Shown piece after piece: positions 1 to 64,000 of a stretch of 64,000 nucleotides of DNA. The notes beneath the pieces are model-generated. The model did not search any database. It was given only the letters and a program-made list of their open reading frames with translations, and was not told the origin of the DNA. Both the position numbers and the translations under genes were made by a program. Within the stretch, counting starts at the first letter, position 1. Every line of letters begins with the position of its first letter. Origin of the DNA: Falsirhodobacter halotolerans (GTDB lineage: Bacteria; Pseudomonadota; Alphaproteobacteria; Rhodobacterales; Rhodobacteraceae); contig NZ_JALJAZ010000001.1 in assembly GCF_022899245.1 (NCBI RefSeq), forward strand, positions 42,501-106,500. The letters run 5' to 3'.

Positions 1-2733
<2,733 letters not shown>

Positions 2734-2810
2734 GATCCGGAAAAAGCCGGACCAAAAGCAACCACGACTTGAACACAGGATCAAAACGATCCCTGATGTT
2801 GTAAAACCCT

Positions 2811-2828
2811 CCCGGCAAACATGCCGGG
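2811..2828 (+). other. Hairpin in 23S-5S spacer
   Basis: A 7-bp perfect stem, CCCGGCA-AACA-TGCCGGG, lies between the 23S and 5S genes. In this position it is most likely part of the rRNA processing stem rather than a terminator, because no T-run follows and the 5S gene is directly downstream. Confidence 0.5.
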
Positions 2829-2844
2829 ACGGGGTCTTCCTCGG

Positions 2845-2961
2845 TTTGGTGGTCATAGCACGAGCAAAACACCCGATCCCATCCCGAACTCGGCCGTTAA
2901 GTGCCGTCGCGCCAATGGTACTGCGTCTCAAGACGTGGGAGAGTAGGTCACCGCCAAACCT
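2845..2961 (+). rRNA. rrf: 5S ribosomal RNA
   Basis: About 117 bases with the conserved 5S core (CCCGATCCCATCCCGAACTC) and complementary ends (TTTGGTGG with CCGCCAAA). It follows the 23S gene by about 110 bases in the normal operon order. The exact ends are set from the terminal stem and could shift by one or two bases. Confidence 0.95.
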
Positions 2962-3035
2962 AGAAAGACCCCATACTCTCAAACGATAATCCCTCTCTCG
3001 ACACAAAAGTAGCGCTCCCACAAAAGCGCAACTCC

Positions 3036-3112
<77 letters not shown>

Positions 3113-3139
3113 TCGTTTCCGACTCATCGTCACAACCAA

Positions 3140-3163
3140 CCCCGGCCAAACGCCGGGGCTTTT
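3140..3163 (+). terminator. rRNA operon terminator
   Basis: A perfect 7-bp stem (CCCCGGC, loop CAAAC, GCCGGGG) followed by CTTTT, 28 bases after the tRNA-fMet. It has the form of a Rho-independent terminator and closes the rRNA operon. Confidence 0.85.
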
Positions 3164-3169
3164 GGCATT

Positions 3170-3440
3170 TGGACGATCCGCCCTTTACCTGAACCCGGAC
3201 CTGGGGCCCGGGAAGCGCGCCGTCTTCCGCCAGACGCAGAATCCCCGCCAGATCGCCCACCAATTCCATCCGGTGGCCTCCAGGTGCCCCGGTCTCCGGG
3301 ATCATCCGCACCTCGGAGATGAGGCCGCGCAAGATCTCCGTCGCCTCGCGCTTCATCCCCGGCGCCTGAAGCGCTTCCGACAGACGGGCGATCTCGGACC
3401 GATACCGAACGCCGAGGCTCGGATGCAGACGCAGGGCAGG
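3170..3440 (-). pseudogene. Serine recombinase, C-terminal remnant
   Basis: On the minus strand a frame reads LRLHPSLGVRYRSEIARLSE and continues through an EILRGLISEVRMIPE stretch to ELVGDLAGILRLAEDG. This resembles the C-terminal tail of large site-specific serine recombinases common in Rhodobacteraceae. The catalytic resolvase domain, the zinc-ribbon region and a start codon are absent; upstream of about 3440 the frame loses any resemblance. It is therefore a decayed fragment of an element that once lay beside the tRNA-fMet gene. The family call rests on sequence pattern alone. Confidence 0.65.
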
Positions 3441-3564
3441 GGGCTTGGCCCGAAGACGGCAGCCACAAGGTTCAATTGAGTGGGAAATCGGACGCGTGGC
3501 GGTTCATGAACGTATTTCGTCCCGTCGCCGAATTGTCGTCCAGCCTTTGGCTTGTTATCGGGTG

Positions 3565-4737
3565 ATGATGGATCACGCCTCACCCTCCAGCCGGATCATC
3601 GTTGCCGGCACCTGCGGCCTTATCTTGACGGTCGGGCTTGCGCGTTTTGCCTATACGCCAATGCTTCCCCTGATGCAGACCCAACTTGGCCTCAATGCCG
3701 CGACGGGGGGCATGATGGCCACCTTCAACTATGCGGGCTATTTGTCGGCGATCCTGATCGTCACCATGGTGGGTGATCCGGCTCTGCGGCTTTGGCTGTA
3801 TCGCGCGGGATTGGTCGCGGGGTTGGTGGGCACTCTGGGCATGGGATTAACCACATCGCCCGCTTTGTGGATGGCGCTGCGCTTTCTTGGCGGGCTGGGT
3901 GCAGCCGCCGGAATGTTGCTGGGGGCGGGAATGGTGCTTTCATGGCTGATCGCCGAAGGGCGTAGGCCGCAGCTTGGTCTCCACTTCATAGGAATGGGGC
4001 TGGGGATCACCATTTCGGGCCTTTTCGTCATGGCAACTGCCTCATGGCTGACTTGGGCCGAACAGTGGATCGCGATGGGGATATTTGGGGCGGCGCTGCT
4101 TGTCCCGGCATGGATATGGCTACCATCGCCGCCCGCAACGCCCGCGCCGCCGGTGGCCAAAAAGGCGCGCGGGGTGGTCAAATCGCGCACACGGCCCCTG
4201 CAGTTTCTGGCCCTCGCCTATTGCGGTGCGGGTGTGGGCTATGTCGTCAGTGCGACCTTTTTGGTGGTCGTCACGGAAAGCCACCCTGCACTGGCGGGCA
4301 AAGGGACGTTGGTCTGGATCATCGCGGGAATCGCGGCAACGCCAGCCACGCTGGTTTGGGACCGTGTGGTCCGACGCATCGGGGACGTGTCTGCCTTGCT
4401 CTGCGCCTATGGGCTGCAGATTCTGTCTCTGCTGCTGTCGCTCCTGCCCTCACTGGCGGCGGCGATCGCCGGTGCCGTCCTGTTCGGCATGACCTTCATC
4501 GGCATCGTTTCGATGACCCTTGCCTTGGCAGGTCGACTTACGCCCGCGGCCCCGTCGCGGGCCATGGCGCAGATGACGCTGTCCTACGGGATCGCGCAGG
4601 TCACCGCGCCGGTGATCGTGGGTCTGGCTGCTGACAAGGGCGGCGGCTATGCCACCGGGCTTTGGATGGCCGTCGTGGCGATGGCGGTCGGCGTCGTGTT
4701 TCTTCTGGCCTATCACCGCGGAGTGCGACGGGCGTGA
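3565..4737 (+). CDS. MFS transporter, YbfB/YjiJ type
   Basis: A 390-residue integral membrane protein with about 12 hydrophobic segments and short loops, the layout of a compact major-facilitator transporter. The N-terminal segment LTVGLARFAYTPMLPLMQ is typical of the YbfB/YjiJ subfamily, which lacks an assigned substrate. The frame is open further upstream, but the MMDHASPS start at 3565 puts the first membrane segment about 15 residues in, as expected, while the upstream extension is charged and unlike the family. It stands alone between the rRNA operon and the LysR gene, so the context gives no hint of the substrate. Confidence 0.8.
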   Translation: MMDHASPSSRIIVAGTCGLILTVGLARFAYTPMLPLMQTQLGLNAATGGMMATFNYAGYLSAILIVTMVGDPALRLWLYRAGLVAGLVGTLGMGLTTSPALWMALRFLGGLGAAAGMLLGAGMVLSWLIAEGRRPQLGLHFIGMGLGITISGLFVMATASWLTWAEQWIAMGIFGAALLVPAWIWLPSPPATPAPPVAKKARGVVKSRTRPLQFLALAYCGAGVGYVVSATFLVVVTESHPALAGKGTLVWIIAGIAATPATLVWDRVVRRIGDVSALLCAYGLQILSLLLSLLPSLAAAIAGAVLFGMTFIGIVSMTLALAGRLTPAAPSRAMAQMTLSYGIAQVTAPVIVGLAADKGGGYATGLWMAVVAMAVGVVFLLAYHRGVRRA

Positions 4738-4827
4738 ACGTGCGGGGTGACTGGCCTTCACAGCGTCTGATCGAATGGGGACATTGATCCGGTTTTCGTG
4801 GACCCGAAGGGGGTGGATGGGTCGCGC

Positions 4828-5733
4828 TCAGGCGGACCAATTGACAAGCTGTGCGCCGACCTCGGCCGCCGCCGAAATGACCGGATCGTAACTCGACCGC
4901 ATATACGAGGCGGTGAAGCCGAGTGGCGGCGGGGTCCAGTCGGTGTCGATTTCGCAGACGCTGCCATGGCGCAGCGCGTCCTCGACAAAGTATCGCGGCA
5001 ACCCGGCGACACCGATCCCGCTCTGCGCCATTTTCAAGCAGGCGCCGATCGTGTTCGAAGGCACGATTTTTGCCCGAAGCTGCTCGTGCCTGGAGAAGCG
5101 CTCAACAATGGCGATATGTGGTTTGCTTCCCTCACCGGGTGTGAAGATTGTCAGGCTGGACAGTTCTTCCAGCGTCGTGACCGGCATGATTTCGGACACA
5201 AGGCCCGGTGCCGCGACCCAACAGAAGTCCACGGTGCCGATGTCCAAATTCACCGCGTCAAGATCGACGATGGGCCCGTTCATGAAGGCGAGGTCCAGAT
5301 CGCGCGCAAGGATGCGTTCCTCAAGCACAAGCGAGCGGTTGACCTCAAGTTCAAGCCGCACATTGGGATACCGCCGTTCCATCTCCTTCAGGAACAGGGG
5401 CAGCCAGCTGTGCGCGACCATCTCGGCCACGCCCAAACGCAGGACGGATTGCCCCTGCGTCCCACCGGCATCCAGAAACGCGGCGTAGGCCTTCATGACG
5501 TATTCGGCATGGGGGACCAGCCCCCGGCCCTCACGGGTCAGCTGAACGCCGCCCGTCGACCGTTCGAACAGCGTCTGGCCCAAAGAGTGTTCCAAATGCA
5601 AGATCCGGCTGGAGATGTTGGGCTGCGTCGTGTGCATCATATCAGCGACGCGCCGGAAGTTCCCGACGGCGGCAAGGCGAAGGAACGTCTCGATCTGCTT
5701 GAGCGAAGCTTGCAAGGCGTATCTCCCGTCCAT
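4828..5733 (-). CDS. LysR-family regulator, divergent from TRAP operon
   Basis: A 301-residue LysR-type regulator. An N-terminal winged helix-turn-helix (LKQIETFLRLAAVGNFRRVA, then TTQPNISSRI) is followed by a periplasmic-binding-protein-like effector domain. The ATG at 5733 gives the usual distance to the helix-turn-helix; the longer frame starts with TTG and has no better ribosome site. It is transcribed away from the TRAP transporter operon beginning at 5953, with 219 bases between, so it is the probable activator of that operon and responds to its substrate or a breakdown product (inference). Confidence 0.85.
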   Translation of the reverse strand: MDGRYALQASLKQIETFLRLAAVGNFRRVADMMHTTQPNISSRILHLEHSLGQTLFERSTGGVQLTREGRGLVPHAEYVMKAYAAFLDAGGTQGQSVLRLGVAEMVAHSWLPLFLKEMERRYPNVRLELEVNRSLVLEERILARDLDLAFMNGPIVDLDAVNLDIGTVDFCWVAAPGLVSEIMPVTTLEELSSLTIFTPGEGSKPHIAIVERFSRHEQLRAKIVPSNTIGACLKMAQSGIGVAGLPRYFVEDALRHGSVCEIDTDWTPPPLGFTASYMRSSYDPVISAAAEVGAQLVNWSA

Positions 5734-5817
5734 TTTTGCAAACTGCCCGCGGGTCAGGCTCTGTTTGTCGGTCAAGTCGGCAACAGGTCATAATTTCATC
5801 AATGACCCAAGCGCCCG

Positions 5818-5838
5818 TTGATAAGATTTATCGATCAA
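5818..5838. promoter_or_regulatory. Candidate LysR operator
   Basis: In the LysR-dctP divergent region, GATAA-GAT-TTATC (5820-5832) is a perfect inverted repeat, nested in TTGAT...ATCAA (5818-5838). Dyads with an AT-rich T-N11-A core are the usual LysR-type binding pattern. It lies about 115 bases upstream of dctP. Confidence 0.45.
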
Positions 5839-5952
5839 GGCGACAGTTACAAACAATTTCTCAGATGGTGCCAGATCGCGCCACAGTCGGCGCAAGAGAT
5901 GACGTCGTGAAGCGATCCCGGGGGCCCGGGACCGATAAAAAGGAGAGGTGAG

Positions 5953-6942
5953 ATGATGAGAGCTGCTCGCACCCTCGCGGTCACGTTCTGCGCCGCGATG
6001 GCTTTTGCGCCCGCGGCCATGGCGGAAACCGTCTGGACGATGCCTTCCGGCTTGCCCGAAAGCAATTTCTTCACCAAGAACATCCGCATGTTCATTGAAG
6101 AGGTCGACGCGGCGACGGGGGGCGAACTGAAAATCGACCTGCGCCCGAACAACGAATTGATGAAGCTCGACATGATCAAGCGTGGGGTCCAGTCCGGCTC
6201 GGTCCCGATCGGTGAAATTCGTCTGGGCGTCTATGGAAACGAAGATCAGATGAACCTGCTTTCGGGTGTTCCGAACCTGGCAAGCGATTATGACCAGGCG
6301 CAAAAGCTCATGGATGCGCAGATGCCGTATTTCGACAAGGTGTATGGCGAAAACGGGATGATGGTTCTCAGCTATGCACCATGGCCGGGGCAGGGCTTCT
6401 TCACCAAGATGCCAGTGGACGGGCCGGAGGATCTCGCGGGGCTTCGCGTCCGGGTTTATTCAGCATCGACCGAGGAAATGGCCGGCCTGTTGGACATGCG
6501 CCCGACGATCCTGCCCTTTGCCGAAGTGCCGCAGGCCTTTTCGACGGGCCTCATCGACTCTCTCTTCACCTCCGCGCAGACGGGTGAGGACATTCAGGTC
6601 TGGGACTATGTCGACCACTACGTCTATACCGGGTCCATGCATCCCAAGAATGCCATCATCGTCAACCGCCGGGCGTTCGACCGTCTGGACGAAGGGATGC
6701 AGACCGCGCTTGTGGAGGCCGGTCGCCGCGCCACCGAACGTTCGTTCACGATGAGCCGGGATGCCAATGAGGCGACACTGGCCGCGCTTCAAGCCCATGG
6801 CATCACGGTGACCGAGGGGTCGGAAGCCCTGCAATCCCGCCTGAGCGAGATCGGTGCCACCATGCTTGAGGAATGGGCAAGCAGCGCCAATCCCGAACAA
6901 CAGGCCGTGCTGGATGCCTATGAGGCTGCGCGCGGCAACTGA
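5953..6942 (+). CDS. dctP: TRAP transporter substrate-binding protein
   Basis: The periplasmic receptor of a tripartite ATP-independent transporter, 329 residues. A cleavable signal peptide ends at AFAPAAMA-ET. The mature protein carries the DctP fold with the conserved GLRVRV block, whose arginine normally binds the substrate's carboxylate, and the ALVEAGRRA helix near the C-terminus. The site AGGAGAGG lies 4 bases before the first of two tandem ATGs. It opens an operon with dctQ and dctM. The substrate is unknown; the downstream hydantoinase and molybdoenzyme suggest an organic acid or N-acyl compound. Confidence 0.92.
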   Translation: MMRAARTLAVTFCAAMAFAPAAMAETVWTMPSGLPESNFFTKNIRMFIEEVDAATGGELKIDLRPNNELMKLDMIKRGVQSGSVPIGEIRLGVYGNEDQMNLLSGVPNLASDYDQAQKLMDAQMPYFDKVYGENGMMVLSYAPWPGQGFFTKMPVDGPEDLAGLRVRVYSASTEEMAGLLDMRPTILPFAEVPQAFSTGLIDSLFTSAQTGEDIQVWDYVDHYVYTGSMHPKNAIIVNRRAFDRLDEGMQTALVEAGRRATERSFTMSRDANEATLAALQAHGITVTEGSEALQSRLSEIGATMLEEWASSANPEQQAVLDAYEAARGN

Positions 6943-6951
6943 CCCCACCTT

Positions 6952-6972
6952 ACGGGCACCGCCTGTGCCCGT
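6952..6972 (+). terminator. Hairpin between dctP and dctQ
   Basis: A perfect 8-bp stem, ACGGGCAC-CGCCT-GTGCCCGT, followed by TCCTTTC. It starts 10 bases after the dctP stop. In TRAP and ABC operons such hairpins let the binding protein be made in excess over the membrane subunits, by partial termination or by protecting the upstream mRNA. Confidence 0.6.
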
Positions 6973-7017
6973 TCCTTTCGATACTGTCCCCCCAGGGTCC
7001 ATGCACGGGATGTCCGG

Positions 7018-7542
7018 ATGATGGAAAAATGTCTTGATGGCCTTTACGCGCTTTGTGGATATCTGGCGGCGTTCTTTCTTGCCATGATCGCGGTTCTGAC
7101 GGCGGTGCAGATCGTCGCGCGGCAGTTCGGTTGGGCGCTGGAGACGGTGGAGCTTTCCGGCTTTTGTCTGGCGGCGTCGACCTTTTTTGCCCTGGCCCAT
7201 ACGCTGGTGCGGGGCGATCATATCCGGGTCGGGTTCGCCGAAAACTCGACCCGACGCTGGCTGGTGCGGGGATCTGACCTGTGGGCCTGCGCCGCCAGCT
7301 TCGTCGTGGTCGCCTATTGCGCCTGGCACATGATCAGATTCACCTTGGAAAGTCATGCCTATGGCGATCTGTCGCCCGGGTTGATGGCGATACCGATGTG
7401 GATTCCCCAATGCGCCGTGGCGTTCGGACTGGTTGTCCTGGCGGTTGCGCTGTTGCATCAGATCGTGCGGCTGATCGGGGGACGAAACACCCAATTCGAA
7501 GACGCCCGGCACCGGAACGCCGCCGGCATCAGCCCCGAGTAA
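7018..7542 (+). CDS. dctQ: TRAP transporter small permease
   Basis: A 174-residue membrane protein with four hydrophobic segments (about residues 10-35, 45-70, 90-115 and 125-150), the size and layout of DctQ. The stretch ETVELSGFCLAASTFFALAH matches the conserved DctQ block after the first segment, followed by the characteristic RGDHIRV. It pairs with DctM to form the sodium-driven transport unit in the inner membrane. The next gene starts four bases after its stop. Confidence 0.9.
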   Translation: MMEKCLDGLYALCGYLAAFFLAMIAVLTAVQIVARQFGWALETVELSGFCLAASTFFALAHTLVRGDHIRVGFAENSTRRWLVRGSDLWACAASFVVVAYCAWHMIRFTLESHAYGDLSPGLMAIPMWIPQCAVAFGLVVLAVALLHQIVRLIGGRNTQFEDARHRNAAGISPE

Positions 7543-7546
7543 GGTC

Positions 7547-8851
7547 ATGGATCCCGTCTTCACCTCAATGATCGCCCTGGGCGCGGCCATGATCGTGCTG
7601 CTGATCAGCGGCGTCTGGATCGCCATCGCGCTGCTGAGCGTGGGGATCCTGACATTCCTGCTTTTCACCCATGCGGACCCCGCCCTTCTGGTGCCGTCGA
7701 CCCTGTGGGACGCAAGCTGGAACTGGGCATTGACCGCCTTGCCGCTTTTCATCTGGATGGGGGAGATCCTGTCCCGGTCGGGCCTGTCGGCGAACCTGTT
7801 CGGCGGTCTTGCCCCCTGGTTGCGCCGTTGGCCCGGCGGGTTGATGCATGTGAACGTCGTGGGCTGCGGCATCATGGCGGCGGTCGCGGGGTCCTCGGCG
7901 GTCACCACGGCCACGGTCGGCCGGATGAGTATTCCCGAACTGACCCGCCGCGGGTATGACCGCGACATGATGATCGGCTCGCTTGCCGGGGCGGGAACCT
8001 TCGGGCTTCTGATCCCGCCGTCGATCATCATGATCGTCTATGGCGTTCTGGCGCAGCAATCGGTGGCACGGCTGTTTATCGCGGGCATCCTGCCGGGGCT
8101 TTGTCTCGTCGTGCTGTTCTCAAGCTATATCGCCCTGTGGGCGCGGTTCAACCGGTCCAAGGCGCCTGTGCCCGAACCGGCCATGTCATTCCGCGAGAAG
8201 CTTTCGGCTTCGCGAGAGCTGACCCCTGTTTTGCTGTTAATCGTCGCGGTCATCGCCTCGATCTATGGTGGCCTTGCCACCGCGACCGAGGCGGCGACCA
8301 TCGGCATCCTCGGGGCGCTCGGTCTGGCGGCCCTGAACCGCAGCCTCGATCGCCGCATGTTTCTTGACAGTCTGATGGCGGCGACCCGCCTGTCCTGCAT
8401 GATCGCCTTGGTGATCTCGGCGGCATCCGTGCTGTCGGTCGCGGTGGGATTTGCGGATATTCCGCGCACTTTGGCCGGATGGGTCGAAGGGATCGAACTG
8501 TCGCGGCTGGGGTTGATCCTTGCCTTGACGATCTTCTTCCTGATCTTGGGCTGCTTTCTCGAAGGTGTCTCGATCCTCGTGCTGTCTTCCGCTGTCGTGC
8601 TGCCGATGGTCGACGCGGCGGGGATCGACCTTTTGTGGTTCGGCATCTACATCGTGATCGTGATCGAATGCGCACAGATCACCCCGCCGCTCGGGTTCAA
8701 CCTGATCGTCCTGAAGTCGATGACGGGCCGTAGCATCTGGGAGATCACCCGCGCGACGCTGCCCTTCCTGATTCTGTTGCTGGTCATGATCGCGCTGATC
8801 GTTGCCTTTCCCCAAATCGTGACCGCTCTGCCCCAGATGATGTCGAACTGA
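7547..8851 (+). CDS. dctM: TRAP transporter large permease
   Basis: A 434-residue membrane protein of the DctM family with about 12 hydrophobic segments. It has the conserved GSSAVTTATVG motif near residue 125 and the related SLAGAGTFGLLIPPS block, both signatures of the transport channel, plus ITPPLGFNL near the C-terminus. It carries substrate handed over by DctP, driven by a sodium gradient. It sits four bases behind dctQ and 12 bases before the molybdoenzyme gene, so the operon probably continues. Confidence 0.93.
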   Translation: MDPVFTSMIALGAAMIVLLISGVWIAIALLSVGILTFLLFTHADPALLVPSTLWDASWNWALTALPLFIWMGEILSRSGLSANLFGGLAPWLRRWPGGLMHVNVVGCGIMAAVAGSSAVTTATVGRMSIPELTRRGYDRDMMIGSLAGAGTFGLLIPPSIIMIVYGVLAQQSVARLFIAGILPGLCLVVLFSSYIALWARFNRSKAPVPEPAMSFREKLSASRELTPVLLLIVAVIASIYGGLATATEAATIGILGALGLAALNRSLDRRMFLDSLMAATRLSCMIALVISAASVLSVAVGFADIPRTLAGWVEGIELSRLGLILALTIFFLILGCFLEGVSILVLSSAVVLPMVDAAGIDLLWFGIYIVIVIECAQITPPLGFNLIVLKSMTGRSIWEITRATLPFLILLLVMIALIVAFPQIVTALPQMMSN

Positions 8852-8863
8852 GATCTTAGGGAC

Positions 8864-11278
8864 GTGTCGTCCCGGCCCATGTCCCATGCCTCTTCCCGGA
8901 CGGGGGGGCGGCCTCCAACTGCCCGAGATGTCATGCTCAAACGCGCTGCCAATCCCGTCGTTGCCACCCATTGGGGCCTTTACCGGGCCGAAATGGACGG
9001 CAACCGGCCCCAGGCTCTGGTCCCCATTGCCGCCGATCCCGATCCCTCACCGTTGAGCGAGGCGATGATCGCCGCGCTTGACGCGCCGTCACGGATTCGG
9101 CGTCCAGCTGTGCGGCAGGGGTTTTTGCGTCGGATCGAACGGGGTGGCCCCCCCGGAAGCCCCAATGCGCGCGGTCAAGAACCTTTCGTCGAACTGCCAT
9201 GGGACGAGGCGCTGGATATCGCCGCCGCCGAGCTTGGGCGCGTGCGCGCCGCCTATGGCAACGGGGCGATCTATGGTGGCTCATACGGCTGGGGGTCGGC
9301 GGGTCGCTTCCACCATGCGCAAAGCCAGGTGCATCGCTTTCTCAACAGCATCGGCGGCTACACCCGGTCGGTGCAAAATTACAGCTTTGCCGCGGCCAGC
9401 GCGATCGTCCCGCGTATTCTTGGAACGCATGACGGTCTTGTGGAGGGCCATACAAGCTGGGCCCGCATTGCGGAACATACGGAAACCGTCTTGATGTTCG
9501 GCGGCGTTCCACGACGCAACGCCCAAGTCTCGTCCGGGGGAGTTGGGAGGCATATCGTCGAAGAACACCTTAAGGCGCTGCGCCAGCGGGGGGCGCGGTT
9601 GATTTCCGCGTCGCCGGTGCGGAGTGATACCGAAGGCGGGGGTGTGGAATGGCTGCCGGTTCGCCCCGGAACGGACACAGCACTGATGCTCGGCATGGCC
9701 CATGTGCTGATCGAGGACGGTCTTGTTGACCGCGATTTCCTGGACAGGTGCACGACCGGATACGAGGTGCTTCGGGATTACGTCATGGGGTGTTCGGGGG
9801 GACCCGCGCGAACGCCCCAATGGGCCGAAGCGATCTGCGGCGTTCGCGCGGACCGGATGCGGGACCTCGCCCGCCACCTTTCGGCCACGCGAAGCTTCAT
9901 CATGGTCGCCTGGTCGCTGCAACGCGCCGACCATGGCGAACAACCCTATTGGATGGCGATGGCGCTGGCGGCGATGCTGGGGCAGGTCGGTCTGCCCGGG
10001 GGCGGGTTCGGATACGGGTATGCCTCGGCCAACGGGATCGGCCAGGCGCCGATGCCATTTCGCTTTCCCGCCCTGTCGCAGCTTGCGAACGGAGTCGACG
10101 ATTACATCCCCGTGGCCCGCATCACCGACGCCTTGGAAACGCCCGGCGGCGCGTATCACTTCGACGGTCAACGGCGGACCTATCCCGATATTCGGCTGGT
10201 CTATTGGGCAGGGGGCAACCCGTTTCACCACCACCAGGATCTGAACCGGCTGCGCCGGGCCTGGCAACGGCCCGAAACCGTGATCGTGCACGAGGGGTGG
10301 TGGAACCCGCTGGCCCGGCATGCCGATATCGTCTTTCCCGTGACCACCCCGCTGGAACGCAACGACATCGCGGCGTCGGCGCGCGATCACTTCATCGCCG
10401 CATCGCATGCTGTGGCCACCCCGGCCCATGAGGCGCGCAACGATTACGACATTTTCTCCGCCCTCGCCGCACGCCTTGGGGCCGAACAGGACTTCACCGC
10501 CGGGCGGGATGAGGAGGCGTGGCTGCGTCACCTATATGCCGAAGCGGGGGAACGGGCGTCAGCGGTGGGCATCACACTGCCGCCGTTTGATGCCTTCTGG
10601 AAGGACGGCATCCTCATGATCGACCCCGCGCCGTCCGAATACACACGCGATCTTCTGGCCGATTTTCGTGCGGACCCGGAGGGCGCGCCGCTGCAGACAC
10701 CCTCGGGCCGGCTTGAGATTTTCTCAAAAACCATCGCGGATTTCGGCTATGACGATTGCCCCGGGCATCCCGCATGGCTGGCGCCGAAGGAATGGCTGGG
10801 TGCGCCGATGGCGGCGACCTATGGCCTGCATCTTCTGTCAAACCAGCCGCGTCACCGCCTGCACAGTCAATACGACATGGCCGGTCCCTCTGTGGCGGCG
10901 AAACGTCATGGGCGGGAAACGATCTGGTTGCATCCGATCGACGCGGCCAGCCGCGGGCTGGCCGAGGGGGCTCCGGTCCGGGTCTTCAACGACCGCGGGG
11001 CGTGCTTGGCAATTCTGGCCATGGACGACGCGATGCTGCCCGGCGTTGCGGTGTTGCCGACCGGCGCGTGGTATGACCCGGTCCCCTCCGGGGCGGGGGA
11101 CGCGGATGCACCGCTGGAGGTTCATGGAAATCCCAATGTGCTGACCGCCGATCGCGGGACGTCGAAATTGGCGCAAGGATGTTCCGCGCAATCCTGTCTT
11201 GTCGAGGTGGAACCGTGGCGGCGTCCGTTGCCACCGGTCCGCGCCTTCTTGCCACCGGACTTCGTTCCCCGCGCCTGA
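8864..11278 (+). CDS. BisC/DMSO-reductase-type molybdopterin oxidoreductase
   Basis: An 804-residue single-subunit enzyme of the DMSO reductase family, closest in pattern to biotin-sulfoxide, DMSO and TMAO reductases. There is no CxxC iron-sulfur motif at the N-terminus, as in that branch. The block YGGSYGWGSAGRFHHAQ followed by SVQNYSFAAA matches DMSO reductase, where the serine of the (D/N)YS motif binds molybdenum. The C-terminal molybdopterin-dinucleotide domain contains LHLLSNQPRHRLHSQYD. No Tat signal is visible, so it probably acts in the cytoplasm, as BisC does. The GTG at 8864 has the site TTAGGGAC; an ATG at 8933 is an alternative start. It lies between the TRAP and hydantoinase genes. 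The substrate is unknown. Confidence 0.85.
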   Translation: MSSRPMSHASSRTGGRPPTARDVMLKRAANPVVATHWGLYRAEMDGNRPQALVPIAADPDPSPLSEAMIAALDAPSRIRRPAVRQGFLRRIERGGPPGSPNARGQEPFVELPWDEALDIAAAELGRVRAAYGNGAIYGGSYGWGSAGRFHHAQSQVHRFLNSIGGYTRSVQNYSFAAASAIVPRILGTHDGLVEGHTSWARIAEHTETVLMFGGVPRRNAQVSSGGVGRHIVEEHLKALRQRGARLISASPVRSDTEGGGVEWLPVRPGTDTALMLGMAHVLIEDGLVDRDFLDRCTTGYEVLRDYVMGCSGGPARTPQWAEAICGVRADRMRDLARHLSATRSFIMVAWSLQRADHGEQPYWMAMALAAMLGQVGLPGGGFGYGYASANGIGQAPMPFRFPALSQLANGVDDYIPVARITDALETPGGAYHFDGQRRTYPDIRLVYWAGGNPFHHHQDLNRLRRAWQRPETVIVHEGWWNPLARHADIVFPVTTPLERNDIAASARDHFIAASHAVATPAHEARNDYDIFSALAARLGAEQDFTAGRDEEAWLRHLYAEAGERASAVGITLPPFDAFWKDGILMIDPAPSEYTRDLLADFRADPEGAPLQTPSGRLEIFSKTIADFGYDDCPGHPAWLAPKEWLGAPMAATYGLHLLSNQPRHRLHSQYDMAGPSVAAKRHGRETIWLHPIDAASRGLAEGAPVRVFNDRGACLAILAMDDAMLPGVAVLPTGAWYDPVPSGAGDADAPLEVHGNPNVLTADRGTSKLAQGCSAQSCLVEVEPWRRPLPPVRAFLPPDFVPRA

Positions 11279-11287
11279 CACCCCGTC

Positions 11288-11307
11288 ATGGCCCCGCGCG
11301 GGGCCAT
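11288..11307. other. 20-base palindrome between molybdoenzyme and hyuA
   Basis: A perfect 20-base palindrome (ATGGCCCCGC followed by its complement) lies 9 bases after the molybdoenzyme stop and 20 bases before the hyuA start. No T-run follows. It could partially terminate transcription, stabilise the upstream mRNA or bind a protein. Confidence 0.55.
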
Positions 11308-11327
11308 ACCCAAAAGAGAGTTCAAGG

Positions 11328-13403
11328 ATGACCGAAGCCACCCTCAGCGCCGATATCGGCGGAACGTTCACAGATGTGGTCCTGGATATGGGCGGCACCT
11401 TGTTCAGCACGAAGGTGCTGACCAATTATGCCGCGCCCGATCAGGCCATCATCGACGGGATGCGCCGGGTGTGCGACCAGGCCGGGATCGCGCCCGGACA
11501 GATTGGCCGTGTCATCCATGGCACCACATTGGCGACGAATGCGCTGATCGAACGGCGCGGCGCCCGCACGGCCTTCGTCACCACACAGGGATTTCGCGAC
11601 ACCGTCGAGATGCGCACCGAAAGCCGCTTTGAGCAATATGACCTGAACCTTGTCCTGCCGACCCCTCTGATCGCCCGCAACCACCGCTTTACGCTGGCCG
11701 AACGCATCGATGCCACGGGCAGGGTTCTTCTGGCGTTGGACGAGGCTGAGGTCGAGGCGCTTGGGCGGGCGATCGGGGCGGGGAATTATGAAAGCGTCGC
11801 GGTCGGGTTGATTCATTCCTATGCCAATCCGGCCCATGAACGCCGTGTGCGCGACATCCTCACCGCGATCTGCCCCGGCGTTTCGGTGTCGATCAGTGCC
11901 GATGTCTCGCCCCTGATGCGCGAATATGAACGGTTCAACACCGTGATCGCAAACGCTTATGTCCGGCCGATGATGGAGCGTTACCTAAATGCCTTACAGC
12001 ATCAGTTGGTCACGGCGGGTGCGGAATGTCCGATCTTTCTGATGCATTCGGGCGGCGGCGTCATCTCGCTTCGCGATGCGGCGGCCTTTCCCGTCCGGCT
12101 GATGGAATCCGGCCCCGCCGGAGGGGCGATGTTTGCCGCATACACGGCGGCCAGCCACGGATGCGCGCGGGTTCTGGCCTTCGACATGGGCGGCACGACC
12201 GCGAAAATCTGCCTGATCCGCGACCATACACCCAAGACTGCCCAAGTCTTCGAGGTGGCCCGAACCTATCGTTTCAAGAAGGGCTCCGGGATGCCGATTT
12301 CGATCCCGGTGATCGACATGGTGGAAATCGGCGCCGGGGGCGGTTCCCTTGCCACCGTCGACGACATGCGCCAGATCCGCGTCGGCCCGGAAAGCGCGGG
12401 GTCGGAGCCCGGACCCGCCTGCTATGGCCGCGGCGGCCTGCGCCCGGCGGTGACGGATGCCGATCTGGTGCTGGGGCGGCTTGATCCCGAAAACTTCGCC
12501 GGCGGCACCATGACGCTTTCGACCGAGGCATCGGCCCGCGCGATCACCGCCGAGGTGGGGGAACGGCTGGACCTCGACGCGACGATGGCCGCCTTCGGAA
12601 TCTCGGACATCGTGGACGAGAACATGGCCAGCGCGGCCCGCGTCCACGCGGTTGAGAACGGCGAAGATCTGGGGGACTACACCATGATCGCGTCGGGGGG
12701 TGCGGCCCCGCTGCATGCGGGCCGTTTGTGCGAAAAACTCGGCATCCAACGATTGATCGTGCCGCCCTCGGCGGGGGTCGGATCGGCGGTGGGCTTCCTG
12801 CGCGCCCCCTTCGCCTTCGAAAGCACCCGCAGCCTGTTCATGCGGCTGGACGCGTTCGACACGCAGATCGTGCGCGATCTTCTTGCCAGCCTTGCGGCAG
12901 ACGCCACGTCGTTCGTGCGCAGCTGCGACACGACCTTGCCCATCGCGTGTGAAACCCGCGTCTTCATGCGGTATGCCGGGCAGGGATGGGAAATTCCCGT
13001 CAGCCTCGATCAGGCCGATATCGCGACGATCGACGCGGCCACCTTGCAACGCCTGTTCGAGACGGAATACGCCAAGCTGTTCTCGCGCATAATCGAAGGA
13101 ATGCCGATCGAAATCACCGTCTGGGCGGTGAACGCCACGACCCCGCGCGTGCGCCCCGAACCCGTCGATCCGCTGGGGACGGTGGTTCAGGCCAGGCCCC
13201 AATCCCACCGCCCGGTGTTCGACGCGGGGCTGGAGCGTTTCGTCGATGCGGCGGTCATCGCCCGCGCGACCTTCTTGCCCGGGCAACAGATCGCGGGGCC
13301 CTGCGTCATCCACGAAAATGAAACCACCATCATCGTTCCGGCCAGCCGGGTCGCGAATTGCCGGTCCGACGGCGCCATTGAAATCGTCCCGCACGGAGCC
13401 TGA
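11328..13403 (+). CDS. hyuA: Hydantoinase/oxoprolinase, subunit A
   Basis: The ATP-binding subunit of a two-part ATP-dependent amidohydrolase, 691 residues. The N-terminal domain opens with ADIGGTFTDVVL and the central domain has AFDMGGTTAKICLI; both are phosphate-binding loops of the sugar-kinase-like fold. The family opens cyclic amides (hydantoins, 5-oxoproline) or carboxylates ketones with ATP. The start at 11328 follows AAAAGAGAG and places DIGGTFTD at residue 7, as usual. The open frame upstream, which overlaps the molybdoenzyme, is not used. hyuB follows after three bases. Confidence 0.9.
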   Translation: MTEATLSADIGGTFTDVVLDMGGTLFSTKVLTNYAAPDQAIIDGMRRVCDQAGIAPGQIGRVIHGTTLATNALIERRGARTAFVTTQGFRDTVEMRTESRFEQYDLNLVLPTPLIARNHRFTLAERIDATGRVLLALDEAEVEALGRAIGAGNYESVAVGLIHSYANPAHERRVRDILTAICPGVSVSISADVSPLMREYERFNTVIANAYVRPMMERYLNALQHQLVTAGAECPIFLMHSGGGVISLRDAAAFPVRLMESGPAGGAMFAAYTAASHGCARVLAFDMGGTTAKICLIRDHTPKTAQVFEVARTYRFKKGSGMPISIPVIDMVEIGAGGGSLATVDDMRQIRVGPESAGSEPGPACYGRGGLRPAVTDADLVLGRLDPENFAGGTMTLSTEASARAITAEVGERLDLDATMAAFGISDIVDENMASAARVHAVENGEDLGDYTMIASGGAAPLHAGRLCEKLGIQRLIVPPSAGVGSAVGFLRAPFAFESTRSLFMRLDAFDTQIVRDLLASLAADATSFVRSCDTTLPIACETRVFMRYAGQGWEIPVSLDQADIATIDAATLQRLFETEYAKLFSRIIEGMPIEITVWAVNATTPRVRPEPVDPLGTVVQARPQSHRPVFDAGLERFVDAAVIARATFLPGQQIAGPCVIHENETTIIVPASRVANCRSDGAIEIVPHGA

Positions 13404-13406
13404 TCC

Positions 13407-15101
13407 ATGACACAGCTTTCGACCGTCACCCTTCAGGTGTTGTGGAACCGCCTGATCTCCATCGTCGAGGAACAGGCGCAGGCGCTTGTGCGGACGGCCT
13501 TCTCCACCTCGGTCCGTGAGGCGGGCGACCTGTCGGCGGGGGTTTACAACCGCGCGGGTCTGATGCTGGCCCAGGCGGTGACCGGCACCCCCGGCCATGT
13601 GAACGCCATGGCCGATGCCGTCGCGCATTTTATCGACGCGATCGGCGCGGACCGCATTGCGCCGGGTGATATCTACATCACCAACGATCCATGGAAGGGG
13701 ACCGGTCATCTTCACGACATCACCGTTGTCACGCCGGTTTTCCATGACGAGGCGCATATCGGCTTTTTCGCCTGCACGGCGCATGTCGTCGATATCGGGG
13801 GCCGGGTCTTCGGTGCGGATGCGAACTCCGTCTATGAGGAAGGACTGTATATCCCGATCACCCGCTTTGCGGATGCGGGGCGCATCAACGACACGTTGCT
13901 GCAGATTGTGCGCGCGAACGTCCGAGAACCCGATCAGGTCGTGGGCGACATCTATGCGCTGGCTACATGCAACGATGTGGGTGTGACGCGTCTACGCGAC
14001 ACCTTGCAGGAATTCCGCCTGTCGGATCTGGACGAGATCGCCGAGTTCATCTTCGGCAACTCTCGCAGTGCCACGTTGGAGAGGATCGCGGCCCTGACAC
14101 CCGGAAGCGCCGCGGGGGAGATGCGGATCGACGGCTTCGCGCAGCCCATCGATCTGGTCTGCCGTCTGCACATCCTGAGCGACCGGATAAAGGTCGATTT
14201 CGCCGGCACCTCGGGGGTGGATGCCAAAGGCATCAACGTGCCGCTCGTCTATACCAAGGCCTATGCCTGCTATGCGCTCAAATGCGCCGTCGCGCCCGAG
14301 ATACCGAACAACGCCGCATCCCTGGCCCCGTTCGAGATCACCGCCCCCGAGCATAGCATCGTCAACGCATCCTTTCCGGCGCCGGTGGCCTTGCGCCATG
14401 TCATAGGGCACATGATCCCCGACACCGTTTACAACGCGCTGGACAAGCTGTTGCCGCAGGTTGTCCCCGCCGAAGGGGCCAGCGCCCTTTGCAACTTTCA
14501 GCTCAGCCTTCGCCCCGCAAGCGAGGCGGCCCGGCAGAACGGGGCGCGCCGGGCGGAGATACTGATGTTCAATTCGGGCGGCGCTGGGGCCCGACCGACG
14601 CTGGATGGGATGAGCACCACCTCTTTCCCCTCGGGGGTGATGACGATGCCCGTGGAAGCGACCGAGCAGAGCGGGCCGGTGGTGATCTGGCGCAAGGAAC
14701 TGCGGCCCGATTCCGGGGGTGCCGGAACTTATCGTGGGGGGCTGGGACAGGTGATCGAGCTCAGTGCCGCGGCCGGGCATGTCTTCGACATCTCCCTGAT
14801 GCTGGACCGGGTAAAACATCCCGCGCGCGGACGGGCCGGGGGCGGCGATGGAGCGTCGACCTGTGTGACGCTGGCCGACGGCACGGTCCTGCAAGGCAAG
14901 GGGCGGCAGTTCGTGGGTGCCGGACAGAAGCTGAAAATGGAGCTTCCGGGCGGTGCCGGATACGGCCCGGTTGCAGAACGGGCGGCGCAGGCCGTGCAAC
15001 AGGATCTAAGGCTCGGCTATATTTCAGAGGCGGCCGCTCGCGACAATTACGGCCTTGCCGAGGACCAAATCCGCTGGGCACAGGATACGGAAGAGTCGTG
15101 A
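13407..15101 (+). CDS. hyuB: Hydantoinase/oxoprolinase, subunit B
   Basis: The partner of HyuA, 564 residues, the normal length for the family. Recognisable blocks include RTAFSTSVREAGDLSAGVYN at the N-terminus, GDIYITNDPWKGTGHLHDIT with its conserved aspartate and histidines, and the glycine-rich DSGGAGTYRGGLGQV and LPGGAGYGP near the C-terminus. A ribosome site ACGGAG precedes the ATG. Together with HyuA it should form a cytoplasmic ATP-dependent amidohydrolase or carboxylase. It is the last gene of the operon and is followed by a convergent gene. Confidence 0.92.
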   Translation: MTQLSTVTLQVLWNRLISIVEEQAQALVRTAFSTSVREAGDLSAGVYNRAGLMLAQAVTGTPGHVNAMADAVAHFIDAIGADRIAPGDIYITNDPWKGTGHLHDITVVTPVFHDEAHIGFFACTAHVVDIGGRVFGADANSVYEEGLYIPITRFADAGRINDTLLQIVRANVREPDQVVGDIYALATCNDVGVTRLRDTLQEFRLSDLDEIAEFIFGNSRSATLERIAALTPGSAAGEMRIDGFAQPIDLVCRLHILSDRIKVDFAGTSGVDAKGINVPLVYTKAYACYALKCAVAPEIPNNAASLAPFEITAPEHSIVNASFPAPVALRHVIGHMIPDTVYNALDKLLPQVVPAEGASALCNFQLSLRPASEAARQNGARRAEILMFNSGGAGARPTLDGMSTTSFPSGVMTMPVEATEQSGPVVIWRKELRPDSGGAGTYRGGLGQVIELSAAAGHVFDISLMLDRVKHPARGRAGGGDGASTCVTLADGTVLQGKGRQFVGAGQKLKMELPGGAGYGPVAERAAQAVQQDLRLGYISEAAARDNYGLAEDQIRWAQDTEES

Positions 15102-15231
15102 TTTGTCGCCGATAAGGGCCGGTCGCCGTGAGAGTGAGGGCTGACAGGAAGACCGCGGGACGGGGTCCGCGACGTGTCGCTGCGGGCCTTCATGTGGACA
15201 TGATCCCGGTGCGACTTGGCGGGACGCGAGG

Positions 15232-15705
15232 TCATTCCGGCCCGATCGCGTCGAAGGCCCCAACGGAAATTCCCGTCAGCAGCCACCGGCTTCCCTCCTG
15301 GGCAAAGGTCAGGTCGAAGCTGACATGGTCGGGCTGCAACGGGAAATAACCTGTCAGCCGCATCTGGTCCTGCCCCTCGGTCAGTTGGGCGTTCAGGATC
15401 ACGGGATCGGTGACAAGGACACGCGTCAGGTCCAGACGTTCGGCCCGCAGCTGAACGAACAGGCCTGCAAGTCGCGTCGGGTCGTTCGCCGCCGCGAAAT
15501 CCGCCGCCGCATAATCGCGCACGACGGTGTAATTGCCCGTCCAGTTGCCGTGGTTCACCGCCGCCAGCACGTCGCGGATCAGCGCCGTCGCGAAGCTGCG
15601 TTCGACCATCTTCTCTTGCGCGGTGACGGAAATCGGCGAAAAGGCAAGGGCGGCAGCAAGGGCCGCCGCGTGCAGCGGCCCTTTCCGACAGGTCTTACCA
15701 CGCAT
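15232..15705 (-). CDS. Small secreted protein, adhesin partner
   Basis: A 157-residue protein of unrecognised family. It has a signal peptide (basic start, hydrophobic AAALAAALAFSPISV, cleavage near TAQ-EK) and a mature part with no membrane segment and no cysteine. Its ATG lies inside the 3' end of the adhesin gene, overlapping it by 11 bases, so the two are translationally coupled. In other proteobacteria, trimeric autotransporters are sometimes followed by a small periplasmic or lipoprotein partner that helps assembly (SadB and TpgA are examples). A similar role is plausible here, but there is no sequence match to those proteins that I can see. Confidence 0.7.
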   Translation of the reverse strand: MRGKTCRKGPLHAAALAAALAFSPISVTAQEKMVERSFATALIRDVLAAVNHGNWTGNYTVVRDYAAADFAAANDPTRLAGLFVQLRAERLDLTRVLVTDPVILNAQLTEGQDQMRLTGYFPLQPDHVSFDLTFAQEGSRWLLTGISVGAFDAIGPE

Positions 15706-17425
15706 ATGTCATCCCGATGCGCCCGCCCACCTGGTTACGATCCGTACCATAGCTGATGCCCGCGTCGAATTGCACGTTTTCATTCGTGCGGAAGCCCATG
15801 GATACGGCGACCGCCGACGACCCTTCGAAATGCCCAAGGGCCGACGACACCGCGAAGGTGGCATCGGCGGGCACATAGGGCGCGTCCATCGCCATCGCCA
15901 TCGCGATCCCTTCTTTGTTGTTCTGGATTTCGCGCGCGTTGCGATCCACCTGATTGCTTAGCGAGGACATGCGCGACCCGATGGAGCGGTCGACCGCGAG
16001 ATTGCCGCTGGCATCAGAGGTGACGTAACCCACCTCGCCCGACTGGGCGTCGCGGCTGGCCTGGCTTGCGATGCCCGTCGCGGTATAGGTGTTGCTTGCG
16101 TTGCCCAGAACGAACTGGTTGTCGCGTGTGGCCGTGGCGCCGTTGCCGATCGCGGCGGAGTTCGCACCCGATGCGCTGGCAAGGTTCCCGAAGCTAAGCG
16201 AATTGGCGCCGGACGCGACGGCACCTTCACCGACCGCGGTGGATCGCACACCTGTCGCCTGCGCCAGATGGCCGAAGGCCTGCGCCCGCTCGGCGGTCGC
16301 CATCGACTGCCATCCGATGGCCGTCGCCCCCGCACCCATCGCCACGGATTCCCCACCGATCGCGGTGGTGGAGTTTCCGATCGCCTGCGAGGTATCGCCC
16401 AAGGCCAGCGCATCCGTGCCTGCGGCGATGCTTTCATTTCCGATGGCGGTGGACAGATCGGTTTGCGCATCGGCATTCTCACCGATGGCCAAGGACCGCA
16501 CGCCCTGCGCGGTGGCAAGGTGCCCGAACGCCTGCGCGCGTTCCGCCGTCGCCATGGATTGCCAGCCGATGGCCGTCGTGCCTGCGCCCACCGCCACGGA
16601 TTCCCCGCCTATGGCCGTGGTGGAATTGCCGTTGGCCAAAGACGTGTCGCCGATCGCCAGCGCGTCCGTGCCCGCCGCGATGCTTTCATTGCCGATGGCC
16701 GTGGACAGATCGCTTTGCGCATCGGCATTCTCGCCGATGGCCATGGACCGAATGCCCTGCGCGGTTGCAAGATGCCCGAACGCCTGCGCCCGTTCCCCGA
16801 TGGCGACCGACTGCCAGCCGATGGCCGTCGTCCCCGCGCCGTTGGCTACAGCCTCGCCGCCAAGCACGGTCGAGGAATTGCCGACCGACGACGCGCCTGC
16901 CCCGATGGCAATGGAATCTTCGCCCGACGCGGAGGCGCCCGCATCCTGACCGCCCGCATTGTTGCCGCCGACCGCGATGGCGCCATAGCCCGACGCGACG
17001 GCATCCTCCCCCGCCGCGATGGATTGATCGCCCGACGCGGTCGTCTGATGGCCAAGGGCCGTGCCGAAGGCGCCCGTCGCCTCGGCCTGCCAGCCGATGG
17101 CGGTGTTGCCCGGGGCGGTTGCGACGCTTTCGCCACCCACGGCGGTGGTGGAGTTTCCGTTGGCCACAGCCGTGTCTCCCACGGCCAGGGCATCGACCCC
17201 GTTCGCGGTGGCGTTGCTGCCGATCGCAGTCGCGTTCGCCGATTGCGCCGACGCCCCGACGCCGCATTCCAGCGCCGTGCCGTCCAATCCGACGGGTGTG
17301 TTGCACGAGGGGGTGTCGTCGGCAAATGCGAAGCTCGCGCTGCCAAGAATCGTGGCAAGCGTCAGCGCCGGACGGAGAAAGAAAATATTCCGGGCCGCAG
17401 GCTTTGTGTCAGGCAGGTCGGTCAT
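15695..17425 (-). CDS. Trimeric autotransporter adhesin, YadA family
   Basis: A 576-residue surface adhesin. A signal peptide ends near ASFAFA-DD. A long stretch of YadA-head-like repeats follows, built on 14-residue turns of the type (S/T)xAIGxxxxAxGxx. A larger unit of 84 residues is repeated almost three times (segments beginning GNSTTAIGGES). A short coiled-coil neck (SSLSNQVDRNAREIQNNKEG) leads to a C-terminal beta-barrel anchor ending in tyrosine-alanine-tryptophan (YAW), the outer-membrane sorting type. Of three nearby ATGs, the one at 17425 has AAAGGA seven bases upstream. It should form trimers on the cell surface and mediate attachment. Confidence 0.92.
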   Translation of the reverse strand: MTDLPDTKPAARNIFFLRPALTLATILGSASFAFADDTPSCNTPVGLDGTALECGVGASAQSANATAIGSNATANGVDALAVGDTAVANGNSTTAVGGESVATAPGNTAIGWQAEATGAFGTALGHQTTASGDQSIAAGEDAVASGYGAIAVGGNNAGGQDAGASASGEDSIAIGAGASSVGNSSTVLGGEAVANGAGTTAIGWQSVAIGERAQAFGHLATAQGIRSMAIGENADAQSDLSTAIGNESIAAGTDALAIGDTSLANGNSTTAIGGESVAVGAGTTAIGWQSMATAERAQAFGHLATAQGVRSLAIGENADAQTDLSTAIGNESIAAGTDALALGDTSQAIGNSTTAIGGESVAMGAGATAIGWQSMATAERAQAFGHLAQATGVRSTAVGEGAVASGANSLSFGNLASASGANSAAIGNGATATRDNQFVLGNASNTYTATGIASQASRDAQSGEVGYVTSDASGNLAVDRSIGSRMSSLSNQVDRNAREIQNNKEGIAMAMAMDAPYVPADATFAVSSALGHFEGSSAVAVSMGFRTNENVQFDAGISYGTDRNQVGGRIGMTYAW

Positions 17426-17862
17426 GATCATGTCCTTTGTGAAAATCCGGGCCGGACGCCAAGCGCCGACAGTTCCACGACACCCCAGATGCCGTTCCGG
17501 ATGCGCGCGGCAAAAATTTTTGTGATCGGGTTTGGCTGGCGGCTTGCGTGGACGCGACATGCGGGGCCGAGTGACGCGCGGGCGACACGGCTGGAGGACC
17601 TGTCTTACAGATCGGATTAAGCGGGAACGGGCGTTGGCGTCCACCTTCCGCATGTTCCCAAGGCATTCTACCGGGGGTGACGGTATCGTCGGGTTTTGGC
17701 TGGGTGATCGTCGCCTTTGGGGTGTTTGGCGATCATTTGCTCTGTCCGATGAAGGGCACGGCAAACGATCGGGACGCGTGCCGTCCGAGGCCTGCCATGC
17801 GTCGCTTCGGCTTTCGAACCGAACCCTTGGTCAAGACCGGCGGGCAAGTCCCCGCCGCTTCG
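17426..17862. other. Gene-free stretch upstream of the adhesin
   Basis: No credible gene is seen in these 437 bases. They should hold the adhesin promoter on the minus strand. The only strong local signal is a 12-base A/T palindrome, CAAAAATTTTTG, at 17511-17522, 86 bases upstream of the adhesin start. It stands out in G+C-rich surroundings and could be an upstream promoter element or a site for an AT-binding regulator. The right end holds the terminator-like hairpin of the neighbouring binding-protein pseudogene. Confidence 0.5.
17838..17857 (-). terminator. Hairpin after binding-protein remnant
   Basis: A perfect 7-bp stem, CGGCGGG-loop-CCCGCCG, lies five bases past the stop codon of the binding-protein remnant on the minus strand. 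It is followed by a weakly T-rich stretch. It fits a terminator kept from the original gene. Confidence 0.5.
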
Positions 17863-18520
17863 TCACGGCAGGCTGCGGATCGGCTCTACCGGGGCGGGGG
17901 AATAGCCGACCAGTTCCGACGTCAGTCGAGCATAGGTGCCATCTGCGATGATGTCGGCCAGCGCCTTGTTCACGGCGGCGGTCAGATTGGGTTTTCCCAT
18001 CTTGATCGCAAAGCCTTTCTGGACGGTGCTGACAGGCTCTTCCAGCATCACCAGGGGCAGGTTCGAGGTCTTGATGGCATGTCCTGCGGCGACCGCATCC
18101 GTGATGATGGCATCGACATTGCCGTTGGCCAAATCCTGCATGGCGTCGGATTCGGCCTTGTAGGCTTTGACATTGCCACCAAGCTCTTCACCGATCTTGG
18201 TCCAGTTCGACGCGACCAGCCCCCCGACGTTCCGGCCGTTCACATCGGCCGGTACCTTGATGTCGCTGTCGTCGAGCACAACGACACGTCCGCCGGACTC
18301 GAGCCAGCCATCGGCGAATGTCACTTTCTGCTGCCGCTCCGGCGTGATGTCCATGGCCACGCTGATGATGTCGTATTGGTCGGCCTCCAGACCGATCAAC
18401 ACGCTTTCCCATCTTACCAGCACCGGCTCGTATTCCAAGCCAAGCCGCTTGGCGATTTCGCCCATCACGCGGATCTCGAGCCCGTCGAGCTGGCCATACG
18501 GCGCGCGCATCGAAAAGGGC
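17863..18520 (-). pseudogene. Amino-acid-type ABC substrate-binding protein, 5'-truncated
   Basis: About 215 residues of a family 3 extracellular solute-binding protein (glutamine/arginine type). The frame runs from YPPFSMRAPYGQLDGLEIRV through AMDITPERQQKVTFADGW to the stop. The first 40 or so residues of such proteins, including the signal peptide and first strand, are missing. Upstream, the frame meets an in-frame TGA at about 18570, and the residues between do not resemble the family. Without an export signal the product cannot act as a periplasmic receptor, so this is probably a dead gene. No permease or ATPase genes accompany it. Confidence 0.7.
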
Positions 18521-18753
18521 GGGTACCGCCGGTGGGCGCTGGAGGCCAGAGACCGGGGTGGCGATCACGTCCTGCGCGATTATCTCGTTCAACCGTCCCT
18601 TTTCGGCGCTGCAGAGCCATGAGATCAAGTTTCCCTCGGACGCCGGTTTTTGCGAAGCGTCCGGGCGCGAATAACGAGTCAACTGCGTCCGGATATTATC
18701 AGAAGCCAGTCACCCGAGCGGAAGTTCAGTCCAAAGCGCTTGCCTCGATCCTG

Positions 18754-19407
18754 CTAGATTGACGATCGTGTTATTGCCGATGCCCCAATCGCTGCGATGT
18801 AGGCGTTGCACATCACCAGCAATTGCGACCGAATGGCCTCTGTTTCGGCCTCCGTTAAATTACGCTCAAACACATAGCGCACAGTGCCGAAGATGGTGGC
18901 AAGTAGCGTTAGCGTGACAGTCGGCAGGTCAGGAAACGTGGAGCACGGGGTGGTTGCCAGCATCGCGGTGCTTGCCGCGTCCGTTCGCCGCATGAACGAA
19001 GCAATCAGCGCCTCGTTGTCGAGTTCCGCAATCGAGCGATAGAGCGCACGGGTTTCCTCCGGGCGCGCCATCTTGGCATCCCAGTAGGTCGTCACCAGCG
19101 CCTTGATCATGGTATCAATGGACGCGCCATGATGCGCCTTGCATGCGCGCTCGACCTTCTCCGCAATGTCGTCGAGGTAGCGACCGTTGATCGCGTAGAA
19201 CAACGCCTGCTTGTTTGGGTAATACTGATACAGGGTGCCCACGGACACTCCAGCGCGCTCTGCGACCCGGGTGGTGGTGAGACGATAGGGACCGTCGAGC
19301 AATAAAACCTGAATGGTCGCTTCGAATATGGCGTCCAACGTAGCGGACGCACGCCTCTGACGCGGGGTTTTCCGGGCACTTAGATGAGTTGGCGAAGCGT
19401 CTGCCAT
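18754..19407 (-). CDS. TetR/AcrR-family repressor
   Basis: A 217-residue TetR-type regulator. The N-terminal helix-turn-helix is clear (TTTRVAERAGVSVGTLYQYY, then PNKQALFYA), and the variable C-terminal domain presumably binds a ligand. The ATG at 19407 is preferred over one four codons upstream because it leaves the operator-like palindrome outside the gene. It is divergent from the SDR gene starting at 19480, with 72 bases between. In such pairs the TetR protein normally represses both genes. Codon use and base composition are less G+C-rich than in the surrounding genes, suggesting transfer. Confidence 0.9.
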   Translation of the reverse strand: MADASPTHLSARKTPRQRRASATLDAIFEATIQVLLLDGPYRLTTTRVAERAGVSVGTLYQYYPNKQALFYAINGRYLDDIAEKVERACKAHHGASIDTMIKALVTTYWDAKMARPEETRALYRSIAELDNEALIASFMRRTDAASTAMLATTPCSTFPDLPTVTLTLLATIFGTVRYVFERNLTEAETEAIRSQLLVMCNAYIAAIGASAITRSSI

Positions 19408-19422
19408 AAGCGAATCCACAAA

Positions 19423-19438
19423 ATGAAGTATCCTTCAT
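19423..19438. promoter_or_regulatory. Candidate TetR operator
   Basis: A perfect inverted repeat, ATGAAG-TATC-CTTCAT, lies between the divergent TetR and SDR genes, 15 bases from the TetR start. A -10-like TATACT (19438-19443) for the SDR gene abuts it. Repressor bound here would block transcription both ways. Confidence 0.65.
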
Positions 19439-19479
19439 ATACTGGATCTGTCGATTTTGAAGTCAAAGAGAGCCGCATT

Positions 19480-20211
19480 ATGGTGGGTGAAAAACGTATC
19501 GCATTTGTCACGGGTGCAAATAGGGGGATCGGTCTCGAAATCGCCCAACAACTCGGGCAAGCTGGTGTCTGCGTCATCATCGGCGCGCGCGATTCCCGAC
19601 GCGCCAAGGTGGCAGCCGCTAAGTTGTGTGCCGCCGGTTTCGATGCGAAATCGGTGGTGCTCGACCTAACTGACCCAGCCGGGATCGCAGCGGCGGCCGA
19701 GATGATTCGAGTGGAGTACGGCCGGCTCGACATCCTTATCAACAATGCGGGTATCGTCGATGCACATGACGGGCCACCGACCACGGGGACCGCAGACGCG
19801 GCGCGGCGAATTATAGAGACCAACTTCATCGGGACGTTGGTCGTGACGCAAGCCATGCTGCCGCTGTTGAGGCAAGCACCGGCGGCGCGCATCGTCAACG
19901 TGTCGAGTTCCCTGGGCTCACTGACCCTAAACGGCGATCCCACCTCAAAATTCTATAATGCCCGGCTGATCGGGTACAACGCGTCCAAAGCGGCATTGAA
20001 CATGCTTACCGTACAACTTGCCGAAGAGTTGCGTGGGACGCGGATCATCGTGAATTCGGTCAGCCCCGGCTACGTGAAGACGGACCTGAACGACCACAAG
20101 GGCGTCTTGTCCGTAGGGGAGGGGGCGAAAATTCCCGTTAAATACGCACTGCTCGGAGACGATCCTGTTTCTGGCCGTTTTGTGGAAGGAGATGAAGCAG
20201 TCCCCTGGTAA
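19480..20211 (+). CDS. Short-chain dehydrogenase/reductase
   Basis: A 243-residue NAD(P)-dependent oxidoreductase of the classical SDR family. The cofactor motif TGANRGIG is near residue 11, NNAG near residue 88, the catalytic serine in VNVSSSLG, and the YNASK active-site tyrosine and lysine follow. The insertion between the serine and the tyrosine (NGDPTSKFYNARLIG) is of the carbonyl-reductase-like type. The start at 19480 follows AAAGAGAG. It is controlled by the divergent TetR gene. The substrate is unknown; pairs like this often handle reactive carbonyls or xenobiotics. It is G+C-poorer than its neighbours. Confidence 0.9.
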   Translation: MVGEKRIAFVTGANRGIGLEIAQQLGQAGVCVIIGARDSRRAKVAAAKLCAAGFDAKSVVLDLTDPAGIAAAAEMIRVEYGRLDILINNAGIVDAHDGPPTTGTADAARRIIETNFIGTLVVTQAMLPLLRQAPAARIVNVSSSLGSLTLNGDPTSKFYNARLIGYNASKAALNMLTVQLAEELRGTRIIVNSVSPGYVKTDLNDHKGVLSVGEGAKIPVKYALLGDDPVSGRFVEGDEAVPW

Positions 20212-20249
20212 AGCCACAACGGCCTTAACGGCTGTCCAGTCTCGCAACG

Positions 20250-20590
20250 CTTGCAGTGCTGCACTGCCGTCAGACCGCCTCCTCATCCGTGCCGACAACG
20301 CCCCGGAGTTCATCGTCCAATCCGTTCGGGACTGGATCAGCGCCATCGAGGCGAAAACGGCTTGCATCGGGTCCCGATTGACGCGGGAGAACGGATACCT
20401 TCAACACCCATTTCCGCGATGAGATGCTGAACGGGGAGATCTTCTACATCCCCCGTAGGCATAGACTCAGATCGGGCAAGGGAGAAGGCACCCTTATACG
20501 AAATGGTCCCACAGCGCATTGCTCTATCGCCCACCGGCTCCGGACACCATCGTCGAGTTGGTCCATATACCGGGCGTGCACGGGCGTTGA
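20250..20590 (+). pseudogene. IS3-family transposase (OrfB) remnant
   Basis: Pieces of an IS3-type integrase-like transposase appear in successive frames. The first, IRADNAPEFIVQSVRDW, carries the second catalytic aspartate region. Then come ENGY and, after a frameshift near 20400, FNTHFRDEMLNGEIFY. After another shift it reads SHSALLYRPPAPDTIV. This order matches the C-terminal half of IS407-group OrfB. The N-terminal half, OrfA and both terminal repeats are missing, so it is a dead scar. It separates the TetR/SDR pair from the thiolase operon. Confidence 0.8.
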
Positions 20591-20657
20591 AAACGGGCCA
20601 AGTTCCTCGGGCCAAGATCGGTCCGGTCCGCAAGCTCCGAAGCACTTCCTTCGCCGC

Positions 20658-21830
20658 CTATCTTTCGACGCAGAGGGTCATGCCCATACCGCCGCCGATG
20701 CACAAGGTGGCCAGTCCGCGTTTCAGATCGTTGCGTTGCAGGTCGTGCAGGAGGGTGACCAGAATGCGGGCCCCCGACGCGCCGATCGGATGGCCAAGGG
20801 CGATGGCCCCGCCATTCACGTTCACGATCTTCGGGTTCCAGCCCATTCCTGCGTTGACGGCGCAGGCCTGTGCGGCAAACGCCTCGTTGGCCTCCACCCG
20901 ATCCAGATCGTCGATCGTCCAACCCGCCTTCGTCAGCGCCGCCTTGGAGGCGGGGATCGGCCCCGTGCCCATCATCGCGGGATCGACCCCCGCAGTGGCC
21001 CAGCTGGCAATACGGGCCAGCGGGGTCAGACCCCGCCGCGCGGCCTCGGCCTCATGCATCAGGACCACGGCCGCCGCCCCGTCGTTCAGGCCCGAGGCGT
21101 TGCCCGCCGTGACGGTGCCGTTCGCATCGAACGCGGGCCGCAGCTTGCCCAAGGCGTCTGCGCTGGTCTCCGGGCGCAGATGGTCGTCGGCATCCACCAC
21201 AGCGGTGCCCTTGCGGCCTTCGATGTGGACGGCGGCGATCTCGTCGCGAAAGCGGCCGGCGGCTTGCGCATCGGCGGCGCGTCTTTGGCTGGTCAGGGCG
21301 AAGGCGTCCTGCGTCGCGCGGTCCAGACCGAACTGCCGCGCGACGTTTTCCGCCGTGATGCCCATATGATAACCGCCGAACGCGTCCATCAGCCCGTCGG
21401 CCACCATCGTATCCACAAGGCTGACATTGCCCATTTTCGTGCCCGTGCGCAGCATCTGGCAATGTGGGGCGCGCGACATGGATTCCTGCCCCCCCGCCAC
21501 GACGACCGACGCATCGCCGAAGGCGATCTGTTGCAGGCCCAAGGCCACGGCGCGCAGCCCCGAGCCGCACACCTGATTGATACCGAAGGCCGTCGCGGTG
21601 TCGGGAATGCCCGCCTTAATTGCGGCCTGCCGCGCGGGGTTCTGTCCGGCCCCCGCCGTCAGAACCTGCCCAAGGATGACCTCGTTCACCTCACTCGGGT
21701 CCACCGTCGCGCGCCGCAGGGCGGCCTTGATCGCGGTGGCCCCCAGGTCATGCGCGGGAACGGCGGCCAGGGGGCCGAGAAAGCTGCCGACCGGCGTGCG
21801 CGCGGCGCCGACGATGACGATGGCCGTCAT
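20658..21830 (-). CDS. Acetyl-CoA acetyltransferase (thiolase)
   Basis: A 390-residue thiolase that cleaves acetoacetyl-CoA to two acetyl-CoA, or condenses them. The nucleophile is Cys88 in [10 protein letters not shown]; the other catalytic residues are His347 in GHPIGASG and Cys377 in CIGGGMG. The start [13 protein letters not shown] at 21830 overlaps the CoA-transferase B gene by four bases (ATGA); the longer open frame is a shadow. Together with the two CoA-transferase subunits it completes acetoacetate use: activation by CoA transfer, then thiolysis. It is the last gene of the operon. Confidence 0.95.
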
Positions 21831-22483
21831 GCCGCCGCTCCCGACAGATCGACGGTGAAGCGCGCCTCGGTCCGGGCGGCGACCTCGTCCACCGTGACGC
21901 CGTCCGCAAGCTCGATCAGGCGCATGTCCGCAGGTCCGCGCCGGGCGATGGAAAAGACGCCAAGATCGGTGATGACCAGATCGGCCACCCGTTTCCCGGT
22001 CAGGGGCAGGGTGCATTCGGTCAAGAGCTTTGCCTGATCCCTGGCGCTGTGTTCCATCACCACGACGACGCGCTTGACCCCGGCCACCAGATCCATGGCC
22101 CCCCCCATGCCCTTGACCATCTTGCCCGGTATCATCCAGTTCGCCAGATCGCCGCCTTCGGACACCTGCATCGCGCCAAGGATGGACAGGTCGATATGCC
22201 CGCCCCGGATCATGCCAAAACTGTCGGCGCTGGAAAAGAAACTGGTCTGGGGCAGGGCGGTGATGGTCTGCTTGCCCGCATTGATCAGGTCGGCATCCTC
22301 GGCACCGTCGAAGGGAAAGGGGCCCATGCCCAACATCCCGTTTTCGCTTTGCAGGCGGACGTCCATGCCATCGGGGATGAAGTTGGCCACAAGGGTGGGA
22401 ATGCCGATCCCAAGGTTGACATAGAAGCCGTCCTGCAATTCACGGGCGGCGCGGGCCGCCATCTGGTCGCGTGTCCAGGGCAT
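21827..22483 (-). CDS. scoB: 3-oxoacid CoA-transferase, subunit B
   Basis: A 218-residue beta subunit of a family I CoA-transferase (SCOT/AtoA type). The catalytic glutamate is Glu47 in the SENGMLG motif, which forms the covalent CoA thioester, preceded by the glycine-rich NLGIGIPT. It moves CoA from succinyl-CoA or acetyl-CoA to acetoacetate or a related 3-oxoacid. Its start overlaps the stop of subunit A by a single base and its end overlaps the thiolase start by four, so the three genes are coupled. Confidence 0.92.
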
Positions 22484-23196
22484 CAGGCCACCTCCGCCGG
22501 GCGCGGTCGCACGGTGCGCTGTTCGATGCGTTTTTCGGAATTCGGCACATGCACGATGCGATCCACGAAGATGCCGGGCGTGTGGATGTGATCGGGGTCG
22601 AGATCGCCTGTGGGCACAAGATGCTCCACCTCGGCGATCGTGATCGTTCCGGCCGTCGCCATCATCGGGTTGAAGTTTCGCGCCGTCATCCGATAGACGA
22701 GGTTGCCCTCCGCATCCCCCTTCCAGGCGTGAACAAGGCTCAGATCCGCGACCAATCCGGTTTCCATGACATGATCCTCGCCGTGAAACGCGCGCACCTC
22801 CTTGCCCTCGGCGATGAGGGTGCCGACGCCGGTCTTGGTGAAAAAGGCGGGAATGCCCGCCCCGCCCGCGCGGATGCGCTCGGCCAGCGTGCCCTGCGGA
22901 TTGAATTCCAGCTCCAGATCCCCCGACAGGTATTGTTCGGCGAACAGCTTGTTTTCACCGACATAGGACGAGATCATCTTGGCGATCTGCCGTGTCGCCA
23001 AAAGCCGCCCAAGACCGAACCCGTCGACCCCGGCATTGTTGGAGATCACGGTCAGATCCCGCGCGCCCGACCTTTCGATCCCTTCGATCAGGGATTGCGG
23101 AATGCCGCACAGGCCAAACCCCCCGGACATGATCGTCATTCCGTCGCGCAGCACCCCCTCCAGGGCCTCCGCCACGGTCGCATGAACCTTGCGCAT
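22483..23196 (-). CDS. scoA: 3-oxoacid CoA-transferase, subunit A
   Basis: A 237-residue alpha subunit of a family I CoA-transferase. The motif [15 protein letters not shown] near residue 40 is the conserved CoA-binding loop of the family. A strong ribosome site, GGGGAGGAATTC, lies directly before the ATG. It forms a heteromer with the subunit encoded next. The gene heads the three-gene operon and is divergent from the PAS-LuxR regulator, with 73 bases between them. Specificity within the family (acetoacetate or 3-oxoadipate) is inferred from the adjoining thiolase. Confidence 0.92.
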
Positions 23197-23253
23197 GAAT
23201 TCCTCCCCTCCCGATACCCCGAAACCCTACGGCTTGCCTCGACCGGGCGGGTA

Positions 23254-23269
23254 GTCGTATTTCTACGAC
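23254..23269. promoter_or_regulatory. Inverted repeat at PAS-LuxR start
   Basis: A perfect 6-bp inverted repeat, GTCGTA-TTTC-TACGAC, ends one base before the ATG of the regulator. It may be the regulator's own binding site, or an RNA hairpin that limits its translation. It lies 58 bases upstream of the CoA-transferase operon. Confidence 0.5.
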
Positions 23270-23815
23270 ATGACGGCAGCGTTCCCTTTCACCCTTTCGG
23301 ATATGCCCGTGCCGATGGTCTTTGCCACGCACCGGATCATCCGCGACTGCAATGCCGAATTCGCCCGGCTTTTCGGCTATGACCGGGCGGACCTGATCAA
23401 CGGCAGCCTGGCGCGCCTCTATCCCGCCATCGCCGATTTCGTCCGCACGGGAGAGATGTGGCGCCACAATCTGCCGGGGGGCGCGGTCTATTACGATGAA
23501 CGGGTGATGGCCGATGCCGGGGGGACGCGGTTCTGGTGCCGCGTCCATGGGCGCACCCGCGATCCGGTCGATCCCTTCGCCTGGGCGCTTTATTGTTTCG
23601 AACCGATCAGCCGCCCGGTGTCTCGAAAGACGCTCAGCCTGACCGGACGGCAACGGCAGATCCTGACCCTTGTGGCGCAAGGCAAGACAAGCGCGGTGAT
23701 CGCGGAGGAAACCGGCCTCTCGCGCCGCACCGTGGAGGCGCATCGCCTGCGCCTGACCCGCGCCGTGGGCGTTGAAAATTCGGCCCAGCTGATCGCGTGG
23801 TTCCTGTCCGAATGA
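23270..23815 (+). CDS. PAS-LuxR transcription regulator
   Basis: A 181-residue regulator with an N-terminal PAS-like sensor domain (about residues 5-115, starting PMVFATHRIIRDCNAEFARL) and a C-terminal LuxR-type helix-turn-helix (about 120-180, with LTGRQRQILTLVAQGKTSAV and GLSRRTVEAH). It has no receiver domain, so it is not a standard response regulator. It is divergent from scoA and probably switches the acetoacetate operon on in response to a small molecule or redox state bound by the PAS domain (inference). Confidence 0.85.
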   Translation: MTAAFPFTLSDMPVPMVFATHRIIRDCNAEFARLFGYDRADLINGSLARLYPAIADFVRTGEMWRHNLPGGAVYYDERVMADAGGTRFWCRVHGRTRDPVDPFAWALYCFEPISRPVSRKTLSLTGRQRQILTLVAQGKTSAVIAEETGLSRRTVEAHRLRLTRAVGVENSAQLIAWFLSE

Positions 23816-23818
23816 TCG

Positions 23819-23839
23819 CCCCCCGTGACGACCGGGGGG
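23819..23839. terminator. Bidirectional hairpin between LuxR and IclR genes
   Basis: A perfect 7-bp G+C stem, CCCCCCG-TGACGAC-CGGGGGG, fills the 26-base gap between two convergent genes. It can serve as a terminator on both strands, although no long T-run follows. Confidence 0.6.
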
Positions 23840-23841
23840 GC

Positions 23842-24489
23842 TTAGTCCGTGAGGCGCAACCGGTCCCGGGCCTCCAGCAAAAGCCGGCCTGCCTGCCCCC
23901 GCGCGTCTTCCCCGAACCGGCTCAGGATCCCCGAGACACAAAGCGCGCCCCTCAGGTCCCCGTCCGGTGCGGTGATGCGTACGGCGACCGCCGCCACATC
24001 GGGATTTCGTTCGCCAAGGGACACGAACACCGTCGGGGCGTCGTCCCGCGCGCTCAGCGCATGTCCCGCAGCGCCTCGGTCGATGCTCAGACGCGACCCC
24101 TCATCCAGATGATGGCGCACGGGGTTCGGAGAGTTCTGACGATAAAGGCATATGCGCTCTTCCTGCTTGCGCACATAGAACGAGGCCGTCTCGCCCGTCA
24201 GATCGACCAGCCGGCGCAGTTCGGGCCGGATCTTTTCGCCCAGATCGAAGCGCCGCCGGAACAACGCGCCCAAGCGCCAGACATTCGCGCCGAGCGCGTA
24301 TCGCCGGTCGGAATCCCGTGTCACGAAACCGAACAGGATCAGGGAATTGAGCAGTCGGGGAAGGGAGCTTTTCGAGATCCCCGTCTCCGCCGCCAATTCA
24401 GTAAGGCTGAACGAACTGCGCTCTTCTGAGAAGGCATCAAGGATCGACAACGCCTTCTCGACCGCTTCGACGCGCTGTTCTGAGGACAT
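23842..24489 (-). CDS. IclR-family regulator
   Basis: A 215-residue IclR-type regulator. An N-terminal winged helix (VEAVEKALSILDAFSEE, then LTELAAETGISKSSLPRLLN) is followed by the ligand-binding domain (TGETASFYVRKQEERICLYR ... PDVAAVAVRI). The ATG at 24489 puts the helix-turn-helix at the usual position; the frame is open upstream but that part is unrelated. It is divergent from the CoA-transferase/lyase pair and should control it through the strong inverted repeat in the gap. Confidence 0.88.
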   Translation of the reverse strand: MSSEQRVEAVEKALSILDAFSEERSSFSLTELAAETGISKSSLPRLLNSLILFGFVTRDSDRRYALGANVWRLGALFRRRFDLGEKIRPELRRLVDLTGETASFYVRKQEERICLYRQNSPNPVRHHLDEGSRLSIDRGAAGHALSARDDAPTVFVSLGERNPDVAAVAVRITAPDGDLRGALCVSGILSRFGEDARGQAGRLLLEARDRLRLTD

Positions 24490-24524
24490 AGTGGCTGTTC
24501 CATTGAGTGAAACCAGGGTTCCGC

Positions 24525-24557
24525 ACTGTGGACACATCCTGCGGGATTGTCCACTGT
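24525..24557. promoter_or_regulatory. Candidate IclR operator
   Basis: A perfect inverted repeat, GTGGACA-N13-TGTCCAC (24528-24554), whose arms extend to ten bases with one mismatch. The 13-base spacer is itself partly symmetric (ATCC-TGCG-GGAT). It lies 38 bases upstream of the IclR start and about 145 upstream of the CoA-transferase. It is the best operator candidate in the window. Confidence 0.7.
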
Positions 24558-24699
24558 CGCAGCAGACGGAGGGGAGGTCGTGACAAGGAGGATGCCCCAT
24601 GAACACATCGCGCGCCACCGGTGATGCCGAATGGACCATCCCGCTGATGGCCGCCAGACCACGCACGCGCGTTTCCGTCATCACCTTCGGGGACATGGC

Positions 24700-25884
24700 A
24701 TGACCTCGCAAAGCCGGTCCGTCTCCCCCCTTTCGGGCATCCGGGTTCTGGACATGACGAACGTGCTGGCGGGCCCGTTCGCGTGCCAGCAGCTGGCGCA
24801 TCTGGGGGCCGAGGTCATCAAGATCGAGATCCCGGGGCGCGGCGACCTTGCCCGTCAGTTGGGCGCATCGCGGGATCTGTCGGCCGACCTGATGGGCGTG
24901 TCCTTTCTGGCGCAGAATGCCGGGAAAGGGTCGGTGGAACTCGATCTGAAGACCGACGAGGGCAAGGCCGATTTTCTGGCCCTGGTCGCAACCTCCGATG
25001 TCGTGGTGGAGAATTTCCGCCCCGGCGTGATGGATCGGCTGGGACTGGGATGGGAGGTGCTGCGCGCCCGCAAGCCCGATCTCGTCTATTGCGCCATTTC
25101 GGGCTTCGGTCAGACGGGTCCATGGGCGAACCGCCCGGCCTATGACCAGATCATCCAGGGGGCCGCCGGGGTCATGGCCGTCACCGGCACGCCCGAGGTG
25201 ACCCCGCTGCGCGTCGGCTTTCCCGTGGCGGACACGATCGGCGGGCTGACCGCCGCCATGTCGATCTGCGCTGCCCTGGCCGATCGTGGCGAGGCGCGGT
25301 TCATCGACGTGTCCATGCTGGAGGCGACGGTGGCGACGATGGGCTGGGCCGTGTCGAACTGGCTGGTGGCGGGGGTGCCGCCGGCGGTGATCGGCAACGA
25401 GAACATGACGGCGGCCCCCTCCGGCGCGTTTCAGACGCGCGACGGGCTTTTGAACATCGCCGCCAACGAACATCGCCAGTGGGAGGCGCTGTGCCGCCAT
25501 ATCGGCTGCGACCATCTGCTGACCCATCCCGATTACCGCCAGCGCGAGGATCGCAAGGCCAACCGCGATGCCCTGCGGGGGGAGATCGAGGCGGCGCTGG
25601 CCCGCAAATCCGCCCGCGAGTGGGAGGCGGAGCTGAACCCGATCGGCGTGCCGAGCGGCGCGGTCCTGAAGGTCGAGGAGGTTCTGGCCTCCGAACACCT
25701 GTCCCAACGCGGGCTCGTCCACGACTTCGGGCCCATGGAGGGGGTCGCGGGGCAACGGCTGTCGCTGGTCGCCTCGCCCGTGACCATCAACGGCCAGCGG
25801 CCATGCGTCGCCGCCCCGCCGCCGCGGCTGGGTCAGGACACCGAACGATACCTGCGCGGGCGGGACAAGGAGAAAACACGATGA
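24700..25884 (+). CDS. Class III CoA-transferase (CaiB/BaiF type)
   Basis: A 394-residue family III CoA-transferase. It has the N-terminal GIRVLDMTNVLAGPFACQQL block, the LGAEVIKIE nucleotide-binding turn and VYCAISGFGQTGPW, followed by RPAYDQIIQGAAG; the aspartate there is the expected catalytic residue. The start at 24700 has GGGGACA upstream; the frame open before it is unrelated. Such enzymes move CoA between organic acids. The stop overlaps the start of the lyase gene by four bases, so the two probably act in sequence: CoA loading of an acid, then cleavage. Confidence 0.92.
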   Translation: MTSQSRSVSPLSGIRVLDMTNVLAGPFACQQLAHLGAEVIKIEIPGRGDLARQLGASRDLSADLMGVSFLAQNAGKGSVELDLKTDEGKADFLALVATSDVVVENFRPGVMDRLGLGWEVLRARKPDLVYCAISGFGQTGPWANRPAYDQIIQGAAGVMAVTGTPEVTPLRVGFPVADTIGGLTAAMSICAALADRGEARFIDVSMLEATVATMGWAVSNWLVAGVPPAVIGNENMTAAPSGAFQTRDGLLNIAANEHRQWEALCRHIGCDHLLTHPDYRQREDRKANRDALRGEIEAALARKSAREWEAELNPIGVPSGAVLKVEEVLASEHLSQRGLVHDFGPMEGVAGQRLSLVASPVTINGQRPCVAAPPPRLGQDTERYLRGRDKEKTR

Positions 25885-26669
25885 CCGACCCCTCCGTAGA
25901 GGACTGGTGGACGACCTCGATCATCCGGATGGAGCCGGGCGTGATCGAGTTCCGCGACCGCCCCATCGAGGATCTGATCGGCACGGTCAGCTTTCCGCAG
26001 ATGATCTGGCTGATGCTGCGGGGCGATCTGCCGACCCCCGGTCAGGCCAGACTGCTCGAGGCGGCGCTGGTCGCCTCGGTCGATCACGGGCCGCAGGCCC
26101 CGTCGATCGCCATTGCGCGCATGGCCGTCACCTGCGGGGTGGGGCTGAACAACGCGATGGCCTCGGCGGTGAACGTGCTGGGGGATGTCCATGGCGGCGC
26201 GGGGGAACAATTGGTGGAGCTGTTCGGCCGGATCGACCGGGCGGGCGGACCCGCGGCAGTGCCGGAGGCGCTGAAGGCCCATCGCGCCGAACACGGCAAG
26301 TTCGTTCCGGGGTTCGGGCACCGGTTCCACAAGGACGGCGACCCGCGCGCGCCGCGCCTTCTGGGCCTGGTCGACGATCTTGCGGCCCAGGGAGAGATTT
26401 CCGGCCGGTTCGCCGCCATCGCCCGGGCCATCGAGGCCGAGCTTGCGCGAGGAAAACCCCGGGGCGTGCCGATGAACATCGACGGCGCCACGGCGGTGAT
26501 CTTCGCCGAACTGGGATTTGCCGCCCCGCTTGCGCGCGGCATCTTCTGCCTGTCCCGCTCGGTCGGCATTCTGGCCCATGCCTGGGAACAGAGCCAGCAG
26601 GGTGGCCGCAACAAGGGGCCGATGCCGCCAAACTATCTTTGGACCTATGGCGGGGCGCCGGGCGCGTGA
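25881..26669 (+). CDS. Citryl-CoA-lyase-like, short citrate-synthase homologue
   Basis: A 262-residue protein of the citrate synthase superfamily, well short of normal citrate synthase (about 370-430). The two catalytic histidine regions are visible as VLGDVHGGAGE and PGFGHRFH, followed by MNIDGATAVIF in the region of the catalytic acid, and the SQQGGRNKGPMPP tail. Short forms like this are annotated as citryl-CoA lyases, which split a citryl-CoA-type thioester into acetyl-CoA and an oxoacid. The four-base overlap with the CoA-transferase gene supports a two-step acid-activation and cleavage route. The true substrate is not known. Confidence 0.8.
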   Translation: MTDPSVEDWWTTSIIRMEPGVIEFRDRPIEDLIGTVSFPQMIWLMLRGDLPTPGQARLLEAALVASVDHGPQAPSIAIARMAVTCGVGLNNAMASAVNVLGDVHGGAGEQLVELFGRIDRAGGPAAVPEALKAHRAEHGKFVPGFGHRFHKDGDPRAPRLLGLVDDLAAQGEISGRFAAIARAIEAELARGKPRGVPMNIDGATAVIFAELGFAAPLARGIFCLSRSVGILAHAWEQSQQGGRNKGPMPPNYLWTYGGAPGA

Positions 26670-26676
26670 CGGCCCG

Positions 26677-28257
26677 CTACAGCCGACCCACGATCCTGTC
26701 CGCCACACGCAGGGCATTCGCGATGATGGTCAGCGTCGGGTTCACCGCACCGATCGACGGGAAAAAGCTGGCATCGGTGACATAGAGGTTGTCGATCCCA
26801 TGCGCGCGGCAATCCAGATCGAGGACGTCGCGATCCGGGTCCGGGCCGAAGCGCAGTGTGCCCGCCTGATGCGCCGTGCCACCGATGGGCGTGTTCTTGC
26901 CCAGATACAGCGCGCGGTCCATCAGATGCGGGTGGATCGCGCCCTTGTCGCAGATGGTGCGCAGCATTTTGCGCAGGGCGTTGTGCCCGTCCATGTTGGT
27001 CGGCGTCAAATCCAGATGGACCTGACCGTTGCGATAGAAGATCCGGTTGTCCGCGATGGGCAGATCTTCCGAGGTCAGCCAGAAGTCGATCGAATGCCCG
27101 GCGATCCAGTCGAACGGCTTTTCCGGCAACCATTGCAAAAAGGACGGCAGCCCTTCCGCCTCGATCTGGGTGCCGTCCGATTTGCCGACCATCTGGATAT
27201 GCCCCAGCGGAAAATCATGGGGGTTCATCGGCGATTTCGGATGGGCGTGATAAAAGTCGTTGAGGCCGAGGGTCTTCTGAAACTCCGTCGGATTGGGATC
27301 CTTGGAGATGGCCATCACCGTCGCATTGTTGTGCCGCATGTAGTTGCGCCCGACCTGACCCGACCGGTTGGCCAGACCGTCCGGGTGCCGGTCGCTACCC
27401 GAGCGCAAGAACAGGAGGGCCGAGGACAGCGCCCCGCAGGCGACGACCACGATGTCGCCCCGGATCATGTGGGTGCGGCCTTCGATCACCGTTTCCACCC
27501 CCGTGACGCTGGTGCCCGCCGCATCGGTCACAAGCCGTTCGACATAGGCGTTTTTCAGCAGCGTCAGATTCGGATGGGCGGCAAGGGCCGGGTCGACGCA
27601 GATCACCTGCGAATCCGACTTGCCGTTGGTCAGGCTGGGATAGCCGTCGAACGGGTCGCAACGCAGAAGGGGCGAATGCGGGGTCGCGGCCCCGGTGGCG
27701 TCCTGATCCATGAGCCCGCCCACCGGCAGGTGGAAGGGATGCAGCCCCTCGCGCGCCCAGTCGTCGGACAGTTTCTGGATGCGCGGCTCGTGCCGGATCG
27801 CGGGATGTTTGTAGGGTCTGTACGTCGGGGGTTCGGTCGGATCCTCGCCACGATGGCCGCGCACTTCGAACAGCTCTTCCGCCGCCTGGTAATAGGGTTC
27901 GAACTCGTCGTATTTCACCGCCCATTCCGGCGCGATCCCGTCGGGATGGCGGACCGCGTCGAAGTCTTCGGTGCGCAGACGGAACAGCACCGCGCCATAG
28001 ACCTTCGAATTGCCGCCGACGAAATAATGCAGGCCCGGCTGGAACGTCTCGCCCTTGGAGGACACCCACGTCTCATCGGTCTGATACCGCCCCTTGGCAA
28101 AGACCTCTTCGGTGCTCCAGTTTTCACGTTCGCGCTTGAGATAGTCACCCCGTTCGATCAGCAGCACCCGCTTGCCCGTCTGGGCCAGACGCCACGCCAT
28201 CGTGCCGCCCCCCGGCCCCGACCCCACGATGACAACGTCGTAACGATCCTCGATCAT
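26677..28257 (-). CDS. GMC-family flavin oxidoreductase
   Basis: A 526-residue glucose-methanol-choline oxidoreductase. The FAD motif VVIVGSGPGGGTMAWRLAQ is at residues 8-26 and HYFVGGNSKVYGAVL is the second FAD contact. The C-terminal half carries the expected active-site pair, a histidine in GTAHQAGTLRFG and an asparagine in AVNPTLTI. There is no Tat or Sec signal, so it should be cytoplasmic. It lies 9 bases behind cyoD and ends 7 bases from the convergent lyase gene. It probably oxidises an alcohol or sugar; the electron acceptor is unknown, but its place in the quinol-oxidase operon suggests a link to respiration. Confidence 0.88.
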   Translation of the reverse strand: MIEDRYDVVIVGSGPGGGTMAWRLAQTGKRVLLIERGDYLKRERENWSTEEVFAKGRYQTDETWVSSKGETFQPGLHYFVGGNSKVYGAVLFRLRTEDFDAVRHPDGIAPEWAVKYDEFEPYYQAAEELFEVRGHRGEDPTEPPTYRPYKHPAIRHEPRIQKLSDDWAREGLHPFHLPVGGLMDQDATGAATPHSPLLRCDPFDGYPSLTNGKSDSQVICVDPALAAHPNLTLLKNAYVERLVTDAAGTSVTGVETVIEGRTHMIRGDIVVVACGALSSALLFLRSGSDRHPDGLANRSGQVGRNYMRHNNATVMAISKDPNPTEFQKTLGLNDFYHAHPKSPMNPHDFPLGHIQMVGKSDGTQIEAEGLPSFLQWLPEKPFDWIAGHSIDFWLTSEDLPIADNRIFYRNGQVHLDLTPTNMDGHNALRKMLRTICDKGAIHPHLMDRALYLGKNTPIGGTAHQAGTLRFGPDPDRDVLDLDCRAHGIDNLYVTDASFFPSIGAVNPTLTIIANALRVADRIVGRL

Positions 28258-28266
28258 GGCTGGCTC

Positions 28267-28584
28267 CTACATCATGCGGTGGTGAAGATTGTCGAGGATC
28301 CAGATCGTCCCTCCGGCCATCAGGCCGATGATCAGGGTGGTGAACAGGATCAACTGAAGGTCGTCGCGGGTGGATCGTTTCAGGGTGATGTGCAGGAAGA
28401 ACCGGAAATGCACCACGACCTGCACAAGGGCCGTCACCGCGATCACCCCATAGGCCGTCATCGTCGGCAATCCCGCCGCCACGACCAGAAACGCCACGGC
28501 CGTCAGGATCACCGCCAACACGAAACCCACGAGATAAGAGCGCAGCTCGCGGCGTTTTTCCCGTGCGGTATGCTCGGCGCTCAT
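28267..28584 (-). CDS. cyoD: Cytochrome bo3-type quinol oxidase, subunit IV
   Basis: A 105-residue membrane protein with three hydrophobic segments (about residues 16-38, 43-65 and 77-97), as in CyoD. The stretch VVVHFRFFLHI is the conserved loop of subunit IV. It helps assemble the copper site of subunit I. Its ATG overlaps the cyoC stop by four bases. Confidence 0.92.
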   Translation of the reverse strand: MSAEHTAREKRRELRSYLVGFVLAVILTAVAFLVVAAGLPTMTAYGVIAVTALVQVVVHFRFFLHITLKRSTRDDLQLILFTTLIIGLMAGGTIWILDNLHHRMM

Positions 28585-29207
28585 GCCAGCCCCCCAAGAT
28601 AGACGACGGAGAAGATGAAGATCCAGACGATGTCCAGAAGGTGCCAGAACAGCGCAAGCCGCATGAGACGCAGCTTGACCGGGGATTGCGGGCCGAAGAT
28701 CGCCACCTGAAGGATCGACAGGATCAGCCACACGCACCCGGCGGCCACATGCAGCCAATGCGTGCCCAGAAGGGCATGAAGCGCCGAGGTCCAGCCGCTG
28801 CGCTGGGCCGAGGCGCCTTCCGAGGCCATCTTGACGAACTCGGACCCGCCCAGCCACAAAAACACCAGCCCAAGGATGAGCGTCGCGACCAGCCACATCT
28901 GAAGGCGGGCGGGCGGCTCCTTGTATTTCATGGCAAGGCTCGCCATGCCCATCGTCAGGCTTGAAAAAAGAAGCACCCCCGTTTCCAGCGCCGAGGAGGA
29001 AAGCTCCAGCACATCGCGCGGGCCGGGCCCCCCATCGGTCGAACCCATCATCGACGCATAGGTGGCGAAGAGAAGGGCGAACAGGACCAGATCGCTCATC
29101 AGGAAGATCCAGAACCCGAACAGCGTTTCCTCCGCCTGTTCATGGGTGTCGGGATCGGTGTGGCCCAGATTGATGCCGGGGTGGCGGTGATGATCGACGG
29201 CGGTCAT
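28581..29207 (-). CDS. cyoC: Cytochrome bo3-type quinol oxidase, subunit III
   Basis: A 208-residue membrane protein of the cytochrome oxidase subunit III family, with five hydrophobic segments. The motif EETLFGFWIFLMSDLVLFA is the CyoC N-terminal block, and LHALLGTHWLHVAAG plus LFWHLLDIVWIFIF are conserved in subunits III. The start at 29207 overlaps the cyoB stop by four bases; the open frame upstream of it is a shadow within cyoB. Confidence 0.94.
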   Translation of the reverse strand: MTAVDHHRHPGINLGHTDPDTHEQAEETLFGFWIFLMSDLVLFALLFATYASMMGSTDGGPGPRDVLELSSSALETGVLLFSSLTMGMASLAMKYKEPPARLQMWLVATLILGLVFLWLGGSEFVKMASEGASAQRSGWTSALHALLGTHWLHVAAGCVWLILSILQVAIFGPQSPVKLRLMRLALFWHLLDIVWIFIFSVVYLGGLA

Positions 29208-31270
29208 GGGGCGGGGGCCTCCGCGATGCCCTGATTGCGGGGCGTGGTTTCGTGATCGCGGTCGGCGGCGGGCAGGCGGCGCACCTGGGCCAGCCACGCC
29301 TCATCCTGGCGGCGCACCTCGGCCGCGGGGATGATCCGCATCGTGTCCAGCACGAAGGACCGGGCAACGACCGCCCCGATCGCCACCAGAACGCCCAGGG
29401 CGGCCAGCCACCACATATACCACACAAGGCCGAAGGCCGCCGCCGCCAGGGCCAGACCGAACACGACGCCCGTCATGGAATTCCGCGGCAGTTCGATATC
29501 GTGATAGGCGCGGCGCGGGGCATAGGCGGTGCCATCCTCCTTGGCCGCAAGGAAGGTATCGCGCGACGTGGCAACCGGCAGCACGGCAAAATTGTATTCC
29601 GGCGCGGGGCAGGGAATGCCCCATTCCAATGTGCGTCCGTCCCAAGGGTCCCCCCCCGGCACGGCCAGCGTGGCGCGGCGGCGGATGGACACCACAAGCT
29701 GGATGACAAGGCTGGTCAGGGCGGACAGCAGGAACAGCGCGCCGATGCCCGCGACGATCGTGAAGGGAAGATAATCCGGCTCGAAGAACTCCTGCGTGCG
29801 GCGCGGCATTCCCATCAGCCCCAGCGGATACAGCGGAAGGAAGGCCAGACAGAACCCCGTCACCCAGCAGCCGAACGCCACCCGGCCCCACCATTCGTCC
29901 AGACGAAAGCCGAACGCCTTGGGAAACCAGTAGGTATAGGCCGCGATCATCCCGTAAAGCAGGCCGGGGATCAGCATGTTGTGGAAATGCGCCACAAGAA
30001 AGACGGTGTTGTGCACCTGAAAATCCACGGCGGGGTTGGCCAGCAGGATGCCCGTCAGACCGCCGACCACGAACAGCACCATGAACGCCAGCGCATAGAG
30101 CATCGGCACGGTGAAGCGGACGCGCCCCCAGGCCATCGTCAGGATCCAGTCGAAGATCTTCACGCCTGTCGGAATGCCGATCGCCATGGTCGCGATGCCG
30201 AACACGGCGTTCAGGTTGGCGCTTTGCCCCATCGTGAAGAAGTGGTGCACCCAGACCGTGAACGACATGACCGCGATGCACATGGTCGCGATGATGAGCG
30301 AGTCGTAGCCGTAGAGGATCTTGGCCGAGAAGTTCGAGATCACCTGCGAATAGACGCCGAAGGCGGGCAGGATCAGGATATAGACCTCTGGATGGCCGAA
30401 CAGCCAGAACAGGTTGGCAAAGTTCATCATGTTGCCACCCCCGTCATTCGTGAAGAAATGCGTGCCGACATACCGGTCCAGGGCCAGCAGGGCCGTCGCC
30501 ACGGTCAGCGGGGGCATGGCGAAGATCATGAGGACGGAGGTGCACAGCGAGGTCCAGCAGAACAGCGGCATCCGAAACGGGTTCATGCCGCGGCACCGCT
30601 TCTTGTAGATCGTCACCGCGATGTTGATCCCCGTCATGGTGGAGGCGAGAGAGCCGAGCGTCACGGCGAAGATCCAGTAATCCGGGCCCACGCCGGGATT
30701 GAAGACCGCGTCCGTATAGGGGGGGTAGCCGGTCCACCCGCCGGTCGAAAACTTGCCGAGGACAAGCGAGGCCATCATCAGCCCCGCCCCCCCGGCCGTC
30801 AGCCACAACGACATGGAGTTCAGCAGCGGAAACGACACGTCGCGCGCGCCGATCTGCAAGGGCAGGGCGAAGTTGATGATCCCCGTCAGGAACGGCATCG
30901 CCATGAAGAAGACCATGATCGAGCCGTGGGTGGAGAACAGCTGCGCGAAATGTTCGGGCGGCAGGAAGCCGGGATTGTCGAAGGCCATCGCCTGCTGGGC
31001 GCGCATCAGCGACCCTTCGATGACGGCGCGGGCCAGCATGACCATGGCGATGATCACATACATGATCCCGATCTTCTTGTGATCGAGGCTGGTCAGCCAT
31101 TCGCGCCACAGCCAGGTCCACCGGCCAAGCCAGGTCAGAAGACCGATCACCACGACGGCCCCGATCACCACGAGCGACGCCGCCCCCGTCGCGATGGCGC
31201 TGTAGAACGGAAGCGCGTCAAAGGACAGCCGCCCGAACACGAGCGGCCACCATCCTTCAGTGGTCGGCAT
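29204..31270 (-). CDS. cyoB: Cytochrome bo3-type quinol oxidase, subunit I
   Basis: The catalytic subunit, 688 residues, with about 15 membrane segments. Metal ligands are visible: His115 in STHGSIMVFF and His430 in AHFHNMLIPG (low-spin haem), His428 in the same motif (high-spin haem), and His293, His342 and His343 for copper B, with the cross-linked Tyr297 in HPEVY. It reduces oxygen to water with ubiquinol electrons and pumps protons. The ATG at 31270 follows GGGGGAAC and overlaps cyoA by 14 bases; a longer frame begins 57 bases upstream. Confidence 0.96.
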   Translation of the reverse strand: MPTTEGWWPLVFGRLSFDALPFYSAIATGAASLVVIGAVVVIGLLTWLGRWTWLWREWLTSLDHKKIGIMYVIIAMVMLARAVIEGSLMRAQQAMAFDNPGFLPPEHFAQLFSTHGSIMVFFMAMPFLTGIINFALPLQIGARDVSFPLLNSMSLWLTAGGAGLMMASLVLGKFSTGGWTGYPPYTDAVFNPGVGPDYWIFAVTLGSLASTMTGINIAVTIYKKRCRGMNPFRMPLFCWTSLCTSVLMIFAMPPLTVATALLALDRYVGTHFFTNDGGGNMMNFANLFWLFGHPEVYILILPAFGVYSQVISNFSAKILYGYDSLIIATMCIAVMSFTVWVHHFFTMGQSANLNAVFGIATMAIGIPTGVKIFDWILTMAWGRVRFTVPMLYALAFMVLFVVGGLTGILLANPAVDFQVHNTVFLVAHFHNMLIPGLLYGMIAAYTYWFPKAFGFRLDEWWGRVAFGCWVTGFCLAFLPLYPLGLMGMPRRTQEFFEPDYLPFTIVAGIGALFLLSALTSLVIQLVVSIRRRATLAVPGGDPWDGRTLEWGIPCPAPEYNFAVLPVATSRDTFLAAKEDGTAYAPRRAYHDIELPRNSMTGVVFGLALAAAAFGLVWYMWWLAALGVLVAIGAVVARSFVLDTMRIIPAAEVRRQDEAWLAQVRRLPAADRDHETTPRNQGIAEAPAP

Positions 31271-32174
31271 GATGATGTTCCCCCGTCGCATGGTCTGAGG
31301 CGGTGTTGCCGTGGTCCGCATGCGCACGGTACCGGGAGACGACAGTGCCGAAGAGGTCGGGATCCACTGTCGAGAAGATCAGGCCCTTCTGGGGGTCGAA
31401 GTCGAACCGGGACCGCAGATCCGCCAACTTGCCCTTTTGCGACACGAGGGCATAGGCCCCCTGGTCGAGCGAGCGGCCAGCGGTCCGGGCGGCGGCGATC
31501 CAGCGGTCGAACTCCGCCTGCGGCAGGGCGAGCGTGTCGAACTTCTGGTCCTGAAAGCCGAAGCCGTTGAATTGCGTGTTCTGCCCCATCAGCACGCCGG
31601 GACGGTCGGCCATCAGGTTCAGCTCCGTCACCATGCCGGCCATGGCATAGATCTGGCTGCCAAGAGCCGGGATCATGAAGGATTGCATCACCGTGTCGCT
31701 TGTCAGGCGGAAATGCACCGGACGATCGACCGGCACCGCCATGACGCCGACGCTGGCGATGTTCTGTTCGGGATAGATGAACAGCCATTTGTAATCGAGG
31801 CCGACGACCTCGACCTCCAGCGGCGGCAGGTCGGACGGGATGGGGGCATAGGGATCGAGGGCGCGGGCCTTGCCCAGAACCAGCGACGCCAGAATGCAGA
31901 CCAGAATGATCGGAACGCCCCAGACGAGGATTTCCAGCGGCCAGGAGAAACGCCAGTTCGGGCGATAGGTCGCATTTCTCCGTCGACGGAACCGCCAGGC
32001 CACGAAGGGCACAAGGAAGATGGCCGGCAGGACCACGATCATCATCCAGCCGGTCACCTGAAACAACAGGTCGCGCTGCGTCGCGGCGACCGGCCCGTGG
32101 GGGTCGAGAAAGCTGATGCCCGACCCGCATCCCGCCAGAAGCAGGACCGGGGCCAGCGCCGCAAGACGTCCCAT
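31257..32174 (-). CDS. cyoA: Cytochrome bo3-type quinol oxidase, subunit II
   Basis: A 305-residue lipoprotein subunit. The signal ends at LLLAGC, a lipobox whose cysteine would be lipidated. Two membrane helices follow and then a periplasmic cupredoxin-like domain (YKWLFIYPEQNIASV, with VMQSFMIPALGSQIYAMAGM). The cysteine and histidine ligands of a CuA centre are absent there, so it is a quinol oxidase, not a cytochrome c oxidase. The start at 32174 gives a 16-residue signal; a frame open 66 bases further upstream overlaps the previous gene. The tail is histidine-rich. Confidence 0.94.
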   Translation of the reverse strand: MGRLAALAPVLLLAGCGSGISFLDPHGPVAATQRDLLFQVTGWMMIVVLPAIFLVPFVAWRFRRRRNATYRPNWRFSWPLEILVWGVPIILVCILASLVLGKARALDPYAPIPSDLPPLEVEVVGLDYKWLFIYPEQNIASVGVMAVPVDRPVHFRLTSDTVMQSFMIPALGSQIYAMAGMVTELNLMADRPGVLMGQNTQFNGFGFQDQKFDTLALPQAEFDRWIAAARTAGRSLDQGAYALVSQKGKLADLRSRFDFDPQKGLIFSTVDPDLFGTVVSRYRAHADHGNTASDHATGEHHHADH

Positions 32175-32193
32175 CCACCTTGGCGTGGATGGG
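32170..32193 (-). promoter_or_regulatory. Hairpin enclosing the cyoA start codon
   Basis: A perfect 9-bp stem, CCCATCCAC-loop-GTGGATGGG, whose loop is six bases. On the mRNA the second arm contains the cyoA ATG (32172-32174) and the loop end holds the AAGG part of its ribosome site. If it forms, translation of cyoA would be held back. It also lies in the 31-base gap after the GH15 stop. Confidence 0.5.
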
Positions 32194-32205
32194 GGGGCTG
32201 CGACG

Positions 32206-33990
32206 CTACAGGTCGGCATCGATGTCATGCCCCTCGGCATCGAACCGCCTGAGGGCGAGCACCGCCTGGATCAGGGCCAGATGGCTGAGGGCCTGCGGAT
32301 GATTGCCCGCCAGCCTGCGCGAGCGGGTGTCGTATTCCTCGGACAGCAGACCGCAGGGCCCCGCGACGCCCATCGCGGTTTCCATCGTCCGCACGGCATC
32401 GGCGCGGCGGCCGACCCCCAGCAGACATTCCGCCAGCCAGAACGAACAGGCCAGAAACGCCCCTTCGGGCACCAGCGCGTTCATCTTGTGGCGGTGCACG
32501 AAATCCCCGTCGACAAGCTGGGCCTCGATGGCGGCAAGGGTGCCCACCATGCGCGGATCGCTCATCGGCAGAAAGCCGATCCGGGGCAGCAGCAGAAGCG
32601 AGGCATCCACCTCCGACCCGCCATAGAAGGAGGTGAAGCTGTTCACCCCGTCATTGAAGCCTTCCTTGCATACGTTCGCGTGGATCCGGTCGCGCAGCGT
32701 CTCCAGTTCGGCCCGCCGGTCATCCGGCAGTTCCCCCACGCTCTGGCCCTTGAGGAAGCGATCGATGACCACCCAGGCCATGGCCTTGGAATAGACGTAA
32801 TGCCGCGGCTCCCCCCGGCTTTCCCACAGGCCCTGATCCGGTTCGGTCCAGACCTTGGTGACATGCTCCAGAACCGCGTGTTCCAGATGCCGCCCCTGGT
32901 CGTTCCGCTCCATCCCCGCGCGTTCGGCGATGTGCAGGGTTGAGATCAGCTCCCCCCAGACGTCAAGCTGCAGTTGCCCCGCCGCCGCATTGCCGACGCG
33001 CACCGGCCGGGCGAAGCGATATCCCGGCAGCCAGTCCAGCTCGGCCTCGTCCAGACGGCGCGCGCCATCGACGCGATACATGATCTGCATCTTGTCGGGC
33101 GCCCCCGCCACCGCGCGCAGGATCCAGTCGCGCCAGTTGCGGGCCTCGTCCACGAACCCGCATTCCAGAAACGCATCAAGCGTGAAGGCGGCGTCGCGCA
33201 ACCAGCAATAGCGGTAATCCCAGTTCATCTGGCCGCCCGGCTGTTCGGGCAGCGATGTCGTGGGGGCGGCGACAAGGCCGCCGGTGGGGCGGTGGATCAA
33301 CGCCCGCAAGGTCAGGAGCGACCGGCGCACCGCATCGGGATAGGCAAGCCCCTTGACATCCAGGCGCGAGAGCCAGTCGCGATCCGTGCGTTCCGTCTCC
33401 CGAAGGGCCGCCTGTGCATCCACGCCGTCGCCGACCCGTTCATGCGAATGGCCGTATGCCAGAACGAAGGCCAGATGTTCGCCTTCCTTCAAGGTGGCGC
33501 GCGACAGGACGGCGTCGTCTTCGATAATCATGGGGGCGTCGGTGTGCAACGCCAGCTTGTCGGGACCGACATGCATGGCCAGACCCTCCCCCTCCGGCGT
33601 GATCCAGGGCGGCATGTTGCCGTAATCGAACCGGAAGGAGGCCCGCGACAGGATATCGACGGACCCCTGCGTCACCCGGGCGATGCGGATCAGAAGCGGC
33701 TTTCCTTCCCGTTCCGGCATGAAATCCGTGACGACCAGCGTGCCCGAGGCGCAGCGATGTTCGGTTTCAAGGATCATGGTGTCGGGCCGATACCGCTGCT
33801 CGGTGGCCGTCACCGCCCCGTCCGGGGCAAGGCTCCAGTATCCGTGGCGCTCATTTCCCAGAAGTGCGGCGCAACAGGCGGGCGAATCAAAGCGCGGCAG
33901 ACACAGCCAGTCGATCGACCCTTCGTTCGAGATCAGGGCGACGGTTTCCCCGTCGCCGATCATGGCGTAATCTTCCAGCGCGACCGTCAC
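32206..33990 (-). CDS. GH15 glycoside hydrolase (glucoamylase/trehalase type)
   Basis: A 594-residue family 15 glycoside hydrolase. The N-terminal beta-sandwich starts with LEDYAMIGDGETVALISNEG and SIDWLCLPRFDSPACC. The catalytic (alpha/alpha)6 barrel has MNWDYRYCWLRDAAFTLDAF and, later, GPCGLLSEEYDTRSRRLAGN, where the expected catalytic glutamates lie. Bacterial members cleave alpha-glucosides such as trehalose or glucans. There is no signal peptide. The best start is the GTG at 33990, whose GTGA overlaps the SDR stop; the ATG at 33963 would remove part of the conserved N-terminal block. Confidence 0.88.
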   Translation of the reverse strand: MTVALEDYAMIGDGETVALISNEGSIDWLCLPRFDSPACCAALLGNERHGYWSLAPDGAVTATEQRYRPDTMILETEHRCASGTLVVTDFMPEREGKPLLIRIARVTQGSVDILSRASFRFDYGNMPPWITPEGEGLAMHVGPDKLALHTDAPMIIEDDAVLSRATLKEGEHLAFVLAYGHSHERVGDGVDAQAALRETERTDRDWLSRLDVKGLAYPDAVRRSLLTLRALIHRPTGGLVAAPTTSLPEQPGGQMNWDYRYCWLRDAAFTLDAFLECGFVDEARNWRDWILRAVAGAPDKMQIMYRVDGARRLDEAELDWLPGYRFARPVRVGNAAAGQLQLDVWGELISTLHIAERAGMERNDQGRHLEHAVLEHVTKVWTEPDQGLWESRGEPRHYVYSKAMAWVVIDRFLKGQSVGELPDDRRAELETLRDRIHANVCKEGFNDGVNSFTSFYGGSEVDASLLLLPRIGFLPMSDPRMVGTLAAIEAQLVDGDFVHRHKMNALVPEGAFLACSFWLAECLLGVGRRADAVRTMETAMGVAGPCGLLSEEYDTRSRRLAGNHPQALSHLALIQAVLALRRFDAEGHDIDADL

Positions 33991-35012
33991 GGCTTGCGTC
34001 CCGGGCAACCTTCGCGGCGGGCAAGGTGGTAAAGACCGGCAGCGGCCAGAAGCCCCGCCGCGGACCAGAAGGCCAAGCGGTGACGTTCGGTGAACATCTG
34101 GACGCTGCGCGATTTCGACCGTCCGTCAAAGCGCCCATGGGCGTCGTAATCGCCCTTCACCGGCTTGAACAGGTTGACCGGCGCGTCGTCCGGCTTCTCC
34201 TCGTCGGTCAGTTGGCCGGAATAGCCGGCTTTGGCAAGATAGCGGTCCAGCAATCCCGGCGCGATCCGGTTGCCCAGGATGGCCTGCACCGTGGGATAGC
34301 CGACCCAGACGTTGCGCCGCTTGTTTTCAGCGGCGAAACGGATGGCCCGCGCGGGAACCTCCGGTTCATAGATGGGGGGGACGGGCTGGGCCCGGCGTCC
34401 CATCTTGTTCAATGCCCAGTCGAACTGGGGCGTGTTGACCGCCGGCAGGTCCACCATCGTCACCCGCACGTTCAGCTTGTCATGGATGATCTCGGACCGG
34501 AGGGAATCGGTGAAGCCGCGAATGGCGGCCTTGGCCCCGCAATAGACCGACTGGAGCGGAACGGAGCGATAGGCCAGCGCCGAACCGACATTGACGATGA
34601 CGCCCCGATCCCGTTTGCGCATCCGTTTCAGGGCGGACATCATGCCATGCACCTGCCCCAGATAGGTCACCTGGGTGCCGCGCTCCACCTCCTCCGGGGT
34701 CAGTTTGGCGACGGGAGAGAAGATGGTCGCCATGGCCACGTTGACCCAGACGTCGATGGGCCCAAGCTCGCGCTCGGCCTTGTCGGCGGCGGCCTCCACG
34801 GCGGCGGCATCCGCCACGTCCGTGGGAATGGCCAACGCCCTGACCCCTTGCCGACGAGCATAGATCGCGGCCTTTTCCAGCCGATCGGGGTCGCGTGACA
34901 AAAGGACCACGTCATATCCTGCCCGGGCGAATTCATCGGCGGTCGCACGCCCCACCCCAGCACCGGCCCCGGTCACGACGACGATCTTGTTCACGCCTGA
35001 ATTCTTTTTCAC
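33987..35012 (-). CDS. SDR oxidoreductase with C-terminal membrane tail
   Basis: A 341-residue short-chain dehydrogenase. The cofactor motif is TGAGAGVG and the active site is SALAYRSVPLQSVYCGAKAA. Compared with a 250-residue SDR it has an extra C-terminal part with a hydrophobic stretch (LAFWSAAGLLAAAGLYHLA) followed by basic residues, so it may be anchored to the inner membrane. It starts with GTG at 35012 and heads the minus-strand run leading to the GH15, cyo and GMC genes. The NVA in place of NNAG is a minor deviation. Its substrate is unknown. Confidence 0.85.
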   Translation of the reverse strand: MKKNSGVNKIVVVTGAGAGVGRATADEFARAGYDVVLLSRDPDRLEKAAIYARRQGVRALAIPTDVADAAAVEAAADKAERELGPIDVWVNVAMATIFSPVAKLTPEEVERGTQVTYLGQVHGMMSALKRMRKRDRGVIVNVGSALAYRSVPLQSVYCGAKAAIRGFTDSLRSEIIHDKLNVRVTMVDLPAVNTPQFDWALNKMGRRAQPVPPIYEPEVPARAIRFAAENKRRNVWVGYPTVQAILGNRIAPGLLDRYLAKAGYSGQLTDEEKPDDAPVNLFKPVKGDYDAHGRFDGRSKSRSVQMFTERHRLAFWSAAGLLAAAGLYHLARREGCPGRKP

Positions 35013-35184
35013 AAGTTCATTCCGCCCATCCTGTTCGATGGATCAGCTAGCGGCCCCTGGGATCACGGCAATGCCGCGGTTCGAAATTGGGCCGAATTGC
35101 CTGCCAAGGCGGGCACCAAGCTGGGTCAGGCGGGCGGCGAGGACGTGATCCCGGCTCAAGCTGTTCCTGCTTGAACATTTCGGC

Positions 35185-35203
35185 AATATTGTAGCACAAT
35201 ATT
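35185..35203. promoter_or_regulatory. Candidate GntR/FadR-type operator
   Basis: A perfect inverted repeat, AATATTG-TAGCA-CAATATT. Its centre reads TTGTAGCACAA and fits the TNGTNNNACNA consensus of FadR-branch GntR regulators. It lies 70 bases before the proposed start of the GntR gene, so autoregulation is likely. The extreme A+T content stands out. Confidence 0.7.
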
Positions 35204-35273
35204 AGACAGATGTTTGAATCTCAGAATATATTATGACGGAATTTTGGTGAAACGTGTGCGGAAGGAAGTTGCG

Positions 35274-35960
35274 TTGTCAACAATATCGCGCGATCAAGCC
35301 GCCCTGACGCCCGACAGATTGGCCGATGAATTGCGGGCCGAGATCCTTGACGGGCGCCTTCCCCCCGGGGCGCGCTTGGGCGAGATGGCGCTGGCCGCGC
35401 GTTTTGCCGTCAGTCGCGGGCCGATCCGCACGGCCCTGCTCAAGCTTTGCGACGCGGGGATCGTGACGATCGTGCCCAACAGCGGCGCGCGGGTTCGCAT
35501 CATCACCCGCGAGGATGCCCGCGCCCTTTACCAGATGCGCGCCGCGCTGGAGACGGAGGCCGCGATGCTGGCCGCATCCCGGGCCGATGCGGGCACCGCC
35601 GCGCGCTTTCGCGCCTTGCTGGACCAGCACGGGGCGGACATCGCGGCGCATCCCGACGGCGCGTATCTGCAAACCTCGGCGGATCGCGATTTCCATGTGG
35701 TGATCGCGCAGATGGCCGGGAATCCCCTGATCCTGCGGGGCCTGAGCCACGAGCTTTATCCGCAGCTGTCCCTGTTGCGGATGGGGCATCGCAAGGTGAC
35801 GGGGCGGGGGCTGCAGGCCTTGCACGAACATGACCGCATCGCCGCCGCCATCGCGGACGGCGATGCGGAGGTCGCGGGCCTTTTGATGCGCCGCCATATC
35901 CGCAACAGCTGGAACGCGCTGGCGGCCCAGTTGCCCGCCCCCGAAGATGCCGCCGATTGA
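35274..35960 (+). CDS. GntR-family regulator, FadR branch
   Basis: A 228-residue regulator. The N-terminal winged helix runs LADELRAEILDGRLPPGARL then SRGPIRTALLKLCDAGIV, and the C-terminal all-helical FCD domain carries the metal/ligand histidines (DRDFHVVIAQMAGNP, then HEHDRIAAAIADGDAE and RRHIRNSW). No ATG suits the start: the frame opens at a TTG (35214), and a second TTG at 35274 has GGAAGGAAG close upstream, which I prefer. A perfect operator-like repeat lies just before it. It probably controls the lyase-family gene 33 bases downstream. Confidence 0.85.
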   Translation: MSTISRDQAALTPDRLADELRAEILDGRLPPGARLGEMALAARFAVSRGPIRTALLKLCDAGIVTIVPNSGARVRIITREDARALYQMRAALETEAAMLAASRADAGTAARFRALLDQHGADIAAHPDGAYLQTSADRDFHVVIAQMAGNPLILRGLSHELYPQLSLLRMGHRKVTGRGLQALHEHDRIAAAIADGDAEVAGLLMRRHIRNSWNALAAQLPAPEDAAD

Positions 35961-35993
35961 TCCGAACACCCCCAACAGGAAAGCCGTCACCCC

Positions 35994-36872
35994 ATGCTGA
36001 ACCATGTCATCAACCGCACCTTCAAGGCGCGTCTGCACACTGGCGCGCCCATCCTGATGCCGGGGGCCGCCAACGCGCTGGCCGCCCGCATCATCGAGGA
36101 TCAGGGGTTCGAGGCGGTCTATCTGTCGGGCGCGGGGCTGACGAACACCTATCTGGGGATGCCGGATCTGGCCTTCATCGGTTTGCAGGAGATCGCGCAG
36201 CACACGGCCACCATCCGCGACGCGACCGAATTGCCGATCGTGGTCGATGCCGATAACGGCTTTGGCAACGCGCTGAACGTCCATCACACCATCCGCACGC
36301 TGGAACGCGCGGGGGCCAGCGCCATCCAGTTGGAGGATCAGAAAACCCCCAAGCGCTGCGGGCATTTTGCGGGCAAGGAGGTCGTTCCGCTGGCCGAAGC
36401 CCGCTCGCGCATCAAGGCGGCGGTGGACGCGCGGCAGGATGAGAACACGCTGATCATCGCCCGCACCGACGCCCGCGCCACCGATGGATACCAGGAAGCG
36501 CTGGACCGCGCGGCGGCCTTCATCGAGGACGGGGCCGACATCACCTTCGTCGAGGCGCCCCAGACGGTGGAGGAGTTGCGCGGCATCCCCGCCGCCCTTG
36601 GCGGCACGCCGCAGCTCGTCAATCTGGTCGTGGGCGGCAAAACCCCGATTCTGGGCATGGACGATCTGGGCGCGATGGGCTTTTCGCTGATCCTATATGC
36701 CAATGTCGCGTTGCAGGCGGCGGTGCATGGGATGCAGGTCGCGCTCAGCCAGTTGCAGGCGGATGGGCGGATGGACGAGGGCGGCCCCGTCGCCAGCTTC
36801 ATGGAGCGTCAGCGCATGGTCCGCAAAGACCACTTCGACGCGTTGGACCGCAAATACGCCTATAAGGAATAA
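35994..36872 (+). CDS. Isocitrate-lyase/PEP-mutase superfamily lyase
   Basis: A 292-residue enzyme of the isocitrate lyase superfamily. The metal-binding aspartates are in VVDADNGFGN (Asp85, Asp87), with LEDQ at 114-116. The motif KRCGH at 120-124, with its catalytic Cys122, is the lyase type, as in methylisocitrate lyase, and rules out a phosphonate mutase. It should cleave a methyl- or dimethyl-malate or methylisocitrate-like C-C bond. There is no 2-methylcitrate synthase or dehydratase beside it, so a role in the propionate cycle is not supported by context. The adjoining GntR gene is its likely regulator. Confidence 0.85.
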   Translation: MLNHVINRTFKARLHTGAPILMPGAANALAARIIEDQGFEAVYLSGAGLTNTYLGMPDLAFIGLQEIAQHTATIRDATELPIVVDADNGFGNALNVHHTIRTLERAGASAIQLEDQKTPKRCGHFAGKEVVPLAEARSRIKAAVDARQDENTLIIARTDARATDGYQEALDRAAAFIEDGADITFVEAPQTVEELRGIPAALGGTPQLVNLVVGGKTPILGMDDLGAMGFSLILYANVALQAAVHGMQVALSQLQADGRMDEGGPVASFMERQRMVRKDHFDALDRKYAYKE

Positions 36873-37045
36873 GGGGACGCCCTCTGAACGATAGACGCGG
36901 CCAATCGTGCCATAGGAAATAGATATTAGATTTTCCGCCCGTTTGACCCTATTCCAAGCCGATTCCGTCGCCCTGCGCGGTGCGGATGCGGTTCGGCCAC
37001 GAAACTCCCGTGCGCGCCGCGCAAAGGATTGGGGAAAGGCGCGTC

Positions 37046-39337
37046 ATGGCCAACGACATGTTCATCGGAAAGAAATCCAAGGCCGCCGGCGGGTGGGGTG
37101 CCCTGAAAAGCTGCGGCAAGCAGCTTCTGGAAACGCGCAAGCCGCTGGCCGGTGCGATGACCATGCTCAAGGCCAACCAGCCCGACGGATTCGACTGCCC
37201 CGGATGCGCTTGGGGGGATCCCAATCACGGCTCCTCGTTCGAATTCTGCGAAAACGGCGTGAAGGCCGTCGCGTGGGAGGCGACGAAGCTGCGCGTCCCG
37301 CCGGAGTTCTTTGCCAAGAACAGCGTCAGCCAGTTGCGCACATGGAGCGATTATGACCTTGAGCATCAGGGCCGTCTGACGAACCCCATGCGCTACAACG
37401 CCGCCACCGACCATTACGAGCCGGTGACATGGCAGGCGGCCTTCGACGAAATCGGCGCAACCCTGCGCGGTCTGGACCCCGATCAGGTCGAATTCTACAC
37501 CTCGGGCCGGGCGTCGAACGAGGCGGCGTTCCTGTATCAGACCTTCGTGCGGCTTTATGGCACGAACAACTTCCCCGACTGCTCCAACATGTGCCACGAG
37601 GCGTCGGGCGTGGCGTTGACCGATGCGATCGGCATCGGCAAGGGCACCGTTCTGCTGGAGGATTTCGAGAAGGCGGACGCCATTTTCGTCTTCGGTCAGA
37701 ACCCCGGCACCAACCATCCGCGCATGTTGGCCGATCTGCGCAAGGCGACCGAACGCGGCGCGCAGGTGGTGGTGTTCAACACCCTCAAGGAAAAGGGTCT
37801 GGTGCGGTTTGCCGACCCGCAGAAAAAGCTCGAGATGCTGGTGGGCGGGTCGGAGCCGACCTCCACCATGTATTTCCAGCCGCGTCTGGGCGGCGACATG
37901 GCCGCCGCGCGCGGCATGGCCAAGATCGTCTTCGCCGCCGATGAGGCCGCCCGTGCCGCGGGCCGCGCGCCCATCATCGACGACGCCTTCCTGACCGAAC
38001 ACACGGACGGTCTGGACGACTGGCGCGCCCTGGTCGAGGCGACGCCCTGGACCGTGATCGAGGAGCAGTCGGGCCTGACCCAGGCCGATCTGACCCGCGC
38101 GGCGGAGGTCTACATGACCTCCAACGCGACCATCGCCACCTGGGCCATGGGCATCACCCAGCACCGCCATTCCGTCCAGACCATCCGCGAGATTTCGAAC
38201 TTCATGTTCCTGCGCGGCAATATCGGGCGCGAGGGCGCGGGTCTGTGCCCGGTGCGCGGCCATTCCAACGTGCAGGGCGACCGCACGGTGGGCATAAACG
38301 AAAAGGCGCCGAAGGCCCTTCTGGATGCGATGGAGCGGGAGTTGGGCGTGCCCATGCCCCGCACCCCCGGCCACAACGTGCTGGAGGCGATCGGCGCGAT
38401 GCTGGCGGGCACGGCGAAGGTGTTCGTGGGTCTGGGCGGCAACTTCGCCCGCGCCACGCCCGACAGCGCGCTGATCGCGCAGGCGATGGACAAGTTGGAC
38501 ATGACCGTCCATGTGGCGACCAAGCTGAACCACTGCCATCTGTTGCCGGGCAAGGTGGGCTTCGTGTTCCCCTGCCTTGGCCGGACCGAGATCGACCGCA
38601 ATTCTCTTGGCGTTCGCCAGATCGTCACGGTGGAGGATTCGATGTCCATGGTGCACGGATCGGGCGGGATCAACCTGCCCGCCTCGGCCGAGTTGAAGTC
38701 CGAGGTGGCGATCGTCGCGGGCCTGGCCAAGGCCACGGTCGGGTCGGCGGTGGTCGATTGGGACGCGATGGCCGATGACAACGACAAGATTCGCGAGCTA
38801 ATGTCGCGCGTTCTGCCCGGCTTTCACGACTACAACACCCGCGTTCGCGTCCCGCGCGGCTTCTGGCTGCGCAATCCGGCTTCCGAGCGGGAGTTCCGCA
38901 CCCCCACCGCCAAGGCCAATTTCGGCACGTTCGACCTGCCGGGCCAAACCGAATGGCAGATGCGCGCCGACACGGCGGACACCTTCGTGCTGCAGACCAT
39001 GCGGTCGCACGATCAATACAACACCACCGTCTATGCGATGAACGACCGGTATCGCGGCGTCTATGGCGAGCGGGAGGTCGTGTTCATCAACCCCGCCGAC
39101 ATGGAGGGGCTGGCGGTCGCGTCCGGGGATCGCGTGACGATAGTCACCCAATCGACCGACGGGATCGAGCGGCGGATCGCGGGCTTCCGTGTCGTGCCTT
39201 ATGACATCCCGCGCGGCTGCCTCGCGGGGTATTACCCCGAGTTGAACGCGCTGGTCCCCTACAATTCCTTCGGGGATCGCAGCTTCACCCCCACGTCGAA
39301 GTCGGTGCTGGTCAAAGTCACCCGCGATGCGGCCTGA
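37046..39337 (+). CDS. FdhF/YdeP-type molybdopterin oxidoreductase
   Basis: A 763-residue molybdenum enzyme of the FdhF/YdeP branch. Iron-sulfur ligands fit Cys51, Cys54 and Cys68 (DCPGCAWG ... FEFCENG). The active-site region is NFPDCSNMCHEASG, where Cys183 could bind molybdenum. The C-terminal dinucleotide domain has MRSHDQYNTTVYAMNDRYRG. The start at 37046 follows GGGGAAAGG. Methylobacterium Fdh4A is of this type. The small partner gene overlaps its 3' end and an OFA antiporter follows, so formate oxidation is the most likely role, but the biochemical identity is not fixed by sequence. Confidence 0.85.
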   Translation: MANDMFIGKKSKAAGGWGALKSCGKQLLETRKPLAGAMTMLKANQPDGFDCPGCAWGDPNHGSSFEFCENGVKAVAWEATKLRVPPEFFAKNSVSQLRTWSDYDLEHQGRLTNPMRYNAATDHYEPVTWQAAFDEIGATLRGLDPDQVEFYTSGRASNEAAFLYQTFVRLYGTNNFPDCSNMCHEASGVALTDAIGIGKGTVLLEDFEKADAIFVFGQNPGTNHPRMLADLRKATERGAQVVVFNTLKEKGLVRFADPQKKLEMLVGGSEPTSTMYFQPRLGGDMAAARGMAKIVFAADEAARAAGRAPIIDDAFLTEHTDGLDDWRALVEATPWTVIEEQSGLTQADLTRAAEVYMTSNATIATWAMGITQHRHSVQTIREISNFMFLRGNIGREGAGLCPVRGHSNVQGDRTVGINEKAPKALLDAMERELGVPMPRTPGHNVLEAIGAMLAGTAKVFVGLGGNFARATPDSALIAQAMDKLDMTVHVATKLNHCHLLPGKVGFVFPCLGRTEIDRNSLGVRQIVTVEDSMSMVHGSGGINLPASAELKSEVAIVAGLAKATVGSAVVDWDAMADDNDKIRELMSRVLPGFHDYNTRVRVPRGFWLRNPASEREFRTPTAKANFGTFDLPGQTEWQMRADTADTFVLQTMRSHDQYNTTVYAMNDRYRGVYGEREVVFINPADMEGLAVASGDRVTIVTQSTDGIERRIAGFRVVPYDIPRGCLAGYYPELNALVPYNSFGDRSFTPTSKSVLVKVTRDAA

Positions 39338-39653
39338 CCGCGCCGACAAGGAGGATCTGGCCGAAGACTGGACCCGTGTGGTCGCGTGGTTGCAGCGTGA
39401 TCCCCGGTTCCGGGACAACGCGCTGGCGGCGGGCCTGTTCGCCGCGCTGGCGCTGGAAATTTCCGCCGACAGCCGGGGATTTTCGAACGATTTCGGCCTC
39501 TCGCACGCGCTGGTGCTGCGCGAGGTCGTGGTTCTGGACGACGAACTGGGTCTGATCGCGGTGACGCGTGAGGATCCGCGCACGCAACGCCGGTTTCTGG
39601 GGCTGACCCCCGCCGGCCAGACATTGGCCGCGACGGCACGGGCCGAGGCCTGA
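39327..39653 (+). CDS. Small partner of FdhF/YdeP enzyme
   Basis: A 108-residue acidic protein overlapping the molybdoenzyme stop by 11 bases, so the two are translationally coupled. It has predicted helices and a short basic tail, with no signal, cysteine or membrane segment. Proteins in this position beside YdeP-type enzymes are annotated as formate dehydrogenase F4B subunits; I recall that link from gene order and size and cannot confirm it by alignment. It may help assemble or regulate the molybdoenzyme. Confidence 0.75.
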   Translation: MRPDRADKEDLAEDWTRVVAWLQRDPRFRDNALAAGLFAALALEISADSRGFSNDFGLSHALVLREVVVLDDELGLIAVTREDPRTQRRFLGLTPAGQTLAATARAEA

Positions 39654-39679
39654 TCGCCCGCCCGCCGCCGCGATCCCGA

Positions 39680-39697
39680 CCTGCCGGAAACGGCGGG
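39680..39697 (+). terminator. Weak hairpin after the FdhF partner gene
   Basis: A 7-bp stem with a GAAA tetraloop, CCTGCCG-GAAA-CGGCGGG, contains one G-T pair and begins 26 bases after the stop. No T-run follows, so it may only slow polymerase or stabilise the mRNA. An A+T-rich stretch at about 39720-39750 follows, a possible promoter for the antiporter gene. Confidence 0.4.
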
Positions 39698-39923
39698 GCG
39701 TCTGGCATGGATCATTGCCATTTAGTTAATTAAAAACAATGGGTTGATAGGCGCGGGCCATCAAACAAAACTTGCGTGATCGGCGGCATTGTGCCACATG
39801 GACCGAATGTCCTAGTGCCATGGCAGGTCCTTCGTGCAGTGCGCGTGTCCCGGCCCGGTCCCGACCCAGACGGCGCAAAGCCGGTGGCAAGGTGGGGCAA
39901 AGAGATTACTGGAGGGATACCAC

Positions 39924-41576
39924 ATGTCATCTGTCGCGACCGGGGGTCACACCTCGCCCGGCCTTCTTGATCGGGAACGCACGATCGCCAAACCCGGCTT
40001 CAACCGCTGGCTGGTGCCACCGGCGGCGCTGGCCATTCACCTGTGCATCGGCATGGCCTATGGCTTCTCGGTCTTCTGGCTGCCGCTGACGGGGGCGCTG
40101 CAGAACACGCCCGCCACCTGTGCGGACATGTCGCTTGCGACCGCGCTGTTCACGACCGAATGCAACTGGCGCATCGCCGATCTTGGCTGGATCTACACGC
40201 TGTTCTTCGTGCTTCTGGGCTGTTCGGCGGCCATCTGGGGCGGCTGGCTGGAACGCGTGGGGCCGCGCAAGGCGGGCTTCGTCGCCGCGCTGTGCTGGTG
40301 CTCGGGCATCGCGATCGCCGCGATCGGCGTCAAGACGCACCAGCTGTGGCTGATGTGGCTGGGTGCGGGTGTCATCGGCGGCATCGGTCTGGGCCTTGGC
40401 TACATCTCGCCCGTGTCCACCCTGATCAAATGGTTCCCGGACCGTCGCGGCATGGCGACCGGCATGGCGATCATGGGTTTTGGCGGCGGCGCGATGGTCG
40501 GCTCGCCCCTGGCGTCGCAACTGATGGCCTATTTCTCGACCCCGGTCGATCCGGGCGTCTGGCAGACGTTCCTGTGCATGGCCGCCATCTATGCCGTGTT
40601 CATGATGTCGGGTGCCTTCGGCTACCGTGTGCCGCCCGCAGGCTGGCGCCCCGAGGGCTGGACCCCGCCCGCCGCCACTGGCAACACGATGATCACCCAA
40701 GGGCACGTGCATCTGAAGAACGCGCACAAGACCCCGCAATTCTGGCTGCTGTGGCTCGTGCTGTGCATGAACGTCTCGGCCGGGATCGGCATTCTGGGCG
40801 CGGCCTCGCCCCTGCTGCAGGAAATCTTCGCCGGCAACCTGATCGGCCTGCCGGGCGTGCCCTTCGCCGAGTTGGACGCCCAGCAAAAGCTGCAGATCGC
40901 GGGCATCGCCGCCGGCTTCACCAGCCTTCTGTCGCTGTTCAACATCGTCGGCCGGTTCTTCTGGGCCTCGGCCTCGGACAAGTTCGGGCGCAAGAACACC
41001 TATTTCATCTTCTTCATCCTCGGCATCGCGCTCTATGCCTCCGCACCGACTTTTGCGAACTGGGGCAACCAGCTGCTGTTCGTGGGCGCGTTCTGCATCA
41101 TCCTGTCGATGTATGGCGGCGGCTTTGCCACCATTCCGGCCTATCTGGCCGACATCTTCGGCACCCAGTTCGTGGGCGCGATCCATGGCCGTCTGCTGAC
41201 CGCCTGGGCCACCGCCGGCATCTTGGGCCCGGTCGTCGTGAACTACATCCGTCAATACCAGATCTCGCAGGGGTTTACGGGGGCGGACGCCTATACGATG
41301 ACCATCTATGTCCTGTGCGGCCTTCTGGTCGTGGGCCTGATCGCCAACGCGCTGGTCCGTCCGGTCGATCCGAAATGGCTGATGTCGCAGGAAGAAGTGG
41401 CGGCCCTGCAGGCGCAATCCGCCGGGGCGGCGGCCAAGGTGGAATACGGCTCCTATGGCATCGACAAGGGCCGGTTCGACCTGCCCGCCCTGATCGCCTG
41501 GACCGTGATCGCGATCCCGGTCGCCTATGGCTGCTGGTTCACGCTGGTCAAGACGGCGGCCCTGTTTGCCAACTGA
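39924..41576 (+). CDS. OFA-family (oxalate/formate antiporter) MFS transporter
   Basis: A 550-residue major-facilitator transporter with 12 membrane segments and the OFA pattern (AYGFSVFWLPLTGAL, LGLGYISPVSTLIKWFPDRRG, GRFFWASASDKFGRKNTYF). Between segments 1 and 2 it carries a long outward loop with two cysteines (Cys66, Cys80). This loop is a feature of a subset of the family. The start at 39924 has GGAGGGA upstream. Family members exchange oxalate and formate or move other carboxylates. It lies behind the FdhF-type enzyme, so formate or a related acid is the best guess. Confidence 0.88.
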   Translation: MSSVATGGHTSPGLLDRERTIAKPGFNRWLVPPAALAIHLCIGMAYGFSVFWLPLTGALQNTPATCADMSLATALFTTECNWRIADLGWIYTLFFVLLGCSAAIWGGWLERVGPRKAGFVAALCWCSGIAIAAIGVKTHQLWLMWLGAGVIGGIGLGLGYISPVSTLIKWFPDRRGMATGMAIMGFGGGAMVGSPLASQLMAYFSTPVDPGVWQTFLCMAAIYAVFMMSGAFGYRVPPAGWRPEGWTPPAATGNTMITQGHVHLKNAHKTPQFWLLWLVLCMNVSAGIGILGAASPLLQEIFAGNLIGLPGVPFAELDAQQKLQIAGIAAGFTSLLSLFNIVGRFFWASASDKFGRKNTYFIFFILGIALYASAPTFANWGNQLLFVGAFCIILSMYGGGFATIPAYLADIFGTQFVGAIHGRLLTAWATAGILGPVVVNYIRQYQISQGFTGADAYTMTIYVLCGLLVVGLIANALVRPVDPKWLMSQEEVAALQAQSAGAAAKVEYGSYGIDKGRFDLPALIAWTVIAIPVAYGCWFTLVKTAALFAN

Positions 41577-41597
41577 TCGGGTTTCGTGACACAACGG

Positions 41598-41620
41598 ATG
41601 CGGCCCCCTCGGGGCCGCAT
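41598..41620 (+). terminator. Terminator after the OFA gene
   Basis: A perfect 10-bp stem, ATGCGGCCCC-CTC-GGGGCCGCAT, begins 22 bases past the OFA stop and is followed by TCTGCATTTC. It should end the OFA transcript before the LysR gene. Confidence 0.75.
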
Positions 41621-41639
41621 TCTGCATTTCGGGGGGACG

Positions 41640-42527
41640 ATGATCGACAAGCTTGAGATGTTCATCCTTCTGGCCTCCGAACGCCATTTCGGGCGCGCGT
41701 CGGAAAAGATCGGCATCACCCAGCCGTCCTTTTCGGCCGCGATCCGGCAGTTGGAGGAGAAGCTGGGCGTGCAGCTTGTCCGCCGGGGGTCGCGGTTCCA
41801 GGGGCTGACGCCCGAGGGGGACCGCCTTCTGGTCTGGGCGCAGCGGATCGTGGGCGATGCCCGCGCCATGCGGGCCGAGTTTCAGGCCCTGCGCCATGGC
41901 GTGACGGGGCAGCTTCGGCTGGGCGTGATCCCGACCGCGGTTTCCCATCTCAGCCGTCTGACCGTTCCGATGCTGGACGATCACCCCAATCTTGATCTGA
42001 CGGTGGAGGTGGGGTCGGCCACCGACATCGTGCAGCAGATCGACATGCTGACGCTGGATGCGGGCGTGATCTATGCCACGCCGCTGTCCGACAAGTTCGT
42101 TCAGCTTCCGCTGTATCGCGAACGGCTGGAACTGCTGGTGCACCGCGACGATCCGCTGGCCCGCGCGCCTTCGGTCGATTGGCCCGACCTGCGCGAGGTG
42201 CCGCTGTGCCTTTTGTCGTCCAACATGCGCAACCGGGAAATCGTGATGTCCCACCTTTTGCGGGCGGGACGGACGCGCGCGCCTCGGGTCGAATCGAATT
42301 CGATGCTGGGGATCATTTCCCATGTGGAACAGGGGCAATGGGCCTCGGTCATTCCCGACGGGTTGCTGGATCTTGTGCGCCATATCCCGCATCTGGTGAC
42401 GCGCCCGCTTTCGGGCGCGGGGGACGAGGTGGCGCTGGCCTATCTTGCACGCGAACCCCGCCCGCAGAAGCTGGAGGCGCTGCTGTCCTCGGTCCGCCGC
42501 CGCACCGCGCGCCGCCCGACGGGCTGA
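41640..42527 (+). CDS. LysR-family regulator beside the OFA gene
   Basis: A 295-residue LysR-type regulator. The helix-turn-helix is MFILLASERHFGRASEKIGI then TQPSFSAAIRQLEEKLGV, followed by the effector domain. The start at 41640 follows GGGGGGACG. It has the same direction as the formate-type genes and sits behind a strong terminator. LysR genes at the ends of formate-dehydrogenase clusters often control them, so it is a candidate activator of the fdh-OFA genes. Its effector is unknown. Confidence 0.85.
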   Translation: MIDKLEMFILLASERHFGRASEKIGITQPSFSAAIRQLEEKLGVQLVRRGSRFQGLTPEGDRLLVWAQRIVGDARAMRAEFQALRHGVTGQLRLGVIPTAVSHLSRLTVPMLDDHPNLDLTVEVGSATDIVQQIDMLTLDAGVIYATPLSDKFVQLPLYRERLELLVHRDDPLARAPSVDWPDLREVPLCLLSSNMRNREIVMSHLLRAGRTRAPRVESNSMLGIISHVEQGQWASVIPDGLLDLVRHIPHLVTRPLSGAGDEVALAYLAREPRPQKLEALLSSVRRRTARRPTG

Positions 42528-42530
42528 GCG

Positions 42531-43874
42531 TCAGGCGGACACCGGCTGGGCCAGCCCCGCCGCCTGCATCCGGATGTCCGGCACCGCCACCGTTTCCCAG
42601 AACGCGCCGATCGTCGCCGGTCCGATCACCCGCACACGGGGCGAGGTCGCGCCGTCCGCCGACATCAGTTCGGACGCGGCAGAGACCTTCAGCCCAAGGC
42701 CGCGCAAATCCTGCACCGCCCGCCCCGAGGCCAGAAGCTGCGCCAGAAACGCGTTGCGGCTGCCGTCGAACCCCGCGCTGCCCCGGCAATCGATCACATG
42801 GGCGGGGCGGAAGGTCAGCGTCTCGGACCGTCCGCGCAGGCGATAGGTCAGGACGGGGTGGCCGTTCTGGTCCTGCACCCGAACCCGGGCGGCCTGCACG
42901 ATCAGCTGCCCCCGCGCGATGGCCGCCTGAATCCGTCCGTCGATCTCGGGGGCCATGCGGTGGCGGTGCACGTCCCACCACGGGCGGGCATGGCGCAGGA
43001 ACCGTTCCTTGTCCGGCGCGGACAGGCTTTGCCAGATGTCCTGGGTCATGGGCCGGATGCCGTCCACCACGCCGCGCCAGTCGCCCGTGGCCCGCGCATT
43101 GGCGCGAAGGACGCGGATCAGGCCGCGCAGGGTGATCCGGTCGGGCAGGGGCGTGGCGACGGGCGGCGGCGCGTGCACCCGCCGCCCGCGCGGCAGAAGA
43201 CCGCGCCGCGAAAACGCCGCGATCCGCCCGCGATGCCCCGCATCCAGAAGCGAGATGACGCTGTCCACCATCGACAGGCCGGTGCCCAGAATGGCGACCG
43301 GCGCGTCGGGCGGCACGTTCAGCGTCCCGAAGGAATCCCAGAACGTGGTCATCCACGGCTCGGTCGCGGGGGGCGGGGCCTGGTTGCCGATGGCCAGGAT
43401 CGCCTCATCCCCGTGGTGGCGGACCCCGCCTTCCGTGGTCAGCCAGACACCCTCGGCGCTGTCCTCCATGCAGGTGACGGCGGCGGTGACGTGGTGCAGG
43501 CGCCCCGTTCCCGCGAAGGGGGCGATCAGGCCGCGCAGGTAATCGGCATAGATCATGCGCGGGGCAAAGGACCGGTCCGTCCATCCCCCCTCCGGGTGCG
43601 CGGCGTGCAGCCATTCGGTGAAATGCGCGGGCCGATCCGCAAACGCGCTCATCCCCCCCGCGGGGACGTTCAGAAGATGGCCGGGATGGCGGGTGCCATA
43701 GGCGATGCCTTCGGCCAGACGGGGGTTGGGGTCGAAGATCGTCACCCGCGCACGATCGTCCGCGCGCAGGATATGCGCCGCCGCCAGAACCCCGCTGGCC
43801 CCACCGCCGATGATCAACGCGTGGCGATCGGCGGGGCAGGGGGCGGGGTCCGGGGCAGGGGGAGGCAGGGGCAT
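42531..43874 (-). CDS. FAD/NAD(P)-binding protein
   Basis: A 447-residue flavoprotein. An FAD-binding motif (LIIGGGASGVLAAAHILRAD) follows a proline-rich start. The conserved NVPAGGMSAFADRP and the second nucleotide motif (VAILGTGLSMVDSVISLL) match a family of FAD-NAD(P)-binding proteins of unassigned role, related to lysine/ornithine N-monooxygenases. It ends three bases from the LysR gene, which is convergent. The ATG at 43874 is chosen because the 39 upstream residues are unlike the family; the longer start at 43991 would lie 3 bases after cysA. It may belong to the sulfate transporter operon. Confidence 0.78.
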   Translation of the reverse strand: MPLPPPAPDPAPCPADRHALIIGGGASGVLAAAHILRADDRARVTIFDPNPRLAEGIAYGTRHPGHLLNVPAGGMSAFADRPAHFTEWLHAAHPEGGWTDRSFAPRMIYADYLRGLIAPFAGTGRLHHVTAAVTCMEDSAEGVWLTTEGGVRHHGDEAILAIGNQAPPPATEPWMTTFWDSFGTLNVPPDAPVAILGTGLSMVDSVISLLDAGHRGRIAAFSRRGLLPRGRRVHAPPPVATPLPDRITLRGLIRVLRANARATGDWRGVVDGIRPMTQDIWQSLSAPDKERFLRHARPWWDVHRHRMAPEIDGRIQAAIARGQLIVQAARVRVQDQNGHPVLTYRLRGRSETLTFRPAHVIDCRGSAGFDGSRNAFLAQLLASGRAVQDLRGLGLKVSAASELMSADGATSPRVRVIGPATIGAFWETVAVPDIRMQAAGLAQPVSA

Positions 43875-43994
43875 GTCGTGACACTCGTTCGGGAAAGTCG
43901 CGGGAAAATCGTCGCCAAATCGGCGGGGGAGTTCAACAGCGTTCTTCACCGCGCGGCAAATCCGGGCGAACCTTCTTCCTGTCCCCAGCATCGG

Positions 43995-44714
43995 TCACGC
44001 GCGAAGAAAGTCGCGCACGAAGTCGGTGGCGGGGCGGGCGCGGATGTCCATGGGGCGGCCGATCTGTTCGATCCGGCCCATGGACATGACGACGACCAGA
44101 TCGGCCAGATCCATCGCTTCGTCCTGATCATGGGTGACGAAGACGGTGGTCAGACCCGTGGTGTCGTGAATTTCGCGCAGACCGCTGCGCAATTCGCGCC
44201 GCACCCGCGCGTCCAGCGCGCCGAAGGGTTCGTCCAAGAGCAGCATCCGCGGCTCGATCGCCAGGGCGCGGGCCAGGGCGACCCGCTGGCGCTGCCCCCC
44301 CGACAGTTGCGAGGGAAAGCGGTTGGCGATGTGGGGCAGTTGGATCAGGTCCAGAAGTTTCGTCACCCGCCGCGTGATCTCGGCCGCGGGCGGGCGGCTG
44401 GCACGGGGCCGCGCGCGCAGGCCATAGGCGATGTTTTCGAACACCGTCATATGGCGGAACAGGGCGTAGGATTGGAACACGAAGCCCGCGCGCCGGTCCT
44501 GCACCGTCAGCCCCGCTGCATCCTTGCCGTCGAACAGGATTCGGCCCGAGCTGGGAAATTCCAGCCCCCCCAGAATGCGCAAAAGCGTGGTCTTGCCCGA
44601 TCCCGACGGCCCCAAAAGCGCCACCAGCGCGCCCGAGGGCAGCGACAGGCGGACGGGATGCAGGGCGGTGGTGTCGTGGAAGGTCTTGGCGATCTCGTCG
44701 ATTTCGATATGCAT
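43995..44714 (-). CDS. cysA: Sulfate/thiosulfate ABC transporter ATPase, short form
   Basis: The ATP-binding subunit of the sulfate importer, 239 residues. Walker A is GPSGSGKTT at 35-43, the signature LSGGQRQR at 137-144, and Walker B MLLLDEP at 157-163, with the D-loop FGALDAR. A normal CysA has about 350 residues with a C-terminal regulatory domain; here the protein stops after [10 protein letters not shown], at the end of the nucleotide-binding domain. It may be a genuine short form or a truncated one. It follows cysW by 11 bases. Confidence 0.88.
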
Positions 44715-44725
44715 GATGATCTCCG

Positions 44726-45583
44726 TCAGTGGGAGCGGCTGGCCGACAACGCATCCGCGTGCCGCCATTCCAGAATGGTTTTCAGCGCCAGCGTCAGCAG
44801 GGCCAGCAAGGTCAGCACGGCGGCAAGGGAGAAGGCGGCGATCGAGAAGTATTCGTTATACATCATCTCGATCGTGATCGGCATGGTCGCGGTCTCCCCC
44901 CGGATCCGGCCGGACACGACGGCGACGGCCCCGAATTCCCCCATCGCCCGCGCGTTGCACAACAAGACGCCATAGAGCAGCGCCCAGCGGATGTTGGGCA
45001 GCGTGACCGTGCGGAACACCCGCCAGCCCGACGCGCCAAGGGTCAGCGCGGCCTCTTCCTCGGCCCGGCCCTGTTCGATCATCACGGGGATCAGTTCGCG
45101 CGCGATGAACGGAAAGGAGATGAAGACGGTGGCCAGAACCACGCCCGGAAGCGCGAAGATGATCGGAAACCCGCTGGCGACCAGAATCCCCCCCAAGGTG
45201 CTGTTCGTGCCCAGAAGCAGCACAAGGCACAGCCCCGCCACCACGGGGGACACCGAGAAGGGCAGGTCGATCAGCGTGATCAGAAAGGCCTTGCCCCGGA
45301 AATCGAACTTGGTGATCGCCCAGGCCGCCGCGATGCCGAACACCGCGTTGAACGGCACGGCGATGGCCGCCACCGTCAGTGTAAGGCGAATGGCATCCCG
45401 CGCGTCGCGCGACCCGAGCGAGCGGACGGCCTCGCCAAGGCCCCGGTTCAGCGCCTCGGCGAACACGATGAACAGGGGGGCGAACAGAAGGATCGCCAGC
45501 AGCAACATGACGCCCCCGATCAGCAGACGTCGCACCAGCGGCGTTTCCTGCGTGGGGTTTTGGGCGTGAACGGTGTTAGACAT
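44726..45583 (-). CDS. cysW: Sulfate ABC transporter permease CysW
   Basis: A 285-residue inner-membrane permease with about six hydrophobic segments. The ATPase-contact loop ([20 protein letters not shown]) and the CysW pattern [20 protein letters not shown] are clear. The first coding bases overlap the cysT stop by eight, so the permease genes are coupled. With CysT it forms the channel for sulfate or thiosulfate. Confidence 0.93.
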
Positions 45584-46415
45584 ACCCGATCCTCCGGCGG
45601 CTCCAGACCTGGATGATGTTGATGATCAGCAGCATCGCGAACGAGATCAGCAGCATGGCGATCCCGATGGCGGCGGCGGCGTTGTAGTTGAATTCCTCCA
45701 ACCGGATGACGATCAGCAGGGGCGCGATCTCGGTCCGGCCCGGAATATTGCCCGCGATGAAGATGACCGAACCGTATTCCCCGACCGACCGCGCAAGCGA
45801 CAGGGCAAAGCCCGTCAGGGCGGCGGGCATCAGCATCGGCAGGATCACGCGGCGCAGCGTATAGCCGCGCGTGGCGCCAAGCGTGGCCGAGGCTTCCTCC
45901 ACCTCCTTCTCGATCTCGGCAATCACCGGCTGGACGGTGCGGGTCACAAAAGGCAGGCCCACGAAGACCAGCGCGATGAAAATGCCGATCTGGGTATAGG
46001 CGATGCGCAGGCCCATATCCGACAGCACCGACCCGAACAGCCCGTTCGGGGCGTAAAGCGCGGTCAGGGCGATGCCCGCCACAGCGGTCGGCAGGGCGAA
46101 GGGCAGGTCCACCGCCGCATCGACCAACCGGCGGCCCGGAAATTCATACCGCACCAGAACCCAAGCCAGCACCACGCCGAACACCAGATTGAACAGGGCC
46201 GCCAGCAACGAGATCCTGAAGGACAGGAACAGCGCGGCGCGCACGCGTTCGGTGCTGATCGTGGCCCATATCTCGGCCGGGCCCCAGGCAAGGCCCGGGA
46301 CCAGAAGCGCGCCGATCGGCAAAAGGACGACGATCGACAGAAGCGTCAGGGTGATCCCCATCGACAGGCCGAAGCCCGGCATGGCGGATCGGCGGGTGCC
46401 AAGCCACGTTCCCAT
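45576..46415 (-). CDS. cysT: Sulfate ABC transporter permease CysT
   Basis: A 279-residue inner-membrane permease with about six hydrophobic segments. The motif PFALPTAVAGIALTALYAPN is characteristic of CysT, as is the ATPase-contact loop EEASATLGATRGYTLRRVIL and the SVGEYGSVIFIAGN block. The ATG at 46415 starts one base after the binding-protein stop; the longer open frame overlaps that gene and is unlikely. Confidence 0.93.
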   Translation of the reverse strand: MGTWLGTRRSAMPGFGLSMGITLTLLSIVVLLPIGALLVPGLAWGPAEIWATISTERVRAALFLSFRISLLAALFNLVFGVVLAWVLVRYEFPGRRLVDAAVDLPFALPTAVAGIALTALYAPNGLFGSVLSDMGLRIAYTQIGIFIALVFVGLPFVTRTVQPVIAEIEKEVEEASATLGATRGYTLRRVILPMLMPAALTGFALSLARSVGEYGSVIFIAGNIPGRTEIAPLLIVIRLEEFNYNAAAAIGIAMLLISFAMLLIINIIQVWSRRRIGYV

Positions 46416-46416
46416 C

Positions 46417-47412
46417 TTACTTTGCCGTATAGATCTGGTCGAAGGTGCCGCCATCGCCGAAATGCTCGGGCTGCGCCTTCGCCCATCCGCCGAAATCGGC
46501 GATGGTGACAAGGTTCAGGTCGGGAAACCGCGCCGCATCCTCGGGCGTGGCGGCGGACGTGTCCCAGGCGCGATAGAAATTCTTCATCGCCAGCGCCTGC
46601 GCCTCCGGGCTGTAAAGGTAGGTCAGGTATTCCTCGGCCAAGGCCCGTTGGTCGTCATTGGCGATGTTGCCGTCCACCACCGTCACGGGGGGTTCGGCCA
46701 GAATGGACACGGAGGGCACGACGATGTCGAATTCGTCCTCGCCCAGTTCCTCCAGGGCCAGCCACGCCTCGTTCTCCCACGCCAGAAGCACGTCGCCGAT
46801 GCCGCGCTGGGTGAAGGTGGTGGTCGATCCGCGCGCGCCGGTGTCCAGCACGGGAACGTTGCGATAGAGTTGGCCCACGAATTCCTTCGGATCACGGCCA
46901 TTTTGTTCGGCCCAGGCCCAGGCCGCCAGATAGTTCCAGCGCGCCCCGCCCGAGGTTTTGGGATTGGGGGTGATCACCTCGATCCCGTCGCCGGTCAGAT
47001 CCCCCCAATCGGCGATGCCCTTGGGGTTCCCGTCGCGCACCAGAAACACGATGGTGGAGGTGTAGGGCGAGGAGCCGTGCGGCAGACGCGATTGCCAATC
47101 CGCCGGGATCTTGCCGGTGGCCGTGGCCACGGCGTCGATATCGGCGGCCAGCGCCAAGGTCACCACATGCGCGTTCAGCCCGTCGATGACCGCGCGGGCC
47201 TGGGCGCCCGATCCGGCATGGGTGGTGTCGATGCGTGGGGCATCATGGCCCTCGGCCCGCCAGTGGTCGATGAACAAGGCGTTGTATTGACGATAGAATT
47301 CGCGCGTCGGGTCGTAGGACGCGTTCAGCAATTGCTGCGCATGGCCAACGGTGGGGGTCATGGACAGGGCCGCCATGACGGCAAGGGCAAGGGTCGGATA
47401 TCGGCGGGGCAT
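46417..47412 (-). CDS. sbp: Sulfate-binding periplasmic protein
   Basis: A 331-residue periplasmic receptor for sulfate or thiosulfate. The signal peptide ends near TVGHAQQ. The mature part begins LLNASYDPTREFYRQYNALF, the Sbp signature, with the typical THAGSGAQARAVIDGL, TPNPKTSGGARWNYLAAW and ARGSTTTFTQRGIGDVLLAW blocks that build the ligand pocket. The start at 47412 is preferred because the 13 upstream residues are charged. It opens the cys operon and is divergent from galE. Confidence 0.95.
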   Translation of the reverse strand: MPRRYPTLALAVMAALSMTPTVGHAQQLLNASYDPTREFYRQYNALFIDHWRAEGHDAPRIDTTHAGSGAQARAVIDGLNAHVVTLALAADIDAVATATGKIPADWQSRLPHGSSPYTSTIVFLVRDGNPKGIADWGDLTGDGIEVITPNPKTSGGARWNYLAAWAWAEQNGRDPKEFVGQLYRNVPVLDTGARGSTTTFTQRGIGDVLLAWENEAWLALEELGEDEFDIVVPSVSILAEPPVTVVDGNIANDDQRALAEEYLTYLYSPEAQALAMKNFYRAWDTSAATPEDAARFPDLNLVTIADFGGWAKAQPEHFGDGGTFDQIYTAK

Positions 47413-47483
47413 GAAGGTCTCCTCGTCGGGGGCACGCGGGATGCGCGTCATGACGATAATAACGACAGCTTCACTAGATTTTT

Positions 47484-47506
47484 AAAAGAGAACGTTTTTC
47501 TCTTTT
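47484..47506. promoter_or_regulatory. Inverted repeat between sbp and galE
   Basis: A perfect 9-bp A+T-rich inverted repeat, AAAAGAGAA-CGTTT-TTCTCTTTT, lies 71 bases upstream of sbp and 119 upstream of galE. It is a candidate binding site for a sulfur regulator controlling the cys operon, since no gene ends here and it is not needed as a terminator. Confidence 0.55.
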
Positions 47507-47625
47507 CGGTCGGAACAAGCCGTTCCCTTATCCGCCGAACGGGGGCCTGTCCGCACCGCAGCCGCTTGTCTTTCGCCGCCCGCCTGCGGCATGACTGGGC
47601 GCAGGGCAACGTCGGAAGGATTGCA

Positions 47626-48612
47626 ATGGCATCTCATGTTCTGGTCACGGGGGGGGCGGGCTATATCGGCGCGCATGCCTGCAAGGTTCTCAAGGCTGCG
47701 GGCTTCGTTCCGGTGACATTCGACAACATCTCCACCGGGTGGGAGGAGGCGGTGAAGTTCGGTCCCCTGTTCAAGGGCGACCTGATGAACCGCGCCGACA
47801 TCGACGCGGTCCTGGTGCAGTACAAGCCGGTGGCGGTGATGCATTTCGCCGCGCTGTCGCTGGTGGGCGAATCGATGAAGCATCCGGGCCTTTACTGGCG
47901 GGTGAACGTGAACGGCGCGCTGAACCTGCTGGAGGCGACGGTCGCGGCTGGGATCAGGAACTTCGTCTTTTCCTCCACCTGCGCCACCTATGGCGATCAG
48001 GATGGCGTTCTGCTGAACGAAGACACGCCGCAGCGGCCCATCAATTCCTATGGCGGATCGAAGCTGGCGATCGAGGAGATGGTGCGCAACTTCTCGGCCG
48101 CGTATGACCTGCGTCATGTGATCTTCCGCTATTTCAACGTGGCGGGTGCCGACCCCGAGGCCGAGGTGGGCGAACAGCACACGCCTGAGACGCACCTGAT
48201 CCCGCTGATGCTGGACGCGGTCGCGGGCAAGCGCCCGGCGCTGACGGTGTTCGGGACGGATTACCCCACGCGCGACGGCACCTGCGTGCGCGATTACGTT
48301 CATGTCATGGATCTGGTGGATGCCCATGTGCTGGGCCTGAAATGGCTGTTGGAGGGCAAGGACAGCCGTGTCTTCTGTCTGGGCACCGGCAACGGTTTTT
48401 CGGTGACCGAGGTGATCGACGCCTCCCGCGCGGTGACCAACCGCGACGTGCCCATGACCTATGGCGACCGCCGCCCCGGCGATGCGGTCACGCTGGTGTC
48501 GGGATCGGAAGCGGCGATACGCGATCTGGGATGGGAGCCGAAACGGTCCACCCTGCGCGACATGATCGGCGATGCCTGGCGCTGGGCGCAGGCCGAACCG
48601 TTCAAGGCGTGA
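47626..48612 (+). CDS. galE: UDP-glucose 4-epimerase
   Basis: A 328-residue epimerase that interconverts UDP-glucose and UDP-galactose. The NAD motif TGGAGYIGAH is at residues 8-17, the catalytic serine/threonine region SSTCATYG at 116-123, and the catalytic YGGSK at 142-146. The start at 47626 follows GGAAGGA. It supplies UDP-galactose for the UDP-galactopyranose mutase three genes on. It is followed by a hairpin at 48620-48642 and a convergent gene. Confidence 0.95.
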   Translation: MASHVLVTGGAGYIGAHACKVLKAAGFVPVTFDNISTGWEEAVKFGPLFKGDLMNRADIDAVLVQYKPVAVMHFAALSLVGESMKHPGLYWRVNVNGALNLLEATVAAGIRNFVFSSTCATYGDQDGVLLNEDTPQRPINSYGGSKLAIEEMVRNFSAAYDLRHVIFRYFNVAGADPEAEVGEQHTPETHLIPLMLDAVAGKRPALTVFGTDYPTRDGTCVRDYVHVMDLVDAHVLGLKWLLEGKDSRVFCLGTGNGFSVTEVIDASRAVTNRDVPMTYGDRRPGDAVTLVSGSEAAIRDLGWEPKRSTLRDMIGDAWRWAQAEPFKA

Positions 48613-48619
48613 CATGCGC

Positions 48620-48642
48620 CCCCGGCCCCATTCGGGCCGGGG
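48620..48642. terminator. Bidirectional terminator after galE
   Basis: A perfect 9-bp stem, CCCCGGCCC-CATTC-GGGCCGGGG, lies between the galE stop and the convergent sulfotransferase-like gene. It can serve both strands. Confidence 0.65.
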
Positions 48643-48651
48643 CGACCCCCC

Positions 48652-49647
48652 TTACTTGTCCTTCGGTTGCGCGAAATGGCGGACCAGTTCGCGCATGTAG
48701 GGGGCGACCATCTTTTCCATCAGCACGGCGGGATCGGCGGGCAGGGAGGGCACCGCCACCGCCTCGGAGGTTGCGGGAAGCGGGTCGAGGAACAGATCGT
48801 CCCGCCCGAAGAAGCGGCGGGCGATCGCCTGGTTGCCGGGGCCGTATTCGGCCATGATGTCCGCCCGCAGATCGTGGGGGATCAAGAGGTTTGAGGTTTG
48901 CCCCCGCCGGATGTCCTTGTTGACCGCCTCGGCAAACTCGATCAGCTTCAGGCGCAGGCCCATCGGCGCGTCGATGAACGGCAGGTGCCGCACGAATTCC
49001 GACATGTCGGGGCACAGGCTTATGTTCTCGCCCCCGGCGGGTTCCAGCGCATTCCACCCGTCGAACCCGAACTGCCGGCAGAACGCGGCGATCGGGCCGT
49101 CGGGCATCTGCCGGCGTTCGAAGACGTAAGGGACCACACTGCCCGCCCCGAACACCTCCTCGATCCGGGCGATGTATCCGGCATAGTCGATCCAGTGGAA
49201 GTCCTTCCGCCGGGCCAGGAAATCGGGCCACGACATATGGCAGAACTTGGGATCCCATTGCCCCTTCACGTTCTGCGCCCACCAGCTTTCCAGCCAGAGA
49301 TCCTGGCGGCGCATCGCGAAGATGACCTTCACATGAAAATGTTCGGCGAAACCGGCCAGGGGGGACAGGTCCTGCCGCGTGCTCACGGCCTCGTCGCTCA
49401 TGACAAGGGCATGGATCGGGACGGTTTGGCTGTCGGCCCGCTTGACCAGATCGAGGGCCACCTTCCGCGCGGTCGTGCGGCCCGAAAAGATGTTGTTGAA
49501 GACGCCGATATGCCGCTGAACCCCCAGCGGATACAGAATCCCCGCATCGCGCAGGAGCGTCCAGTTCTTCTTCATGATCGCCTGGATGGCGGTGGTCGCG
49601 GTCCGGTGCACCCCGATGTGAAGATAAAGTTCGCGTTTGTTGCCCAA
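48652..49647 (-). CDS. Sulfotransferase-like protein, copy 1
   Basis: A 331-residue cytoplasmic protein. The N-terminal YLHIGVHRTATTAIQAIMKK resembles the 5'-phosphosulfate loop of PAPS-dependent sulfotransferases, with arginine where many have lysine, and VIFAMRRQDLWLESWW resembles the 3'-phosphate-binding strand. The rest is not conserved enough to name a substrate. A second protein of the same type follows upstream on the same strand, and polysaccharide genes surround both, so sulfation of a surface sugar is plausible. Confidence 0.72.
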   Translation of the reverse strand: MGNKRELYLHIGVHRTATTAIQAIMKKNWTLLRDAGILYPLGVQRHIGVFNNIFSGRTTARKVALDLVKRADSQTVPIHALVMSDEAVSTRQDLSPLAGFAEHFHVKVIFAMRRQDLWLESWWAQNVKGQWDPKFCHMSWPDFLARRKDFHWIDYAGYIARIEEVFGAGSVVPYVFERRQMPDGPIAAFCRQFGFDGWNALEPAGGENISLCPDMSEFVRHLPFIDAPMGLRLKLIEFAEAVNKDIRRGQTSNLLIPHDLRADIMAEYGPGNQAIARRFFGRDDLFLDPLPATSEAVAVPSLPADPAVLMEKMVAPYMRELVRHFAQPKDK

Positions 49648-49762
49648 GGTGAACCTTCCGTCTGTCTGCGTGGCCGTCTGAAGGCGCGGATCGCCGGATG
49701 CCGTGCGACGGGCGATGTAGCCCGGAAGGGCGGGAATTCCAAGACGCGGGGCGCGCGTCCGG

Positions 49763-52139
<2,377 letters not shown>

Positions 52140-52140
<1 letters not shown>

Positions 52141-53081
52141 TGCGCATCGCCGCCGTTGTCGTCACCTTCAACCGGCGGACGCATCTGCAGGTGACGGTGG
52201 CCCGCCTGCTGGCCGAACCGCTGGATCACATCCTGATCGTGGACAGCGGGTCCACCGACGGCAGCCGTGCCTGGCTGGCGGGCCAGACCGATCCCCGGAT
52301 CACGGTGGTGGAGATGGCGCATAACGGCGGCGGCGCGCTGGGGTTTGAGACCGGAATGCGCGAGGCGGTGGCGCGCTTCGATCCCGACTGGCTTTTGCTG
52401 ATGGACGACGATGCCCGCCCCGAACCGGGCGCGGTCGCGGCCTTCCGGGCGATGGCCCCCGAAGCGGATGTGGTGGCCGGGGCCGTGCGCTATCCCGACG
52501 GGACGATCTGCGACATGAACCGCCCGTGGATCAACCCCTTCTCCGGCCCGTCGATCTTCTTGCGCACCCTTCTGGGCGGTGGGCGGGAGGCGTTTCATGT
52601 CGGCCCTGCCGATTACGCAAGCGAGCAGCCGAAAACGATCCACGGCGCGTCCTTCGTGGGCCTGTTCCTGTCACGCAGGGCGGTGGCGGCGGGCGGCTAT
52701 CCCGATGGGCGCATGTTCATCTATGGCGATGACGTGCATTACACGCTGGGGCTGTCGGCCAAGGGAATGGCGTCGATTTTCGCGCCCAGCTTGCGGTTTG
52801 AACACGACTGTTCCACCCTGGCGCGGGGGGATGTGTTCCGCCCGCTGTGGAAGACCTATTACCATCACCGCAACCTCTGGCGCGTCTATCGCCGGGCGGC
52901 GGGGCCGGTGCTGTTCTGGCCGCTGATCGCGCTGATGGTGCCGAAATGGATGATGAAGGGGGGCAACCTGCCCCCGGACGACCGCCGGATCTATCGCCAC
53001 CTGATCCGTCTGGCGATCGCGGATGCGGCGCGGGGGAACCTGTCGCGCCCCCACGCCGAAATCCTGTCCCGCGCGGATTAG
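52140..53081 (+). CDS. GT2 glycosyltransferase, galactofuranosyl type
   Basis: A 313-residue family 2 glycosyltransferase. VVVTFNRRTHLQVTVARLL opens the nucleotide-sugar domain, the metal-binding DDD is at residues 89-91 (LLLMDDDARPEPG), and FIYGDDVHYTLGLSAKGM provides the acceptor-side acidic residues; IHGASFVGLFLSRRAV is typical of GlfT-like enzymes. The start overlaps the glf stop by one base (TGATG), so the donor maker and transferase are coupled. It probably adds galactofuranose to a surface polysaccharide. A C-terminal hydrophobic patch may bring it to the membrane. Confidence 0.88.
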
Positions 53082-54385
53082 GCCCAGCGTCCGATGGCCA
53101 GCATCCGCACCGTGATCGTCCCCGAGGTCGACACGGCGGCATAAAGCCGGGTGGCCACGTTCTGCACCGCCGGGGCCGCCGCCGCCGCCCAGATGCCAAC
53201 ATGACCCGGTTGCACCATCACGACGGGGGCCGCCACGAAGGCCGCGGGATAGGTCCATGTGGCCTGCGCCGACTGGAACAGCGCGCCGTGGGTCGTCGTG
53301 ACCCCGCCCGATACGGCGACGGTCCCGAAACAGATCAGCGTGCCGTCCGCCAGACGCAGGAACTCCCCGCTGGCGGCGCTTCCGCGCTGCATCACGGCCC
53401 CGGTCGGCACCTCCCCCTCACGGGCGACCGGACCCACCATGTTCAGTTTGTGCAGCAGTTCGGCCCAGGGCGCGCCGTTGTGACGGACATGGGCATGGGG
53501 CACGTCGCCCGCGCGGCCCACGGCGATCTGCGCGGCGCTGCTGCCGTCCCCGCCCAGATGCAGCATCGACATCTGCGCGGCGGGCGCGTTCGACGGCGCC
53601 TCGGCCCAAGCGTAAAGCCCCGACGGCCCGCCGAACAGGGCGGAGGCGTTGCCAAGCGCGGGCAGGGTGTGCGGCCGATCGGTGCCGATGCCGAACGCGC
53701 CCACCCGCATCAGCTTGTCCGCGCCCGCATCCTGCGCGTCGGCCTGCACCGCCGCGCCGCTGACCGCGCCGGTCCGGCCATTGATCCGAAGCGCCTCCAC
53801 CCAGGCGCTGCCGTTGGCGCTGGTCTTGATCGACAGATCGTCGGTGCCGTTCAACCCGATCTCGGCCCGCCCGGACCAATTGGACTGATACAGCAGGCTG
53901 GCGGTGTCGGTCGTCGCGGCCTTGTTGATCTTGACCTGATGTCCGGCCCCCGCATGGGTCAGCAGCGTCGCGGGCGACGACACGCTCAGCCGATTCGTGG
54001 CGTCGGCGGTGGCCGAGACGCCGATGCGGGCCGCCTCCAGCCCCCGCTCGCGCCCCGCGCTCCACGCGCTGCCGGTCCAAAGCAGGTCGCCCCCATCCTC
54101 CAGCACATGCACGCTCCAGCCGCGCCGCGGGGCGAAGAACTGCCAGGCGTTGCCCGACCAAAGCGCGATCCGGTTCTCCTTCCCGGCAAAGGCCGCCGTG
54201 GCCGATCCGCCGACCAGATACCGCGCCCCGGCGTCCGGGGCCGCGGGCGGGTCCGACAGGCGCGCGGTCACCACGGGCTGGACCAGAACGTCCAGCGCCC
54301 GAAGCGCTTCGTTATGGGTGACGTGCTTTTGCGCCTGCGCCGGTTGGATCAGGGGCAGGGACAGGATCGGCGTGGTGTCGGACAT
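53078..54385 (-). CDS. DUF2793 protein, GTA-spike-like
   Basis: A 435-residue protein. The N-terminal part (LPLIQPAQAQKHVTHNEALR ... VLVQPVVTARLSD, then GNAWQFFAPRRGW) is the DUF2793 domain, found in alphaproteobacterial phage-like tails and, as I recall, in the head-spike protein GhsB of the Rhodobacter gene transfer agent. The C-terminal part is glycine- and alanine-rich with a beta-strand pattern typical of fibrous receptor-binding proteins. No phage genes adjoin it; instead it lies inside a polysaccharide locus, convergent with the GT2 gene (4-base overlap). Confidence 0.78.
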   Translation of the reverse strand: MSDTTPILSLPLIQPAQAQKHVTHNEALRALDVLVQPVVTARLSDPPAAPDAGARYLVGGSATAAFAGKENRIALWSGNAWQFFAPRRGWSVHVLEDGGDLLWTGSAWSAGRERGLEAARIGVSATADATNRLSVSSPATLLTHAGAGHQVKINKAATTDTASLLYQSNWSGRAEIGLNGTDDLSIKTSANGSAWVEALRINGRTGAVSGAAVQADAQDAGADKLMRVGAFGIGTDRPHTLPALGNASALFGGPSGLYAWAEAPSNAPAAQMSMLHLGGDGSSAAQIAVGRAGDVPHAHVRHNGAPWAELLHKLNMVGPVAREGEVPTGAVMQRGSAASGEFLRLADGTLICFGTVAVSGGVTTTHGALFQSAQATWTYPAAFVAAPVVMVQPGHVGIWAAAAAPAVQNVATRLYAAVSTSGTITVRMLAIGRWA

Positions 54386-54441
54386 GGCTCTCTCCGCAAG
54401 GTTCGGCCGCGATCCTAGGGAGCGGCGCCTTGCGCAAAGGT

Positions 54442-54463
54442 GGCGGCACCGCGCGGTGCCGCC
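54442..54463. terminator. 22-base palindrome after kpsM
   Basis: A perfect 22-base palindrome (GGCGGCACCGC and its complement) starts six bases past the kpsM stop on the minus strand. It should end the kps transcript and shield the DUF2793 gene from read-through. There is no T-run. Confidence 0.6.
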
Positions 54464-54469
54464 GCAACA

Positions 54470-55285
54470 TCACCGCTCCAACCCGGCCAGATAGCCGCGC
54501 CGCATGAACAAAAGCCCCAGCATGATCATCCCCAGCGAGAGGCCGAAGCAATAGGCGAGCGAGACGAATTGCGGATCATAGGTGGGATAGAATCCGCTTC
54601 GCACCATGGCCACACCCTGCGCCATCGGAAACCATTCGATGATGTGACGGACCTTCGGGGGAAGATCCTCGACCAGAAAGAAGATGCCCGACACGAGGAA
54701 CAGCGGGCGGCTCAGGATGCCCCACAATTCGCCCCAGACGGGGAAATAGCCCACCATCAGACAGTTGATCAGACCGATGCCCAGCCCCAGCGTCGCCATG
54801 ATGGCGATCCCTGCGAACAGGGGAAAGGGCCGGATCATCGTATGCGCATCGACGAAGCTGAGGATGATCGTCATCACCAGCGCAAAGATCACCAGTTGCG
54901 TCAGCAGGTTCAAGGTGAAGCGCGCCAGCACCGAATCGATCCACGTCACCCGGGAATAGGCCAGAAGGGGCTTGGAATAGTTGATCGAGTTCGTGATCCG
55001 TGCCGTCACCTGATTGAACATGTTGAACGGCATCACCCCCGCCGCATAGAACACCAGAAAGCTGGTGCCCAAGGGCGGCGTCCGCACGATCATCGAAAAC
55101 GCCATCGCCATGACCGCCGTGGTCCCCAGGGGGGAGATGATGGCCCAGATATACCCGCCGGGAGAGGATCCGTAAGACGTGCTCATCTCCCGCTGGATCA
55201 ACGAGATGAACACCCGCAACGAGGCCAGCTTCGGCATGGGAAGCTGCGGCGCCTCGGCGGGGTGGGGGCGGGGCGTGTCACTCAT
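54470..55285 (-). CDS. kpsM: Polysaccharide ABC exporter permease
   Basis: A 271-residue ABC-2-type membrane protein with six hydrophobic segments (about 60-80, 90-105, 130-155, 165-185, 190-210, 240-260). The N-terminal SLIQREMSTSYGSSPGGYIW and the LFLVSGIFFLVEDLPPKVRH block are the KpsM pattern. It exports capsular polysaccharide across the inner membrane with KpsT. The ATG at 55285 overlaps kpsT by eight bases; another ATG two codons upstream is possible. Confidence 0.9.
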   Translation of the reverse strand: MSDTPRPHPAEAPQLPMPKLASLRVFISLIQREMSTSYGSSPGGYIWAIISPLGTTAVMAMAFSMIVRTPPLGTSFLVFYAAGVMPFNMFNQVTARITNSINYSKPLLAYSRVTWIDSVLARFTLNLLTQLVIFALVMTIILSFVDAHTMIRPFPLFAGIAIMATLGLGIGLINCLMVGYFPVWGELWGILSRPLFLVSGIFFLVEDLPPKVRHIIEWFPMAQGVAMVRSGFYPTYDPQFVSLAYCFGLSLGMIMLGLLFMRRGYLAGLER

Positions 55286-55967
55286 CCTCATCCTCGTCCG
55301 ATTCGTCCTTGGCGTTCATGATCGACCGGTGAAGCTGGATCGCCTCCTCCAGATCGTCGAAATAATACATCCGCCCGCGATAGAGGACCGCCCCCGCGTT
55401 GCACATCCGGCGCAGTTCGGGCATGGCGTGCGACACCACGATCGCGCCCGACGTGGCCAGACGCTGCCGGAAGATCGCGGTGCTTTTCTTGCGAAACGCC
55501 GCGTCGCCCACCGCCATCACCTCATCCACAAGATAGGTGTCGAACGGAATGCCCATGGACACGCCAAAGGCGATCCGCGCCCGCATCCCTTGGGAATAGG
55601 TGCGGACCGGCAGATGCATGTGCGACCCGATCTCGGCGAAATCGGCCACGAAATCCACCAGTTCGTCGCTGTCCACGCCATAGATGCGGGCCACGAAGCG
55701 GATGTTCTGCGCGCCGGTCATGTCGCCGTGGAAACTGCCGCCGAACCCCACGGGCCAGGAAATCGTCCCGGTCTTGACGATGCGCCCCTGATCGGTGGCC
55801 AGACGCCCGCCGATCAGCTGCATGATCGTCGACTTGCCCTCGCCGTTGCGCCCCAGAAGGGCCAGCGAGACGCGGTCGGGAATGGTCAGCGTCTGGTTGG
55901 CCAGAATGACCTTCCGGCCCCCGTCGGGGGTGGGAAACGATTTGCTGACCCCTTCGAACCGGATCAT
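55278..55967 (-). CDS. kpsT: Polysaccharide ABC exporter ATPase
   Basis: A 229-residue ATP-binding subunit. Walker A is LGRNGEGKST at residues 38-47, the signature YSQGMRARIAFG, and Walker B YLVDEVMAVGD, all typical of KpsT/Wzt-type exporters. The acidic tail (DESDEDEDE) is unusual. Two bases separate it from kpsE. Together KpsM and KpsT move the finished glycan out of the cytoplasm. Confidence 0.92.
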   Translation of the reverse strand: MIRFEGVSKSFPTPDGGRKVILANQTLTIPDRVSLALLGRNGEGKSTIMQLIGGRLATDQGRIVKTGTISWPVGFGGSFHGDMTGAQNIRFVARIYGVDSDELVDFVADFAEIGSHMHLPVRTYSQGMRARIAFGVSMGIPFDTYLVDEVMAVGDAAFRKKSTAIFRQRLATSGAIVVSHAMPELRRMCNAGAVLYRGRMYYFDDLEEAIQLHRSIMNAKDESDEDEDE

Positions 55968-55969
55968 CG

Positions 55970-57379
55970 TCAGCGCCGGTCGCGCAGGGAGTAATAGACG
56001 AGGCTGCCGATCGCCCAGGCAAGGAACGTGAACAGCGCGACCAGCGCGGTGTTCAGCCCGCGCTGGGGAAACTGCGATTTCTCGGCCAGGGTCGGGCGGA
56101 TATAGGCCGCAAGATATCGGTTGCGGCGGTTCGCCTCGGCAATGGCGGCATCGTAATTGGCCAGCGCGGTCGTATAGGCGCGTTCGGCGAATTCACGGTC
56201 CACCGTCAGCCGTTCGAATTCGGCCACGATGCTGGCATAGCTTTCGCCGGTGGTGTTCACCGCCTCGCCGCCGAATTTCGACCGTTCCGTGGCGATGCGC
56301 TGGCGGATCACATCCACCCGCCGCGTCGCCTGCGTCACGCGCGGGTCGGTTTCGCTGGTCGAACTTTGCAGGATGTCCTGTTCCACCAGCGCGGTGGTCA
56401 GCTGCTGCTGCAGGGCGGCGATGATGGCCGACTGGCTTTGCAGGTCGGCATTGATGTCCACGATCTGGTTGCGCACGCGAAAGGTGGTCAGCGCCTCGCG
56501 CGCGGTCTTCAACCGTTCCAGCGCGATGTCCAGATCATCGCTGGCATATCGCGTCGCATCTTCGCGCGCGGTCATCGACAGGTTGTTGACCAAGGTCATC
56601 GCTTGGGTCTCGATCGCTTCGGCAATCGCCTTGGCATCGTCCGGGCGGAACGCCAGAACCTGCAGTTCCGTCAGACCCGATCCGCTGTCATAGGCGATGC
56701 GGATCATCTTGCGCCAGTAATCCGTCAGATCCTCCAGCGTGCCGTCCGCGTCGAACCGCATCAGGATATCCGCCTCGGGGCGGGTATAGAGGGTGCGCAG
56801 GTCCACCTGCCCATCGACGGCGCGCACCATGTCCGGGCTGCGCAGGAATTCGTAGACGATGTCGCTGTCATTGGCGCTGTTGGATCCGCCCAGCGTCGTG
56901 GACAGGCCGCCCAGAAAGTCGGACGCGGCCGAAGAGCTGTCCTCGCTGCGCATCGTGAAGGCCAGCGTGGAGGAATATTGATCCGACGCCCAGAGATAGA
57001 GATAGGAGGCCGTCGCCAGCACCGGCAGGATCACGACCAGCACAAAGGCCATAAGAATGCCCCGGTGGCGCGGCTTGATGCGCGCCAGACCCGCGGCCTT
57101 GATCGGGGTGGGCGCTTCGGGGTCGGTCTTCAGGTCGGCCAGACGCGGAAAGGCGTTCGGCCCCTTGCCGCCCGGCCCGCCGTTGCCCGGTCCTCCGTTA
57201 CCCGGCCCCCCCTTTCCCGGCCCCCCCTGACCGCCACCCGGCTTGGCCGGGACCTTCGGGGCCTCCGCCGCCTGACCTTCGGCCGCGGGGGCCGCCGGAT
57301 CGGGAGAGACGGTCTTGTCCTTGGCATCCTCCGCCGGTTTGGCAGGCGAAGGCGGGGTCGTAGAAGAAGTTTGGGTCAT
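55970..57379 (-). CDS. kpsE: Polysaccharide export inner-membrane protein, KpsE type
   Basis: A 469-residue membrane-periplasmic co-export protein. A disordered N-terminus rich in proline, alanine and glycine includes a run of GGPG(K/N)G repeats (residues 48-72). A membrane segment follows at about 109-131 (ILMAFVLVVILPVLATASYL), then a periplasmic domain with long coiled coil (about 270-400), and a second membrane segment at about 443-466. This two-helix layout is that of KpsE/BexC-type proteins, which bridge inner and outer membranes for capsule export. It is the first gene of the kps operon. Confidence 0.88.
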   Translation of the reverse strand: MTQTSSTTPPSPAKPAEDAKDKTVSPDPAAPAAEGQAAEAPKVPAKPGGGQGGPGKGGPGNGGPGNGGPGGKGPNAFPRLADLKTDPEAPTPIKAAGLARIKPRHRGILMAFVLVVILPVLATASYLYLWASDQYSSTLAFTMRSEDSSSAASDFLGGLSTTLGGSNSANDSDIVYEFLRSPDMVRAVDGQVDLRTLYTRPEADILMRFDADGTLEDLTDYWRKMIRIAYDSGSGLTELQVLAFRPDDAKAIAEAIETQAMTLVNNLSMTAREDATRYASDDLDIALERLKTAREALTTFRVRNQIVDINADLQSQSAIIAALQQQLTTALVEQDILQSSTSETDPRVTQATRRVDVIRQRIATERSKFGGEAVNTTGESYASIVAEFERLTVDREFAERAYTTALANYDAAIAEANRRNRYLAAYIRPTLAEKSQFPQRGLNTALVALFTFLAWAIGSLVYYSLRDRR

Positions 57380-57538
57380 GAGGGTAATTTCACATGGCGG
57401 GGCACAGGGGACGACGCGACCTCCCCCGTTCCGCTGCGGACACCTGTCACGGGCGTGTCCAACGGGTTTCGGGACAGACGATCTCTACAACGCGCCCTTC
57501 TTTTTGGCAATAACGGCCCAAGGCGCGGGTGGGCGGCG

Positions 57539-57560
57539 AAAAACGCCCCCAGGCAGGGGG
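57539..57560 (-). terminator. Terminator of Nudix gene
   Basis: On the minus strand, CCCCC-TGCCT-GGGGG is followed by CGTTTTT, a textbook Rho-independent terminator. It lies 40 bases past the Nudix stop codon. The rest of the 221-base gap should hold the kps promoter. Confidence 0.8.
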
Positions 57561-57600
57561 TTGGCCGCGTGCGCCCCGCCCGGGGCACGGCAACGTTACC

Positions 57601-58050
57601 TCAGCCGAAGCGGCGCAGCGTGTCGGCCAGCACGGCGCGGTCGCCGTCGGACCCCAGAAGTGCCACCGCCTCCGATGCCGGCAGCCAGACGGCCCGATGG
57701 TCGGCTTCCGTCGGCGGCCCCAGCCGCAGGACGGGGCGGGCCAGCCAGATCTGGCAGACCTTTTCGGCCCACATGTCGTATTCGGGCATGAAGGTGAACC
57801 GGCGATAGGTGCCGACATGGCGGTGCAGGGCGATGCGCCAGCCCGTCTCCTCCAGAACCTCGCGGTGCAGGGCGGCGATGGGGGGCTCCCCCCGGTCGAT
57901 GCCGCCGCCCGGCAGCTGGAACTCCGGCTGCGGCGCGGTCTGGAATGTCGTCAGAACCTCCGTCCCGCGCAGGCAGACGGCATAGATCCCCGGCCTGCGC
58001 CGATACCGCTGCCCCGGCCGAACCGCTTCGCCATAACGTCGGATCATCAT
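57601..58050 (-). CDS. Nudix hydrolase
   Basis: A 149-residue Nudix protein. The motif GGGIDRGEPPIAALHREVLE plus ETGW carries the metal-binding glutamates of the GX5EX7REUXEEXGU box. The Nudix family cleaves nucleoside diphosphates linked to another group; the exact substrate is not clear. The ATG at 58050 follows AAGGGGG and a second ATG comes right after it; a longer start at 58065 lacks a ribosome site. It is divergent from hslO, with a 12-base palindrome, GCCTATATAGGC, at 58077-58088 between them. Confidence 0.85.
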   Translation of the reverse strand: MMIRRYGEAVRPGQRYRRRPGIYAVCLRGTEVLTTFQTAPQPEFQLPGGGIDRGEPPIAALHREVLEETGWRIALHRHVGTYRRFTFMPEYDMWAEKVCQIWLARPVLRLGPPTEADHRAVWLPASEAVALLGSDGDRAVLADTLRRFG

Positions 58051-58152
58051 GTCCCCCTTGGGCATCTGGTTGCCGTGCCTATATAGGCGCGGTATGCCAA
58101 GTCATACGTTGTTTGCAAATCCCCGTGGGCCTGTTTGCCCAAAGGACATTCC

Positions 58153-59145
58153 ATGACCATCGCACCGCAGATCGCCTGGGACGACACCGTCCTTCCCTTC
58201 CAGCTTGACCGTTCGGACATCCGGGGTCGCGTCGTGCGGCTGGACGGTGTGTTGGATCAGATCCTGTCGCGCCACGCCTATCCCCCGTCGATCGAGGCGC
58301 TGGTGGCCGAATCCGCGCTGCTGACCGCGCTGATCGGCCAGACGATCAAACTTCGCTGGAAGCTGTCGCTTCAGATTCGGGGCAACGGCGCGGTCAAGCT
58401 GATCGCCACCGATTATTACGGCCCGACCGATGACGGCCAACCCGCCCGCATCCGCGCCTATGCCGGGTTCGACAAGGACGCCCTGACCGACGCCCCCGCG
58501 TTCGACCAGTTGGGCGACGGGTATTTCGCCATCCTGATCGATCAGGGCGAAGGCACCGTCCCCTATCAGGGCATCACCCCCATCGCGGGCGGGTCGCTGG
58601 CCAAATGCGCCGAGACGTATTTCGCCCAGTCCGAACAGCTGCCCACCCGGTTCGAACTGTCCTTCGGCCGGTCGCAGCGCCCGGGCGAGGCGGAGGTCTG
58701 GCGCGCGGGCGGCGTGATGCTGCAGCACATGCCCAAGGCGTCCCCCTCGGTGGGCGAGGCGTCGGGCGAAGGCGGTCTGCTGACCCATGCCGACATCCTG
58801 TCGGGCGAGGAAAGCGACAGCTGGCTGCGCGCGAACTATCTTCTGGATACGGTGGAGGACATCGAGATGGTCGGCCCCACGGTGTCGCCGACGGATCTTC
58901 TGGTGCGCCTGTTCCACGAAGAAGGGCCGCGCGTGTTCGACGCGCAGGCGCTGCGCTTTGGCTGTTCATGTTCCGCCGACAAGGTGCAGGAGGCGCTGGC
59001 CCCCTATCCCCCCGAGGAGATCGCCGGAATGATCACCGAGGCGGGCGTCGTCACCGCCGATTGCCAATTCTGCGGCGCGCATTACGAATTCGCGCCCGAC
59101 ACCCTTGGATCGGACACGGTGGGACCGCCCGGAGATGACGCCTGA
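58153..59145 (+). CDS. hslO: Hsp33 redox-regulated chaperone
   Basis: A 330-residue cytoplasmic chaperone that becomes active when oxidised. The four redox cysteines are present: Cys271 and Cys273 (GCSCSAD), Cys304 and Cys307 (CQFCGA), which bind zinc when reduced. The conserved GGSLAKCAETYFAQSEQ and RGNGAVKLIATDYYG blocks of the N-terminal domain are clear. The ATG at 58153 has AAAGGA six bases upstream; the longer frame begins with TTG. Its last bases overlap the next Nudix gene by 11. Confidence 0.95.
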   Translation: MTIAPQIAWDDTVLPFQLDRSDIRGRVVRLDGVLDQILSRHAYPPSIEALVAESALLTALIGQTIKLRWKLSLQIRGNGAVKLIATDYYGPTDDGQPARIRAYAGFDKDALTDAPAFDQLGDGYFAILIDQGEGTVPYQGITPIAGGSLAKCAETYFAQSEQLPTRFELSFGRSQRPGEAEVWRAGGVMLQHMPKASPSVGEASGEGGLLTHADILSGEESDSWLRANYLLDTVEDIEMVGPTVSPTDLLVRLFHEEGPRVFDAQALRFGCSCSADKVQEALAPYPPEEIAGMITEAGVVTADCQFCGAHYEFAPDTLGSDTVGPPGDDA

Positions 59146-59692
59146 CGCCCTGACCGCCGCCCTGACGCGCCCCGCCCCGCCCGATCCGGCGGGGCCATGG
59201 CCCGTGCCGGACATCCTGCGCCCAGCGGCGGTGCTTCTGGCGGTCGAGGGCGACCGTCTGTGGCTGACGAAACGCGCGACCGGTCTGGCCCATCATCCGG
59301 GCCAGATCGCCCTGCCCGGCGGCAAGGTCGATCCCACCGACGCCGATGCTGTGGCCTGCGCCCTGCGCGAATCGCAGGAGGAGATCGGCCTGCCCCCGGC
59401 CTCGGTCTGCGTTCTGGGCGCACTTCCCCCCCACCCCACAGTGACCGGATTCACGATCACGCCGGTCGTGGGCCTTCTGCACACGCGCTTCACCCCCCGA
59501 CCGGAGGTGGGCGAGGTGGCCGAGGTCTTCGCCGTTCCCCTGACCCACATCCTCGATCCCGCGAGCTACCGGCTGGAATCCCGCATCTGGGGCGGGCGCA
59601 CGCGGCGGTATTGGGTGGCGCCGTGGGGGCCCTATTACATCTGGGGGGCGACGGCGGGCATTCTGCGCGATCTGGCGGTGCGCGTCGGATGA
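59135..59692 (+). CDS. CoA-type Nudix pyrophosphatase
   Basis: A 185-residue Nudix protein of the NudL/CoA-pyrophosphatase type. TKRATGLAHHPGQIALPGGK is the diagnostic block upstream of the Nudix box, which reads GGKVDPTDADAVACALRESQ then EEIGL; an aspartate stands where the first glutamate of the generic box would be, as in this subfamily. It should hydrolyse CoA to 3',5'-ADP and phosphopantetheine. The start at 59135 lies inside hslO, and its stop overlaps the next start (ATGA). Confidence 0.9.
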   Translation: MTPDALTAALTRPAPPDPAGPWPVPDILRPAAVLLAVEGDRLWLTKRATGLAHHPGQIALPGGKVDPTDADAVACALRESQEEIGLPPASVCVLGALPPHPTVTGFTITPVVGLLHTRFTPRPEVGEVAEVFAVPLTHILDPASYRLESRIWGGRTRRYWVAPWGPYYIWGATAGILRDLAVRVG

Positions 59693-60810
59693 TCCTGCCC
59701 GCCGCCCCCTGGATGGACCCCGCCCGCCCCGTCGCCGCCGCGCTGGAAGACGCGGGCCATTGCGCGCTGCTGGTGGGCGGTTGCGTTCGCAACGCGCTGA
59801 TGGGGCGGGCGGTGACCGATCTGGATCTGGCCACCGACGCCCATCCCGGCACGGTGATCGCGCGGGCCGAGGTGGCGGGCCTGAAGGTCGTGCCCACCGG
59901 GCTGGCCCACGGCACCGTCACCGTCATCACGGGCGGCACGCCCGTGGAGGTCACGACCTTCCGCCGCGATGTCGCCACCGATGGCCGCCATGCGACGGTG
60001 GCCTTCGCGCAGGATGTGGCCGAAGATGCCGCGCGCCGCGATTTCACGATGAATGCGCTTTATGCCGATCTGCGGGGGCGGGTGATCGATCCGCTGGGGG
60101 GCATGGACGATCTGCGCGCCCGCCATGTCCGCTTCGTCGGCGATCCCGACCGCCGCATCGCCGAAGATTACCTGCGCATCCTGCGGTTCTTTCGGTTTCA
60201 CGCAATCTATGGCGATGCCGATGCGGGGCTGGATGCCGAGGGCCTGGCCGCCTGCGCATCGGGGGCGGAGGGGCTTGCCCGTCTGTCGCGCGAACGGGTG
60301 GGGGCAGAGATGGGCAAGCTTCTGTCCGCCGCCGATCCTGCGCCCGCCGTGGCGGCGATGGCGCAGGCGGGGGTGCTGGCGCGCGTGCTGCCGGGGGCGG
60401 ACGCGACCGCGCTGCCGGTCCTTGTGCATCTGGAGGGAGATCTGCCCCCCGATCCGATCCGGCGTCTGGCCCTGCTGGGGGGCGAGGCGGACCTGCGCTT
60501 GTCCAAGGCCGACGCCACCCGCCTGACCCGTATCGCCGCCGCCGCGCGCGACGGCACCGCGCCGCCCGAACTGGCCTATCGTCACGGGGCGGCGCTGGCC
60601 CGCGATGCCGCGCTGGTCCGCGCGGCGCTGATCGGCACCCCTCCGGCGCTGGACGGGCTTGCCGAGGCCGCCGCCGCCCGTTTTCCCGTCACCGCCGCCG
60701 ACCTGATGCCCGCCCTGAAGGGCCCCGCCCTCGGCCATCGCCTGCGCGAACTGGAGGCGCGGTGGATCGCCTCTGGCTTCCGTCTGACCAAGGATCAGCT
60801 TCTGGGGTGA
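59689..60810 (+). CDS. cca: CCA tRNA nucleotidyltransferase
   Basis: A 373-residue class II tRNA nucleotidyltransferase that adds or repairs the CCA end of tRNAs. The nucleotidyltransferase motif is LLVGGCVRNALMG, the metal aspartates are in TDLDLATDA, and RRDFTMNALYADLRG and RFVGDPDRRIAEDYLRILRF follow. The start at 59689 overlaps the previous stop by four bases. It is an essential type of enzyme where tRNA genes lack an encoded CCA; here tRNA-fMet encodes its own. Confidence 0.95.
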   Translation: MILPAAPWMDPARPVAAALEDAGHCALLVGGCVRNALMGRAVTDLDLATDAHPGTVIARAEVAGLKVVPTGLAHGTVTVITGGTPVEVTTFRRDVATDGRHATVAFAQDVAEDAARRDFTMNALYADLRGRVIDPLGGMDDLRARHVRFVGDPDRRIAEDYLRILRFFRFHAIYGDADAGLDAEGLAACASGAEGLARLSRERVGAEMGKLLSAADPAPAVAAMAQAGVLARVLPGADATALPVLVHLEGDLPPDPIRRLALLGGEADLRLSKADATRLTRIAAAARDGTAPPELAYRHGAALARDAALVRAALIGTPPALDGLAEAAAARFPVTAADLMPALKGPALGHRLRELEARWIASGFRLTKDQLLG

Positions 60811-60861
60811 CCTGCCACCCCTGCCGACCTATATGGCACGGGTATTCAGAAAGCCGCCCCC

Positions 60862-62706
60862 ATGTTCCAGTTTTTCGAACGGCTCGTCGATCCCTACGCG
60901 CCTTATGATCAAAAGGATGTCCCGCCGAACCGCCTCTGGCCGTTTCTGCGCGATTACATGCGCCCGTTCCGGGGGGTGTTCATCGTCACCGCGCTGTTGT
61001 CGGTGGTGGTGGCCGTCACCGATCTGGTGCTGATCTGGTATGTGGGGCGCATCGTCGATCTGCTGACGCGCGGCACCCCGGCCGAGGTCTGGGCCACCTA
61101 TGGCACCGAAATCACCTTGGTCGCGCTGGGCGTATTGTTCTTGCGGCCCCTGGCATCGGCGGCGAACACCGCCATGCTGCACAACGCGATCCTGCCCAAT
61201 TTCGGCACGCTGATCCGCTGGCGCGCGCACCGGCATGTCCTGCGTCAGCCCGTGGGCTGGTTCGAGGGGGATTTTGCCGGACGCCTCGCCAACCGCATCA
61301 TGCAGACGCCCCCTGCCGCCGGGGACGCGGTGTTCAACGTCTTCGATGCGGTGGCCTTCGCGGCCACCACGGCGGTGGGCAGCCTTGTGGTTCTGGGACA
61401 GGCCGATCCGCGCCTGATGATCCCGCTGCTGATGTGGTTTCTCGGCTATGGTCTCCTGATGCGCTGGACGGTGCGGCGGGCGGGGCCAGCAGCCAAGGCC
61501 TCGTCGGACGCCCGCTCGGCAGTGACGGGGCGCGTGGTCGATGCCTATACCAACATCCATTCGGTCAAGCTGTTCGCCCATGACGGGCGGGAGGAGGCCC
61601 ATGCGCGCGATGCCATCGAACATGCCCGCAGCACCTTCGCGGCCGAGATGCGGATCGTCAGCCGCATGGACATTTCCCTGACCCTTCTGAACGGCGCGAT
61701 GATCGTCGGCGTGATCGGCTGGGCCGTCCTGCTGTGGCATCAGGGGGCGGCGACGGTGGGCGTGGTCGCGGCGGCGGCGGCGCTGGTCCTGCGGCTGAAC
61801 AATATGACCTATTGGATCATGTGGGCCACCCAGCAGCTGTTCCAGTCGCTCGGCACCATTGCCGAGGGGATGGAGACCATCGCCCAACCCATCGCCCTGA
61901 CCGATGCCAAGGGCGCCAAGCCCCTGCACCTGACCGAGGGGCGGATCGATCTGGACGCGCTGACGCATCATTACGGACGCGCCGTGGGCGGGGTGAACGG
62001 CATCACGCTGACCATCCGCCCCGGCGAACGTCTGGGCGTCGTGGGCCGCTCCGGCGCCGGAAAATCGACGTTGGTGAAGCTCTTGTTGCGCTTCTACGAC
62101 CCCGAAGGCGGGGCCATCCGCATCGACGGGCAGGACATCGCGGGCGTCACCCAGTCCAGCCTGCGGCAGGCCGTGGGCATGGTGCAACAGGACCCGAGCC
62201 TCCTTCACCGTTCGGTCCGCGAAAACATCCTCTATGGCCGCCCCGACGCGACCGAGGAGCAGATGATCGCCGCCGCCCGACAGGCCGCCGCCCATGATTT
62301 CATCCTGACGTTGGAGGATGGCGAGGGCCGCACCGGCTATGACGCGCAGGTGGGCGAACGGGGGGTGAAGCTGTCGGGCGGTCAACGCCAGCGGATCGGC
62401 CTTGCCCGCGTCATCCTGAAGGACGCGCCCATCCTTGTGCTGGACGAGGCGACTTCGGCCCTCGATTCCGAGGTGGAGGCCGAGATTCAGGACGCGCTTT
62501 ACGGCGTCATGGCGGGCAAGACCGTGATCGCCATCGCCCACCGCCTGTCCACGCTGGCGCATATGGACCGCATCCTTGTTCTGGACGACGGGCGGATTGC
62601 CGAGATCGGCACCCATGACGAATTGCTGGCCCGGAACGGCCTTTACGCACGCTTCTGGGCGCATCAGTCCGGCGGCTTCATCCACACCGAGGAGGATCCC
62701 GCATGA
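60862..62706 (+). CDS. ABC exporter, half-transporter 1
   Basis: A 614-residue fused membrane-ATPase half-transporter. Six membrane segments lie in the first 330 residues, with the intracellular-loop block DAYTNIHSVKLFAHDGREEA. The ATPase domain has Walker A GRSGAGKST at 395-403, the signature LSGGQRQR at 504-511 and Walker B ILVLDEA at 524-530. All catalytic residues look intact. It overlaps the next ABC gene by four bases, so the two probably form a heterodimer in the inner membrane. The exported substrate is unknown; lipids or peptides are common for this type. Confidence 0.92.
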   Translation: MFQFFERLVDPYAPYDQKDVPPNRLWPFLRDYMRPFRGVFIVTALLSVVVAVTDLVLIWYVGRIVDLLTRGTPAEVWATYGTEITLVALGVLFLRPLASAANTAMLHNAILPNFGTLIRWRAHRHVLRQPVGWFEGDFAGRLANRIMQTPPAAGDAVFNVFDAVAFAATTAVGSLVVLGQADPRLMIPLLMWFLGYGLLMRWTVRRAGPAAKASSDARSAVTGRVVDAYTNIHSVKLFAHDGREEAHARDAIEHARSTFAAEMRIVSRMDISLTLLNGAMIVGVIGWAVLLWHQGAATVGVVAAAAALVLRLNNMTYWIMWATQQLFQSLGTIAEGMETIAQPIALTDAKGAKPLHLTEGRIDLDALTHHYGRAVGGVNGITLTIRPGERLGVVGRSGAGKSTLVKLLLRFYDPEGGAIRIDGQDIAGVTQSSLRQAVGMVQQDPSLLHRSVRENILYGRPDATEEQMIAAARQAAAHDFILTLEDGEGRTGYDAQVGERGVKLSGGQRQRIGLARVILKDAPILVLDEATSALDSEVEAEIQDALYGVMAGKTVIAIAHRLSTLAHMDRILVLDDGRIAEIGTHDELLARNGLYARFWAHQSGGFIHTEEDPA

Positions 62707-64000
62707 GGACCGCCCTGCGCCGCATGGGCGGCATGGTCGACGCCTTTCGCCCCGCCAAGGGCCAGCCGCCGGAAACGCTGGGCAGGTTCTTTCTGTGGTG
62801 CCTGAAGGGGTCCTGGCCCGCGCTGATCCTCGCCGCCGTCATCTCCTGCTTCACCGGCGCGCTGGAGGTGGTGTCGGCCACGCTGCTGGGCTGGGTGATC
62901 GACGGGGCGCAGGCCTCCGGCCCCGGCGCGTTCTGGGCGACAAGCTGGCCGCTGTTCGTAGGGTTGGCCGCCTTCTATCTGCTGCTCCGGCCCTTTGCGT
63001 TCGGCCTGTCCTCGGCCTCCAACGCGATCATGGTGCAGCCCAACGTCTTTCCGCTGGTTCTGGGGCGGCTGCACCGTTGGACGATGGGGCAGGACGTCAC
63101 CTTCTTCGACAACGATTTCGCGGGCCGCATCAGCCAGAAACAGATGCAGGCCGCCCGCGCGGTCACGGATGTGGCGGCTGAAACGATCAACACGGTGGCT
63201 TTCGCGCTGGCCTCGGTCGTGGGGTCGGTGATCTTTTTGCTTTCGGTCGATATCTGGCTGGCGGTGGCGCTGGGCGTCTGGATCGTCGGCTATATCGTCC
63301 TGATCCGCCATTTCATGCCGCAGATCCGCAGGAATTCCGCCGCCCGCGCCAACGCCCGCGCGATGGTGTCGGGGCAGGTGGTGGACACGATCAGCAACAT
63401 CAAGACGGTCAAGCTCTTCGCCCATGCCGAGTTCGAGGATCGGGTGGCCCTGCAGGCCATGGGCACCTTCCGCGAACGCAGCTTCGATTTCGGCGTCATC
63501 TCCACCACCTTTCGCACGGCGCTGATGCTGGTCTCGGGCCTTTTGCCCGTGGCGCTGATCGGCGGCACGCTGGTTCTGTGGCAGCAGGGCGTGGCCACGG
63601 CGGGCGACGTGGCGGCGGCGGGGGCAATTTCGCTGCGGCTGTCGCAGATGTCGGGCTGGGTCAGCTTCACGCTCATGTCCATCTACACCTCCATCGGTGA
63701 GGTGGAGGATGCGATGAACACGCTGGCCAAACCCCACAAGCTGCCCGACGCCAAGGGGGCGGAGGCGCTGCCCGCCGTGCGGGGCGAGGTGGCGTTCCGC
63801 GGGGTCACCTTCACCTATGGCGGGCGGCATGGCGGTGTCACGGATATCGACCTGACCATCGGCGCGGGCCAGAAGCTGGGCATCGTCGGCGCCTCGGGGG
63901 CGGGAAAATCCACGCTGGTCGCCCTGCTGCTGCGGCTTTACGACACCGAAAAGGGCGTGGTGGAGATTGATGGCCGCGATGTGCGGACCATCACGCAGGA
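62703..64000 (+). CDS. ABC exporter, half-transporter 2 (partial)
   Basis: The first 432 codons of a second half-transporter; it continues beyond the window. It starts with an ATG overlapping the previous stop (ATGA). The membrane domain occupies about residues 30-320, with DTISNIKTVKLFAHAEFEDR as the conserved intracellular loop, and the ATPase domain begins with Walker A GASGAGKST at 396-404. The signature motif and Walker B lie outside the window, so whether both ATP sites are active cannot be judged. Similar length and order to the previous gene suggest duplication and heterodimer formation. Confidence 0.92.
   Translation, partial: MRTALRRMGGMVDAFRPAKGQPPETLGRFFLWCLKGSWPALILAAVISCFTGALEVVSATLLGWVIDGAQASGPGAFWATSWPLFVGLAAFYLLLRPFAFGLSSASNAIMVQPNVFPLVLGRLHRWTMGQDVTFFDNDFAGRISQKQMQAARAVTDVAAETINTVAFALASVVGSVIFLLSVDIWLAVALGVWIVGYIVLIRHFMPQIRRNSAARANARAMVSGQVVDTISNIKTVKLFAHAEFEDRVALQAMGTFRERSFDFGVISTTFRTALMLVSGLLPVALIGGTLVLWQQGVATAGDVAAAGAISLRLSQMSGWVSFTLMSIYTSIGEVEDAMNTLAKPHKLPDAKGAEALPAVRGEVAFRGVTFTYGGRHGGVTDIDLTIGAGQKLGIVGASGAGKSTLVALLLRLYDTEKGVVEIDGRDVRTITQ

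Follow-up and report, generated by a model that had tools for sequence, protein, structure and literature searches.

Gene transfer agents (GTAs) package the DNA of the producing cell at that cell's cost, and it has been argued that they can be maintained only if the DNA reaches close relatives (PMC10883770). RcGTA, the particle of R. capsulatus, carries two kinds of receptor-binding fibre that are encoded off the main cluster, the head-spike GhsB (Rcc01080) and the tail fibre Rcc00171 (PMC7296036, PMC8601537). An Ile/Leu-Gly repeat at the GhsB N-terminus plugs the GhsA pentamer (PMC7296036). Published work on R. capsulatus places the spike genes beside capsule genes and shows the two to be co-regulated (PMC10218006). 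Both Rcc00171 and Rcc01080 have been purified as fluorescently tagged proteins (PMC10218006). DUF2793 belongs to the tail fibre Rcc00171 (PMC10883770, PMC8265664) and co-evolves with GTA genes (PMC10883770). A structural precedent for this kind of protein exists in the fibre of roseophage R4C, where residues 1-35 form a rod and the N-terminal extension binds the fibre-binding domain of the megatron (PMC10276861).

A DUF2793 protein, P0002, is encoded in a capsule locus within the window, the 64,000-nucleotide stretch of Falsirhodobacter halotolerans DNA analysed here (Table 1). On the minus strand kpsE is followed after a 2-nt gap by wzt, which overlaps wzm by 14 nt, and 84 nt separate wzm from the DUF2793 gene. 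A GGAG-containing stretch lies directly upstream of the ATG of P0002, and the wzm-DUF2793 gap showed no minus-strand terminator-like site in a pattern scan. The promoter scan found none, and terminator-like sites are about as frequent as in shuffled sequence. As the last gene after kpsE-wzt-wzm, the fibre gene would be co-transcribed with capsule export. Its 3' end overlaps by 4 nt a convergent family-2 glycosyltransferase, beyond which lies glf. The start of the glycosyltransferase was placed within an ORF that opens at 52068. The sequence-only reading had set a DUF2793 protein between a galactofuranosyl transferase and the export genes; the ORF, PF10983 and the kpsE-wzt-wzm neighbours all bear out the placement. 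The name of the transferase stands in part: glf exceeds its cut-off and the neighbour is a family-2 glycosyltransferase, but its best NCBIfam match, GlfT1, falls far under the cut-off, so that the label is drawn from glf and a weak match.

Table 1. Features of the capsule locus, in window positions.
Feature	Positions	Strand	Basis
DUF2793 protein P0002, 435 aa, probable GTA tail fibre, last gene of capsule-export operon	53078..54385 (exact ends)	-	ORF, Pfam, PHROG, fold matches
N-terminal rod, residues 8-36, top conservation	54278..54364	-	matches megatron-docking rod of R4C fibre
DUF2793/knob domain, residues 24-108	54062..54316	-	PF10983; 8gtc_T
C-terminal foot, residues 329-433, putative sugar-binding part	53087..53401	-	R-pyocin/AP22 fibre and H-type-lectin-like fold (predicted model)
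wzm/KpsM-like ABC-2 permease, capsule export	54470..55291	-	PF01061; KpsM/VexB matches below cut-off
wzt/KpsT-like export ATPase	55278..55967	-	PF00005
KpsE/BexC-type polysaccharide export inner-membrane protein	55970..57379	-	TIGR01010 E 1.2e-64, below cut-off
Family-2 glycosyltransferase, probably galactofuranosyltransferase	52140..53081 (start inferred)	+	PF00535; GlfT1 58 bits, cut-off 330 bits
UDP-galactopyranose mutase glf	50923..52140	+	PF03275; TIGR00031 over cut-off
Two ORFs, sulfotransferase-like by eye only	48652..50920 (48652-49647 and 49763-50920)	-	no credible Pfam match
GalE-like NAD-dependent epimerase	47626..48612 (start inferred)	+	PF01370 E 1.2e-53 within ORF 46072-48612

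P0002 scores 94 bits with PF10983 (E 5e-27), for which the cut-off is 27 bits, and of the ten PHROG families that it matches, four carry the name tail fibre. In a search of solved structures, its rod and knob matched the R4C fibre (8gtc, E 9.6e-16). An AlphaFold2 model built on 41 sequences (mean pLDDT 77.8, pTM 0.36) averages above 90 pLDDT per ten-residue block in the knob (residues 41-110) and in residues 331-435. When this model was compared with known folds using VIA-align and Foldseek, residues 18-112 aligned with the R4C fibre 8gtc_T (Z 11.0, rmsd 2.1 Å, 94 residues, 30% identity), and residues 329-433 with 6cxb, the foot of R1-pyocin (Z 11.3, rmsd 2.2 Å), and the AP22 fibre 4mtm (Z 10.1). 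The modelled foot also resembles H-type lectins and discoidins at a Z of about 8, a level that, according to a warning from the tool, a commonly occurring arrangement can be enough to reach. VIA-align also paired the foot with pore-forming toxins (Z 4-5), which was taken as generic beta-sandwich similarity. The predicted fold is that of an R4C-type megatron-docking rod and knob joined to an R-pyocin/AP22-type foot. Inspection of the P0002 sequence by eye revealed neither a signal peptide nor a membrane segment.

Conservation is highest at the docking end. An orphan is here a DUF2793 gene that does not lie within 4 kb downstream of a GTA or phage megatron, and in both alignments of orphans the rod is the most conserved segment. 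The mean modal frequencies of residues 8-36, 37-117, 118-209, 210-316 and 317-435 are 0.83, 0.51, 0.67, 0.26 and 0.39 in alignment A1 (21 sequences) and 0.81, 0.51, 0.70, 0.32 and 0.44 in alignment A2 (41 sequences). Rod conservation in A2 arises partly by selection, since the peptide patterns used include part of the rod; the members of A1 were not picked by a rod pattern, and A1 gives the same rod conservation.

Among the closest described proteins is Rcc00171, which shares with P0002 the DUF2793 N-terminus, the rod-knob-foot plan and a gene off the head-tail cluster. The foot predicted for P0002 resembles both structures that were fitted to the RcGTA fibre, 6CXB and 4MTM (PMC7296036). P0002 is longer (435 aa against 371 aa for Rcc00171; PMC7296036). 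With a 371-aa homologue from R. aestuarii as a stand-in for Rcc00171, P0002 is 44% identical over 355 aligned residues. A match occurs in all 18 genomes of the R. aestuarii genus, in one of them (G294) as a fragment, and six genomes have a DUF2793 protein with 64-100% identity across an alignment of 370-371 residues out of 371, which equals the length of Rcc00171. Each of these six homologues has polysaccharide genes within 1.5 kb, with a glycosyltransferase and rfbA at each and KpsE-/Wzt-like genes on one side at four, a setting that differs from the glf/galactofuranosyltransferase locus of P0002. Among the 20 loci returned by the search of this genus, 15 have a polysaccharide-gene match, two a megatron and three neither.

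Other relatives share only parts of this architecture. The R4C fibre vBDshSR4C_017 (PDB 8gtc chains S and T) has a similar rod and knob, but its foot is different and it is encoded with phage tail genes. Conversely, the R1 and R2 pyocin fibres and AP22 gp53 have the foot fold (Z 10-11), whereas they attach by another N-terminus and belong to a pyocin or phage rather than a GTA. GTA fibres encoded in the cluster, after the megatron, possess DUF2793 and the docking motif like P0002, yet they are shorter (235-241 aa in eight of nine, 158 in the ninth) and form a separate group in the tree.

The main GTA cluster, which the sequence-only reading proposed to look for and whose absence it took as evidence against itself, is present in this genome. 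A profile search found a single GTA megatron (PF13547, E 2.8e-146) with Rcc01698_C (PF23666) on it, along with portal, tail tube, DUF2460 and hub domains. No fibre gene was found after this megatron, and P0002 is the only PF10983 match in the genome. A 364-aa ORF after the megatron (P0003) was considered as the cluster fibre and rejected: no Pfam family matches it, and it looks like a spurious reading frame. Elsewhere, at C1:1252802, a 383-aa protein that shares only the foot with P0002 follows a 1484-aa tail-tip protein; this locus is presumably a prophage.

The pairing of a fibre-less megatron with a distant DUF2793 gene recurs across the family. In a survey of 248 genomes, one per genus for nearly all, DUF2793 was found in 186 of the 215 genomes that have a megatron, compared with 8 of the 33 that lack one (p 6e-13). 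Mapping in 121 of the 248 gave 128 DUF2793 places, of which 62 follow a megatron by no more than 4 kb and the other 66 are orphans. An orphan was present in 50 of the 69 genomes with a fibre-less megatron compared with 5 of the 36 in which all megatrons are fibred (Fisher 8e-9); among the 121, 3 of 16 megatron-less genomes had one. For assemblies of at most 20 contigs, by rounded table values of contig number, the corresponding counts are 16 of 17 (lone megatron), 1 of 14 (all fibred) and 2 of 5 (no megatron). Lone megatrons without an orphan occur in 19 of 69 genomes, and in 1 of 17 among these less fragmented assemblies. Megatron and fibre counts are equal in 89 of the 121 genomes overall and in 32 of the 36 assemblies of at most 20 contigs. 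The four exceptions are a genome whose megatron has internal stops (G018), two with a fibre and no megatron (G045 and G071) and one with a partial megatron match and no fibre (G055).

With 75 genomes placed on a megatron tree, models of dependent evolution were favoured over independent ones (LR 30.5, p 4e-6), and again after removal of four contig-end genomes (LR 34.5, p 6e-7); these values come from a purpose-written script with few optimiser starts and one quick megatron tree in which 16 of 72 inner branches are starred. A control by independent pairs on well-supported branches yielded only three pairs, a number at which significance is unreachable. DUF2793 occurs with no megatron match in 8 of the 194 genomes that have it (G028, G045, G071, G122, G141, G180, G210 and G240), two of which are assembled as one contig each (G045 and G141). 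A search for the hub family likewise had no match in G045, G071 and G028, which says little because it also misses two Devosia genomes that have a megatron. A megatron was found in 36 of 37 named orphan-bearing genomes, a chosen part of the 80 named loci described below, and this adds little since 215 of the 248 family genomes already have one.

Orphans lie mostly among genes for surface polysaccharides. In 40 loci chosen from the 62 DUF2793 places of one search, a polysaccharide gene is nearby at 17 of 22 orphans compared with 0 of 18 megatron-adjacent genes; the polysaccharide references favour such loci, because they were taken from loci beside DUF2793 genes and from the window. One locus (L038, genome G051) is not independent of its reference, as it matches a C. 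sphaeroides plasmid at 99-100%. The best 80 of 574 confirmed relatives, gathered with the orphan alignment and peptide patterns covering part of the rod, make up the named orphan-type loci: 61 have a polysaccharide gene, one has phage or GTA tail genes only and 18 have neither. In a control of 40 random 20-kb regions from 10 genomes, at least one polysaccharide gene occurs in seven. At least two occur in 46 of these best 80 loci compared with 3 of the 40 random regions, and in 35 of the 53 named loci that span at least 20 kb (Fisher 4e-9).

Such loci are also found on plasmids. Annotated polysaccharide genes are in view at all 18 plasmid regions inspected, which were better-scoring or chosen matches among 154 records and include six from C. 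sphaeroides; in one (L088), a nucleotide-sugar dehydrogenase is the only such gene. For instance, the 65-kb biofilm plasmid pPGA1_65 of Phaeobacter inhibens DSM 17395 has a DUF2793 gene between rfb and manC-fcl-gmd genes. By contrast, the DUF2793 gene of two Rhodobacter phages, RcSimone-Hastad and RcDormio, comes directly after the megatron. On a tree of the first 118 residues of 131 sequences (110 of them orphans), built on few columns and with 12 of 128 inner branches starred, as few as four label changes set apart orphans, in-cluster GTA fibres, prophage fibres and phage fibres. The orphans group apart from the in-cluster GTA fibres and so do not seem to be simply relocated cluster fibres; on these sequences they resemble a single lineage and not the outcome of repeated relocation.

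Because fibre-less megatrons pair with orphans, and orphans lie mostly in polysaccharide loci, the P0002 gene most probably encodes the tail fibre, of Rcc00171 type, of this bacterium's own GTA, placed in a capsule operon. By homology with R4C, trimers of the fibre would use the conserved N-terminal rod to dock onto the fibre-binding domain of the megatron, which spans residues 985-1304 in RcGTA, a step that would take place on the GTA baseplate in producing cells. The lectin-like foot may then bind a sugar on the recipient surface, plausibly the polysaccharide made by its own locus through glf, the glycosyltransferase and wzm/wzt/kpsE. A galactose-type ligand, suggested by the H-type-lectin-like fold and the galactofuranose genes, is only a guess. 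Expression speaks against this assignment: placed in a capsule operon, the fibre would be produced in all encapsulated cells, yet RcGTA stays uninduced in more than 97% of the cells of R. capsulatus (PMC10218006).

The sequence-only reading had taken P0002 for a relative of the GTA head spike and proposed aligning it with GhsB. Its broader intuition, that a GTA receptor-binding protein sits inside the capsule locus, was right and appears to hold widely in the family, and the protein is indeed GTA-related; it belongs, however, to the tail-fibre family of Rcc00171 and not to the spike. The resemblance is one of position, given that both receptor-binding proteins of RcGTA are encoded off the main cluster and that the spike genes of R. 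capsulatus adjoin capsule genes (PMC10218006). The proteins themselves are unrelated in sequence, and GhsB is on the capsid rather than the baseplate. P0002 has no match to Rcc01080 (PDB 6tb9) at E<=1 among solved structures. RcapMu58, a close Rcc01080 homologue (6tb9, E 1.3e-165) used as a proxy for GhsB, has no Pfam match and hence no DUF2793, and it aligns with P0002 at chance level (23 residues, E 0.043). It has no homologue in this genome (G000) at E<=0.001; among 20 genomes searched, it matched one, that of R. aestuarii. The Ile/Leu-Gly repeat is absent by eye from the N-terminus of P0002. With the Rcc01080, RcapMu58 and genome searches all negative, a head-spike identity appears ruled out at the level of sequence, and there is next to no chance that P0002 is a GhsB relative.

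Two further rival accounts were considered. The recurrent placement in capsule, EPS and biofilm loci, the single tree group formed by the orphans, and the presence of DUF2793 in 8 of 33 megatron-less genomes and in strain KLH11, which has the gene and no megatron match, would also suit a domesticated phage fibre without a virion role, serving as a surface or matrix adhesin that organises the polysaccharide of its locus. A free lectin of this kind would not need the docking rod, however, and the rod is the most conserved part of the protein (0.83 against 0.39 for residues 317-435 in A1); orphans match fibre-less megatrons, and no export signal shows in the sequence by eye. Such a role is therefore unlikely. 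Still less probable, to the point of being remote, is that P0002 is an alternative, host-encoded helper fibre for prophages with GTA-like baseplates, or a leftover phage cargo gene. Prophage-type megatrons in the regions inspected have their own fibre directly downstream, although some extra megatrons in fragmented genomes do not; the single megatron of this genome sits in the GTA cluster, and the neighbours checked in the window are polysaccharide and metabolic genes with no phage gene among them. What such a role has in its favour is that the N-terminal half is common to phage and prophage fibres, that megatron-bearing prophages are common in the family and that the foot also occurs on the fibre of a seeming resident prophage (L034).

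If P0002 is the tail fibre of the GTA, having the fibre and the synthesis of its receptor in one locus would tie particle specificity to the cell's own surface type and so restrict DNA delivery to kin. Physically linking a fibre to the genes behind its probable receptor would be a simple genetic way of achieving kin delivery. Tentatively, and with the balance tilted somewhat against so general a statement, the GTA in much of Rhodobacterales could have ceded its receptor-binding fibre to the polysaccharide locus for capsule or biofilm, where the fibre would be a cassette, often plasmid-borne and one per baseplate. Acquisition of a new surface locus could then re-address the cell's own particles to cells with that surface, a built-in kin recognition that might be the reason for scattered GTA genes. 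In the portions of the literature searched, no published account of tail-fibre genes in polysaccharide loci was found, and an earlier mention is possible. The proposal offers a testable function for the DUF2793 genes of the P. inhibens DSM 17395 65-kb plasmid and of Cereibacter sphaeroides plasmid pA, and one fibre per megatron may serve as a rule of thumb for locating GTA fibres in other genomes.

The sequence-only reading had further suggested that, through linkage, an exchange of the locus would leave the particle still matched to the host surface. A comparison of four C. sphaeroides records with ATCC 17029 gives no support for such matching, because the foot is conserved (98-100% identical) while some neighbours vary, and these strains offer no evidence of coupled exchange of foot and capsule genes. 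When neighbours are paired by position, a sulfotransferase-like or hypothetical gene is 21-29% identical and another hypothetical gene 77%; in KD131 a third neighbour gene is 69% identical to that of ATCC 17029. In the more distant Rhodobacter sp. CZR27, the foot is 62% and the rod 89% identical.

The C-terminal foot of P0002, the DUF2793 fibre of the capsule operon (residues 329-433), recurs in the F. halotolerans genome itself, on a 383-aa fibre encoded after a tail-tip protein at locus L034. Because this second fibre carries the foot without DUF2793, the foot is a module common to P0002 and a fibre whose gene, together with that of the tail-tip protein, presumably forms part of a resident prophage.

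DUF2793 genes also occur apart from the GTA baseplate protein, or megatron. Eight genomes (G028, G045, G071, G122, G141, G180, G210, G240) and strain KLH11 (G256) have no GTA megatron match, yet carry a DUF2793 gene, which may reflect recent GTA loss that left relics, assembly gaps or a second function. Orphan DUF2793 genes, those not directly downstream of a megatron, are likewise found in Rhizobium, Martelella and Devosia (loci L134, L140, L144, L148, L164, L168), in genomes that do possess GTA megatrons; at two Martelella loci (L144, L164) a sugar-transferase match lies close by. A recurrent megatron class (G043, G055, G032, G070, G079, G092, G104) matches the GTA TIM-barrel model over its last third only (approximately positions 203-299), with ORFs of 827-878 aa in five of the seven, and possibly represents GTAs with a reduced peripheral domain.

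On several plasmids, calcium-binding repeat proteins (L076, L079, L087, L090) or GH99-like proteins (L076, L089) are encoded near the fibre gene. In the window, the capsule genes and a pair of ORFs resembling sulfotransferases have an ABC importer operon beside them, an arrangement that would fit a sulfated polysaccharide.

Coordinates of the importer, sulfotransferase-like and second fibre genes
Feature	Location	Description
ABC importer operon	window 43995-47451	encodes a binding protein, an ATPase and two permeases; judged by eye to be of the sulfate type
Two sulfotransferase-like ORFs	window 48652-50920 (-)	assigned by eye
Tail-tip and fibre genes	L034:2339-8516 (contig C1, ~1.247-1.254 Mb)	1484-aa tail-tip protein, then 383-aa fibre
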